Shown here one piece after another: positions 1-64,000 of a stretch of DNA of 64,000 bases. The notes beneath the pieces are model-generated. The model ran no database searches and was not told where the DNA came from. It saw only the letters and a list, made by a program, of their open reading frames with translations. The DNA is from Metabacillus sp. KUDC1714 (GTDB lineage Bacteria; Bacillota; Bacilli; Bacillales; Bacillaceae): positions 3,785,501 to 3,849,500 of the forward strand of contig NZ_CP055263.1 in assembly GCF_014217835.1 (NCBI RefSeq), written 5' to 3'. Position 1 is the stretch's first letter; every line of letters begins with the position of its first letter. A program made the position numbers and the translations under genes.

Positions 1-30
1 ACAAGACGTTCATGTAAGGTTGTAATGTGG

Positions 31-67
31 AAAAGGACATATCGATCATTTCGGGATATGTCCTTTT
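31..67 (+). terminator. Stem-loop/terminator upstream of the first permease gene
   Basis: A perfect 13-bp stem (31-43 pairs with 55-67) with an 11-nt loop; the right arm ends in CCTTTT followed by CTG. It lies 58 bases before the permease start. It probably ends or attenuates the transcript of a gene left of the window, which by analogy with the other transporters here would be the substrate-binding protein. That upstream gene is not visible. Confidence 0.75.
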
Positions 68-124
68 CTGTATCAAAAAGGTCATTATCGACCTTTAGTT
101 TTTCATAGGAAAGGGGAGATCATA

Positions 125-1003
125 ATGGATAAAGTAATGTCCAATAAATTAGTGATTACATTATATGTTTTGCCTGCACTTCTATTAATCTTAGTTTTAA
201 TCTATGTACCGATTATTTTAACTGGCTACTATGGACTAATGAAGTGGGATGGAATTGGAGAGATGTCATTTATCGGGTTAGAAAATTATACAAAGCTGTT
301 AAAAGATGCTGAGTTTTGGAAAAGTGCCTTTCATTCGTTTTTACTAGCCATTTTTTCCGCGATTAGTTTAATCGGTTATCTTATAATTTCATTAATTCTA
401 GCAGGCAAAATAAAGGGGGCAAACTTTTTAAGGAAGATTTATTTAGTTCCGATGCTGTTATCTTCGGTAGCGATTGCACAGCTTTGGCTAAAAGTCTACC
501 ATCCAACGAACGGATTAGTTAATAGTTTGCTAATTTCCTTCGGGATAGACAATCCACCAGCATGGTTAGCAGAACCAAACCTAGTTTTATCTGCACTATT
601 CGTTCCAATTATTTGGCAATATGCTGGCTTTTATATTTTAATCTATTATGCCGCTTTAAAGAACATCCCTGAATCATTAATTGAAGCTGCGAAAATTGAC
701 GGGGCTAATGCGTTTCAAATTGCGTACAAAATTAAAGTTCCATTAATTGCAGGTGTTATTAAAGTAACGATTGTCTTAGCAATTGTTGGTTCATTAAAAT
801 ATTTTGATTTAATTTACGTTATGACAGGCGGAGGACCAAATGGTTCTAGTGAGGTTATGGCATCTTATATGTATCAAAAAGCGTTTGGAACATATGACTT
901 TGGTTACGGAAGTGCAGTAGGCTTCTTCCTATTATTGATTTGCCTAGTTGTGACATGGTTGATTCGTAAATTAACAGCAACTGATGAAGAAATTCAGTAT
1001 TAA
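125..1003 (+). CDS. Sugar ABC transporter permease (CUT1, MalF/UgpA type)
   Basis: Membrane subunit of a carbohydrate importer, 292 aa. About six hydrophobic segments are visible, and near residue 190 the EAA loop reads EAAKIDGANAFQIA, which contacts the ATPase in this family. The start has a good ribosome binding site (AGGGGAG, about 7 bases before ATG). It is followed by a MalG-type permease and a GH52 beta-xylosidase, so xylo-oligosaccharides are the likely substrate; this is inferred from context only. No ATPase gene is present, as usual for CUT1 systems that share MsmX. The substrate-binding protein should lie just left of the window. Confidence 0.88.
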   Translation: MDKVMSNKLVITLYVLPALLLILVLIYVPIILTGYYGLMKWDGIGEMSFIGLENYTKLLKDAEFWKSAFHSFLLAIFSAISLIGYLIISLILAGKIKGANFLRKIYLVPMLLSSVAIAQLWLKVYHPTNGLVNSLLISFGIDNPPAWLAEPNLVLSALFVPIIWQYAGFYILIYYAALKNIPESLIEAAKIDGANAFQIAYKIKVPLIAGVIKVTIVLAIVGSLKYFDLIYVMTGGGPNGSSEVMASYMYQKAFGTYDFGYGSAVGFFLLLICLVVTWLIRKLTATDEEIQY

Positions 1004-1019
1004 GAAAGGAGTAATGAAG

Positions 1020-1919
1020 ATGAGCATGGTACAACAACAAAAACAACCAAACGTATCTACTCCATTAATAACTCAAAGACCTGCTAATGGAATCGTAAAT
1101 CGCCTTGGGTATGGACTGCTATATTTAACATTAGGCATCATTGCAATCTTTCAAGTTTATCCACTGGTTTGGTTGTTCTTTTTCTCATTAAAGGATAATC
1201 AAGAAGTGTTCAACAATTCACCGTTTGCATTACCAACAAGTCCGAAGTGGGAAAATTATACGAAGGTTTGGACAGAAGGAAATATTAGTCTTTACTTTTT
1301 TAACAGTGTTTGGATCACAACTGTATCAGTGTTATTAACTGTACTTTTGGCAAGCTTTGTTACGTTTGCCATCACAAGAATGAAGTGGAAATTTAGTAAA
1401 CTAGTCCTTGGCTTATTTATGGTAGGACTGATGATTCCTGTTCACTCAACGCTGATTCCACTATTTAGCTTCTTTTTAAAGGTTAATTTAATTGATCACC
1501 CATTATCTGTCGTTTTATCGTATACAGCATTCAACCTTCCAATTACGATCATGATTTTAATGGGGTTTTATTATACGCTACCTCGTGAGGTAGAAGAAGC
1601 AGCAATCATAGATGGATGTTCGATACACCGGATTTTCTTTCAAATCACACTACCAATGACAGCACCAGTTTTATCAACTACTGTCATCATCAATATGATT
1701 TATAACTGGAATGAATTTGTATTTATTAACACATTTATTAGTTCTGATAAGTATAAAACATTAACAGTTGGAATTCAGAACTTTATTGGGCAGTACATGA
1801 CAGAGTGGGGTGCAATTGGTGCAACACTTATGATTAGTATTATCCCAATATTAATTGCCTTTTTCTTCTTTAGTAATCGAATTGTAGAAGGAATTGCGGC
1901 AGGCTCTGTCAAAGGATAA
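1020..1919 (+). CDS. Sugar ABC transporter permease (CUT1, MalG/UgpE type)
   Basis: Second membrane subunit of the importer, 299 aa from the ATG at 1020. That start is chosen because AAAGGAG at 1005-1011 sits 8 bases before it; upstream in-frame ATGs at 984 and 1014 overlap the previous gene or lie too close to the ribosome binding site. The EAA loop reads EEAAIIDGCSIHRIFFQITL, and the C-terminus ends in the family-typical GSVKG. It lies 16 bases after the first permease and 37 bases before the beta-xylosidase, so the three genes look co-transcribed. Confidence 0.88.
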   Translation: MSMVQQQKQPNVSTPLITQRPANGIVNRLGYGLLYLTLGIIAIFQVYPLVWLFFFSLKDNQEVFNNSPFALPTSPKWENYTKVWTEGNISLYFFNSVWITTVSVLLTVLLASFVTFAITRMKWKFSKLVLGLFMVGLMIPVHSTLIPLFSFFLKVNLIDHPLSVVLSYTAFNLPITIMILMGFYYTLPREVEEAAIIDGCSIHRIFFQITLPMTAPVLSTTVIINMIYNWNEFVFINTFISSDKYKTLTVGIQNFIGQYMTEWGAIGATLMISIIPILIAFFFFSNRIVEGIAAGSVKG

Positions 1920-1956
1920 TAAGTAACATACTAATATGGTAGAAGGAAGGGATTCG

Positions 1957-4119
1957 ATGGTTAAAAATCAATACTTTAATGCACATCACTCTCCAATTGG
2001 AGCTTTTTCTAGCTTTACACTTGGGTTTCCAGGAAGTGGAGGTGGATTGGATCTAGAACTTGGTCGATCTCCACGGAAAAATGTGTTTATCGGAGTAGAG
2101 TCATTAGATCAAGCTGGAATGTATCATGCTTTGCCATTTTTTGATTCTGGTGAGGACGAAAGTAAGCGCTATGATATTGAAAATCCTGATCCTGAACAAG
2201 ATAAACCAAAAATGATTTACCCTTTTGCAAAAGATGAGGTTGTTCGAGATTTTAAACTAGGAACTGACACATGGAAAGCAGGGGATTTAACCTTTAAAAT
2301 TTATTCTCAAGCACAATCAGTACCAGATCCAGCTTCAGCATCTAATGACGAGCTAAAGCTTACACTTGTCCCTGCTGTCATCGCTGAGGTAACAGTTGAT
2401 AATACGAAAGGAAGCAAAAGCAGACGGGCATTTTTCGGCTATGAAGGAAATGATTCGTACAGTTCAATGCGTCGTTTAGATGATACGTGTGAAGGAGTTA
2501 CTGGTGTTGGTCAAGGACGCATTACAGCCATCGCTTCAGCTAATCCTGATGTAAAATCAGCTATGCACTTTAGTATGGAAAATATTCTAACAACGCCGTT
2601 CGAAGAGAACTGGACATTTGGTTTAGGACCAATTGCAGCAATGATTATGGACGTTCCAGCGGGAACTAGACGTACATATCAGTTTGCAATTTGTTTCCAT
2701 CGTTCTGGATATGTTACAACTGGATTAGATGCTTCTTACTACTATACTCGCTATTTTAAGAATATTGAGGAAGTAGCAGTCTTTTCATTAGAAAACGCTG
2801 TGAAAATCGTGGAACGTGCAGAAAAAGCGAATGAATTGGTTGACAATGCGAATCACTTATCAGATGACCAACGATTTATGATGGCCCACTCCATCCGGAG
2901 TTATTATGGATGTACACAGCTACTTGACATTGATGGAGAACCATTCTGGATTGTCAATGAAGGCGAATATCGAATGATGAATACGTTTGATCTAACTGTT
3001 GATCAGCTATTCTTTGAAATGAAAATGAATCCATGGACAGTGAAAAATGAATTAGATATGTTTGTGGGGCGCTTCAGCTATGAAGATCAAGTTCGCTTTC
3101 CAAACGACGAAACCGTGTACCCTGGAGGGATCAGCTTTACACATGATATGGGTGTAGCCAATACCATATCTCGACCACATTATTCATCCTATGAGTTGTA
3201 CGGATTAGATGGCTGTTTCTCACATATGACACATGAACAGCTTGTGAACTGGGTTTTATGTGCGGCTGTTTATGTGGAACAAACGAATGATATAAAATGG
3301 CTTCAGGATAATATCGATATTTTCATTAGGTGTTTTGAAAGCATGCTTAATCGTGATCATCCAAATCCAGAGGAACGCAATGGAATTATGGCATTAGATT
3401 CAACTCGTGTTATGGGAGGAGCTGAAATCACAACTTATGATAGTTTGGATGTTTCGTTAGGCCAGGCAAGAAATAATATTTACATGGCTGGAAAGTGCTG
3501 GGCCTCTTATGTTGCGTTAGAAAAATTATTCGCAGGAAATGGTCTAGAAGTACTTGCGAAGCAATCAGGTGTACAAGCAGAAAAATGTGCCGAAAGCATT
3601 GTCAGCTTCGTAACAGAGGTTGGGTATATCCCAGCAGTTGTAGGCGAAAATAATGATTCGAAAATTATTCCAGCAATCGAAGGCTTAATTTTCCCGTATT
3701 ACACAAATTGTGAAGAAGCCCTTGATCCAAATGGCCGTTTCGGTCCTTACATTCAAGCATTGAAAAGGCACCTAGAAACAGTTCTTGTCGATGGTGTCTG
3801 CTTATTTGAGGATGGTGGTTGGAAAATCTCATCCACAAGCAACAACTCTTGGCTAAGTAAAATCTATCTAAGTCAATTTATAGCTCGTAAGCTACTAGGC
3901 TGGACATGGGATGAAAAGGGTGCGAAAGCAGATGCTGCTCATGTTGAATGGTTAACACATCCTACACTTTCTGTTTGGAGCTGGAGTGATCAAATTATTA
4001 CCGGAGAAATTGCCGGCAGCAAGTACTACCCAAGGGGAGTAACGAGTATATTATGGCTTGAAGAAAAAGAAACATCTCTCGCTGATATTGAAAAGGAGCA
4101 AGTTAGTAGTTTATCGTAA
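1957..4119 (+). CDS. xynB: Beta-xylosidase, glycoside hydrolase family 52
   Basis: Retaining GH52 enzyme that releases D-xylose from the non-reducing end of xylo-oligosaccharides; 720 aa, no signal peptide, so cytosolic. The start at 1957 follows GAAGGAAGGG with good spacing and gives the family N-terminus MVKNQYFNAHHSP. With this start, the nucleophile (NEGEYRMMN) is Glu335 and the acid/base (TTYDSLD) is Asp495, the same numbers I recall for Geobacillus stearothermophilus XynB2. An in-frame ATG at 1936 would add seven residues but has no ribosome binding site. Two importer permeases precede it, which fits uptake and then intracellular hydrolysis of xylo-oligosaccharides. The identification is very secure. 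Confidence 0.96.
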   Translation: MVKNQYFNAHHSPIGAFSSFTLGFPGSGGGLDLELGRSPRKNVFIGVESLDQAGMYHALPFFDSGEDESKRYDIENPDPEQDKPKMIYPFAKDEVVRDFKLGTDTWKAGDLTFKIYSQAQSVPDPASASNDELKLTLVPAVIAEVTVDNTKGSKSRRAFFGYEGNDSYSSMRRLDDTCEGVTGVGQGRITAIASANPDVKSAMHFSMENILTTPFEENWTFGLGPIAAMIMDVPAGTRRTYQFAICFHRSGYVTTGLDASYYYTRYFKNIEEVAVFSLENAVKIVERAEKANELVDNANHLSDDQRFMMAHSIRSYYGCTQLLDIDGEPFWIVNEGEYRMMNTFDLTVDQLFFEMKMNPWTVKNELDMFVGRFSYEDQVRFPNDETVYPGGISFTHDMGVANTISRPHYSSYELYGLDGCFSHMTHEQLVNWVLCAAVYVEQTNDIKWLQDNIDIFIRCFESMLNRDHPNPEERNGIMALDSTRVMGGAEITTYDSLDVSLGQARNNIYMAGKCWASYVALEKLFAGNGLEVLAKQSGVQAEKCAESIVSFVTEVGYIPAVVGENNDSKIIPAIEGLIFPYYTNCEEALDPNGRFGPYIQALKRHLETVLVDGVCLFEDGGWKISSTSNNSWLSKIYLSQFIARKLLGWTWDEKGAKADAAHVEWLTHPTLSVWSWSDQIITGEIAGSKYYPRGVTSILWLEEKETSLADIEKEQVSSLS

Positions 4120-4138
4120 GTGGATTTGTTGAAGATGG

Positions 4139-4175
4139 AAGGATAAATCTCAGAAATGGGGTTTATCCTTTTTTA
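4139..4175 (+). terminator. Intrinsic terminator after the GH52 gene
   Basis: A 9-bp stem, AAGGATAAA / TTTATCCTT (4139-4147 and 4162-4170), followed by a T run. It lies 20 bases after the beta-xylosidase stop. Confidence 0.85.
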
Positions 4176-4524
4176 TATTGGGTTGCTTGCTGATGTAGAT
4201 TAAGCTGGTTCAATCCTAAGCGGAAGGAGGTTAAAAGTAGAATTTGTTAAGTCTTGTGATGCTTTTGGTAGCTTGTTTTTATTTCACACGATTTCCATAG
4301 TCTATTCATAAGAAAAGAGATAGCGTGTTTAAAAAAAACAAAATAAGAGAAATAATATAAGGGTAAAAGTAAGCTAACATTTTCTTTACCAGATGCAAAA
4401 ATCACAATCCCTATATGGAATGAAAAGTGAAACTTCTTTTGGGGAAAATCAAAAAATGGTGATAATAATGGGATTTTTGGACAAATTATTCAAGGGAAAT
4501 TCAAGTGATAAGGAGTCAAATCAA
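4176..4524. other. Non-coding gap before wrbA
   Basis: AT-rich stretch after the terminator with no convincing gene. It contains an in-frame extension of wrbA (ATG at 4468, MGFLDKLFKGN) that lacks a good ribosome binding site, and an unsupported 18-codon hydrophobic ORF at 4244-4300. No promoter could be assigned with confidence. Confidence 0.5.
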
Positions 4525-5136
4525 ATGACAAATGTAAAATTAGCGGTGATTTACTACAGTGCAAGTGGGACAAATTATCAATTAGCACAGTGGGCAGAAG
4601 CGGGAGCGAAAGAAATTGGTGCTGAGGTAAAAGTCTTAAAGGTACCAGAAACAGCTCCACAAGCAGCTATTGATTCAAATCCAGCATGGAAAGCACATGT
4701 TGAAGCTACGAGTAATGTTCCTGAAGTAACCTTAGATGATTTAGAATGGGCTGACGCAATCATTTTCAGTGTGCCAACTAGATTTGGTAATATGCCTTCA
4801 CAAATGAAAGCATTCCTAGATACTACAGGTGGCCTATGGTTTAACGGTAAACTTGTGAATAAAGCAGTTAGTGCCATGTCTTCAGCACAAAATCCACATG
4901 GTGGTCAAGAGGCAACGATTTTATCCTTGTATACAACAATGTATCATTGGGGAGCAATTGTAGCAGCTCCAGGTTATACTGATCCAGTTATTTTTGGCTC
5001 TGGTGGAAACCCATACGGAACAAGTGTAACAGTTGATCAAAATGGAAAAATGATTGAAGATGTCGAAGGAACAGTTAAACATCAGGCAAAACGGACTGTT
5101 ACAGTTGCAGAATGGATTAAAAAAGCGAATCAATAA
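4525..5136 (+). CDS. wrbA: NAD(P)H:quinone oxidoreductase, WrbA type
   Basis: Flavodoxin-fold FMN enzyme that reduces quinones by two electrons to limit redox stress; 203 aa, cytosolic. Family signatures include LAVIYYSASGTNYQLAQWA at the FMN phosphate loop, FSVPTRFGNMPSQMKAFLD, and MSSAQNPHGGQE near the flavin ring. The start at 4525 is chosen because AAGGAG lies 9 bases upstream and the length matches WrbA. An ATG at 4468 would add 19 residues (MGFLDKLFKGNSSDKESNQ) with a poor ribosome binding site and remains an alternative. The gene appears to be a single-gene unit, with terminators on both sides. Confidence 0.93.
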   Translation: MTNVKLAVIYYSASGTNYQLAQWAEAGAKEIGAEVKVLKVPETAPQAAIDSNPAWKAHVEATSNVPEVTLDDLEWADAIIFSVPTRFGNMPSQMKAFLDTTGGLWFNGKLVNKAVSAMSSAQNPHGGQEATILSLYTTMYHWGAIVAAPGYTDPVIFGSGGNPYGTSVTVDQNGKMIEDVEGTVKHQAKRTVTVAEWIKKANQ

Positions 5137-5145
5137 TCACTTTTT

Positions 5146-5188
5146 AAAGAGCAGACTCGGATAAATAACCGGTTAGCTCTTTTTTTTT
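5146..5188 (+). terminator. Intrinsic terminator after wrbA
   Basis: Stem AAAGAGC / GCTCTTT (5146-5152 and 5176-5182) with a smaller inner CGG/CCG pairing, followed by a run of T. Confidence 0.85.
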
Positions 5189-5280
5189 GCCTTTCTTAAA
5201 GCTTTGTGGTTTATTGAATATAGGATTAAACGATATAATAAAGCTGTGTAAGAGTAAAAAGAAAAGTGAGGTGGATTGAA

Positions 5281-5913
5281 ATGAATGCGCTTTCTGAAAT
5301 ACTAGAAAATAAAATCATTGCTATCATTCGAGGAGCTAATCCTAATGATGTAATAAAAATCTCTCATGCCCTAAAAGATGGTGGCATAAAATTGATTGAA
5401 ATTACGATGAATTCTCCAAATGCCTTATCAGTCATTAAGCAGGTATCAAGTGAACTTGGTGACAAAGTGTTAATTGGGGCAGGGACGGTACTAGACCCTG
5501 AAACCGCCAGAAGTGCAGTCTTATCAGGAGCAAAGTTTATTTTATCACCTACTGTTGATATTGAAACAATTAAACTAACAAAAAGATATGGTGCAGTTAG
5601 TATTCCTGGTGCTTTTACGCCAACTGAAATTCTATCAGCCTATCAGAATGGCGCAGATATTATTAAAGTCTTTCCGGCAACTTTAGGACCTAATTATATA
5701 AAGGATATTTTAGGTCCGCTCCCACACATTCCACTTTTACCAACAGGTGGTATAGATCTAAAAAATCTCAATGACTTTATAGAAGCAGGTGCAGTTGGCT
5801 GTGGAATCGGTAGTGCATTAGTGAATACAAAACATGAAATAACAGATGAATATTTACAACAACTAACGAAAAAAGCGAGCCAATTTGTATCAGCTATAAA
5901 TTCTGATTACTAA
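5281..5913 (+). CDS. dgoA: 2-dehydro-3-deoxy-6-phosphogalactonate aldolase (KDPG/KHG aldolase family)
   Basis: Class I aldolase that splits 2-dehydro-3-deoxy-6-phosphogalactonate into pyruvate and glyceraldehyde 3-phosphate. It has 210 aa from the ATG at 5281 (AGGTGG 6 bases upstream; an in-frame upstream GTG is part of that site). The Schiff-base lysine is Lys129 in IIKVFPATLGP, with conserved IRG, EITMNSP, GAGTV, PGAFTPTE and PTGGI segments. The galactonate-specific call rests mainly on the adjacent galactonate dehydratase 15 bases downstream; alone it could be a general KDPG aldolase. The pathway kinase (dgoK) and a galactonate transporter are absent here. Confidence 0.88.
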   Translation: MNALSEILENKIIAIIRGANPNDVIKISHALKDGGIKLIEITMNSPNALSVIKQVSSELGDKVLIGAGTVLDPETARSAVLSGAKFILSPTVDIETIKLTKRYGAVSIPGAFTPTEILSAYQNGADIIKVFPATLGPNYIKDILGPLPHIPLLPTGGIDLKNLNDFIEAGAVGCGIGSALVNTKHEITDEYLQQLTKKASQFVSAINSDY

Positions 5914-5928
5914 TTAGGAGAGGTTAAA

Positions 5929-7077
5929 ATGAAAATTACAGGATATGAATTATTTCAAGTGCCACCTCGTTGGTTATTTTTAAAGATCGTAACAGATGAA
6001 GGAATTGTTGGGTGGGGAGAACCTGTTATCGAAGGAAGAGCGGAAACGGTGGGCACTGCTGTAAAAGAGCTTATGGAAAATTTAATAGGAAAAGATCCTC
6101 ATAGAATCGAAGATCATTGGAGCATGATGTATCGATCAGGTTTCTATCGTGGCGGTCCAATTTTAATGAGTGCAATAGCTGGAATTGATCAAGCTCTATG
6201 GGATATAAAAGGGAAGTATTTTAATGCACCAATCTATGAATTATTAGGTGGTGCATGCAGAGATTCCATTCGTGTTTATTCATGGATTGGTGGCGATCGT
6301 CCAATTGATGTAGGCTTGGCTGCACAATCGGCAGTTGAAGCAGGATTTACTGCTGTTAAAATGAATGGAACAGAAGAACTGCAAATAATCGATTCTTACG
6401 AGAAAATTGATCAGGCTGTTGAACGGATTGCCGCTGTTCGAGAAGCGGTCGGTCCATATATTGGAATTGGAATTGATTTTCATGGCCGTGTACATAAACC
6501 AATGGCGAAAGTATTAGCAAAAGAGTTAGAAGCATTTCGACCGATGTTTATAGAAGAACCGGTACTTTCTGACAATAATGAAGCACTAAGAGAAATAGCT
6601 AAAGCCACAAGTATCCCAATTGCAACAGGTGAAAGAATGTTTTCTAGATGGGAATATAAGAATCTATTAAAAGATGGCTATGTTGATATTATTCAACCAG
6701 ATCTATCCCACGCAGGTGGAATTACTGAATGCAAAAAAATCATCTCAATGGCAGAGGCATTTGATGTTGCAGCAGCTCCCCATTGTCCTTTAGGACCAAT
6801 CGCATTAGCTGCATGCTTACAAGTTGATGCAACCTGTCATAATGCATTTATACAGGAACAAAGTCTGGGTATTCATTACAATCAGGGAAATGATCTATTA
6901 GACTATATTGTTGAGAAAAAAGTGTTTGAATACAAAGATGGCTATGTCAAGATTCCTACAGGACCTGGATTAGGCATTGAAATTGATGAGGATCATGTAA
7001 GGAAGCTTGCAAACGTGGGACATAATTGGAGAAATCCAATTTGGAGACATAAAGATGGAAGTATTGCCGAGTGGTGA
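5929..7077 (+). CDS. dgoD: D-galactonate dehydratase
   Basis: Enolase-superfamily (mandelate racemase subgroup) enzyme that dehydrates D-galactonate to 2-dehydro-3-deoxygalactonate with Mg2+. Its 382 aa equals E. coli DgoD as I recall it. Family segments include [29 protein letters not shown], the metal-ligand segments DFHGR and FIEEPV, GERMFSR, HAGGITE, the catalytic-His region [14 protein letters not shown], and the C-terminal [16 protein letters not shown]. It forms an operon with dgoA (15-base gap) and ends at a bidirectional terminator. Confidence 0.95.
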
Positions 7078-7188
7078 GTGGTAATTAGAAGACTTGATCT
7101 GTCTAACTGTACTTTAACGAATAAATAGTTATTAAGTTTTCAAATGGTTTGAGGAGTGGCATAGTTTGCTCGAAACCTAATTTGTTTC

Positions 7189-7228
7189 ATAACAAAGGAT
7201 GAGTATATTAAAGCTCATCCTTTGTTAT
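7189..7228. terminator. Bidirectional terminator between dgoD and pgl
   Basis: Perfect 15-bp stem (7189-7203 with 7214-7228), 10-nt loop, between convergent genes. Confidence 0.85.
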
Positions 7229-7237
7229 ATAAACAGT

Positions 7238-8284
7238 TTAAACGTTTAGGAATTTGACACAAACAGGATCAGGAACCGAAACATCAGATTGTATCAATGT
7301 AAGTTTCCCTGTTTCACTATCTCTAGAGAACAACACAAGATTGCTGCTTTCCTGATTTGAAGCAACAATGAAGTTTTCCGATGGATCTAATACAAAGTCA
7401 CGAGGCCAGTTGCCTTCAGTAGAGGTATATTCAACAAATGCGAGCTCGCCATTATCTTGATTAACACTGAATACAGCAATGCTGTTATGTCCGCGATTTC
7501 CTGCATAGACGAAACGACCATCTGAGGAAATATGAATGGCACTTCCTTGACTATTTTCAGTGAAGTCTGCAGGAATTGTAGGTATGTATTGTAATTCCGT
7601 GAATATGCCAGTTTCAGCATTATAACTTAGAGTGATAACTTCATTACTAAGCTCTGTCATAACATATGCAAACTTTCCATTGGGATGGAAGGTAATATGT
7701 CTTGGACCACTACCAGCCTTTACCAATAAACTGTGAGCTTCTTCTAGTTTTCCACTTTCATTTTTATATGTAATGACTTTATCAATCCCTAAATCAACAG
7801 CAATTACATATTTCTCGTCTGGTGTAAATCCTGAGAAATGAGTATGTGGTTTTTCTTGTCTTTCATGTGGACCTTTTCCGGTGAGTTCCATATTTGAAAC
7901 AGCAGGATTTACTGTGCCATCTTCATCTACTAAGTAAGACTCGATCGTTCCTTTGTGATAGTTTGCAGTTACAACTTGGCGGTTTTCACTGTCAACACTC
8001 ACATGGCATGGTGATGCACCATCGATGACTTGACTATTTACCTTGGAAAGCTCACCAGTTTGGGTATTAATTGTGTAAGAAGCGACACCACCCTCATTAT
8101 CTTCTTTTAAAACTGCATAGAGAGTTTTGTTGTCGTTGCTTACCGTTACGTATGTAGGGTTGTCCAATTCAGCAACTGCTTTTACATCACCTAGCTTAGA
8201 AGCTTCTGTGTCTAATGTAAAACTGTAAACCCCTTTACTCTCACCTTTTGTGTACGTACCGATATATCCAATTAATTTTGTCAA
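7238..8284 (-). CDS. pgl: 6-phosphogluconolactonase (beta-propeller, YkgB type)
   Basis: Seven-bladed beta-propeller lactonase that hydrolyses 6-phosphogluconolactone in the pentose phosphate pathway; 348 aa, cytosolic. Strong resemblance to B. subtilis YkgB, including ASPCHVSVD, GKGPHERQEKPHTH, AVDLGIDK, GPRHITFHP, YVMTELSNEV and STEGNWPRDF. I place the start at a TTG (8284-8282): AAAGGAG lies 10 bases upstream and the product then begins MTKLIGYIGTYTKG like YkgB. An ATG at 8317 would add 11 residues but runs through the ribosome binding site. Confidence 0.93.
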   Translation of the reverse strand: MTKLIGYIGTYTKGESKGVYSFTLDTEASKLGDVKAVAELDNPTYVTVSNDNKTLYAVLKEDNEGGVASYTINTQTGELSKVNSQVIDGASPCHVSVDSENRQVVTANYHKGTIESYLVDEDGTVNPAVSNMELTGKGPHERQEKPHTHFSGFTPDEKYVIAVDLGIDKVITYKNESGKLEEAHSLLVKAGSGPRHITFHPNGKFAYVMTELSNEVITLSYNAETGIFTELQYIPTIPADFTENSQGSAIHISSDGRFVYAGNRGHNSIAVFSVNQDNGELAFVEYTSTEGNWPRDFVLDPSENFIVASNQESSNLVLFSRDSETGKLTLIQSDVSVPDPVCVKFLNV

Positions 8285-8424
8285 AATATTTTTACTCCTT
8301 TCCAGATTTGATACCATACATTATATCGTTTGTTTGCTGGAATCTACAACATTTTGATATATCTATTTCTAATTAATGCTAATATAATATGTTTATATGA
8401 TGTGAAAAAAAGGAGAAGAAGTAG

Positions 8425-10140
8425 ATGCTAAGGCGTTTTTATTCGTATTACATACCTCATAAAAAGCTTTTTATTATTGATTTTAGTAGTGCTATTATAG
8501 TAGCCCTTTTAGAATTAGCATTTCCACTTGCTGTACAATGGTTTATTGATTCCTTGCTACCAAGTGAAGACTGGGGAGCAATTGTGTCAGTAAGTATTGG
8601 GTTATTACTACTGTATATTATTAGTACTTTTTTACAATTCATCGTGAATTATTGGGGACATAAGCTTGGCATTAACATTGAAACCGATATGAGAAGACAG
8701 TTGTTTCAGCATGTGCAAAAGCAATCATTTAAGTTTTTTGATAATACAAAAACCGGTAATATCATGAGCCGTGTTACAAATGACCTTATGGATATAGGTG
8801 AGCTTGCACATCACGGACCTGAGGATTTATTTATTTCAATTATGACATTCTTAGGTGCATTTTGGATCATGTTCGCCATTAATGCAAAGCTTGCATTAGT
8901 GGCGTTAGTAATATTACCATTCCTTGGCTGGCTTATCGTTGTAAGTAATATGAAAATGAACCGTGCATGGAAGAATATGTATACTGAAATAGCAGATGTG
9001 AACTCTCGGGTAGAGGATAGTGTGTCAGGGGTTCGTGTAGTGCAATCATTTACAAACGAACATTTTGAAAATAACCGTTTTCAGGCAAATAACCAAAAGT
9101 TTCGTAAAGCAAAGCTTGCTGGATATAAGGTTATGTCCTTTAGCCTGTCTGGTATATATATGATGACGCGATTTGTCACTTTGGCTGTACTGGTAGTTGG
9201 GGCGTGGTTAAGCTATACGGGTCAGCTTTCATATGGAGAACTAGTTGGATTTGTTTTATATATAAACGTATTATTTAAACCGATTGATAAAATTAGTGCA
9301 TTAATGGAGCTTTACCCGAAAGGAATGGCTGGATTCAAACGTTTTACTGAGTTGATGGATATGGATCCAGATGTTGTAGATGTTAAGGATGCTGTAGAAG
9401 TTTCCTCACTACGGGGTGACATTAAGTTTGAGGGCGTGTCATTTGGTTATGATGAGCATAAACGAGTGTTAGAAGGGATCGATTTAACGATTTCTTCAGG
9501 AGAAACGATTGCTTTTGTTGGACCATCAGGTGCCGGAAAAACAACAATTTGTTCACTTATTCCACGCTTTTACGATGTAGAGGGTGGTTCTATCAAAATT
9601 GACGGGATCGATATTCGTAACATGACGAAGCATTCCCTACGCTCACAAATTGGGATTGTTCAACAAGATGTTTTTCTATTTACAGGAACTCTTAGAGAAA
9701 ATATTGCCTATGGAAAATTACATGCAACACAAGAAGAAATAGAAGCAGCCGCGAAACGAGCTCATTTAGAGAGCTTTATTGAATCACTTCCATTTGGCTA
9801 TGACACACAAATTGGTGAAAGAGGACTAAAACTTTCAGGAGGTCAAAAGCAACGAATTGCTATTGCGAGAATGTTTTTGAAAAATCCACCAATTTTAATA
9901 TTAGATGAGGCAACCTCAGCCCTTGATACAGAGACTGAATTAATTATTCAAAAAGCATTAACTGAGCTTTCAAAAAATCGTACAACGCTCGTCATTGCGC
10001 ATCGATTAGCAACGATTCGCAACGCTGATCGCATTGTTGTCGTTACAGAGAACGGGATTGCTGAAGAAGGAAATCATGATGAATTAATTGAACAAGATGG
10101 GATTTTTGCCAATTTACATCGGGTGCAGTATCAGAGGTAG
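8425..10140 (+). CDS. ABC exporter, fused membrane and ATPase domains (YgaD family)
   Basis: Type IV ABC exporter half-transporter of 571 aa that would act as a dimer. The N-terminal half (residues about 1-310) has six hydrophobic segments. The C-terminal half is the ATPase, with Walker A GPSGAGKTT, Q-loop GIVQQDVFLFTGT, signature LSGGQKQR, Walker B ILILDEATSALD and switch-His IAHRLAT. It resembles B. subtilis YgaD closely (IDFSSA, LAHHGPEDLF, MELYPKGMAGFKRF). The substrate is unknown; drug or lipid-like export is only a family-level guess. ATG is preceded by AAAAGGAG. Single-gene unit with its own terminator. Confidence 0.92.
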   Translation: MLRRFYSYYIPHKKLFIIDFSSAIIVALLELAFPLAVQWFIDSLLPSEDWGAIVSVSIGLLLLYIISTFLQFIVNYWGHKLGINIETDMRRQLFQHVQKQSFKFFDNTKTGNIMSRVTNDLMDIGELAHHGPEDLFISIMTFLGAFWIMFAINAKLALVALVILPFLGWLIVVSNMKMNRAWKNMYTEIADVNSRVEDSVSGVRVVQSFTNEHFENNRFQANNQKFRKAKLAGYKVMSFSLSGIYMMTRFVTLAVLVVGAWLSYTGQLSYGELVGFVLYINVLFKPIDKISALMELYPKGMAGFKRFTELMDMDPDVVDVKDAVEVSSLRGDIKFEGVSFGYDEHKRVLEGIDLTISSGETIAFVGPSGAGKTTICSLIPRFYDVEGGSIKIDGIDIRNMTKHSLRSQIGIVQQDVFLFTGTLRENIAYGKLHATQEEIEAAAKRAHLESFIESLPFGYDTQIGERGLKLSGGQKQRIAIARMFLKNPPILILDEATSALDTETELIIQKALTELSKNRTTLVIAHRLATIRNADRIVVVTENGIAEEGNHDELIEQDGIFANLHRVQYQR

Positions 10141-10146
10141 GTAACT

Positions 10147-10174
10147 CAATTAACAATTAACAATTAACAATTAA
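10147..10174. repeat. Short tandem repeat, four copies of CAATTAA
   Basis: Four consecutive 7-base units just after the exporter stop and before its terminator. Copy number may vary by slippage. Confidence 0.9.
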
Positions 10175-10180
10175 CAAAAG

Positions 10181-10213
10181 CAGCAGTGGGTATTATCCCA
10201 CTGCTGTTATTTT
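10181..10213 (+). terminator. Intrinsic terminator after the ABC exporter
   Basis: 10-bp stem CAGCAGTGGG / CCCACTGCTG (10181-10190 and 10197-10206) with a 6-nt loop, followed by TTATTTT. Confidence 0.85.
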
Positions 10214-10320
10214 AAGGTGATCAGAAGGTCGTCCACCTGAGCAAATAAACTCAAGAAATAGTTTGACACCATTCTTATTCTTATGTATCTTATTTAAGTA
10301 TGTTTTTTTAGGAGGAAAGA

Positions 10321-10938
10321 ATGGATATTCAGAATACACAACAAGTAAAAGTAACAACAGCAGATCCATCAGCATTAGGTCTATTTGGTTTAGCAATGGT
10401 AACTTTTGTGGCATCTTCGCAAAAGTTAGGGTTAACAGAAGGTCTTTCATTTATCTTACCTTGGGCGTTCTTTTTAGGTGGAATTGCACAATTGTTTGCT
10501 TGTGTTCAAGATGCTAAGCATAACAATATTTTTGGAACAACAGCATTTGGGGCTTTTGGGTTATTTTGGTTTGGAGTTGGAATGTCTTGGTTAATTCAGT
10601 TAGGTTTTTTTGGTGAAAAACTAGCTGCAGATGCAGACCCGAAGCAACTTGGTGTTGCGTTTATTGGGTATTTAATTTTTAGTATTTATATGACAATCGG
10701 TGCGATGGAAACACATAAAGTACTATTTTTTATTTTTGTCTTTATTGATTTTTTATTTATTGGTTTATCATTAAGCACATTTGGAATTATGCACGAAGAG
10801 ACACATATGCTAGCAGCTGTCTCTGAGTTTATTATTGCTTTACTTTCGTTTTATGGTTCTGCTGCAGTTGTATTAAATACACACTTTGGCCAGGTAGTTT
10901 TGCCAGTGGGAAAGCCATTTGGTATTTATAAAAAATAA
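10321..10938 (+). CDS. AceTr/GPR1-FUN34-YaaH family acetate-type transporter
   Basis: Six-helix membrane protein of 205 aa in the family of E. coli SatP, which takes up acetate and succinate. The N-terminal signature normally read as NPAPLGL appears here as ADPSALGLFGLA (residues 14-25), with Asp in place of Asn. Later segments include WAFFLGGIAQLFA and AFGAFGLFWFGVGM. AGGAGG precedes the ATG with good spacing. It stands alone, ending at a bidirectional terminator. Substrate is inferred from family only. Confidence 0.85.
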   Translation: MDIQNTQQVKVTTADPSALGLFGLAMVTFVASSQKLGLTEGLSFILPWAFFLGGIAQLFACVQDAKHNNIFGTTAFGAFGLFWFGVGMSWLIQLGFFGEKLAADADPKQLGVAFIGYLIFSIYMTIGAMETHKVLFFIFVFIDFLFIGLSLSTFGIMHEETHMLAAVSEFIIALLSFYGSAAVVLNTHFGQVVLPVGKPFGIYKK

Positions 10939-11006
10939 TAATAAGAGAAGAGTCGTTTGATGAGGTGAGATATTTTTTATCAAAGGGAATTTCACTTAGG
11001 CATTCG

Positions 11007-11047
11007 AAAAAGCCCCGTTTCTGAACGATCAGAAATGGGGCTTTTTT
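11007..11047. terminator. Bidirectional terminator between transporter and hxlR-type gene
   Basis: Long stem of about 18 bp (11007-11024 with 11029-11046, one G-T pair), 4-nt loop, A run on the left and T run on the right, between convergent genes. Confidence 0.92.
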
Positions 11048-11372
11048 ATTCGTTACCATCTTCCAAATTTACCCATGTTTGAGACCATTTTTCAATATCT
11101 CTTAAAAGTGGTTCTAAGGATAATCCTTTTTCAGTTAAAGAATATTCAATTCTAACTGGAGTTTCAGGGTAAACTTCTCTACTCACAATTCCTTGATTCT
11201 CCAAGTCCTTTAATCGATCTGAAAGAACTCTTCCTGTAATTCCAATAGAAGTTTCGATGGTAGAGAAACGCTGTGGGCCATTAAGTAGTTGGTAAATAAC
11301 AAGCCCTGTCCATCTTTGGCTTAAAATACCCATTGCTTTTTCAAACCTAGGACAGATTAGAGATTTATTCAT
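11046..11372 (-). CDS. HxlR-family transcriptional regulator
   Basis: Winged-helix regulator of 108 aa that normally binds DNA as a dimer. Family hallmarks are CPRFEKAMGILSQRWTGLVI at the N-terminus, FSTIETSIGITGRVLSDRLKDLE in the recognition helix region, and YSLTEKGLSLEPLL. Several Bacillus relatives sense redox or electrophile stress through the N-terminal Cys, here Cys7. It is divergent from a flavin-dependent monooxygenase, with paired inverted repeats between them, so it most likely controls that gene and itself. The inducer is unknown. Confidence 0.92.
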   Translation of the reverse strand: MNKSLICPRFEKAMGILSQRWTGLVIYQLLNGPQRFSTIETSIGITGRVLSDRLKDLENQGIVSREVYPETPVRIEYSLTEKGLSLEPLLRDIEKWSQTWVNLEDGNE

Positions 11373-11444
11373 ATTTCATCACTCCTCTATAAGATATTAT
11401 ACCAAATTATAAAAAATTATGTAGTTATGTATCGTAAATTAGTT

Positions 11445-11489
11445 ACTTGACATAAGTCGTTTACTAAAATATAATCACTTACATAAAGT
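11445..11489. promoter_or_regulatory. Twin ACTT-N5-AAGT inverted repeats, likely HxlR-type operators
   Basis: Two 13-base copies, ACTTGACATAAGT (11445-11457) and ACTTACATAAAGT (11477-11489), have the same arms and spacing and start 32 bases apart, three helical turns. They lie in the divergent promoter region between the regulator and the monooxygenase. A third palindrome, GACCA-N6-TGGTC, is at 11559-11574. Confidence 0.6.
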
Positions 11490-11633
11490 AACTGATTTGT
11501 TAATATAGTAAAGTATATAGGTAAAGGAATTTACAAAAGGTATTTTGGGAATATTGATGACCAAGTAAGTGGTCCGGTAAAAATATCCTTTTAGTAAATC
11601 AAGCACCAACAAGTAATTTGGAGGAAAAATCCT

Positions 11634-12707
11634 ATGATAGACAACACAGACATAAAGAAATCAAGATTCGAGATAGGGATTTACACACTTGGCGATATAG
11701 GTTCTGATCCGCATACAGGAAAAGTCATTTCTGCACAACAACGATTACAAGAAATAATAGCAGCAGCAAAGCTGGCTGATGAAGCGGGACTAGATGTGTT
11801 TGGAGTTGGTGAGCATCATCGTTTAGACTATGCTGTATCTGCAACACCTGTTGTCTTAGCTGCAATAGCCCAAGTCACAAAACAAATTAAGCTTACAAGT
11901 GCAACTACTGTTTTAAGTACAGTGGATCCGGTAAGATTGTTTGAAGACTTTGCTACATTGGATTTGCTGTCAAACGGACGTTCAGAAATAATCGCTGGTC
12001 GTGGAGCGTTTCTAGAATCCTTTCCACTTTTCGGGTATAACCTTGATGACTATGACGACCTTTTTCTAGAAAATATTGAACTATTTCAAAAGCTCAACCA
12101 AAACGATAAGATCTCTTGGACAGGTCATTATCGTTCAACACTACAAAATGCAGATATTGCCCCTCGTCCTTCTCAAGAAACACTTCCAATATGGATTGGG
12201 GTTGGTGGTACACCTGAAAGTGCAGAAAGAGCTGGCCGTTTAGGGACAGGAATGGCACTTGCAATTTTAGGAGGGAATCCCTCTCGATTTAAACCACTTG
12301 TTGACATCTATCGAAAAGCAGGTATTGAGGCAGGTCATAACTTGAATGAACTTAAAATTGCTGTCACAGGTCATGGTTATATCGCTAAAACAACTCAACA
12401 AGCAAAAGATGAGTTCTACCCTTATTATTCAAATTATAAACAATATGTTAGCAGTCAGCTAGGTGGCAGTACGACAAAGATGTCTCGCGCTGATTTTGAA
12501 GGAATGTCAAGCTCAGAAACACCATTATTCGTAGGAAGTCCACAACAAATTATTGAAAAGATTCTCCATCAATACGAATTGTTTGGTCATCATCGCTTTA
12601 TTGCACAGATTGATATTGGCGCAATACCATTTCATAAAGTTGCAGAAGGGATCGAACTTTTAGCAACAGAGATAGCTCCTGTTGTACGTAGGGAAACGAG
12701 TAAGTAA
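11634..12707 (+). CDS. LLM-class flavin-dependent oxidoreductase
   Basis: Bacterial-luciferase-like monooxygenase of 357 aa with a TIM-barrel fold, expected to use reduced flavin to oxidise an unknown organic substrate. Typical segments are AKLADEAGLDVFGVGEHHR (residues about 45-65), TSATTVLSTVDPVRLFEDFATLDLLSNGR, and RPSQETLPIWIGVGGTPES. ATG at 11634 follows TTGGAGG. It is divergent from the HxlR-type gene, with the twin repeats between, and is probably induced by the signal that regulator senses. The exact reaction cannot be read from sequence. Confidence 0.88.
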   Translation: MIDNTDIKKSRFEIGIYTLGDIGSDPHTGKVISAQQRLQEIIAAAKLADEAGLDVFGVGEHHRLDYAVSATPVVLAAIAQVTKQIKLTSATTVLSTVDPVRLFEDFATLDLLSNGRSEIIAGRGAFLESFPLFGYNLDDYDDLFLENIELFQKLNQNDKISWTGHYRSTLQNADIAPRPSQETLPIWIGVGGTPESAERAGRLGTGMALAILGGNPSRFKPLVDIYRKAGIEAGHNLNELKIAVTGHGYIAKTTQQAKDEFYPYYSNYKQYVSSQLGGSTTKMSRADFEGMSSSETPLFVGSPQQIIEKILHQYELFGHHRFIAQIDIGAIPFHKVAEGIELLATEIAPVVRRETSK

Positions 12708-12731
12708 TGCTTATTTTTAACATTTCTCCTT

Positions 12732-12779
12732 AAAAAATGATGATGACTAAGTAGGGACTGCCCGAGCTGAGTCATCATC
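12732..12779 (-). terminator. Terminator of the formate/nitrite channel gene
   Basis: 10-bp stem GATGATGACT / AGTCATCATC (12739-12748 and 12770-12779) with a long loop. Read on the minus strand it is followed by a T run. It may also stop the convergent plus-strand gene. Confidence 0.75.
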
Positions 12780-12794
12780 GTTTATAGATAGTAT

Positions 12795-13574
12795 TCATTC
12801 ATTGATAAATGGCTTATTCACATAGTAATACATCCATCCCATTAAAATACCACCACCTATTAAGTTTCCTAATGTAACGGGAATGAGATTATGAATCACT
12901 CCTGCAATTGTAAAACTATCTGGAGGATTTGAAACAAATGCAATGGCGAAGGTACACATATTTGCAATACTGTGCTCGTAACCAGAAATAAAAAAGCAAA
13001 ATACAAACAGCATCATTGTAAACAATTTTGGCCCATCACCTTGAAGCCTCATCGGAATAAAAAAAGCAAGACAAACGAGCCAATTACAAAGAATTCCTCT
13101 GAAAAATAATTCTGATGTTGAAAGATGAACCTTTTTATCAGCCACACTTAATAAAAAGCTAGTTGATGAATCATCAGCAAACAAACCGGTGGAAAGTATA
13201 AATAGAGCAAAGAAGCAAGCTCCTAAAATATTCCCAGCATAACTTATCAACCAAAGCTTTAACACTTCAAACCAACTAATCTTTTTCCGAAATGCTGTAT
13301 AGGAAAAATAGAAGGTGTTTCCTGTAAATAGATCTCCTCCACCATATGCGATTAAAATAATCGCTGCACCAAATGTCAACGCTGCTATTGGATAAGCGAA
13401 CGGGGAATGCTCGATAAAAAAGAAATTACCTGCTTTAAATGCGACGATCACACCAAAACCTATAAACATGCTGGCAAGCATAGATCGTAAAATGAAAATA
13501 AATGGACTCTGACGATATATTTTTTGTTTCTTTAATGCTAATTCCTCAACAAGAATTAAAGCTTCATTTTCCAA
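12795..13574 (-). CDS. ywcJ: Formate/nitrite transporter family channel (YwcJ type)
   Basis: Pentameric FocA/NirC-type membrane channel of 259 aa for small monovalent anions. Closely resembles B. subtilis YwcJ. Conserved segments are GFGVIVAFK, IAYGGGDLFTGNTFYF, GILCNWLVCLAFFIPM, and SGYEHSIANMCTF with the pore histidine. About six hydrophobic segments. The true substrate is not determined by the sequence. It is a single gene with an AT-rich upstream region. Confidence 0.9.
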   Translation of the reverse strand: MENEALILVEELALKKQKIYRQSPFIFILRSMLASMFIGFGVIVAFKAGNFFFIEHSPFAYPIAALTFGAAIILIAYGGGDLFTGNTFYFSYTAFRKKISWFEVLKLWLISYAGNILGACFFALFILSTGLFADDSSTSFLLSVADKKVHLSTSELFFRGILCNWLVCLAFFIPMRLQGDGPKLFTMMLFVFCFFISGYEHSIANMCTFAIAFVSNPPDSFTIAGVIHNLIPVTLGNLIGGGILMGWMYYYVNKPFINE

Positions 13575-13916
13575 CGTTTCTCACACTCCATGATGTGTTT
13601 CATATCTATTATTTTATTTAGAATGTGATAAATTAACCGTGATGAATGTCACTAAATAAGGAGGCTTGAAAAAAATTTTCTATATAAAAGATGAAAGATG
13701 AACTTTTTTGTTCGAATGAAATTATATTTAAAAATTAAAAATTTATCTAATTAAGTATTAATTAAGTATTTATATTTGTTATATATATATATAAATATAA
13801 TGGTAATATACTTATAATTGTATACTTGTGTATATTTATACATGGTTATGTCGAGTTGAATCATCTCCCTATCCTAAGATACAATTGGGGCAACTAGCAA
13901 AGGGGGAGTATCTCAG
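13575..13916. other. Very AT-rich divergent region between ywcJ and rocF
   Basis: 342 bases with no gene, including long runs of A/T with TATATA repeats at about 13690-13850, likely holding promoters for both neighbours. No clear -12/-24 (sigma-54) promoter or arginine box was found. An inverted repeat around the rocF start is listed separately. Confidence 0.5.
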
Positions 13917-13917
13917 G
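13873..13917 (+). promoter_or_regulatory. Inverted repeat enclosing the rocF ribosome binding site
   Basis: CCTAAGATAC (13873-13882) can pair with GTATCTCAGG (13908-13917) with one mismatch; the right arm ends in the first base of the GTG start. The ribosome binding site AGGGGGAG lies at the edge of the loop, and an upstream CTCCC at about 13865-13869 could also pair with it. This may control translation. Confidence 0.35.
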
Positions 13918-14819
13918 TGAAAAAACATATTTCAATAATTGGAGTTCCAATGGATTTAGGACAATCAAGACGTGGGGTTGATATGGGACCTAGTGCGATT
14001 CGATATGCTGGTGTTGTTGAGCGCTTAGAAAAGCTAGATTACGAGATTCATGATAAAGGTGATATAGAGATTGGTAGACCTGGTAAAGAGGAAGAAGTTT
14101 CTGAAGGGAATTTAAAATATTTGAAAGCGGTATCGAAGGCTAGTGAAGAACTTGCCTCTGCGGTTAATAAAGTTATAGAGTCTAATTCATTTCCACTTAT
14201 TTTTGGAGGCGATCATAGTATTGCGATAGGAACACTCGCTGGAGTATCTAAGCATTACAAAAACCTCGGTGTGATTTGGTATGATGCCCATGGGGATTTA
14301 AATACTAGTGAAACATCACCTTCAGGCAATATTCATGGGATGCCACTAGCTGTAAGTATAGGTGTAGGACATTCTGCATTAACTAATATTGCGGATTACA
14401 CTCCAAAGGTAAAACCAGAAAACATCGTCATAATTGGAGCTCGTTCATTAGACGAGGGAGAAAAAGAGTTGATTCGAGAAAAAGGAATCAAGGTGTATAC
14501 GATGCATGAAATTGATCGACTTGGTATGACGAAGGTGATGGAGGAATCTGTTGCTTATTTAAAGGATAAAACAGATGGCGTTCATTTATCCCTTGATTTA
14601 GATGGGCTTGATCCAGGTGATGCTCCTGGTGTTGGAACTCCTGTATTAGGTGGGATTAGTTATCGAGAAAGCCATTTAGCAATGGAAATCCTTGAGGAGT
14701 CAAAACTTATTACTTCCGCTGAATTTGTAGAGGTTAATCCAATTTTGGATGAAAGAAATAAAACAGCAACTGTTGCAGTAGCGTTAATGGGATCACTTTT
14801 TGGGGAAAAGTTATTATAG
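13917..14819 (+). CDS. rocF: Arginase
   Basis: Mn-dependent ureohydrolase that splits L-arginine into ornithine and urea, first step of arginine catabolism; 300 aa. Metal-binding motifs are complete: GGDHSIAIG (Asp99, His100), DAHGDLNT (Asp123, His125, Asp127), and SLDLDGLDPGDAPGVGTP (Asp227, Asp229). The GTG start at 13917 is supported by AGGGGGAG 8 bases upstream. rocD follows 79 bases later, so arginine goes to glutamate semialdehyde. In B. subtilis the order is rocDEF; here rocF comes first and no RocE-type permease is present. Confidence 0.96.
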   Translation: MKKHISIIGVPMDLGQSRRGVDMGPSAIRYAGVVERLEKLDYEIHDKGDIEIGRPGKEEEVSEGNLKYLKAVSKASEELASAVNKVIESNSFPLIFGGDHSIAIGTLAGVSKHYKNLGVIWYDAHGDLNTSETSPSGNIHGMPLAVSIGVGHSALTNIADYTPKVKPENIVIIGARSLDEGEKELIREKGIKVYTMHEIDRLGMTKVMEESVAYLKDKTDGVHLSLDLDGLDPGDAPGVGTPVLGGISYRESHLAMEILEESKLITSAEFVEVNPILDERNKTATVAVALMGSLFGEKLL

Positions 14820-14898
14820 TAAATTGTTAGAGGTTTATGAATAAGATTAGATAGCCTATTTGATTATGTATATATAACAATAATTAGGAGGTTAATAG

Positions 14899-16092
14899 AT
14901 GATTAATGAATCAGCAAAAGTGATTAACCTAACTGAAAAATACGGTGCAAAAAATTATCATCCACTCCCAATTGTGATCTCAAAAGCTGAAGGGATTTGG
15001 GTGGAGGATCCCGAAGGAAATAAATATATGGATATGCTAAGTGCTTATTCAGCGGTCAATCAAGGACATCGTCATCCGAAAATTATTCAAGCGCTCAAAA
15101 ATCAAGCAGATCGAGTAACCCTAACATCACGTGCTTTTCATAATGATCAGTTAGGACCATGGTACGAAAAAATTGCTCGAATTACGAAGAAAGACATGGC
15201 ATTACCGATGAATACAGGTGCAGAGGCAGTTGAAACGGCAATCAAAGCGGTTAGACGTTGGGGCTACCAAGTAAAAGGAATTCCTGATAATCAAGCGGAA
15301 ATTATTGCCTGTGTTGGCAACTTTCATGGTCGGACAATGACAGCGGTCTCACTTTCATCTGATGAAGAGTATCGCAAAGGATTCGGTCCTATGCTGCCAG
15401 GAATAAAATTAATTCCATATGGTAATATTGAAGCATTAAAATCAGCGATTACACCACACACTGCTGGATTTCTTATTGAACCGATTCAAGGTGAAGCAGG
15501 TATATTGATACCGCCTGAAGGGTTCTTAAAAGAAGCGTTTGATTTATGTAAAGCAAATCAAGTTCTTTTCGTTGCTGATGAAATCCAAGCAGGACTTGGT
15601 CGGGCGGGAAAAATGTTTGCCTGTGACTGGGAGAATGTCATTCCTGATATGTATATTTTAGGAAAAGCACTTGGTGGCGGTGTGTTCCCGCTTTCATGTG
15701 TTGTAGCAAATAGTGATATTCTAGGCGTTTTTAATCCAGGATCACATGGTTCAACTTTTGGCGGAAATCCACTAGCATGCGCCGTATCAATTGCTTCACT
15801 TGAAGTAATTGAAGAGGAAAACCTTGTAGAACGTTCACTAAAACTGGGAGAATATTTTGTTGAACGCTTAAAACAAATCAAAAATCCAATCATTAAAGAT
15901 ATAAGAGGACGAGGCTTATTTATTGGTGTTGAGCTTACTGAAGCTGCAAGACCTTATTGCGAAAGACTGAAAGAAAACGGATTATTGTGTAAGGAAACAC
16001 ATGACACTGTCATTCGATTTGCCCCACCTCTCGTTATTACGGAAACAGAATTGGACTGGGCAATAGAACGGATTAAACGCGTTTTATCGTAA
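14899..16092 (+). CDS. rocD: Ornithine aminotransferase
   Basis: PLP-dependent class III aminotransferase converting ornithine and 2-oxoglutarate to glutamate 5-semialdehyde and glutamate; 397 aa. Typical segments are [61 protein letters not shown], and the PLP-binding Lys256 in [22 protein letters not shown] precedes ATG. It works with the upstream arginase and ends at a terminator. Confidence 0.96.
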
Positions 16093-16153
16093 TTTCTAAA
16101 CGTGATGAAGGGGAAACAACGACTCTTTAAAACAATGAAAAAATTCAGTTGAG

Positions 16154-16184
16154 AGGCCATGCACAATGTGTGTGGCCTTTTTTC
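16154..16184 (+). terminator. Intrinsic terminator after rocD
   Basis: Stem beginning AGGCCA (16154-16159) and closing TGGCCT (16173-16178), with inner pairs, followed by TTTTTT. Confidence 0.85.
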
Positions 16185-16303
16185 ATTTATAGGGAAATCG
16201 TTTTAACAATTCATAAGACCCATTCCTTAGATCATTTGAACCAATCATTTTAAAACAACGGTTCTTTTTCTTAGGCACTTGTAATTAATTTCACAGAATA
16301 TAA

Positions 16304-16365
16304 TTGACTTTGATAATCATTATCAACTATGATGACGTTATGAAATTAATTGAAAATCATTATCA
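16304..16365 (+). promoter_or_regulatory. Promoter with two Fur boxes for the siderophore operon
   Basis: TGATAATCATTATCA at 16311-16325 is an exact 7-1-7 Fur box (consensus TGATAATNATTATCA). It fills the spacer of a likely sigma-A promoter: TTGACT at 16304-16309, 18-base spacer, TATGAT at 16328-16333. A second box, TGAAAATCATTATCA at 16351-16365, has one mismatch. Iron-loaded Fur should block this promoter, so the operon is expressed under iron limitation. Confidence 0.92.
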
Positions 16366-16415
16366 ATTAAAAATTCAGATGTGATTTTTCAAATGATCAT
16401 AAAGGAGTGAACAAT

Positions 16416-17786
16416 ATGGAAGCAATTATACCGACTCAATCAAAGAATCAAACGTTATTGGCTTTGCAAGAGAGGAGAGAATCTAATGCGAGGTCGTATC
16501 CAAGAAGATTGCCTTTAGCCATTGAACGCGCAGAAGGTGTTTATGTTACAGATATGGATGGTAAAAGCTATATTGATTGCCTTGCTGGTGCAGGAACACT
16601 GGCTTTAGGGCATAACCATCCCGTTGTTCGTGAAGCAATTGAAGATGTTCTCCATTCATACTTACCGTTGCACACTCTTGATTTAACAACACCAATGAAG
16701 GAGGCCTTTGTGGATGAACTATTCGACTCATTGCCACAAGCTTTTGCCAAAAAAGCAAAAATCCAATTTTGCGGCCCGACCGGTGGTGATGCGATCGAGG
16801 CAGCTTTAAAACTAGTAAAAACAGCAACGGGTAATCGAGCTATTTTATCCTTTCAAGGTGGCTATCATGGGTCAACTCATGGGACTTTGAGTATAAGCGG
16901 AACAATAGGTCCGAAAAAGAAAATCCATGCACTTGTTCCAGATACACACTTTCTTCCATACCCCTATGAATATCGTTGTCCATTCGGAATTGGAAAGGAA
17001 GGACATCAAATAAGTAGTACATATATTGAGAATTTACTAGATGATCCTGAAAGCGGAATTGTATCTCCGGCAGCGATCATAGTTGAAGTTGTTCAAGGTG
17101 AAGGTGGATCAATACCTGCTCCAGTTGAGTGGTTAAAAGAGCTTCGCCGGATCACGAAAGAAAGAAAGATTCCGTTAATCATTGATGAAGTTCAAACAGG
17201 AATTGGTCGTACAGGCAAAATGTTTGCCTTTGAGCATGCGGGAATTGAACCAGATGTTCTTGTCTTATCAAAAGCTGTTGGAGGCAGTCTTCCACTTTCA
17301 GTTATGCTTTATGACCGAAGTCTTGATCATTGGGAACCAGGTGCACATATTGGAACCTTTAGAGGAAATCAAATGGCTATGGCTACTGGTCGTGCAACAT
17401 TACGTTATGTGAAAGAAAATAAACTACCAAATCATGTAGAAAAAATCGGTTCATACTTAAAGAAACAATTACATTCCTTGCAAAGGGAGATGTCCTCAAT
17501 AGGTGATATAAGAGGTCGAGGACTAATGCTAGGGATTGAAATAATCAATCCGACTAAACATTCAAATCACCTTGGAAGCTTTCCGGCATATCCGGAGCTT
17601 GCGAGCTTGATTCAGCAAGAATGCTTTAAGCGGGGCGTAATTTTAGAGGTTGGTGGTCGATTTAGTACAGTTATTCGCTTACTACCTCCACTCATTATAA
17701 CGAAAGAGCAAATCGATGATGTCCTGCAACGTTTCAATGAAGCGATTAAAAGCGCAGAAACTCAACTAGGATTGCGATTAAGGTGA
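16416..17786 (+). CDS. dat: Diaminobutyrate-2-oxoglutarate aminotransferase (RhbA-like)
   Basis: Class III PLP aminotransferase forming L-2,4-diaminobutyrate from aspartate semialdehyde, the first step toward 1,3-diaminopropane for hydroxamate siderophores; 456 aa. Signatures are GPTGGDAIEAALKL, GGYHGSTHGTLS, IVEVVQGEGG, IIDEVQTGIGRTGKMFAFEHAG and PLP Lys286 in LSKAVGGSLP. The ATG at 16416 is chosen because AAAGGAG lies 8 bases upstream; a GTG at 16407 overlaps that site. First gene of the Fur-controlled operon; it ends against the next gene. Confidence 0.93.
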   Translation: MEAIIPTQSKNQTLLALQERRESNARSYPRRLPLAIERAEGVYVTDMDGKSYIDCLAGAGTLALGHNHPVVREAIEDVLHSYLPLHTLDLTTPMKEAFVDELFDSLPQAFAKKAKIQFCGPTGGDAIEAALKLVKTATGNRAILSFQGGYHGSTHGTLSISGTIGPKKKIHALVPDTHFLPYPYEYRCPFGIGKEGHQISSTYIENLLDDPESGIVSPAAIIVEVVQGEGGSIPAPVEWLKELRRITKERKIPLIIDEVQTGIGRTGKMFAFEHAGIEPDVLVLSKAVGGSLPLSVMLYDRSLDHWEPGAHIGTFRGNQMAMATGRATLRYVKENKLPNHVEKIGSYLKKQLHSLQREMSSIGDIRGRGLMLGIEIINPTKHSNHLGSFPAYPELASLIQQECFKRGVILEVGGRFSTVIRLLPPLIITKEQIDDVLQRFNEAIKSAETQLGLRLR

Positions 17787-17791
17787 AAAGT

Positions 17792-19315
17792 ATGAATGCT
17801 AATTTTAACCAATGGTTTTTGCAACCAAATGATCAAAGTGAAAAAACGTTCTTTGAACTAATGAATACAACCTTAACGTTAATTGCAGAGGAAACGAAAA
17901 GAACAAACAAACCGTTTTCTGGTGAAACTCGCAAAAACATCCAATCCATTGTGAAAAAGATAACCAACTTCACGGGTATTGGCCAAGAGCTGGATGTTGT
18001 TATGAAAGAAATTCAAGAGGTGATCGTAAGAAACTCGTTACAGATTTCTCACCCTGCAGCAATGGCACATCTTCATTGTCCGCCATTGCTGCCATCGGTT
18101 GCAGCAGAGATACTAATCAGTGCAAGTAATCAATCAATGGATTCATGGGATCAAAGTCCAGCCGCTACTTATGTTGAGGAAGAGGTCATTAAGTATTTCA
18201 CAAAAAATATTGGCTATTCATCTGAAGCAGATGGAGTTTTTACAAGCGGTGGGACACAATCCAATTACATGGGGCTTTTGCTTGCACGAAATAAAGCTTG
18301 CCAAACATTATTCTCTGTTCAAGTACAAGAAGATGGTCTTCCTGCTGAGGCAAATAAATTGCGAATACTATGCTCAGAACATGCGCATTTTACTGTCCAG
18401 CAATCAGCGGCACAACTTGGGCTTGGCATCAATTCTGTTATAAAAGTGAAAACAAATGAATCTCAACAAATGTGTCTCAAGGATGCAAAGTACAAGGTGA
18501 ATGAACTTCTCAAGCAAGGACTACTTCCCTTTATGATTGTTGCTACAGCTGGAACAACTGACTTTGGGAGTATAGACGATTTAACTGAACTTGCAAACCT
18601 AGCAAACGAATATCATTTATGGCTGCATGTAGATGCTGCATATGGAGGAGCCTTGTTATTTTCCCATAACTATAGCCATCTGCTTAAAAATATTTGCTTA
18701 GCTGATTCGATCACAATTGATTTCCATAAGCTTTATTACCAATCGATTAGCTGTGGAGCATTTTTTGTGAAACGTAAGCAATCTTTTCAACATATTGCTT
18801 ACCATGCTGATTACTTAAACCCTGAAGAAGATCAGAAGGACGGAATTATTAACCTTGTTGAAAAAAGTGTCCAAACGACAAAACGATTTGATGCGCTAAA
18901 GCTGTTAATGACCTTTAAATTAGTGGGTACAAATGTTTTTGGAGAAATGGTTGACTATACCATTCAGCTTGCAAAAAATACGGCACAGCTATTAAATCGT
19001 GACACACAGTTCGAAGTTCTAAACGAACCAACCCTTAACGCTGTATTGTTCCGATACCTTCCTATAAACAAGGTAGAAGATCATAGCTTTGTTGATGAAT
19101 TAAACCTTGAACTCCAGCGTTATTTTTATCAAAGCGGTGACCTTATTATGGCTAAAACAAAGCAAAATGGGAAAGTGTATTTGAAATTTACGATGCTTAA
19201 TCCGCTAAATTCGATCAGTAACATGGAAGCTCATATTAAAAAAATCAAACAGATTGGTGAAAAAATAGCGAGTGAGAAAGGAGAGAATAGCTATGAATAT
19301 TCCGTTCATTTCTAA
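17792..19315 (+). CDS. ddc: L-2,4-diaminobutyrate decarboxylase (RhbB-like)
   Basis: Group II PLP decarboxylase converting L-2,4-diaminobutyrate to 1,3-diaminopropane; 507 aa. Visible family segments are SHPAAMAHLHCPPLLPSVAAE, GVFTSGGTQSNYMGL, LHVDAAYGGALLFS and the PLP Lys313 in SITIDFHKLYYQ. ATG at 17792 follows AAGGTGA, 5 bases away; a GTG at 17783 overlapping the previous stop is less likely. The gene starts 5 bases after dat and runs 23 bases into the next gene, suggesting coupled translation. Confidence 0.93.
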   Translation: MNANFNQWFLQPNDQSEKTFFELMNTTLTLIAEETKRTNKPFSGETRKNIQSIVKKITNFTGIGQELDVVMKEIQEVIVRNSLQISHPAAMAHLHCPPLLPSVAAEILISASNQSMDSWDQSPAATYVEEEVIKYFTKNIGYSSEADGVFTSGGTQSNYMGLLLARNKACQTLFSVQVQEDGLPAEANKLRILCSEHAHFTVQQSAAQLGLGINSVIKVKTNESQQMCLKDAKYKVNELLKQGLLPFMIVATAGTTDFGSIDDLTELANLANEYHLWLHVDAAYGGALLFSHNYSHLLKNICLADSITIDFHKLYYQSISCGAFFVKRKQSFQHIAYHADYLNPEEDQKDGIINLVEKSVQTTKRFDALKLLMTFKLVGTNVFGEMVDYTIQLAKNTAQLLNRDTQFEVLNEPTLNAVLFRYLPINKVEDHSFVDELNLELQRYFYQSGDLIMAKTKQNGKVYLKFTMLNPLNSISNMEAHIKKIKQIGEKIASEKGENSYEYSVHF

Positions 19316-21092
19316 TCATCTTACCATGCAAAATCTACTTAATTGTTACATAAAGGAAACGAGGCAAGGTGTGCTGAAAGACGCTAACGAAATAGACTTT
19401 AAATTAGATAATGAGAATTGCAAGGAAGTATATGTCATTACTTTAAAGAGTCAGTCTGTGACATTGTTCGCTCCAGTTCGTTACATATCGATAACAGAGC
19501 GGCATATATTTTCATCTTCAATGTACTATCAAGTGAAAAACGAGGAAGTTAAGGCGCTAGATTATTTGACATTAATTACGTATTTGCAAAAGGAGTTAGC
19601 CGAAACATTAAATAAATCTGTTCATGCCGAAGAACTTATCCTTAGAACAATCTTAAGCTATCAAACAATTAAAGGAATTCTTTTAAACCGTAGTAATGAT
19701 CTTGATGAATGCTATCAAACGAATAAAACATTTTTGCAATCTGAGCAGTCTTTGTTAATTGGTCATCAAGTTCATCCAACTCCAAAAAGTAGACAAGGAA
19801 TAGATGAGGATGAAGAGCATATTTTTGCCCCTGAGAGAAAAGGATCATTTCAGCTTCATTATTTTTATGCAAATAATGACATTGTTGAGGAAGATTCGAT
19901 TCTATCCCAAAGTGCTGCAGCCCTTATAAAAGAAGAAGTTAATAAGGACTCTTCAGTTTCTAAATATTTTAAAGATACGTATTGTCAAGATGATAGCTAT
20001 TCCTTGATCCCTGTTCATCCATTACAGGCGAGAAAGCTGCTTGGCAAGGAAAAAGTATGCCAGCTTATTCAATCTGGAAAGCTTTCATATCTTGGTCCAC
20101 ATGGACGAAAATTTTCCCCAACCTCTTCTGTTAGAACGGTCTATAGTCAGGATACAAGGTTTATGTATAAATTCTCGATTCCAGTGAAAATCACCAATTC
20201 ATTACGGATAAATAAACGTAAAGAGCTTGATCGGGGTGTTGAGGTGAGCCGTTTATTGGAATGTGTACTAAATGACAAGCTAAACGTCCAACAGGGATTT
20301 AAAATCATTCAAGATCCTGCCTATATCACATTAAAACTAGATGGAGAAGAATCTGGGTTTGAAGTAGTGATTCGAGAAAATCCGTTCCAACAAGGAGAAA
20401 CAGAACGGACAACATTACTTGCAGGTCTGTGCCAGGATCATATAGCAGGCGGTACGTCCCATCTAGCAAACATCATTCATAATCTGGCAAAAATCGAGAA
20501 GCTCTCGATTAGACAAGTAAGTGAGGAGTGGTTTCGCCGTTACCTAAAGGTAAGTCTACAACCACTTTACTGGATGTATGCAACATATGGGATAGCTCTC
20601 GAAGCGCACCAACAAAACTCAATTATTAAATTAGATGAGAAAGGATACCCTCAAACATTTTATTACCGTGATAATCAAGGCTATTATTTTATGGAATCAA
20701 AAGCAGAGATTCTAAAACAGATTATCCCAAATTTAAATGAAAAAAGTGACACCATTTGTGCTGATACAGTTGCAGAAGAACGCTTTCGTTATTATTTCTT
20801 TTACAACCATTTATTTGGATTAATAAATTCATTTGGTGTTAACCATCTTATCGATGAGCAGCAATTACTGTTCGTCCTTAAAGATGAATTGAGGCGATTA
20901 CAGGAACAATATGGTGATTCAACGAATTTATTAAACTCTTTATTAACTGCAGAAACACTCCCTTGTAAGGCCAACCTGCTGACAAGAGTACATGATATGG
21001 ATGAACTTGTCGGCTCTCTTGAAACACAATCAGTTTACACTCATGTTAGCAATCCTTTGTACAAACTAGTAGGTGAATTACATGGTGTCTAA
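19293..21092 (+). CDS. IucA/IucC-family siderophore synthetase (RhbC-like)
   Basis: NRPS-independent siderophore synthetase of 599 aa that uses ATP to join a citrate carboxyl to a hydroxylated diaminopropane. Family marks include LIPVHPLQARKLL, SPTSSVRTVYSQDTRFMYKFSIPVKITNSLR (split over ATP-site residues), and a C-terminal FhuF-like region with YYFFYNHLFGLINSFG. Two such enzymes in the operon imply two successive condensations on citrate. ATG at 19293 has AAAGGAG 9 bases upstream. It overlaps ddc by 23 bases and the next gene by 11. Confidence 0.92.
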   Translation: MNIPFISNHLTMQNLLNCYIKETRQGVLKDANEIDFKLDNENCKEVYVITLKSQSVTLFAPVRYISITERHIFSSSMYYQVKNEEVKALDYLTLITYLQKELAETLNKSVHAEELILRTILSYQTIKGILLNRSNDLDECYQTNKTFLQSEQSLLIGHQVHPTPKSRQGIDEDEEHIFAPERKGSFQLHYFYANNDIVEEDSILSQSAAALIKEEVNKDSSVSKYFKDTYCQDDSYSLIPVHPLQARKLLGKEKVCQLIQSGKLSYLGPHGRKFSPTSSVRTVYSQDTRFMYKFSIPVKITNSLRINKRKELDRGVEVSRLLECVLNDKLNVQQGFKIIQDPAYITLKLDGEESGFEVVIRENPFQQGETERTTLLAGLCQDHIAGGTSHLANIIHNLAKIEKLSIRQVSEEWFRRYLKVSLQPLYWMYATYGIALEAHQQNSIIKLDEKGYPQTFYYRDNQGYYFMESKAEILKQIIPNLNEKSDTICADTVAEERFRYYFFYNHLFGLINSFGVNHLIDEQQLLFVLKDELRRLQEQYGDSTNLLNSLLTAETLPCKANLLTRVHDMDELVGSLETQSVYTHVSNPLYKLVGELHGV

Positions 21093-21675
21093 ACTTTTCA
21101 TAAAGCAGACCTATCCTTTTCAAATATACGATTCAAATATAAATAAAACGATTTCGTTCCGTGAGGTTGATTTTGACCGCGATGTCAAATTACTTCATTC
21201 ATGGATGAATGAAAATCATGTTGTCCCATATTGGAAATTAGATCTTTCATTAACTGATTATGGCATTCATTTACGGAATTTTCTGAATGATGAGCATCAA
21301 ACACTTTTGATTGGTGAAATAGATGGAGTACCGATTAGTTATTGGGAGTCATATTGGGTAAAAGGCGATATTATTGAAAACTATTATGAATTCAATGAAT
21401 ATGATCAAGGTGTTCACTTGCTTATTGGGGATAAAGACTATCTTGGTAAAGGGTTGATTTATCCGTTACTAATGACGATCTTGTCTCAAAAATTTCAAGT
21501 TTCACTAACTGAAAAAGTGATTGCAGAACCAGATGTTCGGAATGAAAAAATGATCCATGTGTTTAAAAAGTGTGGTTTTACACCTATTAAAGAGGTGGAA
21601 CTCCCTGATAAAACAGGGCTTCTCATGTTTTGTGAACGGAGCACATTTGAAAGGAGGTGGACTGATTGGCAGTAA
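21082..21675 (+). CDS. Siderophore N-acetyltransferase, GNAT fold (RhbD/IucB-like)
   Basis: GNAT-type acetyltransferase of 197 aa that should acetylate the N-hydroxy-diaminopropane to form the hydroxamate. IucB-like segments are LLHSWMNENHVVPYWKLD, ISYWESYWVKGDII, GVHLLIGDKDYLGKGLIYPLLM, and PDVRNEKMIHVFKKCGF. ATG at 21082 follows AGGTGA; the gene overlaps the preceding synthetase by 11 bases and the next gene by 10. Its own ribosome binding site lies inside the upstream coding sequence. Confidence 0.92.
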   Translation: MVSKLFIKQTYPFQIYDSNINKTISFREVDFDRDVKLLHSWMNENHVVPYWKLDLSLTDYGIHLRNFLNDEHQTLLIGEIDGVPISYWESYWVKGDIIENYYEFNEYDQGVHLLIGDKDYLGKGLIYPLLMTILSQKFQVSLTEKVIAEPDVRNEKMIHVFKKCGFTPIKEVELPDKTGLLMFCERSTFERRWTDWQ

Positions 21676-22958
21676 AACAAATTTTAGATGTCATTGGTGT
21701 AGGCATTGGTCCGTTTAATTTAGGATTAGCAGCACTGCTAGAAAAAACGGAGTGTAGCTCTTTATTCTTTGATAAAAAGCCACAATTTGATTGGCACCCT
21801 GGAATGCTACTCGAAGGAACGACACTACAAGTCCCGTTTTTGGCTGATGCCGTAACAATGGTTGATCCTACAAGTCGGTTTAGCTACTTAAATTATTTGC
21901 ATATGCAAAAGCGATTGTATCATTTTTACTTTCTTGAAAAGTTTCAAATTCCACGAAATGAATACAATCACTATTGTAGGTGGATAGCCGAACAGCTTCC
22001 ACAGCTTCAATTTGGTTTTGAAGTAGAGAATATTGAACGAACGGAACAAGGGTATTACTGTGTAACGGTTTTATCTGTAGAGACTGGTGAGCGTAAAATC
22101 TATGAAACAAAGCATGTTGTGCTTGGGATTGGAACAAGGCCATTTCTCCCGGAGAAATTTAATTATGAAAGTGATCGAATCTTCCATTCATCACAATACA
22201 GAAATAAACGAGACGATGCTTTACAAGCTAAATCAGTTACGATTATAGGCTCTGGTCAAAGTGCTGCAGAAATATTCTATGATCTTTTATCAATGCAGCC
22301 AGATCATTCCTTTCAATTGTCTTGGTTTACTAGGTCAAAAGGCTTTTATCCGATGGAATATTCAAAGCTAGGATTAGAGCATTTCTCACCAGACTATACG
22401 AAGTATTTTTATCAGTTACCAAATGAAAAGAAAAGGACCGCCCTAAAAAATCAGGCCTTACTTTATAAAGGAATTAGCTTTACAACGATTGCCGATATTT
22501 ATGACTTATTATATGAGCGGTCGGTAGGAAACTGTAAACCAAATGTACATCTCCAAGCATTAACCGAGCTTGTTTCCATAGAAGAATGGAATGATCAATT
22601 ACGCTTGTCACTCTATCAGCACGAGCAAGAATCAAGTAAGCAGGTAGACAGTGATGTTGTGATTCTTGCTACAGGCTATCATCCGTTTATTCCTGATTGT
22701 TTAAAAGGAATTGAAGGCTTAATTGAGTGGGATGAGAATGGGCAGTTAATGATCCAAGAAGATTATAAAGTGAAAACAAAAACGGATAGTGAACACCATC
22801 TATTTGTCCAAAATGGTGAACTACATACACATGGGATTGGTGCCCCTGATTTAGGTCTTGGCGCATTTAGAAGTGCAACAATTATCAACCAACTAGCAGG
22901 AAAAGAAGTGTACAAAATATATGACCAAAATAATGTGTTCCAGCAATTTGGAATGTAA
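21666..22958 (+). CDS. Diamine/lysine N6-hydroxylase-type flavin monooxygenase (RhbE-like)
   Basis: FAD- and NADPH-dependent N-hydroxylating monooxygenase of 430 aa, expected to hydroxylate 1,3-diaminopropane. Motifs are the FAD loop GVGIGPFNLGLAAL near residue 11, the substrate-region WHPGMLLEGTTLQVPFLADAVT (two parts), the NADPH loop IIGSGQSAAEIFYDLL near residue 190, and the C-terminal VILATGYHPFIP. The start is a TTG at 21666, supported by AAGGAGG 8 bases upstream. No in-frame ATG is better placed. Confidence 0.93.
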   Translation: MAVKQILDVIGVGIGPFNLGLAALLEKTECSSLFFDKKPQFDWHPGMLLEGTTLQVPFLADAVTMVDPTSRFSYLNYLHMQKRLYHFYFLEKFQIPRNEYNHYCRWIAEQLPQLQFGFEVENIERTEQGYYCVTVLSVETGERKIYETKHVVLGIGTRPFLPEKFNYESDRIFHSSQYRNKRDDALQAKSVTIIGSGQSAAEIFYDLLSMQPDHSFQLSWFTRSKGFYPMEYSKLGLEHFSPDYTKYFYQLPNEKKRTALKNQALLYKGISFTTIADIYDLLYERSVGNCKPNVHLQALTELVSIEEWNDQLRLSLYQHEQESSKQVDSDVVILATGYHPFIPDCLKGIEGLIEWDENGQLMIQEDYKVKTKTDSEHHLFVQNGELHTHGIGAPDLGLGAFRSATIINQLAGKEVYKIYDQNNVFQQFGM

Positions 22959-22988
22959 GAAAATTACAATTAAAGGGAGTTGGGAAAC

Positions 22989-24803
22989 TTGAAAATATGT
23001 GAAACACCACTAACGATGTTAACAGAAGAGAATTGGAAGCTTGCAGATAAACAATTAGTTGCTAAAATGCTTCAAGAATTTATTTATGAAGAAATTTTGG
23101 TACCTGAACTGATTACTGAAGCAAATGGAATTTATGAGTATAAATGGACAGATAAGAAAGGAACGGTATACAAATTTCAAGCAAAGAAACGGCTTTTCGA
23201 TAGTGTTTCAGTTGTTTTTGATATGATTGAAATTGATACGAAGGACGAAAATAATATGCCATTGTCACTTACTCTATTACAAAGTATCCAAGAAGAAGGG
23301 GGGATGTCGGGGTCTACAGCAGGACATTTAGTGAGGGAGTATTTACATACATTGGTGGCAGACACTCATTTAAAAGAACGCTCAAAACGTTCTGAAGAGC
23401 TTGTTGATTTGGATTATGCAGAGCTAGAGGGAGAAATGACAGGACATCCATGGATTACCTATAATAAAGGACGGATTGGTTTCGGGTATGATGATTATGT
23501 TCAATTTGCTCCAGAACAAAAGAAAGCTGTAAAGATATCTTGGATAGCTGTTCATAAAAAATTAGCGACCTTTCATGCGATAGAAGGGCTGGATTTTGAT
23601 CAGGTAATTAAGCAAGAACTTGGTGAGGATACGCGTCAACGTTTTACTAATCGGTTGAAGGCAATGAACTTACCATCTGAGCAGTATTTATTCATGCCAA
23701 TCCACCTATGGCAATGGAATCATTCGATTGTGACGATGTATGCCGCAGAGATTGCTAGAAAAGAGATCTTTCCGTTGGGAGAAGAAGAGGATCTATACCT
23801 TCCACAGCAATCAATCCGTACTTTCGTGAATGTGACCAATAAAGAAAAGTTTCATGTGAAATTACCAATGAGCATATTAAATACACTGGTCTACCGTGGT
23901 TTACCTGGTGAGAGAACAGTCATTGCTCCTGAAGTCACAACATTTATGAAGAACATTCTTGAAAATGATTCATTTTTAAAAGATGAATGTCGTCTTGGAT
24001 TATTAGGGGAGGTTGCAACGATGAATGTTGATCATCCCACGTTTAAAAATATCGCCGGATCACCCTATCAATATCTTGAACTACTTGGTGTTGTTTGGCG
24101 AGAAAGCATTTATAAAGAATTACAAAACGAAGAACGTGCAATCACACTAGCAGCTCTCTTGCATGTAGATCATGAAGGGACGCCCTTTGTTACAAAACTG
24201 ATTGAAAAGTCTGGGCTATCTGTAGAAGATTGGGTAAAGCAACTTGTAAAGGCCATTCTACCACCATTGCTCCATTACTTATATCAATATGGAACAGTCT
24301 TTTCACCACATGGGCAAAACACAGTGCTTGTGCTGAAGGATTATGCACCAGAACGTACGATCATGAAGGATTTTGTAGATGATGTAAATATTAGTGATCA
24401 GCCATTTCCTGAGCTGTCAGTTCTCTCTGATGAGTTAAAGAAAGTTTTAAGAAGTGAGGCTCCTGAGGGATTAACTCAATTTATCTTAACAGGCTTGTTT
24501 ATTTGTCACTTCAGATATTTAAGTAATATTCTTGAAGAGGAGGAGCGATTTTCTGAGTTTTATTTTTGGGAGATTGTTCGTGAAGAAATCATTTCGTATC
24601 AATCGAGATTTCCCCAATTAAAAGACCGATTTGAACTATTTGATTTATTACGACCGACATTTACAAAACTAACGTTAAACCGTAATCGAATGTTTGATTA
24701 TGGATATGGAGATGGTGAAGACCGACCACATGCAAGTGAGTATGGCGTGGTTACCAATGCCCTTCATTCCGTTACTGTGGAAAAAGATTATTTAGAAGTT
24801 TAA
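22989..24803 (+). CDS. IucA/IucC-family siderophore synthetase (RhbF-like)
   Basis: Second NRPS-independent synthetase, 604 aa, expected to finish the symmetrical citrate dihydroxamate. Typical segments are EGEMTGHPWITYNKGRIGFG, LFMPIHLWQWNHSI, QQSIRTFVNVTN, KLPMSILNTLVYRGLPGERT, and YGTVFSPHGQNTVLVLKD. The TTG at 22989 is preferred because AAAGGGAG ends 9 bases before it; another in-frame TTG at 22980 touches that site. Last gene of the operon, 30 bases after the hydroxylase, followed by a terminator. Confidence 0.92.
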   Translation: MKICETPLTMLTEENWKLADKQLVAKMLQEFIYEEILVPELITEANGIYEYKWTDKKGTVYKFQAKKRLFDSVSVVFDMIEIDTKDENNMPLSLTLLQSIQEEGGMSGSTAGHLVREYLHTLVADTHLKERSKRSEELVDLDYAELEGEMTGHPWITYNKGRIGFGYDDYVQFAPEQKKAVKISWIAVHKKLATFHAIEGLDFDQVIKQELGEDTRQRFTNRLKAMNLPSEQYLFMPIHLWQWNHSIVTMYAAEIARKEIFPLGEEEDLYLPQQSIRTFVNVTNKEKFHVKLPMSILNTLVYRGLPGERTVIAPEVTTFMKNILENDSFLKDECRLGLLGEVATMNVDHPTFKNIAGSPYQYLELLGVVWRESIYKELQNEERAITLAALLHVDHEGTPFVTKLIEKSGLSVEDWVKQLVKAILPPLLHYLYQYGTVFSPHGQNTVLVLKDYAPERTIMKDFVDDVNISDQPFPELSVLSDELKKVLRSEAPEGLTQFILTGLFICHFRYLSNILEEEERFSEFYFWEIVREEIISYQSRFPQLKDRFELFDLLRPTFTKLTLNRNRMFDYGYGDGEDRPHASEYGVVTNALHSVTVEKDYLEV

Positions 24804-24830
24804 ATTGTTTATTGGAGCTTATTAATCCTG

Positions 24831-24865
24831 GAGGCATTACTTTTATCGTAATGCCTCTTGTTTTT
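24831..24865 (+). terminator. Intrinsic terminator of the siderophore operon
   Basis: Perfect 10-bp stem GAGGCATTAC / GTAATGCCTC (24831-24840 and 24848-24857), 7-nt loop, then TTGTTTTT. Confidence 0.9.
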
Positions 24866-24894
24866 GTCTAAAATTGCTAAGATGATTTTATTAT

Positions 24895-24950
24895 ATATGT
24901 CAACTTTGTTTAATAATAGGTTGACATATTTTTGTTTTCATAGCTAAAAT
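24895..24950 (+). promoter_or_regulatory. BirA operator and promoter of bioY
   Basis: ATATGTCAAC (24895-24904) and GTTGACATAT (24920-24929) are perfect 10-bp arms with a 15-base spacer, the layout of Bacillales BirA operators. The right arm contains the likely -35, TTGACA at 24921-24926, followed 18 bases later by TAAAAT at 24945-24950. Biotin-bound BirA should block this promoter. Confidence 0.85.
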
Positions 24951-24983
24951 AGAAAATAAAAATATGTAACCTATTGGAGGCAA

Positions 24984-25541
24984 ATGATGAAAATCCAGGA
25001 AATAACGTACATAGCAATTTTTACTGCGGTTATGGGAGTGCTAGGGTTGGTCCCACCTATCATGTTATCTTTTACACCTGTTCCAATTACTTTACAGACA
25101 TTGGGTGTATTACTTGCAGGCGGAGTTCTAGGAGCAAGACGAGGCTGCATTAGCCAAGTTGTTTTTTTATTAATCGTTGCTGCAGGAATGCCACTTTTAT
25201 CTGGAGGCCGAGGTGGAATCGGTGTGTTTGTAGGACCAAGTGCAGGCTACTTAATTGCTTATCCGATAACAGCCTATTGTATTGGCTATTTCTTGTCACG
25301 TATACAAACTTTAACATTACGAAAGATCTTACTAATCAACCTTACTGTAGGGATTTTTTTCATTTACTTAATTGGCATACCTGTACAAGCTTTTATGATG
25401 AATATTCCACTAATTGAAGCGATAAAATTGAGTGCAGTGTATTTTCCGGGTGATGTGTTGAAGGCGATATTAGCTTCTTATCTAGTTTATCGTTTACGAA
25501 GGTCACCTGTAATTGCTCGCGGGTTATCGAAAATAGCCTAG
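24984..25541 (+). CDS. bioY: Biotin transporter substrate-binding membrane protein BioY
   Basis: S-component of a biotin ECF-type importer, 185 aa, about six hydrophobic segments. Family segments are FTPVPITLQTLGVLLAGGVLG (two parts), GMPLLSGGRGGIGVFVGPSAGYLIAYP and IYLIGIPVQAF. GGAGG precedes the start ATGATG; 24987 is an equally good start. A BirA-type operator lies upstream, and an acyl-CoA ligase and thiolase follow, the same trio as B. subtilis yhfUTS. Confidence 0.94.
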   Translation: MMKIQEITYIAIFTAVMGVLGLVPPIMLSFTPVPITLQTLGVLLAGGVLGARRGCISQVVFLLIVAAGMPLLSGGRGGIGVFVGPSAGYLIAYPITAYCIGYFLSRIQTLTLRKILLINLTVGIFFIYLIGIPVQAFMMNIPLIEAIKLSAVYFPGDVLKAILASYLVYRLRRSPVIARGLSKIA

Positions 25542-25615
25542 AACTCTTTTAATCTCAGTCTTAACGGAAGTAAAATGCCACTGAGGTAGACTCACTTAGA
25601 GAAAGGAGTAAATTC

Positions 25616-27082
25616 ATGGCAACTATTACAAAAACATATAGTCAACACGTGAGTGATTTCCCTGAAAAAATTGCTATCTATACTAAAAAAGAAAATATAA
25701 CATATCGTAATTGGTATGAACGGGTTACGAAGACTGCAAATTGGTTGGATTCTTTCGACTGTTCTACTAACACGCTGGGGATTTTACTTCCAAATGGTAT
25801 CCATTTTCTGCAACTATTTACGGGAGCTTCTACTGCAGGCTGGATTTGTGTACCGCTAGATTTAAGGTGGAAGGAATCAGAGCTTCAAAAAAGACTTGCC
25901 CTTTCCAAACCGTCTATTTTGATTACAACGAAAGATAAATACCCTATGATTAAAGAACTCTATCAAAATGTATTAATATGGGAGGATTGTTTAGAGGGAA
26001 TAAGCAATCAACCAGTTGAACAGGGTAGAATCATAGATACAGATCTTCCGTTTTATATAGGATTTACCTCAGGTTCAACTGGCGAACCGAAGGCATTTAT
26101 TCGTGGTCAACATTCTTGGATTAACAGCTTTGACTGCAATCGTTTTGATTTTCTCATGAATGAAAAAGATCATGTACTAATACCAGGTTTGCTTATTCAT
26201 TCTCATTTTCTATACGGTGCGATCAGTACATTGTTTCTGGGAGGGACTTTATATCTTTTAGAAAAGTTCTCTTCGCTACAAGCATTAACATCTATACAAA
26301 CACAACCTATTTCGGTGGTCTATGTTGTCCCAACTATGATCGAAGCTGTGCTGAAAGAGAAATGTAAGATAGGAAAAAAATTAAAATTAATTTCGTCAGG
26401 CGCGAAGTGGGAAGCACATTCTAAAACAAAGATTAGAGATATGTTTTATCACTCAACCATGTATGAATATTATGGAGCTAGTGAGCTTAGTTTTGTTACG
26501 GTTTTATCTGATCGTGAAAACAAGCAAAGGCCTGGATCAGTTGGCAAGCCTTGTTACAGTGTGGAAATTCAGATACGAAATTCAAATCATGAATTAGCAA
26601 AGGTAAATGAAGTTGGCAAAATATTTGTAAGAAGTAAAATGATTTTTATGGGTTATGTAAGTAATGATACTCAAATGATTCGATCTACTCGGGATAAAGA
26701 AGGTTGGATCACGGTTGATGATATGGGATTTGTAGATAATGAGGGATTTCTATATATTGTTGGTCGTGAAAAGAACATGATCTTATACGGGGGAATTAAT
26801 ATTTACGCCGAAGAGGTTGAAGCGGTTTTAACTTCACATCCAGATGTTCATGCAGCAGCTGTTATAGGGACATATGACAAGTATTGGGGACAAATTGTTA
26901 CTGCTGTTATTGAGGGGAATGCTTCTAAAATGGAATTAAGAAAGCTGTGTAAAATGATATTGGCATCATATAAGATCCCACGTAAATGGCATTTTATGAA
27001 AGAAATCCCACTTACGACAAGTGGAAAAATAGCTCGTCCGAAAATACAAGAAATGGTAGAAAGCAAGGTGAATGGTCATTAA
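25616..27082 (+). CDS. Acyl-CoA synthetase (AMP-forming), YhfT-like
   Basis: ANL-superfamily adenylate-forming ligase, 488 aa, activating an unknown carboxylic acid to its CoA thioester. Motifs are FYIGFTSGSTGEPKAFIRG (phosphate loop), YEYYGASELSFVT, GWITVDDMGFVDNEGFLYIVGR (two parts), the hinge KNMILYGGINIYAEEVE, and the C-terminal catalytic Lys in TTSGKIARPK. AAAGGAG precedes ATG. Its place in a BirA-controlled biotin operon suggests a role in making or salvaging a biotin precursor such as a pimelate-type acid; that is inference. Confidence 0.88.
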   Translation: MATITKTYSQHVSDFPEKIAIYTKKENITYRNWYERVTKTANWLDSFDCSTNTLGILLPNGIHFLQLFTGASTAGWICVPLDLRWKESELQKRLALSKPSILITTKDKYPMIKELYQNVLIWEDCLEGISNQPVEQGRIIDTDLPFYIGFTSGSTGEPKAFIRGQHSWINSFDCNRFDFLMNEKDHVLIPGLLIHSHFLYGAISTLFLGGTLYLLEKFSSLQALTSIQTQPISVVYVVPTMIEAVLKEKCKIGKKLKLISSGAKWEAHSKTKIRDMFYHSTMYEYYGASELSFVTVLSDRENKQRPGSVGKPCYSVEIQIRNSNHELAKVNEVGKIFVRSKMIFMGYVSNDTQMIRSTRDKEGWITVDDMGFVDNEGFLYIVGREKNMILYGGINIYAEEVEAVLTSHPDVHAAAVIGTYDKYWGQIVTAVIEGNASKMELRKLCKMILASYKIPRKWHFMKEIPLTTSGKIARPKIQEMVESKVNGH

Positions 27083-28172
27083 AAGAGCGGTGATCGTCCA
27101 AGCGAAGCGTTCTCCTATAGGCAGGAAAAATGGGATCCTACAAAGGTTTGGTCCACACGAATTGTTAGCACCTCTACTTCAACAAGCAGCAAGTATGACA
27201 GAATATGAGGTTGATGATGTGATAATGGGAAATGTGGTTGGACCTGGAGGGAATGTAGCTCGCTTAGCAGCATTAGAGGCAAATCTTCCCGATACAATTC
27301 CTGGCCTCACGCTTGATCGGCAATGCAGCGCTGGTTTAGAAGCGGTACGAATGGCGTGCTATCTTATTCAAGGGGAAGCGGGTAAGTGCTATATAGCCGG
27401 TGGGGTAGAAAGTACAAGCACCTCTCCCTTTAAAGCTAGAGCACAATTCTCACCAAAAAGTATTGGAGATCCCGATATGGGTGTAGCAGCCGAATCTGTA
27501 GCCAGTAAATACCGAATTACAAGAGAAATGCAGGATGAATATACATTATTAAGCTACGAACGTAGTGTAAATGCCTTTAGAAAAGGGCTGTATGATCAAG
27601 AGATCTTTGCTTTAGAGGAAGTTAATCAAGATGAAGAATTTTTTAAAGATCGTCCTATAGATAAGCTTGTAAAACGAGCTAGACCAGCCTTTAAAGAAAA
27701 TGGAACAGTTACAGCAGCCAATAGCTGTGGCATTAATGATGGAGCCTCTGCATTACTAGTTATGGAAGAAAATACGGCAGTCGAACAAGGTCTTAAACCT
27801 GTATTGCGGTTTATTGATAGTGAGGTATGTGGAGTAAACCCTTGGTATCCAGGCATTGCTCCTGTTCCAGCCATTCAACATTTAATAGAAAGAAATAAAC
27901 TAACAATTGAGGATCTTGATCTAATTGAAATAAATGAAGCGTTTGCTGCCAAGATTGTTGCTTGTGCGCAACAGCTCAAGATTCCTTATCGTAAATTAAA
28001 TGTCCAAGGAGGTGCACTAACCATTGGACACCCATACGGAGCATCAGGTGCAATCTTGGTAACTCGCTTATTCCATGAGGTTCAGAGAAGAAAGAAACTC
28101 AAATATGTAGTCGCTGCGATTGGAAGTGGCGGAGGAATTGGAGTTGCGCTGTTATTTGAAGTGGTGAATTGA
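27072..28172 (+). CDS. Thiolase-family protein (YhfS-like) lacking the second catalytic cysteine
   Basis: Thiolase-fold protein of 366 aa, overlapping the ligase gene by 11 bases. The nucleophilic Cys is present in LDRQCSAGLEAVRMA (about residue 83), as are NEAFAAK and the catalytic His in GGALTIGHPYGASGA. The usual C-terminal CxGGGxG motif reads GSGGGIG (AAIGSGGGIGVALLFE), so the general acid/base Cys is replaced by Gly. It may perform a non-standard reaction or be weakly active as a thiolase. Shorter than typical thiolases of about 390 aa. Confidence 0.85.
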   Translation: MVIKRAVIVQAKRSPIGRKNGILQRFGPHELLAPLLQQAASMTEYEVDDVIMGNVVGPGGNVARLAALEANLPDTIPGLTLDRQCSAGLEAVRMACYLIQGEAGKCYIAGGVESTSTSPFKARAQFSPKSIGDPDMGVAAESVASKYRITREMQDEYTLLSYERSVNAFRKGLYDQEIFALEEVNQDEEFFKDRPIDKLVKRARPAFKENGTVTAANSCGINDGASALLVMEENTAVEQGLKPVLRFIDSEVCGVNPWYPGIAPVPAIQHLIERNKLTIEDLDLIEINEAFAAKIVACAQQLKIPYRKLNVQGGALTIGHPYGASGAILVTRLFHEVQRRKKLKYVVAAIGSGGGIGVALLFEVVN

Positions 28173-28181
28173 TAGAAATAC

Positions 28182-28212
28182 TGCTTAGGAGGTATTCCTA
28201 GGCACTTTTTTT
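28182..28212 (+). terminator. Intrinsic terminator of the bioY operon
   Basis: 9-bp stem TGCTTAGGA / TCCTAGGCA (28182-28190 and 28196-28204), 5-nt loop, then a run of T. Confidence 0.9.
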
Positions 28213-28241
28213 GTGCGTGTTTTTCGGGAATTGTTTGTATT

Positions 28242-28373
28242 GGTTCAATTATTAGAGGAATAGGTTAAATAAATTAAGGAAGATGTTCAATTCATAAGAT
28301 AAGTGGTTCAATTCAAGAGGTAAATTATTCAATAGAAAGAAATGTGGGTCATTTACTTAATGAAACTGTTCAA
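28242..28373. repeat. Degenerate GTTCAATT-containing repeats
   Basis: GGTTCAATT(A/C) followed by AGAGG occurs at about 28242 and 28305, with related TTCAATTCATAAG at 28286 and weaker TTCAAT/TTCAAC copies at 28328 and 28369. Spacing is irregular and copies are diverged. Function unknown. Confidence 0.45.
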
Positions 28374-28453
28374 CAGGTATATAAATGAATCAAACCTGAA
28401 AAAAACCTCATTTATTTAGCTCATCCTTGTAACAAATTCAAATTCAAATTCAA

Positions 28454-28487
28454 AAAAAAGGCTTAGGATTCTCCTAAGACTTTTTTA
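28454..28487 (-). terminator. Terminator of the YjiH-type gene (may work both ways)
   Basis: Stem CTTAGGA / TCCTAAG (28462-28468 and 28472-28478) extended by an A run at 28454-28459 opposite a T run at 28481-28486. It lies just beyond the minus-strand gene stop. Confidence 0.85.
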
Positions 28488-28530
28488 AAAAATCAGTAAA
28501 GTTCTTTTTAATCAAAAATTAACTAGTCAC

Positions 28531-29910
28531 CTAAAAAATAAGATGTGCCATTAAAACTATAATCGGTAGTGATATGATCGTACGTTGTAAAAAGATTACG
28601 ACTAAATCAATAAAGGAAACTGGTAATTTTGATCCTAGTAGTAAACCACCAACCTCTGACATGTAGATTAGCTGTGAGATTGAAATACAGCCAATGACAA
28701 AACGGGTCATGTCACTTTCGATTCCACTTCCGATAATGGCTGGTAGGAACATGTCAGCAAAGCCTACTACCATTGTTTGCGCAGCTTCATTTGCTTCCGG
28801 TATTTGCATAAATTCTAAGATTGGAATAAATGGTGCACCTAGTATTTTGAAAACTGGTGTGTATTCCGCGATAATTAATGCGATCGTTCCAATAGCCATT
28901 ACGATTGGAAGTACGCCCAGCCACATATCGAATACATTCTGCATACCACTTTTTAGCATATTCGCATAGTTATTATTCTTTTTCGCCTGCTTTACTGCAT
29001 TCGTAAGTCCCCATTTGAAGGCAGAAACATTAGTAGGTACTACCTCATCAATTGCTTCTTTATCACCATAATAGGTATCAGGTTTTCTTGACAGCGGAGG
29101 AATTCGTGGGCTAATAAATGCACACGCAAGACCTGATAATACAATTGTTAAATAAAAGGGAGCAAAGTAGTTATCAAGTTTTAAATAACTAATAATAACG
29201 ATTGTAAATGTGATGGAAACAACTGAAAATGTTGTACCGATAATCGCTGCTTCGCGCTTTGTATAATAGCCATCTTCGTATTGTTTGTTTGTTAATAACA
29301 CGCCAATTGTTCCGTCGCCAAGCCATGAAGCAAGACAATCAATAGAAGATCGACCAGGAAGTTTAAACAATGGTCTCATTACCTTTGTAAATAAAGCTCC
29401 GCATAATTCAAGTAGACCAAAATCAAGTAGTAAAGGTAAAAATAGTCCTGCAAAAAGGAACACTGAAAATAGCACTGGAATTAAGTCATAAAGTAATAAT
29501 CCAGCTGTGTTTTCAGACCAAATTGTTTCTGGCCCAATTTTAAATAAAGCCAAAATTGAGAAGATCATTCCGAAAATCCGTGCAATTTGCCAAACCCATG
29601 TTACGCGAAATAATTTATCAAGAAAAGGAGAGTTAACAATATATTCCGGTTTCACTAATTTGGCCTGTAAAGATAATAAAGCGGTGACAGTCATAATGAT
29701 TGTCGCGATATAAGGTAAATAACCTGACAAAAGACCTTCTACAAAATTTGCCAAAATCGCAACTGGAATTGTAAACTTCCCATTAATAGAAAGTGGGATA
29801 ACAAATAGAAAAATTCCGATTAATGAAGGAATCATAAATTGTAAATAGTCTGTTATACTATAAGGCTTTCCTTGTTCTCTTTTCGCAATGTGTTGCTGTG
29901 GTTTTTCCAT
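28531..29910 (-). CDS. YjiH-family membrane protein with nucleoside-recognition (Gate) domains
   Basis: Polytopic membrane protein of 459 aa with about ten hydrophobic segments. The C-terminal half has the Gate-domain pattern seen in nucleoside-recognition and spore maturation A/B proteins (GMQNVFDMWLGVLPIVMAIGTIAL split, VVGFADMFLPAIIGSGIESDMTRFVIG split). The start at 29910 (MEKPQQH) follows GACGAGG with 8-base spacing; the longer ATG at 29943 runs through that site. Substrate and role are unknown. It stands alone, transcribed toward the bioY operon. Confidence 0.8.
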   Translation of the reverse strand: MEKPQQHIAKREQGKPYSITDYLQFMIPSLIGIFLFVIPLSINGKFTIPVAILANFVEGLLSGYLPYIATIIMTVTALLSLQAKLVKPEYIVNSPFLDKLFRVTWVWQIARIFGMIFSILALFKIGPETIWSENTAGLLLYDLIPVLFSVFLFAGLFLPLLLDFGLLELCGALFTKVMRPLFKLPGRSSIDCLASWLGDGTIGVLLTNKQYEDGYYTKREAAIIGTTFSVVSITFTIVIISYLKLDNYFAPFYLTIVLSGLACAFISPRIPPLSRKPDTYYGDKEAIDEVVPTNVSAFKWGLTNAVKQAKKNNNYANMLKSGMQNVFDMWLGVLPIVMAIGTIALIIAEYTPVFKILGAPFIPILEFMQIPEANEAAQTMVVGFADMFLPAIIGSGIESDMTRFVIGCISISQLIYMSEVGGLLLGSKLPVSFIDLVVIFLQRTIISLPIIVLMAHLIF

Positions 29911-30256
29911 AGTATATACCTCGTCATTTATTAATAAAGTCATGTTTTAAGCATTGAATATGCAATTTAAGTGTATAAGAATGCAAAAAAGACCTGAATT
30001 CAAATGATAACATAAAATGCAGTTTACTTTTAAACAAATTTATAACAATTTAGCAAATTACTTTTATTGGTGATACCCGGATAGACTACGTTCAAACATT
30101 AATACCATATTAAGTGTATTATGTCCTTATATTTCCTTAATTCTCTATAAATGCAAAAAATATTCGAATGGCTATTTACTTAGGAAAGCTTTATAGAGTT
30201 AATTAGTTAAAAGGGTGAATTAATTAGGGTGAAGCAGTTACAAGCATAATCCTAAA
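29911..30256. other. Non-coding region before the UlaG-like gene
   Basis: About 350 bases without a supported gene, holding the promoter of the leftward YjiH-type gene. On the plus strand it runs into a strong terminator-like hairpin although no gene lies immediately upstream, so a small RNA or a long leader could be encoded here. Confidence 0.4.
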
Positions 30257-30301
30257 AAAAAAGATAGGTTGACACGCTTAGTGTATCAATCTATCTTTTT
30301 T
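30257..30301 (+). terminator. Orphan intrinsic terminator 40 bases before the UlaG-like gene
   Basis: AAAAAAGATAG (30257-30267) pairs with CTATCTTTTTT (30291-30301); inner TTGA/TCAA and CAC/GTG pairs extend the stem. Its T tail is on the plus strand, yet the nearest upstream gene runs leftward. It may be an attenuator for the next gene or the end of an unrecognised RNA. Confidence 0.7.
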
Positions 30302-30341
30302 AATAAGGGTTTGTATAAAAAGAAAGGTTGGTGGATAGTCC

Positions 30342-31193
30342 ATGCAAAAGCTCTATAGAAGTGGAGAGCCTTTACTAAATGAGGTTTATCAAACACAAGT
30401 ACCTACAAATGTCGTTGCTTTTTGGAATTTAGGTCAGTCTGGAATCCTACTCAAGGGTAAACTGGATGATGGGTGGATTTGCATAGACCCATATCTGACT
30501 TCAAGTATTGAAGAAACTAATCCACAATCAGAGTTTAAGAGAGCATTCTCACCACTGTTAAAACCAGCTATGTTAAAGGATATTGATGGTATTCTAGTAA
30601 CTCATGAACATGATGATCATCTTGACTTAGCAACAATAAAAGAACTAGCACAGGTGTCAACGGATACGACATTTATTTTGCCGGCACCAAGTGATCCTTT
30701 AATAGGACATGGGTTAAGTAATGCAGAAATTCATTTAGCTAAAGCAAATCAAGCTTTTTCTGTCAAAGGGTTTAACATTAGCCCAGTACCAGCAGCACAT
30801 ACAACTTACGAAGTAGATGAAAAAAACGACCATCTGTATTTAGGTTATTTTATTGAAGTTAATGGCATAAGGATCTATCACAGCGGAGATACGGTGATCA
30901 CCCCATTACTAATAGAAAAAGTGAAAGCGTTTAAACCGGATGTAGCTTTCCTTCCAATTAATGGTGGTGACTTTTTCCGGACCTCCAGAGGTATAATCGG
31001 AAACATGAGCTTCCGAGAAGCTGCTGACTTTTCTGTAGCAGTCGGAGTAGATCTGGTGGTCCCCATCCATTTTGATATGTTTCCTACTAACCGGGAGAAC
31101 CCAGCTTATTTTGTCGACTATTTGTTTCATCAATATCCAGCACAGAAATTTCATATGATGGTTCCTGGTGAGCGGTTTATTTATCATAAATAA
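30342..31193 (+). CDS. Metallo-beta-lactamase-fold hydrolase, UlaG (ascorbate-6-phosphate lactonase)-like
   Basis: MBL-fold enzyme of 283 aa. Metal-binding motif HEHDDH (in GILVTHEHDDHLDLATIKEL), later ligands in YHSGDTV and the C-terminal VVPIHFDMF. The region FWNLGQSGILLKG resembles UlaG proteins. The UlaG reaction (opening L-ascorbate 6-phosphate lactone) is a family-level guess; no ascorbate transport genes are nearby. The ribosome binding site is weak (GGTTGGTGG), and a terminator-like hairpin lies 40 bases upstream. Confidence 0.82.
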   Translation: MQKLYRSGEPLLNEVYQTQVPTNVVAFWNLGQSGILLKGKLDDGWICIDPYLTSSIEETNPQSEFKRAFSPLLKPAMLKDIDGILVTHEHDDHLDLATIKELAQVSTDTTFILPAPSDPLIGHGLSNAEIHLAKANQAFSVKGFNISPVPAAHTTYEVDEKNDHLYLGYFIEVNGIRIYHSGDTVITPLLIEKVKAFKPDVAFLPINGGDFFRTSRGIIGNMSFREAADFSVAVGVDLVVPIHFDMFPTNRENPAYFVDYLFHQYPAQKFHMMVPGERFIYHK

Positions 31194-31313
31194 TGAGTGA
31201 TTTATTTTTTAGTAAAATAGGAAGACGATAAGATTTAATAGTTACTTTTTTAGGGTCAAAATGAAATTTACAAGGTATTGACGATCAAAATCACAAGACA
31301 ATTCAATATAAAC

Positions 31314-31350
31314 AATGAGCTTAGAGTCTTTTTCTCCAAGCTCATTTTAT
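31314..31350 (+). terminator. Intrinsic terminator after the UlaG-like gene
   Basis: AATGAGCTT / AAGCTCATT (31314-31322 and 31338-31346) with an inner GAG/CTC pair and one mismatch, followed by TTATTT. It lies 120 bases after the stop. The rest of the 31194-31536 gap shows no gene. Confidence 0.75.
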
Positions 31351-31536
31351 TTAGCTCGTTTCTAAAATGTATGATATTCATATCATTGGTAAGCAAAAAG
31401 ATTACATATGAGTGGTACAATCTTGGACACTGTAAATTCCAGATGCAAGATTGTACGTACAAGAGTATAATAAGTTGAACTTACTAAAATAATAGCTTAC
31501 TTTATACTGAATTTCCCAACTAGAGGTGATTTGCAA

Positions 31537-32544
31537 GTGAAAAAACTTTTAATTGTTTATGTCTTCTTATTTTCAATCTTTTTCATTTACTTGTATAACT
31601 ATCACTTAAAGGAGCCTCATTCAAGTCCATTTGGTCAGAATGAAGAGCGATTACAAGGTGAAATTGGAGAAAAATATGTCTTGGTTACATTTCAGGCTGG
31701 AATCGATTATTGGAAGAGTGCCATTAAAGGTTTTGAGGATGCGGCTAGTGAACTAAACGTTTCAGTTGAATACCGTGGTGCAACTCAGTATGATTCCCAT
31801 GAACAAATTACAGTTTTAGAGCAAGTGATCGCTAAGAACCCAGCTGGCATTGCATTATCTGCGATCAATCCATATGAATTAAAAACTACGATAAATAAGG
31901 CAATTGAAGCAGGTATTCCCGTTGTATTATTTGATTCTGATGCCCCTGCAAGTAAGGCTTACTCATTTTTGGGAACAAACAATTATGAAGCAGGTGTAAC
32001 AGGTGCACATAAAATGGCAGCTTTACTTGATCATAAAGGAAAAATTGCCGTTGTCACATTGCCTAATCAACTTAACCATAAAGAAAGAACCGATGGCTTT
32101 GTTGAAACAATTCGTAATGAATATCCTGACATGGAAGTTGTAGCCATAAAAGATGGGAAAGGTGACCAGCTCCTTTCGGAACAAGCTGCTACAGAAATAA
32201 TAAAGCTCTATCCAGATTTAAAAGGGGTATTTGCAACAGAAGCAAACGGTGGAGTTGGAATTGCAGATGCAACCCGGTCATTGAAAAAGGAAAAAGCGAT
32301 CAAAATTATTAGCTTTGATACTGACAAACAAACACTTGATAAGATAAAGGAAGGCGTTATTTCTGCTACATTAGCTCAAGGTAGTTGGAACATGGGGTAT
32401 TGGTCCTTACAATTCCTGTTTCAGCATAATCAAGAAACATCTACTCAGCAACAGAGTGTCCAATCGGCTATTTTACCAAAGTATGTTGATACAGGAATTT
32501 CAATTGTAACTGATGAAAATGTCGAAGATTATTATGCAGACTGA
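31537..32544 (+). CDS. araP: Sugar-binding sensor protein of three-component system (AraP-like)
   Basis: Periplasmic-binding-protein fold (RbsB/ChvE type), 335 aa from a GTG at 31537 (GAGGTGA 7 bases upstream). An N-terminal hydrophobic stretch (residues 3-21) is followed by a charged linker with no lipobox Cys, so it looks membrane-anchored. Domain segments include TFQAGIDYWKSAIKGFEDAA, FDSDAPASKAYSFLGTNN and IISFDTDKQTLDKIKEG. With the following histidine kinase and response regulator it matches the araPST arrangement known from Geobacillus stearothermophilus, where extracellular arabinose is sensed. Confidence 0.88.
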   Translation: MKKLLIVYVFLFSIFFIYLYNYHLKEPHSSPFGQNEERLQGEIGEKYVLVTFQAGIDYWKSAIKGFEDAASELNVSVEYRGATQYDSHEQITVLEQVIAKNPAGIALSAINPYELKTTINKAIEAGIPVVLFDSDAPASKAYSFLGTNNYEAGVTGAHKMAALLDHKGKIAVVTLPNQLNHKERTDGFVETIRNEYPDMEVVAIKDGKGDQLLSEQAATEIIKLYPDLKGVFATEANGGVGIADATRSLKKEKAIKIISFDTDKQTLDKIKEGVISATLAQGSWNMGYWSLQFLFQHNQETSTQQQSVQSAILPKYVDTGISIVTDENVEDYYAD

Positions 32545-32570
32545 ATCTACCCGAGAACGAGAGATGAAAT

Positions 32571-34388
32571 ATGATGAAGCAACCAATCTTAAAATTAAAT
32601 AACTTTCCGATTAGGCATAAAATCATTACTTTATTGCTATTAATAAGTATTTTACCTTCCATTGGTTTAGGCTTACTGACTGGATTTACGGTTGATCGTA
32701 TTATCGATAAACAAGCAACCCAACATACACTTCAACTAATCGGACAAGTTAATAAAACATTGGAATCCTATGCAAGTAATATGCAGAATATAAGCTATTT
32801 ACTTTCAATGGATCCAGAAATAGAAAATTTCCTCAGCCAACAAGAGATAGGGAGCAATCAAACAGAGGAAGAATTATATTCAATCCGCCAATTTATGCAA
32901 GGGCTTTCAACGTTGTATCCAGAAGTTGCAGGGATTTTAGTCGTAAATAGCCAAGGAGATTACCTAAGTAATGAACTGTACTCAAGGTCTGAAACAAATC
33001 TGACTGAAGAATCCTGGTACAAAGAAGCGGTAAAAAATGAAGGGATATTTAAAATTCTTGGTCATCCTACTAATCGAAAAATTACAAGTCATGTAAATTA
33101 TAAAAATAATGAAGTGGTTACAGTTGTTCGAGCAATCTTAGAGCCTGAAACACAGAAGGTTACGGGTGTAGTTTTAATTGACTTAAAACTACGCGTAATC
33201 GCAGAAGCAACAAAAAATGTAACACTAGGCAAGTCTGGGTACTTGATGGTAATCGATGAAAATGGAGAAGAGATCTATGCTCCTGCAAAACCACTAATTA
33301 ACGAAATCCCAAAGAGAATACTGAAAAGTGGTGATTCAGGTTCATTTTCTGAGAAGGTTGATGGAAATACGCTGCAATTTATCTACCAAAAGCAGCCGTT
33401 TACAAATTGGACAACTGTAGGGATCTTTTTAACAAGAGAATCTGTCATTGAGGTAAGAACAATCCATTTATATGTCATATGCTTTGTCTTTTTTGTCTGT
33501 TTATTTGGTGTAACAGCATCCTATTATCTTTCAAATTCAATGTCAAAGCCAATTGTTCAGCTGATGTCATTTATGAAAAAAGTAGAATCTGGCAATCTAA
33601 CTATCCGCTATAAAGGTGTTCGAAAAGATGAAATAGGGATGCTTGGGCGTAGTTTTAATAAGATGATTGTAAAAATAAATCGTCTTATATCTCTGGCAGA
33701 GAGACACGAACGTCAAAAGAGAGAAGCTGAACTCCGAAGTCTTCAAGCACATATAAAACCACATTTTTTATACAATACGTTAGACACTATTAGCTGGATG
33801 GCAAGGAAAAGAGGAGCAGACGATGTTGCAGAAGTGGTTGCTTCCTTATCAAGATTGTTTCGTATTGGTTTAAGTAAAGGTAATGATATCATCCTTTTGA
33901 CTGACGAAATAACACATATACAAAGTTATTTAAGCATCCAAAAAGCTAGGTATCGCGATAAACTAAATTATTCAATTAATATTGAACCAGAGATTCATGA
34001 TGTAATGATTTTAAAGCTTGTATTACAGCCAATTGTAGAAAACGCAATATACCATGGAATAAAAGAAAGAAAAGGACCAGGCTTTATTTCTATACAAGTA
34101 AAAGGTAACCAAGAATTTATAATTATTACCGTAACAGATGATGGCAAAGGAATACCTAGTGATAAACTTGAACTTCTTAGAGAAAAGATGGATACCCTAT
34201 ACAATCTAGATGTAGAAAAAGGAAAACCAGTGGACTTTGGTTATGGGATGATGAATGTTCAGGCAAGAATTAAATTAACATATGGGGACCAATATAGCTT
34301 AAGCATTGATAGTCAATTAGGCGAAGGGACAACCGTCACGATTCATCTTCCTATCCAAAGGAATAGTATCAATGCTGATAAGTCTTAA
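32571..34388 (+). CDS. araS: Sensor histidine kinase, YesM type (AraS-like)
   Basis: Two-component sensor of 605 aa. A first membrane helix at about residues 20-40, an extracellular cache-like sensing domain to about 295, a second helix at about 300-322, a HAMP linker, then the kinase core with the phospho-acceptor His398 in HIKPHFLYNTLD and the ATP site VENAIYHGI, VTDDGKGI and GYGMMNV. It starts 27 bases after araP. ATG at 32574 is an alternative start. Its input is probably the sugar-loaded AraP protein. Confidence 0.92.
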   Translation: MMKQPILKLNNFPIRHKIITLLLLISILPSIGLGLLTGFTVDRIIDKQATQHTLQLIGQVNKTLESYASNMQNISYLLSMDPEIENFLSQQEIGSNQTEEELYSIRQFMQGLSTLYPEVAGILVVNSQGDYLSNELYSRSETNLTEESWYKEAVKNEGIFKILGHPTNRKITSHVNYKNNEVVTVVRAILEPETQKVTGVVLIDLKLRVIAEATKNVTLGKSGYLMVIDENGEEIYAPAKPLINEIPKRILKSGDSGSFSEKVDGNTLQFIYQKQPFTNWTTVGIFLTRESVIEVRTIHLYVICFVFFVCLFGVTASYYLSNSMSKPIVQLMSFMKKVESGNLTIRYKGVRKDEIGMLGRSFNKMIVKINRLISLAERHERQKREAELRSLQAHIKPHFLYNTLDTISWMARKRGADDVAEVVASLSRLFRIGLSKGNDIILLTDEITHIQSYLSIQKARYRDKLNYSINIEPEIHDVMILKLVLQPIVENAIYHGIKERKGPGFISIQVKGNQEFIIITVTDDGKGIPSDKLELLREKMDTLYNLDVEKGKPVDFGYGMMNVQARIKLTYGDQYSLSIDSQLGEGTTVTIHLPIQRNSINADKS

Positions 34389-34399
34389 GGGGGGATAAT

Positions 34400-35629
34400 G
34401 TGAATAATCCATTTTGGAAAGTGTTAATTGCTGATGATGAGCCAGTGATACGGGAAGGAATCAGAGATTCGGTAAATTGGTCTTCTCTGCAGATGGAAGT
34501 AAAAGCTGAAGCTGAAGACGGAGAGGAAGCTTTGGAGCTAGCATTGGAACACTCAATTGATATTTTATTAGCAGACTTAAATATGCCGATAATGGATGGA
34601 ATTGCTTTAATAAAACAGATTAGAGAAAAACTACCCCAATGTAAAATAGTCATTATTACTGGCCACGATGAATTCACATATGCTCAGGAAGCAGTAAGAT
34701 TAAATGTGACAGATTACATCTTAAAACCAGCTGATCCTAATCAATTAAAACAAGTATTAGATAGTGTTCGACTAGAGCTCGAAACGTCTGTCAAGCAGGA
34801 TCAGTATATAGAAATGGCGTCTAACCAAATTTCTAAAAACCTTTCTATGTTACGAGAGCAATTTTGTCGAGACTGGATAGAGGGACGTTTAGAAATTGCT
34901 GATATACAAAAGCAATTACAATTTTTGGAGCTGCCATTAAGAAGTCCCGAACTTTTTGCTGTCCTACAATGCCCAGAATACTTTGCAAATAAACCGTTAA
35001 TGAAAGAAAAAGAAAAACAGATGTTTATGTTTTCAATTGAAAATATCGTTTCAGAATTACTTGATCCATACAATAAAGTGATTTTTCGCGATGAAACCGG
35101 GCTAATTATAATTATTTTATGGAAATATGTACCTGATGAAATGTTTAAAAGAATTGAAAAAGTTATACAAGAGTATTTAAAAATGACAATAAACATGTAT
35201 GTTGAACTAGTTGAGGGAGAGTTGGAAGAAGTTTCAGTCGTATATAGACAATGCAAGGATCTAATGAAAAATGAGTTAACCATCTCTCCAATTGTCCGAC
35301 GTGCCAGACAATATATTGAAACACATTTTGCAGAACCGACAATTACGCTTGAATTAGTTGCAAAAACTTTACAAGTATCACCTGTCTATTTAAGTAGGAT
35401 GATTAAGCAGGAACTCGGAATGTCTTTCGTTAGTTTAGTAACCAATATGAAAATGAAAAAAGCGATCCAGCTGTTAAACTCTACTGATCTACCAATTGTA
35501 GAAATTGCTGAACAGGTTGGATATGATACTCAACATTATTTTAGCACAGCATTTAAAAAGGTGATGGGGGTTTCGCCGATTAAGTATCGGAAAAATTCAG
35601 GTGAAATTAAGTGGGACAATAGTTATTAA
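34400..35629 (+). CDS. araT: Response regulator with AraC-type DNA-binding domain, YesN type (AraT-like)
   Basis: 409 aa. N-terminal receiver domain with DDEP and the phosphorylation site Asp59 (LLADLNMPIMDG), a middle region with no recognised motif, and a C-terminal AraC/XylS double helix-turn-helix (PTITLELVAKTLQVSPVYLS and GYDTQHYFSTAFKKVMGVSP). The start is a GTG at 34400 with AAGGGGGG upstream. In Geobacillus the cognate regulator activates araEGH, which here begins 1.1 kb downstream after an inserted riboswitch-kinase unit. Confidence 0.92.
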   Translation: MNNPFWKVLIADDEPVIREGIRDSVNWSSLQMEVKAEAEDGEEALELALEHSIDILLADLNMPIMDGIALIKQIREKLPQCKIVIITGHDEFTYAQEAVRLNVTDYILKPADPNQLKQVLDSVRLELETSVKQDQYIEMASNQISKNLSMLREQFCRDWIEGRLEIADIQKQLQFLELPLRSPELFAVLQCPEYFANKPLMKEKEKQMFMFSIENIVSELLDPYNKVIFRDETGLIIIILWKYVPDEMFKRIEKVIQEYLKMTINMYVELVEGELEEVSVVYRQCKDLMKNELTISPIVRRARQYIETHFAEPTITLELVAKTLQVSPVYLSRMIKQELGMSFVSLVTNMKMKKAIQLLNSTDLPIVEIAEQVGYDTQHYFSTAFKKVMGVSPIKYRKNSGEIKWDNSY

Positions 35630-35658
35630 TTGACCTGCAGGTGAATAGAAATTATAAT
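35630..35658 (+). promoter_or_regulatory. Sigma-A promoter for the Mn riboswitch unit
   Basis: TTGACC at 35630-35635, 17-base spacer, TATAAT at 35653-35658. The predicted start point is about 25 bases before the aptamer, so this unit can be transcribed apart from araPST. Confidence 0.8.
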
Positions 35659-35687
35659 AGTCATAAATTTCATTCCTTTTTCCTTTT

Positions 35688-35771
35688 AAAGGGGAGTAGC
35701 TGTACAGCAAAGTCGTCAATACAGGTTTAACCTCGGCTATGTTGGCAACGGGAGTTGTTTGCGAGACCTTT
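35688..35771 (+). ncRNA. yybP-ykoY manganese riboswitch aptamer
   Basis: The sequence carries the conserved blocks of this riboswitch in order: AAAGGGGAGTAGC at the 5' end, AGTCGTCAATAC, CGGCT, GTTGGCAAC, and GCGAGACCTTT at the 3' end. AAAGG (35688-35692) pairs with CCTTT (35767-35771) to form P1. These blocks match the Lactococcus lactis yybP-ykoY aptamer as I recall it. The class binds Mn2+ and normally turns on export or metal-homeostasis genes. Confidence 0.93.
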
Positions 35772-35797
35772 ACCACTATTTGGTGAGGTCTTTTTTT
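35764..35797 (+). terminator. Riboswitch expression-platform terminator
   Basis: AGACCTT and ACCA (35764-35775) pair with TGGT and GAGGTCT (35781-35791), followed by seven T. The left arm is the same AGACCTT that closes the aptamer P1, so ligand binding and terminator formation exclude each other: an ON switch with Mn2+. Confidence 0.9.
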
Positions 35798-35867
35798 ATA
35801 CTTTCTTTTTAAATTAAACATCTTGTTAACATATAACAATGATAGATTTGAGAAAGGAGATGATTCG

Positions 35868-36503
35868 ATGAATAGTCATGATTATGCACATAGCATTGTA
35901 TTTGTATTTAAAAAGGGAAGCATACGAGTAAAGCAGCATCACACAGACCTTGAATTAATCGGAACAGGTAGAAGTGCCTGTGTATTTAGAATAAAGGGTA
36001 CGAAAAAAGTAATAAAAATATTTCCACCACAATTTATTCATATTGCCCAAGTAGAATCTGATATTTATAGATTGTTAACACACATCGACTATTTTCCAAC
36101 CGTATATGAAACAGGTCCAAATTTTCTTACAATGGACTATATTAAAGGAGATACTCTTTTTTCTTGCTTAAACAAAGGTATTCCTATTAATGAGAACCAT
36201 ATTAAAGAAGTTGAACATATATTAGAACTTGTTAGAAAAACAGGGTTAAACCCTTCTGACATTCACTTGCGAAATATCATTATTACCCCAGACAACAAAA
36301 TAAAAATGATTGATGTTGCCAGATTTAAACAACAAAAGCATTGTACTCAATGGGAAGATCTAAAGAATGCTTATGATCGCTATTATAAGCATCGCTTCTT
36401 TCCAAAAAGATTACCTGAATTTCTTTTGAATTTTATTGCAGCATTATATAAAAGAAAATTACTAGTTCTAAATCTAGCTAATAAGAAGAAGGTATCAGGT
36501 TGA
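35868..36503 (+). CDS. Protein-kinase-like protein under Mn riboswitch control
   Basis: Small kinase-fold protein of 211 aa; the start at 35868 has AAAGGAG 8 bases upstream. Kinase features in order: Gly-rich loop GTGRSACVFRI, ATP-site Lys50 in KKVIKIF, catalytic-loop equivalent SDIHLRNI (Asp131, Asn136), and metal-binding Asp149 in MIDVARF in place of DFG. No membrane segment or sensor domain is evident. Close in size to small Bacillus kinase-like proteins such as YrzF, but I cannot confirm orthology. It is a single-gene unit between araT and araE, with its own promoter, riboswitch and terminator. The substrate is unknown; Mn2+ as cofactor is plausible. Confidence 0.82.
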   Translation: MNSHDYAHSIVFVFKKGSIRVKQHHTDLELIGTGRSACVFRIKGTKKVIKIFPPQFIHIAQVESDIYRLLTHIDYFPTVYETGPNFLTMDYIKGDTLFSCLNKGIPINENHIKEVEHILELVRKTGLNPSDIHLRNIIITPDNKIKMIDVARFKQQKHCTQWEDLKNAYDRYYKHRFFPKRLPEFLLNFIAALYKRKLLVLNLANKKKVSG

Positions 36504-36516
36504 GATTAGTTTAGAT

Positions 36517-36546
36517 GTCTGCTTTCATAAAAGCAGGCTTCTTTTA
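36517..36546 (+). terminator. Intrinsic terminator after the kinase-like gene
   Basis: Stem GTCTGCTTT / AAAGCAGGC (36517-36525 and 36530-36538), 4-nt loop, then TTCTTTT. Confidence 0.88.
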
Positions 36547-36558
36547 TGTTGCGAAAAA

Positions 36559-36572
36559 TGAAAGCGGTTTAA
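36559..36572 (+). promoter_or_regulatory. Candidate CcpA cre site upstream of araE
   Basis: TGAAAGCGGTTTAA matches the cre consensus TGWAANCGNTNWCA at 13 of 14 positions. It suggests catabolite repression of the arabinose transporter. Confidence 0.55.
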
Positions 36573-36623
36573 ATAAAGTTAAATTTTTATAAAAATAGTT
36601 GTTTTATTAAAAAGACCGTCCTA

Positions 36624-36723
36624 TTGATAGGTGATATATTTTAAGTATTATCAGAGTTTTCGAAAAGATAGCGTAAGAAAAATAGGGCTCCGCCATCCGA
36701 AATTGGCGACCCTACGTTTTTCT
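36624..36723 (+). promoter_or_regulatory. Likely araE promoter and structured leader
   Basis: A possible promoter is TTGATA (36624-36629), 16 bases, TATTAT (36646-36651). The leader then holds a strong nested hairpin: AGAAAAA/TTTTTCT outer, TAGGG/CCCTA middle and CGCCA/TGGCG inner (36676-36723). It could act as an attenuator or an RNA-stabilising element. It matches no riboswitch I can name. Confidence 0.45.
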
Positions 36724-36778
36724 AACCAACCATTTAAGAAAATATGCCACATGAGAATAAAGAAAGGGGGAAGCCCAC

Positions 36779-37867
36779 ATGAAAAAGAAATCGCTTACTA
36801 TAATGTTAGTATTCTTAATTGTATTGACTTTGACTATGACAGGATGTGGAGTCAAAGAAACAAGTGGGGAATCAAAAGGGTTTATTGGGATTTCAATGCC
36901 AACAAAGTCGTCTGAAAGATGGGTTAATGATGGAGAAAATATGAAAAAGCAATTTGAAGAGCTTGGCTATGAAACTGATTTGCAATATGCAGAAGATATT
37001 ATTGAAAATCAAACTGCCCAAATTGAAAATATGATTACTAAGGGTGTTGATGTGCTAGTTATTGCTCCAATTGATGACCGATCTGGGTTAACAAGTGTAC
37101 TAGAAAGAGCAAACAAACGTGGGATAAAGGTCATCTCATATGATCGTTTGATTCAGCATAGTGAATATGTTGATTACTATGCAACCTTTGATAATTTCAA
37201 GGTAGGGGTTTTACAAGGAACATATATTGAAGAAAAATTAGGGTTAAAGGAAGCAAAAGGCCCTTTTAATATCGAAATCTTTGCTGGTTCACCAGATGAT
37301 AATAATGCATACTTCTTCTTTGACGGGGCGATGTCGATTCTAATGCCTTATATTGATTCTGGTAAGTTGGTTGTAAGAAGTAATCAAATGAAGTTTAATC
37401 AAGGAGCCACATTAAGATGGGATGGAGCACTTGCTCAATCAAGAATGGATAATTTACTAAGTGCTTATTATTCATCAGAACGGGTTGATGCGGTTCTTTC
37501 ACCATATGACGGTATAAGTATTGGAATTATTTCTTCCTTAAGAGGGGTTGGATATGGCAGTGGAGATAAACCGATGCCAGTCATCACCGGTCAAGATGCT
37601 GAGCTTGCTTCGATAAAATCAATCATTAACGATCGACAAACACAAACCGTGTTTAAGGATACAAGGGAGCTAGCTAAGAAGGCTGTAGAAATGGCTGACG
37701 CTCTCATCAATGGAGAAAAAGCTGAGGTAAATGATACAAAGACATATAACAATGGCAAAAAAATTGTCCCGGCGTATTTATTAAATCCAGTGTCTGTTGA
37801 TAAGACAAACTATGACACTGTATTAGTAGAAAGCGGCTATTACACGAAAGATCAGCTTGGACAATAA
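36779..37867 (+). CDS. araE: Sugar ABC transporter substrate-binding lipoprotein (AraE, ChvE type)
   Basis: Extracellular sugar-binding lipoprotein of 362 aa with a lipobox ending at Cys23 (TMTGC). The mature domain resembles ChvE-type monosaccharide-binding proteins ([21 protein letters not shown] split, [21 protein letters not shown] split, [15 protein letters not shown]). Ribosome binding site AAAGGGGG lies 8 bases before ATG. First gene of a binding protein-ATPase-permease operon matching Geobacillus AraEGH. L-arabinose as substrate is inferred from the locus; the wider family also takes D-xylose, glucose and galactose. Confidence 0.88.
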
Positions 37868-37920
37868 ATTAGAAAATTCTAGAATTCTAGTGAAAAAGAC
37901 GAATGTAGGTGTGGTGAAAA

Positions 37921-39456
37921 ATGTCAAATATAATCCTAGAAATGCGGAATATTACGAAAGAATTTCCAGGTGTTAAAGCACTTGAAAACGTAAACTTACA
38001 GGTCAAAGAAGGAGAGATTCATGCCTTATGTGGTGAAAATGGGGCAGGTAAATCTACGCTAATGAAGGTGTTAAGTGGTGTATATCCACATGGCTCCTAT
38101 ACAGGTGACATTCTGTTTCAAAAACAGGTTTGTAGCTTTAAAAATATTAAACAAAGTGAAGAATTAGGGATTGTTATTATCCATCAAGAACTAGCCCTTA
38201 TTCCTGAATTATCAATAGCTGAGAACATTTTTTTAGGCAATGAAATATCTAATAGCGGTGTGATCAATTGGAATATGACGACAATGAAGACGATGGATTT
38301 ACTTAAAAAGGTAGGTCTTACTGAATCTCCAAATATGAAGGTTGATAATATTGGGGTAGGGAAACAGCAATTAGTCGAAATTGCGAAAGCACTATCAAAG
38401 AAAGTGAAGCTTCTTATTTTAGATGAACCAACAGCTTCCTTAAATGAAGATGACAGCGAAAACTTATTAAATCTTCTATTAGAATTTAAAAAACAAGGAA
38501 TGTCAGCTATTATTATCTCACATAAATTAAATGAAATTGAAAAGGTTGCAGATTCGATTACGATTTTACGAGATGGCCAAACAATTGAAACTTTAAATAT
38601 GAAAAAAGACAATGTGACAGAGGATCGAATCATTAAGGGTATGGTAGGTCGTGATCTCACAAATCGTTATCCAGCAAGAACTCCCAAAATTGGCCAAACC
38701 ATTTTTGCGGTGAAAAATTGGAATGTTTACCATCCATTGCATTCAGATCGAAAAGTAATCGATGATGTTAATTTTCATATTCGCAAAGGTGAAATTGTCG
38801 GTATCGCCGGTTTAATGGGTGCGGGTCGAACCGAGCTTGCGATGAGTATTTTTGGTAAATCGTACGGGAAGAAAATTAGCGGTCAAATTATGAAGGATGC
38901 GATTGAGGTTCAATTTAATGATGTAACCTCTGCAATTGATCAAGGAATAGCCTATGTTTCCGAGGATAGAAAAGGAAACGGTCTCATTTTAATGGAAGAT
39001 ATTAAACAAAATATTACCTTAGCAAGCTTAAATAAAATTTCAAAGCAATCGATTTTAGATAAAAACAAAGAAATCATTGTAGCAGAAGAATATCGCAAAA
39101 AGTTAAGGATCAAAACACCAAGTATCTTTCAAAAAGCTGGGAATCTAAGTGGAGGGAACCAGCAGAAGATTGTCTTAAGTAAATGGATATTCTCTGAACC
39201 TGATATTTTAATCTTAGATGAACCAACACGTGGGATTGATGTAGGAGCGAAATATGAAATTTACTCGATTATTAACGATTTAGCGATGGATGGAAAAGGA
39301 ATCTTAATTATTTCATCAGAGCTTCCAGAGCTATTAGGAATGTGTGACAGAATCTATTGTCTGAATGAAGGTAGCATCACAGGTGAGGTAACGAAAGCGG
39401 AAGCTAACCAAGAAAAACTGATGACATACATGACAAAAAGTAAGGTAAGGAGGTAA
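37921..39456 (+). CDS. araG: Sugar ABC transporter ATPase with two ATP-binding domains (AraG)
   Basis: CUT2-type energising subunit, 511 aa. The first domain has Walker [10 protein letters not shown] and Walker [16 protein letters not shown]; its signature reads [14 protein letters not shown]. The second has the degenerate Walker [10 protein letters not shown], usual in this family, signature [14 protein letters not shown], and [16 protein letters not shown]. It lies 53 bases after araE and 5 bases before the permease. This is the only sugar-import ATPase in the window. Confidence 0.93.
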
Positions 39457-39461
39457 TTATA

Positions 39462-40667
39462 ATGCAAACACAACTAAAAAATAGTCAATCTAGTCTGAAC
39501 AAAGAATCTGCATTGAAATCAATGATACGAAACAATATGCGTCAATATAGTATGGTCATTGCACTTATCTTTATTATGGTGCTATTTCAAATATTAACAA
39601 ATGGTCTATTGTTGCAGCCTTTAAATATTACAAATTTAATTTTGCAGAATAGTTATATATTAGTTTTAGCAATCGGTATGGTGTTAGTCATCATTACCGG
39701 ACATATTGATCTATCAGTAGGGTCTATAGCAGCATTTGTCGGAGCAATATCAGCGATCTTAATGGTTAATTATGAAATTCCAACCTTTCTTGCGGTTATT
39801 ATCTCGTTACTAGTAGGTGCAATAATCGGAGCATGGCAAGGATTCTGGGTTGCCTACGTGAAAATCCCAGCTTTTATTGTTACATTAGCAGGAATGCTTC
39901 TTTTTAGAGGGTTAACAATGATCGTCCTAGAAGGGAAATCAATTGCACCCTTCCCAGAATCTTTCCAAAAAATTAGTTCTGGTTTCATTCCTGACGTTTC
40001 AAGTAGTGGTTCACTCCATTTATTAACAATCATTATTGGTCTTGCCTTATCAGTCATAATTATTTTTACTGAGCTGAAAAATAGACGAACAAAATTAAAG
40101 TTCAACTTTGAAGTCCAGTCTGTGGGCATGTTTGTTCTAAAACTAATTGGTATGGTTGCGTTGCTTAATGTATTTACGTATATCCTTGCTACGTATGAAG
40201 GAATTCCGAATATATTAATCATTCTTGCAGTATTAATTGTGATCTATACATTTGTCACAAATAAGACGAAAGCAGGACGACATGTTTATGCAATCGGAGG
40301 AAATGAGAAAGCAGCACAATTATCTGGTATTAAAACGAAACGAATGACATTTTGGATATTTGTTAATATGGGCGTTCTATCTGCCTTATCTGGACTTCTC
40401 TTCGCAGCACGTTTAAATGCTGCAACACCGAAAGCAGGTAATTTATTTGAGCTTGACGCAATTGCTGCTTGTTTCATTGGTGGAGCTTCAGCGTATGGTG
40501 GAATTGGCACAGTTCCAGGTGCGATAATCGGTGGATTAGTTATGGGTATTATGAATAACGGTATGTCTTTACTAGGCTTAGGAATTGACTGGCAGCAAGG
40601 AATAAAAGGGTTAGTCTTATTAGCTGCTGTTGCATTTGATATTTATAATAAGAATAAAGCTTCTTAA
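39462..40667 (+). CDS. araH: Sugar ABC transporter permease (AraH, GguB type)
   Basis: CUT2-type membrane subunit, 401 aa, about ten hydrophobic segments. Family marks are IITGHIDLSVGSIAAFVGAI, PAFIVTLAGMLLFRGLTMIV, HVYAIGGNEKAAQLSGI and GGASAYGGIGTVPGAIIGG. The start has AAGGAGG upstream, overlapping the end of araG. It completes the araEGH operon, followed by a bidirectional terminator. Confidence 0.93.
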   Translation: MQTQLKNSQSSLNKESALKSMIRNNMRQYSMVIALIFIMVLFQILTNGLLLQPLNITNLILQNSYILVLAIGMVLVIITGHIDLSVGSIAAFVGAISAILMVNYEIPTFLAVIISLLVGAIIGAWQGFWVAYVKIPAFIVTLAGMLLFRGLTMIVLEGKSIAPFPESFQKISSGFIPDVSSSGSLHLLTIIIGLALSVIIIFTELKNRRTKLKFNFEVQSVGMFVLKLIGMVALLNVFTYILATYEGIPNILIILAVLIVIYTFVTNKTKAGRHVYAIGGNEKAAQLSGIKTKRMTFWIFVNMGVLSALSGLLFAARLNAATPKAGNLFELDAIAACFIGGASAYGGIGTVPGAIIGGLVMGIMNNGMSLLGLGIDWQQGIKGLVLLAAVAFDIYNKNKAS

Positions 40668-40681
40668 CTTCTTAAAATAAG

Positions 40682-40722
40682 AGTGGGCTGACTCCAAATG
40701 AGTCAGCCCACTGTTCATTTTT
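40682..40722. terminator. Bidirectional terminator between araH and the spore protein gene
   Basis: Perfect 13-bp stem (40682-40694 with 40700-40712), 5-nt loop, then CATTTTTT on the plus strand, between convergent genes. Confidence 0.9.
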
Positions 40723-40963
40723 TCAATTGTTGCTCAGCCATTTTTACCATTTCACGTACCATGTTTCCACCGAGATTTCCACCGATTTTTCCGGCTTGTC
40801 GAGAGGTTAAGCTACCATTGTAGCCTTTTTTAAGAGGTACACCTAGCTCTTTTGCTATTTCATATTTGGCTTCCTCAGGTTTTTGAGTATTAGCAACCTT
40901 TGCTTTTAATTGGTTTACTCCTTGCTTGGCACTAGGAACAAGCAATTTATTTCTATTGGCCAT
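40715..40963 (-). CDS. Alpha/beta-type small acid-soluble spore protein
   Basis: 82-aa DNA-binding protein that coats spore DNA and is degraded at germination. The GPR protease site EIAKELGV and the second conserved block LTSRQAGKIGGNLGGNMVREM (split over residues 53-73) are clear. AAAGGAGG precedes ATG. It should be transcribed by sigma-G in the forespore, though I could not place the promoter confidently. This gene shows that the organism forms endospores. It is unrelated to the arabinose genes around it. Confidence 0.96.
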   Translation of the reverse strand: MANRNKLLVPSAKQGVNQLKAKVANTQKPEEAKYEIAKELGVPLKKGYNGSLTSRQAGKIGGNLGGNMVREMVKMAEQQLKK

Positions 40964-41095
40964 GATTTATCCCTCCTTTAATCATAGTTTCTTCAAAATT
41001 AGCCATTTATATGAAACGGTCAACTCTACGATATTTTTTAAATGGATATGCTATAGTAAAAGCAAATAATGAGTGCAAAGGTGAGTGTAGGTACA

Positions 41096-42294
41096 ATGTC
41101 AAAGAGAAAAGTTTATTACCAAGAGCCATACAAACAAACTATAACAACAAAGCTTGTCTTGCAAGCTCAAGATGAAATCGGCCGTTTTTATGTTGTATTA
41201 GAAGAAACAATCTTTTACCCAACAGGTGGAGGACAACCACATGATACAGGAACTATTAATGGTGTTCATGTGTATGAAGTAGAGGAAATTGATGGAGAAA
41301 TTCGTCATTATGTTGAGCAACCTATTGAAATACATAATAAAATCGTTGGAGAAATTGACTGGGATCGTCGTTTTGACCACATCAGCAACACTCTGGGCAA
41401 CATATATTATCAGCAGCTTTTGAAGAAGTTTATGGCTATAAAACAGTTAGTTTTCACTTAGGAAAAGAACTGTGTACGATTGACCTTGAAATTAAGAATC
41501 TTAATGAGGAAGAGGCGAATCGAACAGAGGCATTGGCAAATAAGATCATTCTTGAAAATCGTTCAATTGAAACGAAGTGGATAACAGAAGCTGAGCTCTC
41601 ACACTATTCGTTAAGAAAAGAGTTGTCTGTATCCGAAAATATTCGTCTTGTCATCATCCCTAATTTTGATTACAACGGTTGTGGGGGAACGCACCCGAAC
41701 TCAACCGGACAGGTAAGTGTCATTAAAATTTTAAATTGGGAGAAACATAAGAACTATATTCGACTATATTTTGTTTGTGGTAACAGAGTACTTAAGCAGC
41801 TTCATGAAAAACAGAGCGTTATTCAAAGATTGACTTCCATATTAAATTCTCCACAAGGGCAAATGAAGGATGCTGCAAACCGGCTAATACAGCAGTCTAA
41901 AGATCTTGAAAAAACAGTTGTAGAATTAAAGACCGAGCTTCTTCAGTATGAGGCTAGGTCTCATATAGCAAATATACAAATCATTCAAGATCAAAAAGTA
42001 GTTCAAGCCATTTTTAAAAACCGTCTGATTTCAGAATTGCAACAGTTAGCACGATCAATTACAAGCCTTACCAATGATGTTCTAGTTCTATTAATAAGTG
42101 AAAATGAAGACAAACTACAACTTGTCTGCTCTAAAAGTAAAGAGGTAAATGGAAATATGAATCAACTACTAAAAGGTGTGTTGCCTGTTATAAATGGGAG
42201 AGGTGGAGGAAATGATTCGTTTGCTCAAGGTGGTGGTGAACGAACGATTTCAGCTGAACAGTTAATGAGAGAGCTAATGGAGAAAAGTATGTAA
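41096..42294 (+). pseudogene. Alanyl-tRNA editing protein (AlaX-type with DHHA1 domain), broken by one missing base
   Basis: The family hydrolyses wrongly charged Ser- or Gly-tRNA(Ala). The first reading frame encodes residues up to GEIDWDRRFDH, then shifts. In the next frame the sequence continues perfectly as QQHSGQHILSAAFEEVYGY, then through CGGTHPNSTG to the C-terminal GRGGGNDSFAQGGG. One base (likely G, giving CACATGCAG) is missing near 41382. Both zinc motifs (HxxxH and CxxxH) are otherwise intact, and no other damage is seen. It is either a recent frameshift or a sequencing error. ATG at 41096 follows AAAGGTGAG by 9 bases. Confidence 0.88.
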
Positions 42295-42470
42295 TGTAAC
42301 TTGTTCGCACAATATTTAGAGTAAGTATTAAATTTTAAGATAAGAGAAAAAAGTAAACTTTTACATAAAATTAGATGTAATATATAGTTTCCAAGGAATT
42401 ACTAATAAAATATATATCAATATTTTATAAAGAAGCTGAAAGAGCATTTTAAAATTGTATGTTCATAGTG

Positions 42471-42498
42471 TATAATTAATGTAGTTGTACGAATGAGT
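42471..42498 (+). promoter_or_regulatory. araR promoter -10 and AraR-like operator
   Basis: TATAAT at 42471-42476 (a poor -35, TTTAAA, lies 17 bases upstream), then AGTTGTACGAATGAGT at 42483-42498, 12 of 16 positions matching an ideal AraR palindrome ACTTGTACGTACAAGT. It lies at the expected start point and suggests autoregulation. Confidence 0.55.
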
Positions 42499-42534
42499 TA
42501 ATTCGGTAGCATACAAGCTGAAAGTGGTGACATA

Positions 42535-43674
42535 ATGGCTCAACAAACGAAAGCCAGCATGGTGAAGCAAAAAATTAAGGCCTGGATTATCGAAGGAAAA
42601 GTTTTGCCAGGTGAAAAAATATATTCAGAAAATGAGCTAGTTAAGATGTTTGAGGTTAGTAGGCATACCGTCCGCCAAGCTGTTGGGGACCTTGTTCATG
42701 AAGGATGGTTGTATAGAGAGCAGGGAGCAGGTACGTTTGTCTCAAATAAACCCGCTCAAGCTCAAAGTCAGCCCGTTAGTTTAACTGGGAAAAATATAGG
42801 AGTTATTACAACCTATATATCTGATTATATATTCCCGTCCATTATTAAAGGGATAGAATCGTACTTGTCGGCACATGGCTATTCATTAACATTTGCTTGC
42901 ACGGATAATGATCCTGAAAAAGAAAAGCAATGCTTGGAAGCGATGATAAACCGTAATATAGATGGATTAATCGTAGAACCTACAAGAAGTAGTAGTTATA
43001 ATCCAAATCTTCACTATTACCTAGAAATGGAACAGAATAATACTCCTTATTTAATGATCAACCAATACTATCCACAATTAAATCCTCCAAATATTATTTT
43101 AAATGATGAAAAAGGTGGATTTGTTGCAACTGACCATTTAATTAAGCTAGGTCATCAAAAAGTAATTGGTTTATTCAAAAGCGATGATATTCAAGGATTA
43201 AATCGGATGCAAGGATTTATTAGAGCATTTAGAGAAAATAATATTCCGTTTTTTTCAGAGATGATAGTAACCTATACAACGGAAGAAAAAGAGGAAACAT
43301 TGCCCCATAGATTAAAAGAAATCCTTTTGTCTGAAGAAAATAGACCAACTGGAATCGTTTGTTACAATGATGAAATCGCGATTAATGTATTGAATTTATT
43401 AAGGGAGCTTGAAATTAAAGTTCCTGATGACATCTCTATCGTTGGTTATGATGATTCTTATTTAACTGAAGCGTCTGAAACGAAGATTACCTCTGTTACC
43501 CACCCGAAAATGGATATGGGAATTGAGGCAGCAAAATGGATTGTTGCAGCTGTAGAAAAAAGAGATAAAGAATCTATTGAAAAATGGCAGAAGATCTATG
43601 ATCCTGAATTAATTATTAGAAACTCAACAAGTGCTGTTAAAAGGAATCATTCTGAAAACAAACATGTTATTTAA
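42535..43674 (+). CDS. araR: Arabinose operon repressor AraR
   Basis: 379-aa repressor with an N-terminal GntR-type winged helix (residues about 8-75; NELVKMFEVSRHTVRQAVGDLV split, GAGTFVSN) and a C-terminal LacI/GalR-type effector domain (NIGVITTYISDYIFPSIIKG, VDDISIVGYDDSYL). This GntR-LacI fusion is specific to AraR. L-arabinose releases it from DNA. It has a weak GGTGA ribosome binding site. It should control the ara and abn promoters, where similar palindromes are found. Confidence 0.95.
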   Translation: MAQQTKASMVKQKIKAWIIEGKVLPGEKIYSENELVKMFEVSRHTVRQAVGDLVHEGWLYREQGAGTFVSNKPAQAQSQPVSLTGKNIGVITTYISDYIFPSIIKGIESYLSAHGYSLTFACTDNDPEKEKQCLEAMINRNIDGLIVEPTRSSSYNPNLHYYLEMEQNNTPYLMINQYYPQLNPPNIILNDEKGGFVATDHLIKLGHQKVIGLFKSDDIQGLNRMQGFIRAFRENNIPFFSEMIVTYTTEEKEETLPHRLKEILLSEENRPTGIVCYNDEIAINVLNLLRELEIKVPDDISIVGYDDSYLTEASETKITSVTHPKMDMGIEAAKWIVAAVEKRDKESIEKWQKIYDPELIIRNSTSAVKRNHSENKHVI

Positions 43675-43679
43675 GGACT

Positions 43680-43723
43680 AACCCCCTCAACAATTAATAT
43701 AAAATACTTAGTCTGAGGGGGTT
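43680..43723 (+). terminator. Possible terminator after araR
   Basis: 10-bp stem AACCCCCTCA / TGAGGGGGTT (43680-43689 and 43714-43723) with a 24-nt loop, but only a poor T tail. It may be an RNA-stabilising hairpin instead. Confidence 0.5.
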
Positions 43724-43814
43724 GCTGTAGCCTTTTGTCAAAGCAATCTAAGCGAAAAAAATAATTATATATAACAGCCTTTTAGTAGTTCTCAGTCGAA
43801 TAGGGGGAAATAAT

Positions 43815-45038
43815 ATGATCGCTTTAAACGAACTTTCGAACCTGTCCAAAGCATGTACGTGTGGTAACCAGCATTATGAGATTACGATTGATAAAATTGT
43901 TATTAGCCATGAAGCGTTAAAGCAAGCTGTCTCTTATACAATAGACCAATCGTTTCAAAACATTGCTATTATTGCTGATCAGACAACATTTAAAGTAGCA
44001 GGAGAGAGATTGGCAAACCTGTATAAGGAAGCAAATGTAAACCATGAAGTAGTCATCATTGAAGCAAATGAAATAAATGATGTGATCGCGGATGAAGTTT
44101 CTTTAATTGAGGCAATGCTAGGAATCTCTCAGAATACAGATGTTGTCATTGCGGTAGGATCAGGAACAATACATGATATTGCTAGATTTGCAAGCTTTAA
44201 AATGGGGAAGCCTTTTATATCAGTCCCAACCGCTCCATCTGTAGATGGTTTTAATTCAATGGGGGCACCTGTTGTGATAAAAGGGGTAAAAACTACATAT
44301 CAAATGCAATCTCCAATTGCGTTATTTGCTGATATTTCCATTTTACAAGAGGCTCCGAAGGAAATGATAGCTGCAGGCTTTGGTGATATGATCGGCAAAT
44401 ATACATCACTAGCAGACTGGAAGTTTTCGCATCTTATTGCAGGTGAGTCCTATTGTCCTCTTTCTGCACAGCTAACAGAGGAAGCGTTAGAGGAATGTGT
44501 AAAGCAAGTTGATAAAATTTCCGAAGCCGACGAAGAAGGAATTAAGATCCTAATCGAAGCACTTATACAATCTGGAATGGCGATGCTTTTAGTAGGTCAT
44601 TCTTCTCCAGCTTCTGGTGGAGAACATCATTTATCCCATTATTGGGAAATGGAGTTCCTTAAACAGGGAAAAGCACAAGTACTTCATGGAGCAAAGGTTG
44701 GCGTTTCAGCACAACTTATTTTAGATTTATATAAAAAAGAGGTCCTTCAGCTAGTATCTTCTACAAAGCGTTTAGAAGAGTTAGATGTTAATACTGAGGA
44801 TAAACTTGATAATGTCATAGCAAGACAGAAAGAAGTTGTTGAAGTATTAAACTCATTACCTGACGCAAGCATATTAGCAAATTTATTACAAAAATTAGAA
44901 GGTATTGTACGTCCAACTGAACTTGGAATTAGTACTGAACTTGTACGAAACAGTTTGCATGAGGCACACCTTCTTAGAAATCGCTATACAATGCTTAAAT
45001 TTTGGAATGAGCACGTCGGGATTCATCAATATGCATAG
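43815..45038 (+). CDS. araM: sn-Glycerol-1-phosphate dehydrogenase AraM
   Basis: NAD(P)-dependent, metal-requiring dehydrogenase of the iron-alcohol-dehydrogenase fold, 407 aa, making glycerol 1-phosphate from dihydroxyacetone phosphate; also found in B. subtilis ara operons. Segments include VIAVGSGTIHDIARFAS, SVPTAPSVDGFNSMGAP, AAGFGDMIGKYTSLADWK and the metal-binding His regions SGGEHHLSHYWE and LHGAKVGVS. Ribosome binding site GGGGG precedes ATG. The next gene overlaps its last codons. Confidence 0.93.
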   Translation: MIALNELSNLSKACTCGNQHYEITIDKIVISHEALKQAVSYTIDQSFQNIAIIADQTTFKVAGERLANLYKEANVNHEVVIIEANEINDVIADEVSLIEAMLGISQNTDVVIAVGSGTIHDIARFASFKMGKPFISVPTAPSVDGFNSMGAPVVIKGVKTTYQMQSPIALFADISILQEAPKEMIAAGFGDMIGKYTSLADWKFSHLIAGESYCPLSAQLTEEALEECVKQVDKISEADEEGIKILIEALIQSGMAMLLVGHSSPASGGEHHLSHYWEMEFLKQGKAQVLHGAKVGVSAQLILDLYKKEVLQLVSSTKRLEELDVNTEDKLDNVIARQKEVVEVLNSLPDASILANLLQKLEGIVRPTELGISTELVRNSLHEAHLLRNRYTMLKFWNEHVGIHQYA

Positions 45039-45738
45039 CTTAAGAGAAACTGAGGCAGTTTTTTTTGATCTTGACGATACATTATATGATCAATTAACTC
45101 CTTTTCAATTGGCATTAGAGCATTGTCGTATCGATTTAGCAAACACTAAAGTAGAGGATGTATTCAAAAAGGTACGATATTTCAGTGATGTTCTTTGGAA
45201 AGTACATATAAGGGGAGAAATTAGTCTTGATCTCCTAAGGATCGAGAGGATCAGATGCGCTTTTAACGATTTCGGTCTTTCGTTATCAAATCAACGAGCA
45301 AGTGAAGTACAGGAACGCTATGAATTTGAGCAACAGCAAATAAACCCCTTTCCCGAAGTGCTTACAATAATAAAGGATTTACAATCAAGGAAATTAATTG
45401 TTGGTGTCTTAACGAATGGCCCTGTTCAGCACCAAATGAATAAAATCAAATCACTTCAAATTGATCAAATTATTCCACCAGAAAGGATTTTTATCTCTGA
45501 TGGAATCGGTATAGCAAAGCCTGATAAAAGGGTGTTTGAGTACGTTCAAAGACAGATAAACATAGAGTCAAATAAATGCTGTTATATTGGTGACACTTGG
45601 GAAAATGATGTTGTGCCACCAATTGAAGCAGGTTGGACTAGTATTTGGTTTAATCATCGAAAAAGGAAACCTCAATCCAACCATATTCCGCTTGAGACCA
45701 TTATGAGTTATGATAACTTTATGCTTAAGTTACCTTAA
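45031..45738 (+). CDS. HAD-family hydrolase in the araL position
   Basis: Haloacid-dehalogenase-fold phosphatase of 235 aa. Motif I is DLDDTLYD, motif II VLTNGP, motif III region AKPDKRVFEY, motif IV GDTWENDV. The chosen ATG at 45031 overlaps the araM stop, suggesting coupled translation; an open frame extends upstream but is inside araM. B. subtilis has the HAD phosphatase AraL beside AraM, but AraL belongs to a different HAD subgroup, so this is a functional analogue at best. Substrate unknown. Confidence 0.85.
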   Translation: MHSLRETEAVFFDLDDTLYDQLTPFQLALEHCRIDLANTKVEDVFKKVRYFSDVLWKVHIRGEISLDLLRIERIRCAFNDFGLSLSNQRASEVQERYEFEQQQINPFPEVLTIIKDLQSRKLIVGVLTNGPVQHQMNKIKSLQIDQIIPPERIFISDGIGIAKPDKRVFEYVQRQINIESNKCCYIGDTWENDVVPPIEAGWTSIWFNHRKRKPQSNHIPLETIMSYDNFMLKLP

Positions 45739-45802
45739 TCAATTCTTTTAAAGAGCTTTACCGTACAGGGATTATCAGGGGTAATAAATGAGTAATATAC
45801 GT

Positions 45803-45837
45803 AAAGGTCAGATTTCCATTGAGAAAACTGGCCTTTT
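45803..45837 (+). terminator. Intrinsic terminator after the HAD gene
   Basis: 9-bp stem AAAGGTCAG / CTGGCCTTT (45803-45811 and 45828-45836) with inner TTT/AAA pairs, followed by TT. Confidence 0.85.
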
Positions 45838-45941
45838 TATTTGCTTAATTTTATTTAACTAAGATAAAACTATAATTCACTCTTACTTTAACTTTACCGG
45901 TAACCATTAGAAAATAAGGAAAAATAAAACATAATTTCAAT

Positions 45942-45957
45942 AAATGTACGTACATAT
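45942..45957 (+). promoter_or_regulatory. AraR-like operator 1 of abnEFJ
   Basis: AAATGTACGTACATAT contains the perfect palindrome ATGTACGTACAT (45944-45955). It lies 64 bases (about six helical turns) upstream of a second operator. Confidence 0.75.
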
Positions 45958-46002
45958 AAAATGGTTTCGGATTTAACATGTACTACTTTTCTTAAAAAAT
46001 GA

Positions 46003-46053
46003 TTGACATGTACGAACAGGTATAATACTATTATCATAGAGAAGCGCTTACAT
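46003..46053 (+). promoter_or_regulatory. abnE promoter with AraR-like operator 2 and cre site
   Basis: TTGACA at 46003-46008, 17-base spacer, TACTAT at 46026-46031. ACATGTACGAACAGGT (46006-46021) matches an AraR palindrome at 13 of 16 positions and overlaps the -35. GAAGCGCTTACA at 46041-46052, with core AAGCGCTT, is a good cre half plus core just after the expected start point, so CcpA would block transcription. Confidence 0.75.
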
Positions 46054-46143
46054 GACGAAACATTAAATAAAGGTAGTTTTGTCGAATAAACAACAATTGT
46101 TAAGTAAGTAGCCCTTCTATCAAACAGTTTTGGGGGGATTAAA

Positions 46144-47508
46144 TTGTTTAAAAAGTCAAAAAAGAAACTTAGCAGAATGATGTTAATGGCTATGTTGGTT
46201 GTAGTTATTACTGGTGCACTAAGTGCATGTAGCAGTGGTAGTTCAGGTGGTAGCGAAGATGGGAATGTTAATCTTACATTTATGTTTAGTGGACAACCTC
46301 AAGAACAAACAGCTTACAAAAATGTTGTGAAAAAATTTGAAGAGGCACATCCAGATGTGAAAGTAAAAACAGTTGTAACAGCTGGTGATCAATATGATAC
46401 TAAATTACAGGCAGCAATTGCTGGGAAAAGTGTTCCGGATGTATTCTTCTATAATCCTGGTAATCTAAAAGCGTATGTTAATTCAGGTGTTTTAATGGAT
46501 ATTACTGATTTAGTTGAAAATGCTGAAGGTGCTGACTTAACAAAAATTTGGGAATCAGGTGTTAATAAATACCGATATGACGGCGAAGTTGCTGGACAAG
46601 GTGCGATTTACGGTTTACCAAAAGATTTAGGGCCTTTCGCATTTGGTTATAACAAGACTATGTTTGAAGAAGCTGGTATTCCATTACCAGATCCAGACAA
46701 GCCTTATACTTTAGAAGAATTTTTAGAAGTAAATAAACAGTTAACGAAGGATAAAGATGGCGACGGCAAACTAGATCAATGGGGAACAGGACTTAATGTT
46801 AACTGGTCATTACAACCATTTGTTTGGAGTAATGGTGCAGATTGGTTAGATGAAACACATACAAAAGTTACGGTTGATGATCCAAAATTTATTGAGGCGT
46901 TACAATACTTTGCTGATTTGCAAAACGTTCATAAAGTAACTCCTTCCATTGCAGAAGGTCAAACACTTGATACGTACCAAAGATGGATGCAAGGTCAAAT
47001 TGGTTTCTTCCCAGTTGGTCCTTGGGATATGGGAGCTTACAAAGATTTAAAATTTGAATATGATTTATTACCATGGCCAGTTGGTTCTACAGGTGAAACA
47101 CAAGCTTGGATTGGTTCATTAGGTATTGGTGTATCTAGTAAAACGAAACATGCGGAACTTGCAGCAGAACTTGCCTTATATTTATCATCTGATGAAGAGG
47201 GACAACAAGCATTAGTTGATCAACAAGTTCAATTACCTAATAATACGGATGTTGCAGAAAAATGGGCTGCAGATACATCAATCAAACCAGCAAATAAACA
47301 AGAATTCTTAGATATCATTGGTGAACATGGTCGCGATTTACCGACAAACTTTACGTATACTGGCGAGTGGTATGATGAATTCTTTAAAAATATCCAACCA
47401 GTTATAGATGGTAAGAAGACTGCTGAGGAATATGTAAAAGAAGCACAACCTAAAATGCAAGAATTATTAGATAAAGCAATTAAGCAAGAAGAGCAAGCAA
47501 AGAAATAA
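46144..47508 (+). CDS. abnE: Arabino-oligosaccharide ABC transporter binding lipoprotein (AbnE/AraN type)
   Basis: CUT1 solute-binding lipoprotein, 454 aa, starting at a TTG (46144) with GGGGGGA 5 bases upstream. A basic N-terminus, a hydrophobic core and lipobox LSAC with Cys29 give a signal for lipidation. The mature domain has [38 protein letters not shown] and FPVGPWDMG. It heads an AraR/CcpA-controlled operon with two permeases, matching Geobacillus AbnEFJ. The substrate (arabinan fragments) is inferred from position. Confidence 0.87.
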
Positions 47509-47536
47509 GACTAAAATAAATCAGACAATTCCAAGT

Positions 47537-47561
47537 GGTGCTAGAGAAATAGGCTAGCACC
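47537..47561 (+). other. Stem-loop between abnE and abnF
   Basis: 8-bp stem GGTGCTAG / CTAGCACC (47537-47544 and 47554-47561) with a 9-nt loop and no T tail. It probably protects the abnE message from 3' decay and allows more binding protein than permease. Confidence 0.6.
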
Positions 47562-47636
47562 CTATTAACTTAATAAACTCTCTAATGGTAGATTAAGGTT
47601 TATCATGTAACCTTTTAAGAGAAATGGGGAGAAAAG

Positions 47637-48527
47637 ATGAAAACTACTTCTAAGCTTTATCAAAGCGAAAGACGAAATGCTTACTTATTTGTCGCTGCAC
47701 CTGTCATAGGATTTTTAATATTTACATTAGCTCCAACGCTATACTCTCTTTATGGGTCATTTACAAACTGGAATGGTTTAGGGCAAATGAATTTTATCGG
47801 TATACAAAACTATATCGACTTATTAACAGATGAATCTTTCCATAAAACAATGTATAACACATTGTTTATGATGTTAGGCATTCCGATTGGATTAGTATTG
47901 GCACTTTTGCTTGCGCTAGGGTTAAATAGAGCGATCATTGGAACCCAAGTATTTAGAGTCCTTTACTATGTTCCTGTAATCTCATCTTTAGCTGCGATAT
48001 CGATTCTATGGCAGTGGGCTTACAATGGAGATTATGGATTAGTTAACCAGTTTTTAGGAATCTTTGGTATAGACGGTCCAAGCTGGTTAATGAATAAGGA
48101 TACAGTAAAACCTGCGTTAATCCTTATGACGGTTTGGAAGGGCTTAGGATATAGCATGCTTTTATATTTAGCAGCTCTGCAAAGTGTACCGAAAACATAC
48201 TACGAAGCAGCAAGGCTAGATGGAGCAAATGCTTTTCAAGTCTTCAAAAATATTACATTGCCAATGGTTAAACCAGTTACATTTTTCATCGTTGTAACAT
48301 CGATAATTGGTGGTGCGCAAATCTTTACAGAAATCAATGTCATGACACCAACAGGTGGTCCGGAATATTCATCAGCAACTGTTGTATTTTATATTTGGCA
48401 GAAGGCTTTTGGAAACTTTGAAATGGGTTATGGTTCTGCAATGGCTGTCGTACTAGGTCTTTTTATTTTTGCATTCACTTACATTCAATTTAAAGTGAAT
48501 GAAAAGTCATCATATGATCTTGATTAA
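47637..48527 (+). CDS. abnF: ABC transporter permease (AbnF, AraP/MalF type)
   Basis: CUT1 membrane subunit, 296 aa, six hydrophobic segments. EAA loop YEAARLDGANAFQVFKNITLP near residue 190. AATGGGGAG precedes ATG. It lies between the binding protein and the second permease in the abn operon. It resembles the permease at 125-1003, suggesting a shared transporter subfamily. It depends on an ATPase encoded elsewhere. Confidence 0.88.
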   Translation: MKTTSKLYQSERRNAYLFVAAPVIGFLIFTLAPTLYSLYGSFTNWNGLGQMNFIGIQNYIDLLTDESFHKTMYNTLFMMLGIPIGLVLALLLALGLNRAIIGTQVFRVLYYVPVISSLAAISILWQWAYNGDYGLVNQFLGIFGIDGPSWLMNKDTVKPALILMTVWKGLGYSMLLYLAALQSVPKTYYEAARLDGANAFQVFKNITLPMVKPVTFFIVVTSIIGGAQIFTEINVMTPTGGPEYSSATVVFYIWQKAFGNFEMGYGSAMAVVLGLFIFAFTYIQFKVNEKSSYDLD

Positions 48528-48563
48528 TTTTTGTTATGCTCAGCTTAGAAAGGAGTGGAAGTA

Positions 48564-49451
48564 ATGGAGGTTGTTTTAGAAAAAAAAGCAGAGACTAAGG
48601 TGAAATATAGATCAGAAAAGCAAAACAAGAAAATAACAAATATCATTATTTTCATCTTATTATCAATCGGGGCTATTTTTATGGTGGCACCACTTTTGTG
48701 GATGGTTTCTACATCCTTTAAAGATATTCAAGAAGTGTATGCACTTCCTCCTATATGGATTCCTGAGTCATTTGATTTTATTAAATACAAGGAAATCTGG
48801 GAAAAGGGTCCACTATTAAACGGGATTTTTAATAGTTTAATCGTCGCAGTTTCCGTAACAGTTATTGGAACATTTACTTCTGCTTTAGCAGCATTTGCTT
48901 TTGGGAAAATGAATTTCCCATATAAAAATCAATTGTTCCTATTATTATTAACGGCAATGATGATTCCATATCCAGTTGTGATGATTCCACAATTTATGAT
49001 TTTCTCACAAATTGGTTGGGTTGATACGTTATTACCATTAATTGTTCCTGGCTTGTTTGGAAACATTATCATGATTTTCTTCCTAAGACAATATTTATCG
49101 AGTGTTCCAAACTCAATTATTGAAGCAGCGAAAATCGATGGTTGTTCTTACTTTAAAATATTCTATAAAATTATCTTTCCGTTAGTTAGACCAGCAGTTG
49201 CTGCACAGTTAATTTTATGGTTTATGGCTATTTGGAATGATTATCTTGGGCCGATTTTATACTTGAATTCTCCTGAGAAACAAACATTACAACTTGTTAT
49301 CGCAAATTTTAACTCAACTTATGCGATTCAAAGTGATTATCCATTAATCATGGCTGCATCTGTAGTATCTTTGCTACCAATGTTAATTGTATTTATTATC
49401 TTCCAGAAGCAGATTATCGAATCTGTTGCAATCTCAGGGGTTAAGGGATAA
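48564..49451 (+). CDS. abnJ: ABC transporter permease (AbnJ, AraQ/MalG type)
   Basis: CUT1 membrane subunit of 295 aa from ATG 48564 (AAAGGAG 8 bases upstream; a GTG at 48555 overlaps that site). EAA loop EAAKIDGCSYFKIFYKIIFP and C-terminal SGVKG are typical. It pairs with AbnF to form the channel. It is followed by an AraR-like site and then a very long terminator hairpin. Confidence 0.88.
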   Translation: MEVVLEKKAETKVKYRSEKQNKKITNIIIFILLSIGAIFMVAPLLWMVSTSFKDIQEVYALPPIWIPESFDFIKYKEIWEKGPLLNGIFNSLIVAVSVTVIGTFTSALAAFAFGKMNFPYKNQLFLLLLTAMMIPYPVVMIPQFMIFSQIGWVDTLLPLIVPGLFGNIIMIFFLRQYLSSVPNSIIEAAKIDGCSYFKIFYKIIFPLVRPAVAAQLILWFMAIWNDYLGPILYLNSPEKQTLQLVIANFNSTYAIQSDYPLIMAASVVSLLPMLIVFIIFQKQIIESVAISGVKG

Positions 49452-49466
49452 AGGTATAAACAATGT

Positions 49467-49482
49467 AGTTATACGTACTACT
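49467..49482. promoter_or_regulatory. AraR-like site downstream of abnJ
   Basis: AGTTATACGTACTACT matches the AraR palindrome at 12 of 16 positions. It lies between abnJ and its terminator, not at an obvious promoter, so it may be an auxiliary site or chance. Confidence 0.35.
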
Positions 49483-49536
49483 TTCAACTCTGTAAATTTA
49501 GAATGAATAGTCGGAATATTAAACAAACTAAAAGTC

Positions 49537-49630
49537 AGTGGCGGTGTTAACGGGTAAACTAGCTAGCCTAATCTGCTTATAAAGCTAGACTAGATTAGGC
49601 TAGCTAGTTTACCAACTCCTGCCACTTTTT
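49537..49630 (+). terminator. Very long terminator hairpin after abnJ
   Basis: The inner stem is a perfect 22 bp (49553-49574 with 49592-49613, 17-nt loop). An outer AGTGGC/GCCACT pair (49537-49542 and 49621-49626) leads into TTTTTCTTT. It separates the abn operon from the GH43 gene. Confidence 0.9.
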
Positions 49631-49726
49631 CTTTGTTGAAAGTAATCACTGATATGATTTGATTCGCCGGAAGGAACCATAAATAACAAGTAAGAAAAAT
49701 AAAACTATTTTTTGAGGAGTGTCATT

Positions 49727-50704
49727 ATGACTGAATTTAATGTAAATAATCCACTTATTGAACAACGTGCAGATCCTTGGATTTATAAGCATACTGATGG
49801 ATATTATTATTTTACTGCTTCTGTTCCTGAATATGATAGAATCGAGCTTCGTCGAGCATCAACTATCCAAGGTTTAACAGATGCTGATGCAAAAACGATT
49901 TGGGTGAGGCATGAAACAGGTTTAATGAGTGCAAATATATGGGCACCTGAAATTCATTTTATTGATGGAAAATGGTACGTCTATTTTGCAGCGGCAAGAA
50001 CATCTGAAACAAAAGACGGATTATTTGATCACCGTATGTTTGTGCTTGAAAATTCATCCGCTAATCCTTTAGAGGGGGACTGGATTGAAAAAGGCCAAGT
50101 GAAAACGAAATGGGAATCATTTGCTTTAGATGCAACAACCTTTGAGCATAAAGGGATTAGATATTACGTTTGGGCACAGAAGGATCCAGAAATAGTAGGG
50201 AATTCCAACCTGTATATCGCTGAAATGGAAAATCCATGGACACTTAAAGGTGAGCAAGTATGTATTACAACACCAGAATATGAGTGGGAAAAGATCGGCT
50301 TTTTAGTGAATGAGGGTGCAGCTGTTTTAAAGCGTAATGGGAGAATTTTCATTTCATTTTCAGCAAGTGCAACTGACTTCAATTATTGTATGGGACTCTT
50401 AACTGCTGATGAAGACAGTAATTTATTAGATCCGAGATCCTGGAATAAATCCACTGACCCTGTATTTACAACGAATGAGGAAACAGGTCAATATGGACCA
50501 GGTCATAACAGTTTCACTGTATCTGAAGATGGGTCACAAGATATTATTGTTTATCATGCACGTAATTACAAAGAAATTGAGGGTGATCCATTGTATGATC
50601 CTAACCGACATACACGTGTTCAAGCCATTGTATGGAACGAAGATGGAACACCTAATTTTGGCGTACCGGTTCCAGATACGAAACCTGTTTTAAATAGTAA
50701 ATAA
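49727..50704 (+). CDS. Glycoside hydrolase family 43, exo-alpha-L-arabinofuranosidase type
   Basis: Five-bladed beta-propeller GH43 enzyme, 325 aa, no signal peptide, so cytosolic. The inverting catalytic triad is visible: base Asp16 (QRADPWIY), pKa-tuning Asp135 (ALDATTF) and acid Glu196 (VNEGAAV). The N-terminus NPLIEQRADPWIYKHTDGYY resembles exo-1,5-alpha-L-arabinofuranosidases of the Streptomyces Araf43A group. ATG at 49727 has GAGGAG 7 bases upstream. It likely trims imported arabino-oligosaccharides to L-arabinose. Exact linkage preference cannot be read from the sequence. Confidence 0.88.
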   Translation: MTEFNVNNPLIEQRADPWIYKHTDGYYYFTASVPEYDRIELRRASTIQGLTDADAKTIWVRHETGLMSANIWAPEIHFIDGKWYVYFAAARTSETKDGLFDHRMFVLENSSANPLEGDWIEKGQVKTKWESFALDATTFEHKGIRYYVWAQKDPEIVGNSNLYIAEMENPWTLKGEQVCITTPEYEWEKIGFLVNEGAAVLKRNGRIFISFSASATDFNYCMGLLTADEDSNLLDPRSWNKSTDPVFTTNEETGQYGPGHNSFTVSEDGSQDIIVYHARNYKEIEGDPLYDPNRHTRVQAIVWNEDGTPNFGVPVPDTKPVLNSK

Positions 50705-50711
50705 TCATTTT

Positions 50712-50743
50712 AAGGCTGATTAGTGATTGTCAGCCTTTTTTTT
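50712..50743 (+). terminator. Intrinsic terminator between the two GH43 genes
   Basis: 8-bp stem AAGGCTGA / TCAGCCTT (50712-50719 and 50730-50737), 10-nt loop, then a run of T. Confidence 0.87.
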
Positions 50744-50773
50744 AACATTAAAAATAGTTTAAGGGTGGGGACT

Positions 50774-52258
50774 TTGTTAAATAAAAAAATAATGATATTG
50801 CTTTCTTCAATTATACTCTTACTTCTTTCAGCTTTTGCAATAATGTTCTATTTTAACAACGATCAAAAGCCAAAGACACTTCAGGCATCACAATATCCTT
50901 CTCCTCCTGCAGAAACACCGATTGAAAAAGTTACTACTGAAATCATTCATGATGAATCAAAATGGACAACAAATAATACCCATGATGCTGAAATCATAAA
51001 GGTTGATGATTGGTATTACACCTTTTCAACCGATTATAAAGTAGCTGGTACACCTCTGCCAGGTATTCAAATCAGAAAATCCAAGGATATGATTAATTGG
51101 ACGTTTGTGGGACGAGTGTTTGATAACGTGACAGCAGAAGCTAAAATTTGGACAAATGGTGGATCTACCTACTGGGCCCCAGATGTAGTAGAAATCAATG
51201 GTATCTTTTATTTATACTACTCAGTTTCTGAACTAGGTACAAGAAACTCTTATATTGGATTAGCGACAAGTACATCGATTGAAGGGCCATGGGATAATCA
51301 AGGATCTGTTATTAAGACAAAAGAAGGCGATACGTTCACCGTTAATGCCATCGATCCTGGAATTATCATCGATAAGGACGGTAGGTCTTGGATGGCTTAT
51401 GGTTCTTATTTTGGTGGAATTTTTATAACAGAGCTCGATAAAGCGACAGGTAAGCTGAAAAATACTGATGAAGAAGGAACACTCATCGCACAAAGACAAA
51501 ATAATGATTATGCGATTGAAGGACCAGCAATTATGTATAATCCAGATACAGACATGTATTATTTAACTGTTTCTTATGGTTGGCTTGAAGATACATATAA
51601 TGTTAGAGTAGCAAGATCTGAAAGTATACAAGGGCCATATTTAGATTATAACGGTAAAAATATGATTGATATCTCAGATGGATCTTTTGACACTGGAACT
51701 AAACTTGTCAGTTCATATGCTTTTAATAATGACAGTGGTTGGTTAGGAACAGGTCATAACGGATTGCTGCAAGAAGGTGATGACTACTATTTAACACATA
51801 ATGCTAGAGTTGGGGAGGATCTATATTGGTCACATCTCCACGTTAGAGAAATTATCTGGACGGAGGATGGTTGGCCTGTTGTCTCACCTGAGCGTTATGC
51901 TGGAAAAATGAAAAAACCTATTGAATCAATAAAGACAGAGAATATTGTAGGGCAATGGGAGCAAATTGTCTTAAGTAGGATTGATGATAGTAAGGCTACT
52001 TCTACCACTCTTCATCTATATGAAAATGGAAAAATTGATGATGAAAATGGAGAAGATTATTGGGAATTAAAAGGTGATTCTTTAAAGCTCTATTGGTATG
52101 AACCAGGTGGTGCACCAAACGATTATTGGATTGACACAGTAACTGTTTTACCACAATGGGATTGGGAAAATTGGCAACCAACTCTTGTATTTACTGGATT
52201 AAGTCAAGATGGGACCGCGGTATGGGGTAAACAACTACCTTTAGAGGATAAAGAGTAA
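50774..52258 (+). CDS. Secreted or membrane-anchored GH43 endo-arabinanase (Abn2-like)
   Basis: 494 aa from a TTG at 50774 (GGGTGGGG just upstream). A hydrophobic N-terminal stretch (residues about 6-24) acts as signal peptide or anchor, followed by a Pro-rich linker. The GH43 triad is Asp71 (THDAEII), Asp194 (NAIDPGI) and Glu249 (IEGPAIM). After about residue 380 comes a small beta-rich C-terminal domain ending in WENWQPTLVFTGLSQDGTAVWG (split), as in B. subtilis Abn2 (YxiA). It should cut 1,5-alpha-L-arabinan outside the cell. A cytosolic paralogue lies at 59717-61036. Confidence 0.88.
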   Translation: MLNKKIMILLSSIILLLLSAFAIMFYFNNDQKPKTLQASQYPSPPAETPIEKVTTEIIHDESKWTTNNTHDAEIIKVDDWYYTFSTDYKVAGTPLPGIQIRKSKDMINWTFVGRVFDNVTAEAKIWTNGGSTYWAPDVVEINGIFYLYYSVSELGTRNSYIGLATSTSIEGPWDNQGSVIKTKEGDTFTVNAIDPGIIIDKDGRSWMAYGSYFGGIFITELDKATGKLKNTDEEGTLIAQRQNNDYAIEGPAIMYNPDTDMYYLTVSYGWLEDTYNVRVARSESIQGPYLDYNGKNMIDISDGSFDTGTKLVSSYAFNNDSGWLGTGHNGLLQEGDDYYLTHNARVGEDLYWSHLHVREIIWTEDGWPVVSPERYAGKMKKPIESIKTENIVGQWEQIVLSRIDDSKATSTTLHLYENGKIDDENGEDYWELKGDSLKLYWYEPGGAPNDYWIDTVTVLPQWDWENWQPTLVFTGLSQDGTAVWGKQLPLEDKE

Positions 52259-52361
52259 GTTTGTCATGCTTTAAAGCATATGATTCTATGCTTATTTATC
52301 AGTCCTTTAAAAATAAATGAAGTACATATGTACTAGTAAAAAGAGACTCTTGAATTGTATA

Positions 52362-52407
52362 TGCCATATAAAAAACCTCAAGTCCGATTGAGGTTTTTTA
52401 TATGGCA
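52362..52407 (+). terminator. Intrinsic terminator after the secreted GH43 gene
   Basis: Perfect 20-bp stem (52362-52381 with 52388-52407) with a 6-nt loop; the right arm contains TTTTTT. Symmetrical A and T runs mean it could work in both directions. Confidence 0.9.
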
Positions 52408-52471
52408 TTAAGGTTAGCTGAATGCGTTAATTATATAATACAGGTTTTAGCTTGAAAGTCCCAGTCTGTTA

Positions 52472-52569
52472 ACATATACGGATAAGTTGATTTCATTTAT
52501 CAGAAAAATAAAAAAATAATTATTGAAAAAAGCAAAGTAATTATTTACAATAAACTTATACGGATGAAT
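52472..52569 (+). promoter_or_regulatory. Pair of AraR-like operators upstream of the second importer
   Basis: ACATATACGGATAAGT (52472-52487, 12 of 16) and ACTTATACGGATGAAT (52554-52569, 11 of 16) share TATACGGAT and start 82 bases apart, about eight helical turns. The pair resembles looping operator pairs of AraR. A TATAAT lies at 52589-52594, but a matching -35 is unclear. Confidence 0.5.
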
Positions 52570-52701
52570 TGAGGCGGATGTTACCTTTTATAATATACAT
52601 TCGTACAACATCTGATACGAGTTAAAAAATAGTAATATTATCTATTAGTTTAGTAGCAAGACTAACTACTTAATACAAACTATATTAATAAATAGCTAGT
52701 T

Positions 52702-52715
52702 TGTAAGCGTTAACA
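52702..52715 (+). promoter_or_regulatory. CcpA cre site
   Basis: TGTAAGCGTTAACA matches the cre consensus TGWAANCGNTNWCA at all 14 positions. It lies about 110 bases after TATAAT 52589-52594, so it would act as a downstream block. Confidence 0.8.
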
Positions 52716-53051
52716 AGAGTGGAGTGTGCTAATGTTAATTTTTTAAGTTGTTAGTACAATATATTGATTAACTATTTTGAAGGAGGGGAGCATAATAAAC
52801 TGGTTATTACATTCCTTTTAATGCTGTTCATGAATTAAATAGAACATCAACATCAAATGAACTCCCAAAAAGCAATATTGATTTAATCATCTCGTCAACG
52901 ATTTGATTCACTTATTCTTTAAGTCTTCTTTAAAACCTACATCTATCAAATTTCACCATGGACTCAACAAAAATAAAAAATATGATGAACGATCACAGGT
53001 AATTTTTTGTCTGAAGTTATATTTGAAAAAGTAAAGTAGGGGGAAATTACA

Positions 53052-54671
53052 ATGAAAAAGAAAAAGTTATTATCATTGTTATTAACAACTTGTCTAGCTA
53101 CAACTACATTGGTGGCATGTAGCGATAAGACAAGTAAGGAACCAGAGAAAACAGAAGATGGAAGAGTAGTATTAACTGGACTTATTACTAAACACCCGCT
53201 AACAAAAGATGTTAACAAAATGGAATGGTTAGAAGAAGCAGAGAAACGTGCAGGTGTAGACATAAAATGGGAAGAGGTATCTGCAGACTGGGATCAGAAA
53301 AAAGGTGCAATGCTTGCTGGTGGTGATATTCCAGATATAATCGTTGGACCTAACGCTATTACAGATGCAGACTTTTCGAAATTCAAAGGATTGTTTGAAG
53401 ATTTAACACCATTAATCGAGGAGCATGCACCAAATGTTCAGAAAATGTTTGATGAAAAGTCTGAATTAAAAGTCATTTCAACACAGTTGAATGGCGAAAT
53501 TTACGGTTTACCTAAATATCAAAGGTATTGGCCTAATACTGGAACAAGACAATTTATCAATCAACAATGGTTAGACAATTTAGGTTTAAAACAACCAACA
53601 AATTGGGATGAATTATACGAAGTTTTGAAAGCGTTTAAAGAAGAGGATGCAAATGGTAATGGTGATCCAAATGATGAGATTCCAATGGACTTTGCTCCTG
53701 TAGGCACAGGTGGATTTGGTTTCTTCCAACCAACTGTTCTATTGGGTAGTACAGGTATGACGATCGTTGGTGGCGGTGGCCAAGGCTATTTCGCTGAAGA
53801 TGGTGAAGTGAAAAACTTCTTTGTAGATGATCGTTATAAACAAGTTGTTACATTTTTGAACAAGCTTTATAAAGAGAAATTAATAAGTGCTGAGGCATTT
53901 ACTCAGGATTATACGAAATATCAATCAGTTGCTCGTGGTGAAGGAGAAACTGCAACAGTTGGATATACGTATGGTTGGGAACTTACAGATAGATTTGGTA
54001 ATGAATTAGCACCACAATATGCCTCAATTGCTCCATTAAAAGTAGATGCAAGCTCAACAGTACAGCCATCATGGACCTACGATTATAATGTATTAAACTA
54101 TGGAGTTAATATGGTTCAAATGTCATCAAAAACGAAAAACAAAGATGCAGCAATGAAGTTTATTAATGAATTGTATGATCCAAAGGTAAGTATGCAGGTA
54201 CTATTTGGTTCACTAGGAACGAATATCAAAGATAATGGAGACGATACATACACTGTACTTCCTCCAGAAGATGAAAAAATGGATCCAGGTACATGGAAAT
54301 GGACATCTACATGGGCAGATAATGGTCCGTTGTATATTTCAGATTCATTAAAATTGACATTAGGTACTGATATGCAATCAGTTGGTAAGCAAACAGAGGC
54401 CCTTCAGAGTGCACTTGATGCGGTTGATACTGAAAATGATGTATTACCTGATACATTCTTAAAGTATACGGAAGAAGATAATAATGCAATGAGTCTAGTC
54501 AATACAGAATTAATGAATCTAGCAATGGCTAACTTCTCTAAATGGGTAACAAAAGGTGGGATTGATAAAGAGTGGGATGCCTACGTTGAAAAAATGAATC
54601 AAATTGGACTTCCAGGAAACCTAGAAATCACTCAAAAATACTATGATGATTACAAATCTAAGATGGAATAA
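53052..54671 (+). CDS. Oligosaccharide ABC transporter binding lipoprotein (LplA/YtcQ type)
   Basis: Solute-binding lipoprotein of 539 aa; signal peptide with lipobox LVAC, Cys23. The large size and segments such as DIPDIIVGPNAITDADFSKFKGLFEDLTPLI (split), GEIYGLPKYQRYWPNTGTRQF and the C-terminal YVEKMNQIGL place it with LplA/YtcQ-type proteins. It forms an operon with two LplB/YtcP-type permeases. The neighbouring GH27 and GH43 genes and AraR-like operators suggest an arabinose-containing oligosaccharide, possibly from arabinogalactan; that is inference. Confidence 0.86.
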   Translation: MKKKKLLSLLLTTCLATTTLVACSDKTSKEPEKTEDGRVVLTGLITKHPLTKDVNKMEWLEEAEKRAGVDIKWEEVSADWDQKKGAMLAGGDIPDIIVGPNAITDADFSKFKGLFEDLTPLIEEHAPNVQKMFDEKSELKVISTQLNGEIYGLPKYQRYWPNTGTRQFINQQWLDNLGLKQPTNWDELYEVLKAFKEEDANGNGDPNDEIPMDFAPVGTGGFGFFQPTVLLGSTGMTIVGGGGQGYFAEDGEVKNFFVDDRYKQVVTFLNKLYKEKLISAEAFTQDYTKYQSVARGEGETATVGYTYGWELTDRFGNELAPQYASIAPLKVDASSTVQPSWTYDYNVLNYGVNMVQMSSKTKNKDAAMKFINELYDPKVSMQVLFGSLGTNIKDNGDDTYTVLPPEDEKMDPGTWKWTSTWADNGPLYISDSLKLTLGTDMQSVGKQTEALQSALDAVDTENDVLPDTFLKYTEEDNNAMSLVNTELMNLAMANFSKWVTKGGIDKEWDAYVEKMNQIGLPGNLEITQKYYDDYKSKME

Positions 54672-54720
54672 ACTGAAATAATAAGTTAATGCAATCAACA
54701 TAATGTTTAATAAAAATTTG

Positions 54721-54761
54721 GAAGATGCTATACCGTTTTTTTTATCTGGTATAGCATCTTC
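54721..54761 (+). other. Stem-loop between binding protein and permease
   Basis: Perfect 14-bp stem GAAGATGCTATACC / GGTATAGCATCTTC (54721-54734 and 54748-54761). The T run is in the loop, not after the stem, so it looks more like an RNA-stabilising hairpin than a full terminator. Confidence 0.7.
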
Positions 54762-54783
54762 TAAAAATAAAGGAGAATTTTTT

Positions 54784-55752
54784 ATGCCCTTTATAAACTC
54801 TCAAACCAATAAAGCGGATAACATTCCTATCATTCCTTTGCAAAAAAAGAAGACAATTTTTAATACGTTTAAACGTGATTATCAATTATGGTTATTAATT
54901 CTTCCTGCAATTGTTTGTGTGATTATATTTAACTACATTCCGATGTACGGAATTCAATTAGCCTTTCGTGAATATGACTTTACTGCTGGACTTACTGGTG
55001 GAGAATGGGTAGGGCTAAAATACTTCGAACAATTTATTAATAGTCATATGTTTATAGACTTATTGAAAAACACAGTTGTGCTAAGTTTAACAACGATTCT
55101 TATAGGTTTTCCAGCTCCAATAATACTGGCTTTGTTAATTAACCAAATTAGATGGAAGCGAGGAAAAAAAATCCTCCAAACAACAGTCTATTTACCACAC
55201 TTTATTTCAATCGTGGTATTGGTTGGGTTGTTAAATGTACTTTTATCACCAAATACTGGTATTCTCGGTCTCTTAGTCAATAAATTAGGTTTTGAGGATT
55301 TAAATTTATTAGCGTCTACAAAATCATTTGTACCGGTTTACGTGTTATCTGATGTATGGCAGCATGTTGGGTGGAATAGTATTATTTATTTGGCAGCGCT
55401 CTCTAGCGTTGATCCACAATTATATGACGCTGCAAAAATTGATGGGGCGAATAGGTGGCAAATTATTCGGAATGTAGAAATCCCAGCGATTATTCCTACA
55501 ATTATTATCCTTCTCATTCTCAATATGGGTCATATCATCAGTACAGGATTCGAAAAGATATTTTTAATGCAAAATTCATTAAACCTTCCAGTTTCAGAAG
55601 TAATTGAAACGTATGTTTATAAAATCGGTATTATTTCGAATCAGTTTAGCTATGCGGCAGCTATTGGTTTATTTAATACACTAATTAATTTCACTTTATT
55701 GCTATTAATGAATTATATTGCAAAAAGAACTTCAAAAATTAGTCTTTGGTAA
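54784..55752 (+). CDS. ABC transporter permease (LplB/YteP type)
   Basis: Membrane subunit of 322 aa from ATG 54784 (AAAGGAG 8 bases upstream). The frame extends upstream to 54703, but that would run through the intergenic hairpin. Family segments are IPMYGIQLAFREYDF, LPHFISIVVLVGLL, the EAA-like loop YDAAKIDGANRWQIIRNVEIP and GFEKIFLMQN. It pairs with the following permease. Confidence 0.88.
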   Translation: MPFINSQTNKADNIPIIPLQKKKTIFNTFKRDYQLWLLILPAIVCVIIFNYIPMYGIQLAFREYDFTAGLTGGEWVGLKYFEQFINSHMFIDLLKNTVVLSLTTILIGFPAPIILALLINQIRWKRGKKILQTTVYLPHFISIVVLVGLLNVLLSPNTGILGLLVNKLGFEDLNLLASTKSFVPVYVLSDVWQHVGWNSIIYLAALSSVDPQLYDAAKIDGANRWQIIRNVEIPAIIPTIIILLILNMGHIISTGFEKIFLMQNSLNLPVSEVIETYVYKIGIISNQFSYAAAIGLFNTLINFTLLLLMNYIAKRTSKISLW

Positions 55753-55818
55753 TCGGATATCGGTTACTAAATGCTGTTATTATGAGATGTTCATTATACT
55801 TTGCAAGGAGGGAAGGTC

Positions 55819-56712
55819 ATGGGCTTTTTAAAAACGAAAAATAAGTCAGAATTGATTTTCGATATTATTATCTACACAGTATGTGCTTTGGTATTCTTAG
55901 TCATTGCCTATCCTTTGTATTTTGTCATTATTGCATCTGTTAGTGATTCAACTCTTGTTTCCACAGGGAAAGTGTTATTATTCCCAAAAGGTTTTAGTCT
56001 CTTTGGATATCAAGAGATTTTTCAGGATTCAAGAATATGGATCGGATATAGAAATACAATGATCTACGCATTAGGTGGTACGTTTGTAAATCTATTATTC
56101 ACATTACCAGCAGCATATGCACTATCAAGACAAGAGTTTAGAGCAAGACGTCCTTTAATGTTTTTCTTTGTATTCACCATGTTTTTTAATGGTGGTTTAA
56201 TACCTACGTATTTATTAATGAAAGATTTATCGATGATCGATACAATGTGGGTCTTTATCTTTAACCCAGTTACAGTAAATGTATTTAACCTTATTATTAC
56301 AAGAACGTTTTTTGAAAGTACAATTCCAAATGAAATGTATGAAGCTGCCATTATGGATGGCTGTAATCACTTTAAATTTTTCACAAAAATAGTTTTGCCT
56401 TTGTCTAAAGCGGTAATATCAGTAATTGGACTTTATTACTTAGTTTGGCATTGGAACGATTTCTTTACTGGTTTGATTTATATTAGAGATTATAGTTTAC
56501 AACCATTACAAATCGTGTTGAGAGATATCCTTATTTCAAATCAAGTATTCGCTGAAGGTGCAGGTAGTACCGGAAGTGGTTATGCACAAAGATATGCAGA
56601 TCAAGTCAAATATGGGGTTATCATTGTTTCAACATTACCGATTTTAGTCGTGTACCCATTTTTACAGAAATATTTTGAGAAGGGCGTTATGATCGGATCT
56701 GTTAAGGGATAA
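55819..56712 (+). CDS. ABC transporter permease (LplC/YtcP type)
   Basis: Membrane subunit of 297 aa. ATG 55819 follows AAGGAGGG by 6 bases. The family pattern includes VFTMFFNGGLIPTYLLMKDL, the EAA loop YEAAIMDGCNHFKFFTKIVLP and the C-terminal FEKGVMIGSVKG. It completes the second importer; no ATPase gene is present, so a shared ATPase such as MsmX is presumed. Confidence 0.88.
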   Translation: MGFLKTKNKSELIFDIIIYTVCALVFLVIAYPLYFVIIASVSDSTLVSTGKVLLFPKGFSLFGYQEIFQDSRIWIGYRNTMIYALGGTFVNLLFTLPAAYALSRQEFRARRPLMFFFVFTMFFNGGLIPTYLLMKDLSMIDTMWVFIFNPVTVNVFNLIITRTFFESTIPNEMYEAAIMDGCNHFKFFTKIVLPLSKAVISVIGLYYLVWHWNDFFTGLIYIRDYSLQPLQIVLRDILISNQVFAEGAGSTGSGYAQRYADQVKYGVIIVSTLPILVVYPFLQKYFEKGVMIGSVKG

Positions 56713-56765
56713 AGAAATAGAATGATGTAGTTTTTAATTGTATTGTTATCTTCTATCAAAGCAGG

Positions 56766-56809
56766 ATCAAATAGCCATCAATCGTTAAATTAATGGCTAT
56801 TTGATGTTT
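56766..56809 (+). terminator. Intrinsic terminator of the second importer operon
   Basis: Perfect 13-bp stem ATCAAATAGCCAT / ATGGCTATTTGAT (56766-56778 and 56793-56805), then GTTTT. Confidence 0.85.
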
Positions 56810-56875
56810 TCACTTTTTAATAGTATAAAAGCTATTTAATTTGCCTTTAAAAGATTAATAAGACTTCTAAAAAGA

Positions 56876-56917
56876 AAAACGCAATTGGAATCTGATAGTA
56901 AATTCCAATTGCGTTTT
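56876..56917 (-). terminator. Intrinsic terminator of yesL
   Basis: Perfect 16-bp stem (56876-56891 with 56902-56917). On the minus strand the stem is followed by TCTTTTT, so it serves the leftward yesL gene. Confidence 0.88.
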
Positions 56918-56969
56918 CTATGTTAATTATCAAGCAAAACTACACATCTTTATTAAACGATAAATTATT

Positions 56970-57602
56970 TTAATCACGATTGAGGCTAGGGGAAGCTGCG
57001 TTAATTTCTGGGAAAGAGCCAGAAGATACTTTCATAATAATGAGACTGGTTAAACTTACCCCGAAAACAGGGATCAATCCAGGTACTTGAATTAATAGCA
57101 CGATCATAATACCTAATATTATGATCATAAGTAAGGATTGTAATGGTCTACCTATCGATAAGATAAAGGCATATTTGATATAATCTCTAGTTTTAAGATT
57201 GAAATGAACAAAAATAGGAAATACATGTAACAAAGTTAATAGATAAAGTAGTCCTATAATATAAGTAATAATAGTTATGAGTAAGTTGAAAAAGTTGGTA
57301 TCTAATTGCTGTAATACTCTTAAATCGATATACAAAAGAACTCCTACAATTAAAAATATATACCCAATAATATTTGCTTTGATAAACTCGACTTTAAATG
57401 TTTTCCAGAATAATTTAAGTATAGATACGTTTTCTGTTGACATTATTAACTTTCTCATTACAGCAAATAAAGCTACTGTGGCCGGAAAAATTCCAAGTAC
57501 AAAAAGCCCTAATAAAGAAAAGAAAAGCCATAAAATATTTAATAAAAATAAATTAAAGGCCCATTCCCCAATACGAATATACCAACTTGTTACACTTTTC
57601 AT
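56970..57602 (-). CDS. yesL: YesL-like DUF624 membrane protein
   Basis: 210-aa membrane protein with about five hydrophobic segments and the DUF624 opening WYIRIGEWAFNLFLLNILWL. The family occurs beside LplABC-type oligosaccharide importers, as in the B. subtilis yes cluster, but its function is unknown. GGAGGA precedes the start. A cre-like site lies 26 bases upstream, so it is probably subject to catabolite repression like its neighbours. Confidence 0.85.
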   Translation of the reverse strand: MKSVTSWYIRIGEWAFNLFLLNILWLFFSLLGLFVLGIFPATVALFAVMRKLIMSTENVSILKLFWKTFKVEFIKANIIGYIFLIVGVLLYIDLRVLQQLDTNFFNLLITIITYIIGLLYLLTLLHVFPIFVHFNLKTRDYIKYAFILSIGRPLQSLLMIIILGIMIVLLIQVPGLIPVFGVSLTSLIIMKVSSGSFPEINAASPSLNRD

Positions 57603-57627
57603 ATCTACTAGTCCTCCGATATTTTTT

Positions 57628-57641
57628 TGTAAACGCTATTA
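57628..57641 (-). promoter_or_regulatory. Candidate CcpA cre site upstream of yesL
   Basis: TGTAAACGCTATTA matches the cre consensus at 13 of 14 positions and lies 26 bases before the yesL start. Confidence 0.6.
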
Positions 57642-57840
57642 AATTGAATATTATTAGTAAAAATTAAAGTGATTTCATCAAGTTACTTCAAAATGAAGTA
57701 TAAGGCAAGAATACACTAATTTTTTGAATTCGTAAATGAATTTCCTTCATAAATATAAAAACTTGTCATTATAACTTTTCTATTAATTCATTAGTAGAGA
57801 CGTATAAATATATGTTAAGTTTGAATTTCTAGATACAATC

Positions 57841-57885
57841 TTGACAAACAAAAAGAATTTCCTTAATCTAAATGTACGTACAAAT
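57841..57885 (+). promoter_or_regulatory. GH27 gene promoter with AraR operator
   Basis: TTGACA at 57841-57846, 17-base spacer, TAATCT at 57864-57869, followed directly by AAATGTACGTACAAAT (57870-57885), 13 of 16 positions of the AraR palindrome and close to the B. subtilis consensus ATTTGTACGTACAAAT. The operator covers the expected start point. Confidence 0.85.
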
Positions 57886-57956
57886 AATATTAGTGCAAAA
57901 CACTATTTGTTCAACTGATTGGATTCAAGGTTCCAACATTGAATAACACACAATTT

Positions 57957-57970
57957 TGAAAGCGTTTTAT
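57957..57970 (+). promoter_or_regulatory. Candidate CcpA cre site before the GH27 gene
   Basis: TGAAAGCGTTTTAT matches the cre consensus at 12 of 14 positions, about 80 bases downstream of the predicted start point. Confidence 0.5.
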
Positions 57971-58090
57971 CTTTTTGGGCAGCGAATAGATTGGAAGATT
58001 TAAACTTTAAGTATAGTCTTTCATGGAAAGAACCTATCAAACTAAATGAAAGCTTTTTACAACCTATTTAACTGAAGGGAAGGGAAAAAC

Positions 58091-59380
58091 ATGAAACATC
58101 ATCAATATGCTTTAACGCCTCCAATGGGGTGGAATAGTTGGGATTGCTATGGAGCAACAGTAAGAGAAGATGAAGTAAAAGGCAACGCAGATTATATGGC
58201 AACAAATTTGAAAAAATATGGTTGGGAATATGTTGTTGTTGATATTCAATGGTCAGAACCAGGGGCAATTTCTTCGGCATACCGTCCCTTTGTTCCATTG
58301 GAGATGGATGAATACTCAAGATTAATTCCGGCTGTAAATCGGTTTCCTTCAGCAAAGGATGGAAAAGGTTTTAAACCATTAGCTGATTATATACATGGGC
58401 TTGGCTTAAAATTTGGAATTCATATTATGAGAGGAGTTCCTCGTCAAGCAGTCCATCAAAATACAAAAATACTCGGAACAGAAGTAACAGCAAGGGACAT
58501 TGCTAAACCTAATTCGATATGTCCATGGAATACAGATATGTATGGTGTAGATTGTTCAAAAAAAGGCGCTCAAGAATACTATGATTCTATATTCAAACTT
58601 TATGCAGAGTGGGAAGTGGATTTTGTTAAGGTTGATGATATAGCAGATTCAAAGCTTTACGGCGCACATACAGATGAAATTAAAATGATTCGGAAAGCCA
58701 TTGATTGTTGTGGTCGCCCAATGGTGTTAAGCCTTTCACCAGGACCTGCACCACTAGAACAAGCAAGTTTATTAGAAGAAAATGCAAATATGTGGCGAAT
58801 GACCGATGATTTTTGGGATCTTTGGGAATTGCTTTATAACATGTTTGATCGTTGTTATAAATGGAGTAAAAATATAGGACCGGGTTATTGGCCAGATGCA
58901 GACATGCTGCCATTAGGGCATATAGGAATTCGATCGGTTGATGGAGGAGCGAGTGATCGTTACACAAGATTTACGAGGGATGAGCAGGTAACGATGATGA
59001 CGTTATGGTCAATCTTTCGTTCACCATTGATGTTTGGTGGTGAACTAAGAGATAACGATGAGTGGACATTATCGCTATTAACAAATGAAGAAGTACTAGA
59101 TATGCATAAAAATAGCCATAGTGCTCGCCAAGTGTATAGGCAAGATGACAAAGTTGTATGGACAGCAAAAGGAGATGAAGAAAACCTCTACGTTGCATTA
59201 TTTAATATTGGAAATGAAAAACAGAAGGTTACTGTTAATTTGAATCAATTAGACTTGCCTTCATCAAAGCAAGTGCATTTAAGGGATTTATGGAAGTGTA
59301 AGCATCTAGGTTCGGTAAGTAATGAAATAAGCTATGAGCTATCACCACACTCTGCTAAACTTCTAAAAATATCTCTTTAG
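58091..59380 (+). CDS. abp: GH27 beta-L-arabinopyranosidase (Abp-like)
   Basis: Retaining GH27 enzyme of 429 aa, no signal peptide. Family opening TPPMGWNSWDCYG; nucleophile Asp182 in FVKVDDIA; acid/base Asp240 in WRMTDDFWD, fitting the R-x-x-x-D rule. The two are 58 residues apart, the same distance as Asp197 and Asp255 that I recall for Geobacillus Abp. Its placement in an AraR-controlled arabinose locus favours beta-L-arabinopyranosidase over alpha-galactosidase, the commoner GH27 activity. GAAGGGAAGGG precedes ATG. Confidence 0.87.
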   Translation: MKHHQYALTPPMGWNSWDCYGATVREDEVKGNADYMATNLKKYGWEYVVVDIQWSEPGAISSAYRPFVPLEMDEYSRLIPAVNRFPSAKDGKGFKPLADYIHGLGLKFGIHIMRGVPRQAVHQNTKILGTEVTARDIAKPNSICPWNTDMYGVDCSKKGAQEYYDSIFKLYAEWEVDFVKVDDIADSKLYGAHTDEIKMIRKAIDCCGRPMVLSLSPGPAPLEQASLLEENANMWRMTDDFWDLWELLYNMFDRCYKWSKNIGPGYWPDADMLPLGHIGIRSVDGGASDRYTRFTRDEQVTMMTLWSIFRSPLMFGGELRDNDEWTLSLLTNEEVLDMHKNSHSARQVYRQDDKVVWTAKGDEENLYVALFNIGNEKQKVTVNLNQLDLPSSKQVHLRDLWKCKHLGSVSNEISYELSPHSAKLLKISL

Positions 59381-59716
59381 ATTTGTAATAATGTAGTCAA
59401 TTTTCTTGACTATTTGGATCTGTAAAAGCTCGGCACTATGTTGATTGGATCGAAAGTATGCAGCGGAAATCAACAATCAAATTTAAAAGAACCAATTATT
59501 TAGTTAGCACTACTAATTTTTCTCTAATAATTTTCTACTATTTCATGAGTCGATAAGTGATTAAGCTTGTCGACTTATTGAATTAGTAATAATAAATAAA
59601 AAAAGTAACCCTTAAGAAAGTATATATTTTAATGATGGAAAAAAATTCTGTAATGCTCTTCAAACGCAAGACTGAATAGAAAATGAGATTACTATCGAAT
59701 GAGAAGGAGTATTGAG
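59381..59716. other. Gap between abp and the cytosolic GH43 gene
   Basis: 336 bases without a gene. A small TAGTCAA/TTGACTA hairpin at 59394-59412 may be a weak terminator, and a 9-bp imperfect inverted repeat is at 59550-59581. No AraR-like or cre site was recognised, so the next gene may be read through from abp. Confidence 0.45.
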
Positions 59717-61036
59717 ATGATTTATCCAAAAGAACCAATTAAATATAACTTGTATGATGAAGAGATAGCCAATCAAGAAGAACGATGGACGATTCATAAT
59801 GTACATGATCCAGCTCTCATTAAAGATGGAGATACTTACTATGTCTTTTCGACAGATGCCAAGGTTGGTGGTGAACCTACAGGTGGTATCCAAATTAGAA
59901 AATCGAAGGATTTAATTGAATGGCAATGGGTAGGACATGCTTTTGAGGAAATCCCAGAGGAAGCATTTGCCTGGACGGGTGCAAAAGGATTGTGGGCACC
60001 AGATGTAGCAAAATACGGTGATACCTACTATTTGTACTATGCAGCCTCACAATTTGGCAGAAATCAATCGTTTATTGGGGTAGCTACAAGCAAGCATATT
60101 GAAGGACCTTGGACAGATCAGGGCGAGGTTTTCAAAACAGAACATGGTATAGACACACCGAATGCGATCGATCCGAATATTACCTTTGACGAAGAAGGGA
60201 CACCTTGGATGGTTTACGGTTCTTTTTTTGGAGGGATTTATCTTTCTAAAATTGACCCAACAACGGGAAAGTTAGTTGAACCAGACGAGGGGGAATTAAT
60301 TGCTAGGCGACCACATAGTGTTGAAGCAGCAGTAGAAGGTCCATATATCGTCTTCCATCCAGAGTTGAAAAAATACTATTTATTTGTTTCTTATGATTCA
60401 CTTTTTAGAGACTATAATATTCGCGTCGCACGGGCTGATCGAATTGAGGGTCCATATCTCGATTTTAACGGGAATGTGATGACAAATCTAGAAATCCATC
60501 CAAATGAAACAGGTATAAAAGTACTTGGTGGTTATAAGTTTGGTCAAACAGAAGGATGGATCGGACCAGGCCATAATTCTGTATTGAAAGATGGAGAGCA
60601 ATATTTCATATGCCATCATGCAAGAGGTGAGAGAACGGAAAAACATCACGCTTTACATATAAGAAAAATTGTTTGGACGGAAGACGGGTGGCCGCTTGTA
60701 TCACCTGAGCGTTATGCAGGAGAACAAGAGCGGGCTATCGATCAGGAGGCTGTTGCAGGAAAGTGGGAAGTTATTTTATTAGATAAGCATGAAAATAATC
60801 AAGTCTCGTCCAGTTCCTTTGAATTACTTGCAAATGGAAAAATTGCTAATGATGAAAAAGGATATTGGAGGCATCTAAACAATAATCTATACGAGTTTTT
60901 TATTAGTCATTATAAACTCAAAAGAGACGTGATTATTTTACCGGCATGGGATTGGAGCAACTGGAATCCAACTCTTGTTTTTACAGGTAAGGATGAAAGC
61001 GGACAAGTAATGATCGGTAAAAGGATAGATAAGTAA
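59717..61036 (+). CDS. Cytosolic GH43 arabinanase-like enzyme
   Basis: 439 aa from ATG 59717 (AAGGAG 7 bases upstream). No signal peptide, unlike its paralogue at 50774-52258. The GH43 triad is Asp31 (NVHDPALI), Asp152 (NAIDPNI) and Glu207 (VEGPYIV), and the same C-terminal domain follows (WSNWNPTLVFTG). Predicted role: cutting imported arabino-oligosaccharides. Whether it acts endo or exo is not decided by sequence. Confidence 0.87.
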   Translation: MIYPKEPIKYNLYDEEIANQEERWTIHNVHDPALIKDGDTYYVFSTDAKVGGEPTGGIQIRKSKDLIEWQWVGHAFEEIPEEAFAWTGAKGLWAPDVAKYGDTYYLYYAASQFGRNQSFIGVATSKHIEGPWTDQGEVFKTEHGIDTPNAIDPNITFDEEGTPWMVYGSFFGGIYLSKIDPTTGKLVEPDEGELIARRPHSVEAAVEGPYIVFHPELKKYYLFVSYDSLFRDYNIRVARADRIEGPYLDFNGNVMTNLEIHPNETGIKVLGGYKFGQTEGWIGPGHNSVLKDGEQYFICHHARGERTEKHHALHIRKIVWTEDGWPLVSPERYAGEQERAIDQEAVAGKWEVILLDKHENNQVSSSSFELLANGKIANDEKGYWRHLNNNLYEFFISHYKLKRDVIILPAWDWSNWNPTLVFTGKDESGQVMIGKRIDK

Positions 61037-61148
61037 ATAAAAATATTAATAGTAAAGCTTTTTGTTAACTTGTAAGGATGAGTTTGTGTGTAAAATCATA
61101 ATAAAAGTACAAATTTGGTGAAAATATAAAAGAATTGTTAAATTTGTA

Positions 61149-61285
61149 TTGAAATTATTTAGATAAGTGCTAAAATTAGTTTAAGGTTATACGTATAAGT
61201 TGAGTTTTTAGAGGGAAGTTTAGTATATGTAAGCGTAATTATAATAAAAAATATACGTTTTTTGTCAAAACTTGTACGTATGATG
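61149..61285 (+). promoter_or_regulatory. araBDA promoter with two AraR-like operators and a cre site
   Basis: TTGAAA at 61149-61154, 16-base spacer, TAAAAT at 61171-61176. AraR-like site GGTTATACGTATAAGT (61185-61200, 12 of 16, with palindrome TTATACGTATAA) sits at the start point; ACTTGTACGTATGATG (61270-61285, 12 of 16) is 85 bases further, about eight helical turns. TGTAAGCGTAATTA at 61228-61241 matches cre at 12 of 14 positions. Confidence 0.7.
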
Positions 61286-61355
61286 TAAACATGAACTTGT
61301 TAATCTTATAATTTTAAAATTAATTGTTTAATAGAAAGAGGCTGGGGGGATACAA

Positions 61356-63050
61356 ATGGCTAAATATTCGATTGGTGTTGATTATGGTACACAATCCGGA
61401 AGAGCAGTACTGGTTGAAATAGGTACTGGTAAAGAAATTGCAACTGCGGTGAAACCGTATACACATGGAGTAATGGATGAATTTTTACCGAATGGCAAAA
61501 CAAAGCTTGAAAACGACTGGGCCCTGCAACATCCAACTGATTATATAGAAGTGTTGGAGACAACAATTCCAGATGTTCTAAATCAAGCAAAAATTTCTGC
61601 TGATGATGTGATTGGAATTGGAATTGATTTTACAGCATGTACAGTTTTACCAATTAACACGTATGGAACACCTTTATGTTTGACAGAAGAATTTAAGGAT
61701 CACCCACATAGTTTTGTAAAGCTGTGGAAACATCATGCAGCACAAGATGAAGCAAATCGTTTAAATGAAATCGCTGAAGCAAGAGGCGAAAAATTCCTGC
61801 AAAGATATGGTGGGAAAATTTCCTCTGAGTGGTTAGTACCAAAGCTTTGGCAGATTTTAAATGAAGCACCTGAAATATATGCAGCAACAGATCAATTCGT
61901 TGAGGCTACTGATTGGGTTATTTATCAATTAACTGGTGATTTGAAAAGAAATAGCTGTACAGCTGGATATAAAGCAATCTGGCATAAGCAAGACGGATAT
62001 CCATCTCAAGAATTCTTTAAAGCACTTGATGATCGTTTAGAAAATGTAATTGAAGAAAAATTAGCTAGTGAGATTGTTCCGATTGGATCGAAAGCAGGAG
62101 AGCTTACAGAACAAGCGGCAAAATTAATCGGTCTTAATCCAGGAACAGCAGTTGCCATTGCAAACGTTGATGCACATGTTGCTGTACCAGCTGTTGGGAT
62201 CACTGAGCCTGGTAAACTATTAATGATTATGGGAACAAGTACATGTCATATTTTACTAGGTGATGAGGAGAAGGTTGTTCCGGGTATGTGTGGAGTTGTT
62301 GAAGATGGCGTAATTCCTGGGTTAATGGGCTATGAAGCAGGTCAGTCCTGTGTAGGGGATCACTTTGAATGGTTTACTGAAAATTGTGTTCCTGCAAGCT
62401 ATTATGAGGAAGCCGAAGCAAAGGGCGTTAACATTCACGTGTTATTAACGGAAAAAGCAGCTCAGCTTCAAGTAGGTGAAAGCGGTTTAATTGCATTAGA
62501 CTGGTGGAATGGTAACCGTTCAACACTGGTTGATGCCGATTTAACAGGTGTTTTATTAGGGGCAACCTTGCTTACAAAGCCTGAAGAAATCTATCGCGCT
62601 CTTATCGAAGCTACTGCATATGGAACACGTACAATTGTTGAAGCTTTTAGAAATAGCGGTGTTCCAATAAATGAAGTATATGCATGTGGTGGTATTGCTG
62701 AGAAAAATGCACTAATGATGCAAATTTACTCTGACGTATTAAAAATGGACATTAAAATATCTGCATCATCTCAAACACCAGCATTGGGATCAGCAATGTT
62801 TGGAGCTGTTGCTGCTGGGAAAGAGCGCGGTGGATATGATGATATAAAAGACGCTGCAAAAGAAATGGCTAGATTAAAAGACGATATTTATCAACCAAAA
62901 CAACAAAATGCGCAAATTTATGATCAGTTGTTTACGGAATACGCACGTCTGTACGATTACTTTGGCCGTGGTGAAAACAACGTAATGAAGAACTTGAAAA
63001 AAATCAAGAAAGCAAGCGTATCTCAAGCTAAAACTGAAATTACACAATAA
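61356..63050 (+). CDS. araB: Ribulokinase
   Basis: FGGY-family kinase of 564 aa that phosphorylates L-ribulose to L-ribulose 5-phosphate using ATP. Segments include [79 protein letters not shown] and [29 protein letters not shown] precedes ATG at 61356. First gene of the araB-araD-araA operon, behind an AraR- and CcpA-type promoter. Confidence 0.96.
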
Positions 63051-63076
63051 TCAAAAAATAAATCAAACCAATTTGT

Positions 63077-63105
63077 GGTGGACTAGTTTACCCAGCTGCT
63101 CCACC
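63077..63105 (+). other. Hairpin between araB and araD
   Basis: GGTGGA (63077-63082) can pair with TCCACC (63100-63105). The loop is long and there is no T tail. A small effect on message stability is possible. Confidence 0.35.
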
Positions 63106-63131
63106 CTTCTAAAAAGAGGGGAGAGATTAAG

Positions 63132-63845
63132 ATGCTTGAAGCTTTAAAACAACAAGTACTTGAAGCAAATTTACTTTTACCTAAGTATCAAATGGTAACG
63201 TTTACGTGGGGAAATGTAAGTGGCATTGATCGTGAAAAAGGTCTTGTCGTCATAAAACCGAGTGGTATTCCTTACGATGAGCTTAAAGTAGAAGATTTGG
63301 TAGTTGTGAATCAAGAAGGAGAAATTGTCGATGGTGACATGCGTCCTTCTTCAGATACTGCAACACATCTAGCACTCTATAAAGCATTTCCTACAATTGG
63401 TGGAGTTGTTCATACACATTCACCTTGGGCAACAAGTTGGGCACAGGCAGGCCGCTCCATTCCAGCGTTAGGAACAACACATGCAGATTATTATTATGGA
63501 GAAATCCCTTGTACAAGAACATTAACAAAGGATGAAATTACACGTGCATATGAGCTAGAAACAGGAAATGTCATTATTGAAACCTTTGAAACAGGTGGAA
63601 TTGACCCAGTAGCGATGCCGGGTGTATTAGTTTCAGGACATGCACCATTTTGTTGGGGAAAAGATGCTATGCAAGCGGTGCACAATGCTGTTGTGTTAGA
63701 GGAAGTAGCAAAAATGGCCTTACACACATATCAATTGAATCCTGGAATTGATCCAATTGATCAATTCTTACTAGATAAGCATTATCTACGCAAGCATGGT
63801 GCAAATGCGTATTATGGTCAAAAAGATTCAAAAGTAAATCAATAA
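63132..63845 (+). CDS. araD: L-ribulose-5-phosphate 4-epimerase
   Basis: Class II aldolase-fold epimerase of 237 aa that interconverts L-ribulose 5-phosphate and D-xylulose 5-phosphate. Family residues are visible: [20 protein letters not shown], the [11 protein letters not shown] loop, the metal ligands in [16 protein letters not shown], and [19 protein letters not shown] precedes ATG. Second gene of the operon, with araA 25 bases downstream. Confidence 0.96.
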
Positions 63846-63870
63846 TCCAATCGACTAGGGGGAAATGAAC

Positions 63871-64000
63871 ATGTTAACAGTTAAACCATATGAATTCTGG
63901 TTTGTAACAGGAAGTCAAGACTTATACGGAGAGGAAACTATCAGAGAAGTAGAGGCAAATTCAAGAGTTATTACAGAGGCGCTTGATCGTGACCCTTCGG
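63871..64000 (+). CDS. araA: L-arabinose isomerase (5' end only)
   Basis: The first 43 codons are in the window; the gene runs off the right edge. The product begins [20 protein letters not shown], the diagnostic N-terminus of AraA, which converts L-arabinose to L-ribulose. GGGGGAAATGAAC precedes ATG. The order araB-araD-araA differs from B. subtilis, which has araA first. Confidence 0.95.

Follow-up and report, generated by a model that had tools for sequence, protein, structure and literature searches.

What does a manganese riboswitch control when the gene behind it encodes a small kinase-like protein, and how did both come to lie among sugar-uptake genes? This question is raised by the window, i.e., the whole stretch of 64,000 nucleotides of Metabacillus sp. 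KUDC1714 that was analysed. An initial interpretation, referred to here as the sequence-only reading, had proposed that Mn2+ turns on a kinase and thereby links metal status to phosphorylation signalling. We consider it quite probable that the locus forms a self-contained Mn2+-ON unit, composed of a sigma-A promoter, a short yybP-ykoY aptamer, an overlapping terminator, the kinase gene and a second terminator. The features are as follows, in coordinates of the window.

34400-35629: response-regulator gene, upstream of the promoter-like site
35630..35658, + strand: promoter of sigma-A type, TTGACC-17-TATAAT, 11 of 12 positions in a consensus scan
35665-35791: whole leader with the yybP-ykoY switch, upstream of the 211-aa kinase-fold gene
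35681..35772, + strand: yybP-ykoY (putative Mn2+) aptamer of the short form, in which the extra hairpin between GUAGC and GUCGUCA is missing (RF00080 at 22.1 bits; 33-row alignment with covariation; own model)
about 35688-35692, + strand: P1 5' strand of the aptamer
35691-35700, + strand: L1 of the aptamer, GGGGAGUAGC
35718, + strand: adenosine taken as equivalent to A41 of L. lactis (L. lactis sequence together with the available part of PMC9190785)
35761-35768, + strand: L3 of the aptamer, GCGAGACC
about 35767-35771, + strand: P1 3' strand of the aptamer
about 35764..35791, + strand: intrinsic terminator, the predicted expression platform, with the P1 3' strand as part of its left arm (folding)
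35868..36503, + strand: kinase-fold ORF of 211 codons (K50, D131, N136, D149)
36517..36538, + strand: intrinsic terminator closing the kinase unit (terminator scan)

Promoter, overlapping terminator and closing terminator had all been called in the sequence-only reading, and each was recovered. A shuffled version of the region holds 5.5 promoter sites scoring at least 9, so that the promoter call is carried by its high score and its position alone. Three terminators were detected in the region, compared to 0.7 in shuffles. The scan places the stem of the terminator behind the aptamer at 35768-35788, folding extends it to approximately 35764-35791, and the leader as a whole folds with a z of -3.2.

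The genes downstream of the unit exceed the NCBIfam cut-offs for ChvE, GguA and GguB; the names araPST and araEGH for the flanking sets stem solely from the sequence-only reading, according to which the unit interrupts gene sets that are adjacent in Geobacillus stearothermophilus. This is in good agreement with the situation in the genus. The regulator gene was found at E up to 1e-60 in 15 Metabacillus genomes, and 12 loci were examined. Aptamer and kinase directly follow the regulator in five of them, while in the other seven the next ORF of at least 90 codons encodes a sugar-binding protein and no aptamer is present. Insertion of the kinase unit between the sugar-uptake genes is the simpler reading, rather than its loss elsewhere, and the unit may well serve a purpose unrelated to the uptake of sugars.

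Whether the leader is a genuine member of the yybP-ykoY class is not obvious from Rfam. Searching the entire window at gathering score gave zero matches, and a search of the whole genome with RF00080 (E up to 0.001) reported three other places, the window leader being absent. On a stretch of 301 bases, RF00080 was the best family, with 22.1 bits (E 2.3e-4), which is half of the gathering cut-off of 45. Thus, the Rfam scan proposed as a check in the sequence-only reading supports the family assignment on a short stretch and fails at the curated threshold. Two TerC-linked copies in the same genome clear the cut-off with 51.8 and 45.3 bits; none of 40 kinase loci (39 distinct ones, L006 and L034 being the same place) matches at this score. 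A loose RF00080 scan of 13 loci recovered these two TerC-linked aptamers, a Spo0M-linked one at 29.2 bits and four of ten kinase loci at 24.2-38.3 bits; the other six kinase loci remained without a match even with E allowed up to 0.5.

The lack of an Rfam match at gathering score speaks for a chance resemblance or a chance placement before the kinase. The comparative data speak against it. The alignment comprises 33 aptamers picked for mutual dissimilarity: the window, two TerC-linked and one Spo0M-linked aptamer of the same genome, one divergent to a kinase gene, and the rest from upstream of kinase relatives. Its consensus fold has 27 pairs, 13 of which show changes on both sides (5.8 in shuffles), and 96.9% of the paired cells can pair, compared to 89.0% in shuffles. 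None of 500 shuffles, which ignore kinship, attains the observed covariation or pairing values, and the covariation signal is lost when the partners are slid by one to three columns. A covariance model built from the 33 sequences, the window sequence included, scores the window leader at 93.8 bits. Both L1 and L3, as well as the adenosine at 35718, which we match to A41 of L. lactis by way of the L. lactis sequence, are invariant in 33 of 33 rows, including the two TerC-linked aptamers. In studied members, L1 and L3 are the docking loops and A41 of L. lactis belongs to the Mn2+-binding site, as described in the available parts of PMC9190785 and PMC6754395. In terms of sequence comparison, the window leader is thus confirmed as a genuine yybP-ykoY riboswitch with a conserved fold.

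The hairpin between GUAGC and GUCGUCA is absent from all rows except the TerC-linked L001 and L002, and this may be part of the cause of the low Rfam scores. Because the window leader stays below the cut-off while the two TerC-linked copies pass, it is filed here as a short variant that would work like the class. One may argue instead that the variant senses some other ion, be it Ca2+, Mg2+ or another transition metal, in which case the kinase would be no manganese output. The absence of a hairpin that both TerC-linked aptamers of this genome possess and the low Rfam scores fit this view, and so do the accessible passages of two sources: for the mgtA member of S. pneumoniae, described as a three-way junction, tighter binding of Ca2+ than of Mn2+ is reported (PMC9495176), and a review cautions on altered specificities within the class (PMC10043782). 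Against it stand the invariance of the metal-site adenosine and of both docking loops, and the occurrence of the short form before TerC genes as well, namely in three loci with Spo0M and kinase and in another Metabacillus genome (L144). Moreover, transcription of mgtA itself is activated more by Mn2+ than by Ca2+, according to the same partial source (PMC9495176). We regard a ligand other than manganese as rather improbable, and infer Mn2+ as the putative ligand of the window aptamer.

The way in which this manganese switch would operate is suggested by its overlap with the terminator. Since the P1 3' strand falls within the left arm of the terminator, P1 and terminator share sequence, and Mn2+-ON behaviour is expected. 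At low Mn2+, the P1 3' strand would pair into the terminator and transcription would stop; at high Mn2+, the metal would dock L1 with L3 and hold P1, which would block the terminator and let RNA polymerase read through into the kinase gene. Overlap and conservation are the basis for the presumed ON direction here, and the switching step is taken over from other members, in which Mn2+ stabilises P1.1 against the terminator (available parts of PMC9190785 and PMC6754395). Manganese may hence directly set the amount of kinase.

Many relatives carry an additional element. In 49 of 64 kinase-linked named leaders, the terminator is followed by a second U-tailed hairpin with 11 pairs or more, compared to 4.9% of shuffled stretches, the shuffles being drawn from all 93 leaders and done base by base where a pair-preserving shuffle failed. 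At L041, L049, L069, L083 and others in the range L038-L112, this hairpin lies shortly past the terminator, and its sequence varies by clade while its pairing is kept. The arms of both terminators were compared in 51 two-terminator leaders, TerC- and Spo0M-linked ones included. The arms of one leader bind each other more strongly than shuffled arms do, by a mean of 4.7 kcal/mol, with p<0.05 in only 45% of the 51; they outbind swapped arms in 32 of 51 leaders, by a mean of 1.4 kcal/mol; and in 49 of 51 predicted intermediates, an uncontrolled count, at least five pairs form between the left arm of the second terminator and the right arm of the first. Mixed as the controls are, this is at most suggestive of a coupling of the arms, which would make both terminators follow P1 in many relatives. 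Since the window leader has a single terminator, such a coupling does not concern the window.

The sequence-only reading had asked whether the aptamer stands before homologous kinase genes in other genomes. It does, and its linkage to the kinase is strongly confirmed in many of them. Among the named genomes, sampled as the best 80 of 491 relatives, a pattern search finds the aptamer upstream and on the strand of the kinase in 64 of 80 loci, and the covariance model at 83 bits or more, itself partly built from these loci, finds the identical 64. No ORF of at least 70 codons lies between aptamer and kinase in 49 of the 64. As these 80 loci are the nearest relatives, a wider sample of the order was taken, which overlaps with the first: 199 genomes, with 72 relatives matched at E up to 1e-40 in 71 of them. 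Here, 36 of the 72 kinase matches (35 genomes) carry the aptamer upstream on the right strand. In 26, by-eye comparison among the matches listed places it within 1.1 kb, and examination of about 3 kb upstream of the remaining 46 revealed ten more. Half of the matches in the order sample have no aptamer within 3 kb, and the genus which we take to be Bacillus (B. subtilis type) has it in none of 16 loci. According to a rough estimate, well under one chance linkage is expected. On the kinase tree (100 rows, 99 different; L099 and L121 are one kinase; L130 left out; L012 and L016 counted as linked), the aptamer label changes at least 11 times, compared to 21.8 in shuffles. A chance resemblance or placement of the aptamer is ruled out by these comparative data, i.e., by the covariation, by the recurrence in 64 of 80 (best 80 of 491) and 36 of 72 loci, and by 30 control loci of another kinase clade, none of which has an aptamer; we give it a negligible probability.

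Among the same best 80 of 491 loci, 16 lack a strong aptamer. Weak matches on the kinase's strand were obtained at L042 and L062 (21.8 and 24.4 bits), which look half-deleted and decayed, respectively, and L103 reaches 14.8 bits, a chance level. At L042 (2821-2918), the 3' half of the aptamer and the terminator hairpin are kept before the kinase and the 5' half is gone. L095 and L107 have an aptamer on the opposite strand only. In the order sample, L197 has one on the opposite strand and was excluded from the 36 of 72. A separate observation concerns G149:C1:2109321, one of the 36, where a broken second kinase copy still has an aptamer upstream.

Within Metabacillus, two kinase clades that are 31-35% identical to each other have to be distinguished. 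Clade A, to which the window kinase belongs, occurs in 6 of 21 genomes and clade B in 14; the two are never found together, and a single genome lacks both. If the clades were distributed independently, the probability that 6 and 14 of 21 genomes do not overlap at all would be about 1e-4, kinship being ignored. The aptamer precedes clade A in five of six genomes. In the sixth (G004, L009), it is absent from the 353 bases upstream that are covered, and a more distant one is possible. Clade B is preceded by it in 13 of 14 genomes, in 11 within 1.5 kb and in two at a distance of about 3 kb, across a reverse-transcriptase gene (L012, L016); the fourteenth shows none in about 2.9 kb upstream. The control loci mentioned above are the 30 best clade B loci outside Metabacillus (59-66% identity), where no aptamer was found within 1.5 kb. 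A third kinase clade in Metabacillus has no aptamer in nine loci; the gene beside it is presumably proC. The simplest reading is that clades A and B recruited the same switch separately and replace each other functionally. A PAP2 gene adjoins the clade B kinase in several genomes (Pfam-tested in two). At L137 and L138, a reverse-transcriptase gene separates the aptamer from the PAP2 and kinase genes; the one at L137 carries the maturase domain of group II introns.

The nature of the 211-aa product was considered next. It has the two-lobed kinase fold with the catalytic Lys, Asp, Asn and Asp: K50, D131, N136 and D149, named in the sequence-only reading, are invariant in 46 aligned sequences, and LNPxDIHxxN is found in 81 of 81, the window included in both cases. 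Catalytic activity of the product is presumed. Protein-phosphorylation signalling is unsupported as it had been stated, the Pkinase (PF00069) score being 22.7, below the curated cut-off of 31.7. ABC1 scores 22.9, at its cut-off of 22.9, and ArkI matches with E 0.0011. The nearest solved folds include RIO, LanKC, PRPK and the RNA kinase ArkI, with fold scores nearly tied. Because of the sub-threshold Pkinase score and these nearest folds, the label protein kinase is insecure. The enzyme might be no signalling kinase and instead phosphorylate something other than protein, such as RNA, a lipid or a sugar of the envelope, which is compatible with the riboswitch reading. PknB-type folds, close behind in score, argue for a protein kinase, and so does YrzF of B. 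subtilis, which is presumably the relative of the window kinase and probably belongs to its orthologue group; kinases of the genus g2, taken as Bacillus, are 45-51% identical to the window kinase. YrzF is counted among the Hanks-type Ser/Thr kinases (PMC12747378), and an interaction network shows it in contact with MutL (PMC4205851), as far as the available parts of both papers go. We see a non-protein substrate as a serious contender that falls somewhat short of being probable.

Neighbouring genes were identified by Pfam on representatives and by BLAST grouping for the rest. A Spo0M-like gene lies between aptamer and kinase in 12 of the 64 linked loci, with TerC next in three of the 12, and a DUF6376 lipoprotein gene does so in two; in 15 other loci the DUF6376 gene is found 3' of the kinase, as is a CNNM/CBS transporter gene in four, three of them with aptamer. 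Elsewhere in Metabacillus, the aptamer stands before TerC genes, before Spo0M together with DUF1232, and before DUF5392. In the window's own genome (position 854100; L003:1508-2611), a Spo0M-like gene and a DUF1232 gene follow a sub-threshold yybP-ykoY aptamer and represent a further non-exporter target; the DUF5392 gene lies behind an aptamer in another Metabacillus genome (L146:707-1309). One genome of the order, G165, has at least nine aptamer-model matches at E up to 1e-12. Among the matches listed, two same-strand aptamers about 500 bases apart (G099:C3:427025 and 427536), away from a kinase, possibly form a tandem switch.

From a biological point of view, the kinase would join the response to Mn2+ excess, alongside the TerC-type genes and others that this switch governs. 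Proteins of the TerC family take part in exporting Mn2+ and in the metalation of exoenzymes, with LtaS among the clients (available part of PMC10550928). In the accessible literature, the targets named for yybP-ykoY switches are either exporters of Mn2+ or metalation proteins of TerC type; a kinase is not named there, and the tables of the class-defining papers may list one. A recurring kinase target, present in 35 of 199 genomes of the order and missed by the Rfam cut-off in 40 of 40 loci, would connect metal excess to phosphorylation of some substrate. Since the cut-off misses kinase-linked aptamers, Mn2+ regulons compiled from Rfam matches are incomplete. The switch also opens a direct way to study a kinase family that has not been characterised, namely by adding Mn2+ and looking for newly phosphorylated targets. 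Implementing all facts, we tentatively propose, as a view that is about as open to doubt as to belief and leans slightly to doubt, a short Mn2+ riboswitch subclass below the Rfam cut-off, often with two terminators whose arms may compete, which was recruited separately by two kinase-fold clades. As these clades replace each other within one genus, the Mn2+-induced kinase reaction would be, in this proposal, something that the manganese response requires in addition to export and metalation.

Compared to known systems, the window kinase stands apart from RIO, Bud32/PRPK, LanKC and ArkI kinases, with which it shares approximately 17-25% identity, and its catalytic loop reads LNPSDIHLRN. The genus with YrzF-type kinases differs from the window in that all of its 16 loci lack the aptamer upstream. 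The Mn2+/Ca2+ riboswitch of S. pneumoniae mgtA (Martin et al. 2019, as cited in the available part of PMC9495176) is alike in being described as a three-way junction member of the class, and differs in controlling a P-type ATPase. Closest are the Mn2+ riboswitches of RF00080, e.g., L. lactis yoaB, the member in X. oryzae and B. subtilis ykoY (meeY), with which the window aptamer has in common L1, L3, the metal-site adenosine, the overlap of P1 and terminator and the expected ON logic. It departs from them in the absence of the hairpin that its two TerC-linked counterparts carry and in its score below the Rfam cut-off; many of its relatives, but not the window itself, differ from the class by a second terminator. 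Finally, whereas the class is known before membrane exporters, the aptamer described here precedes a kinase gene.
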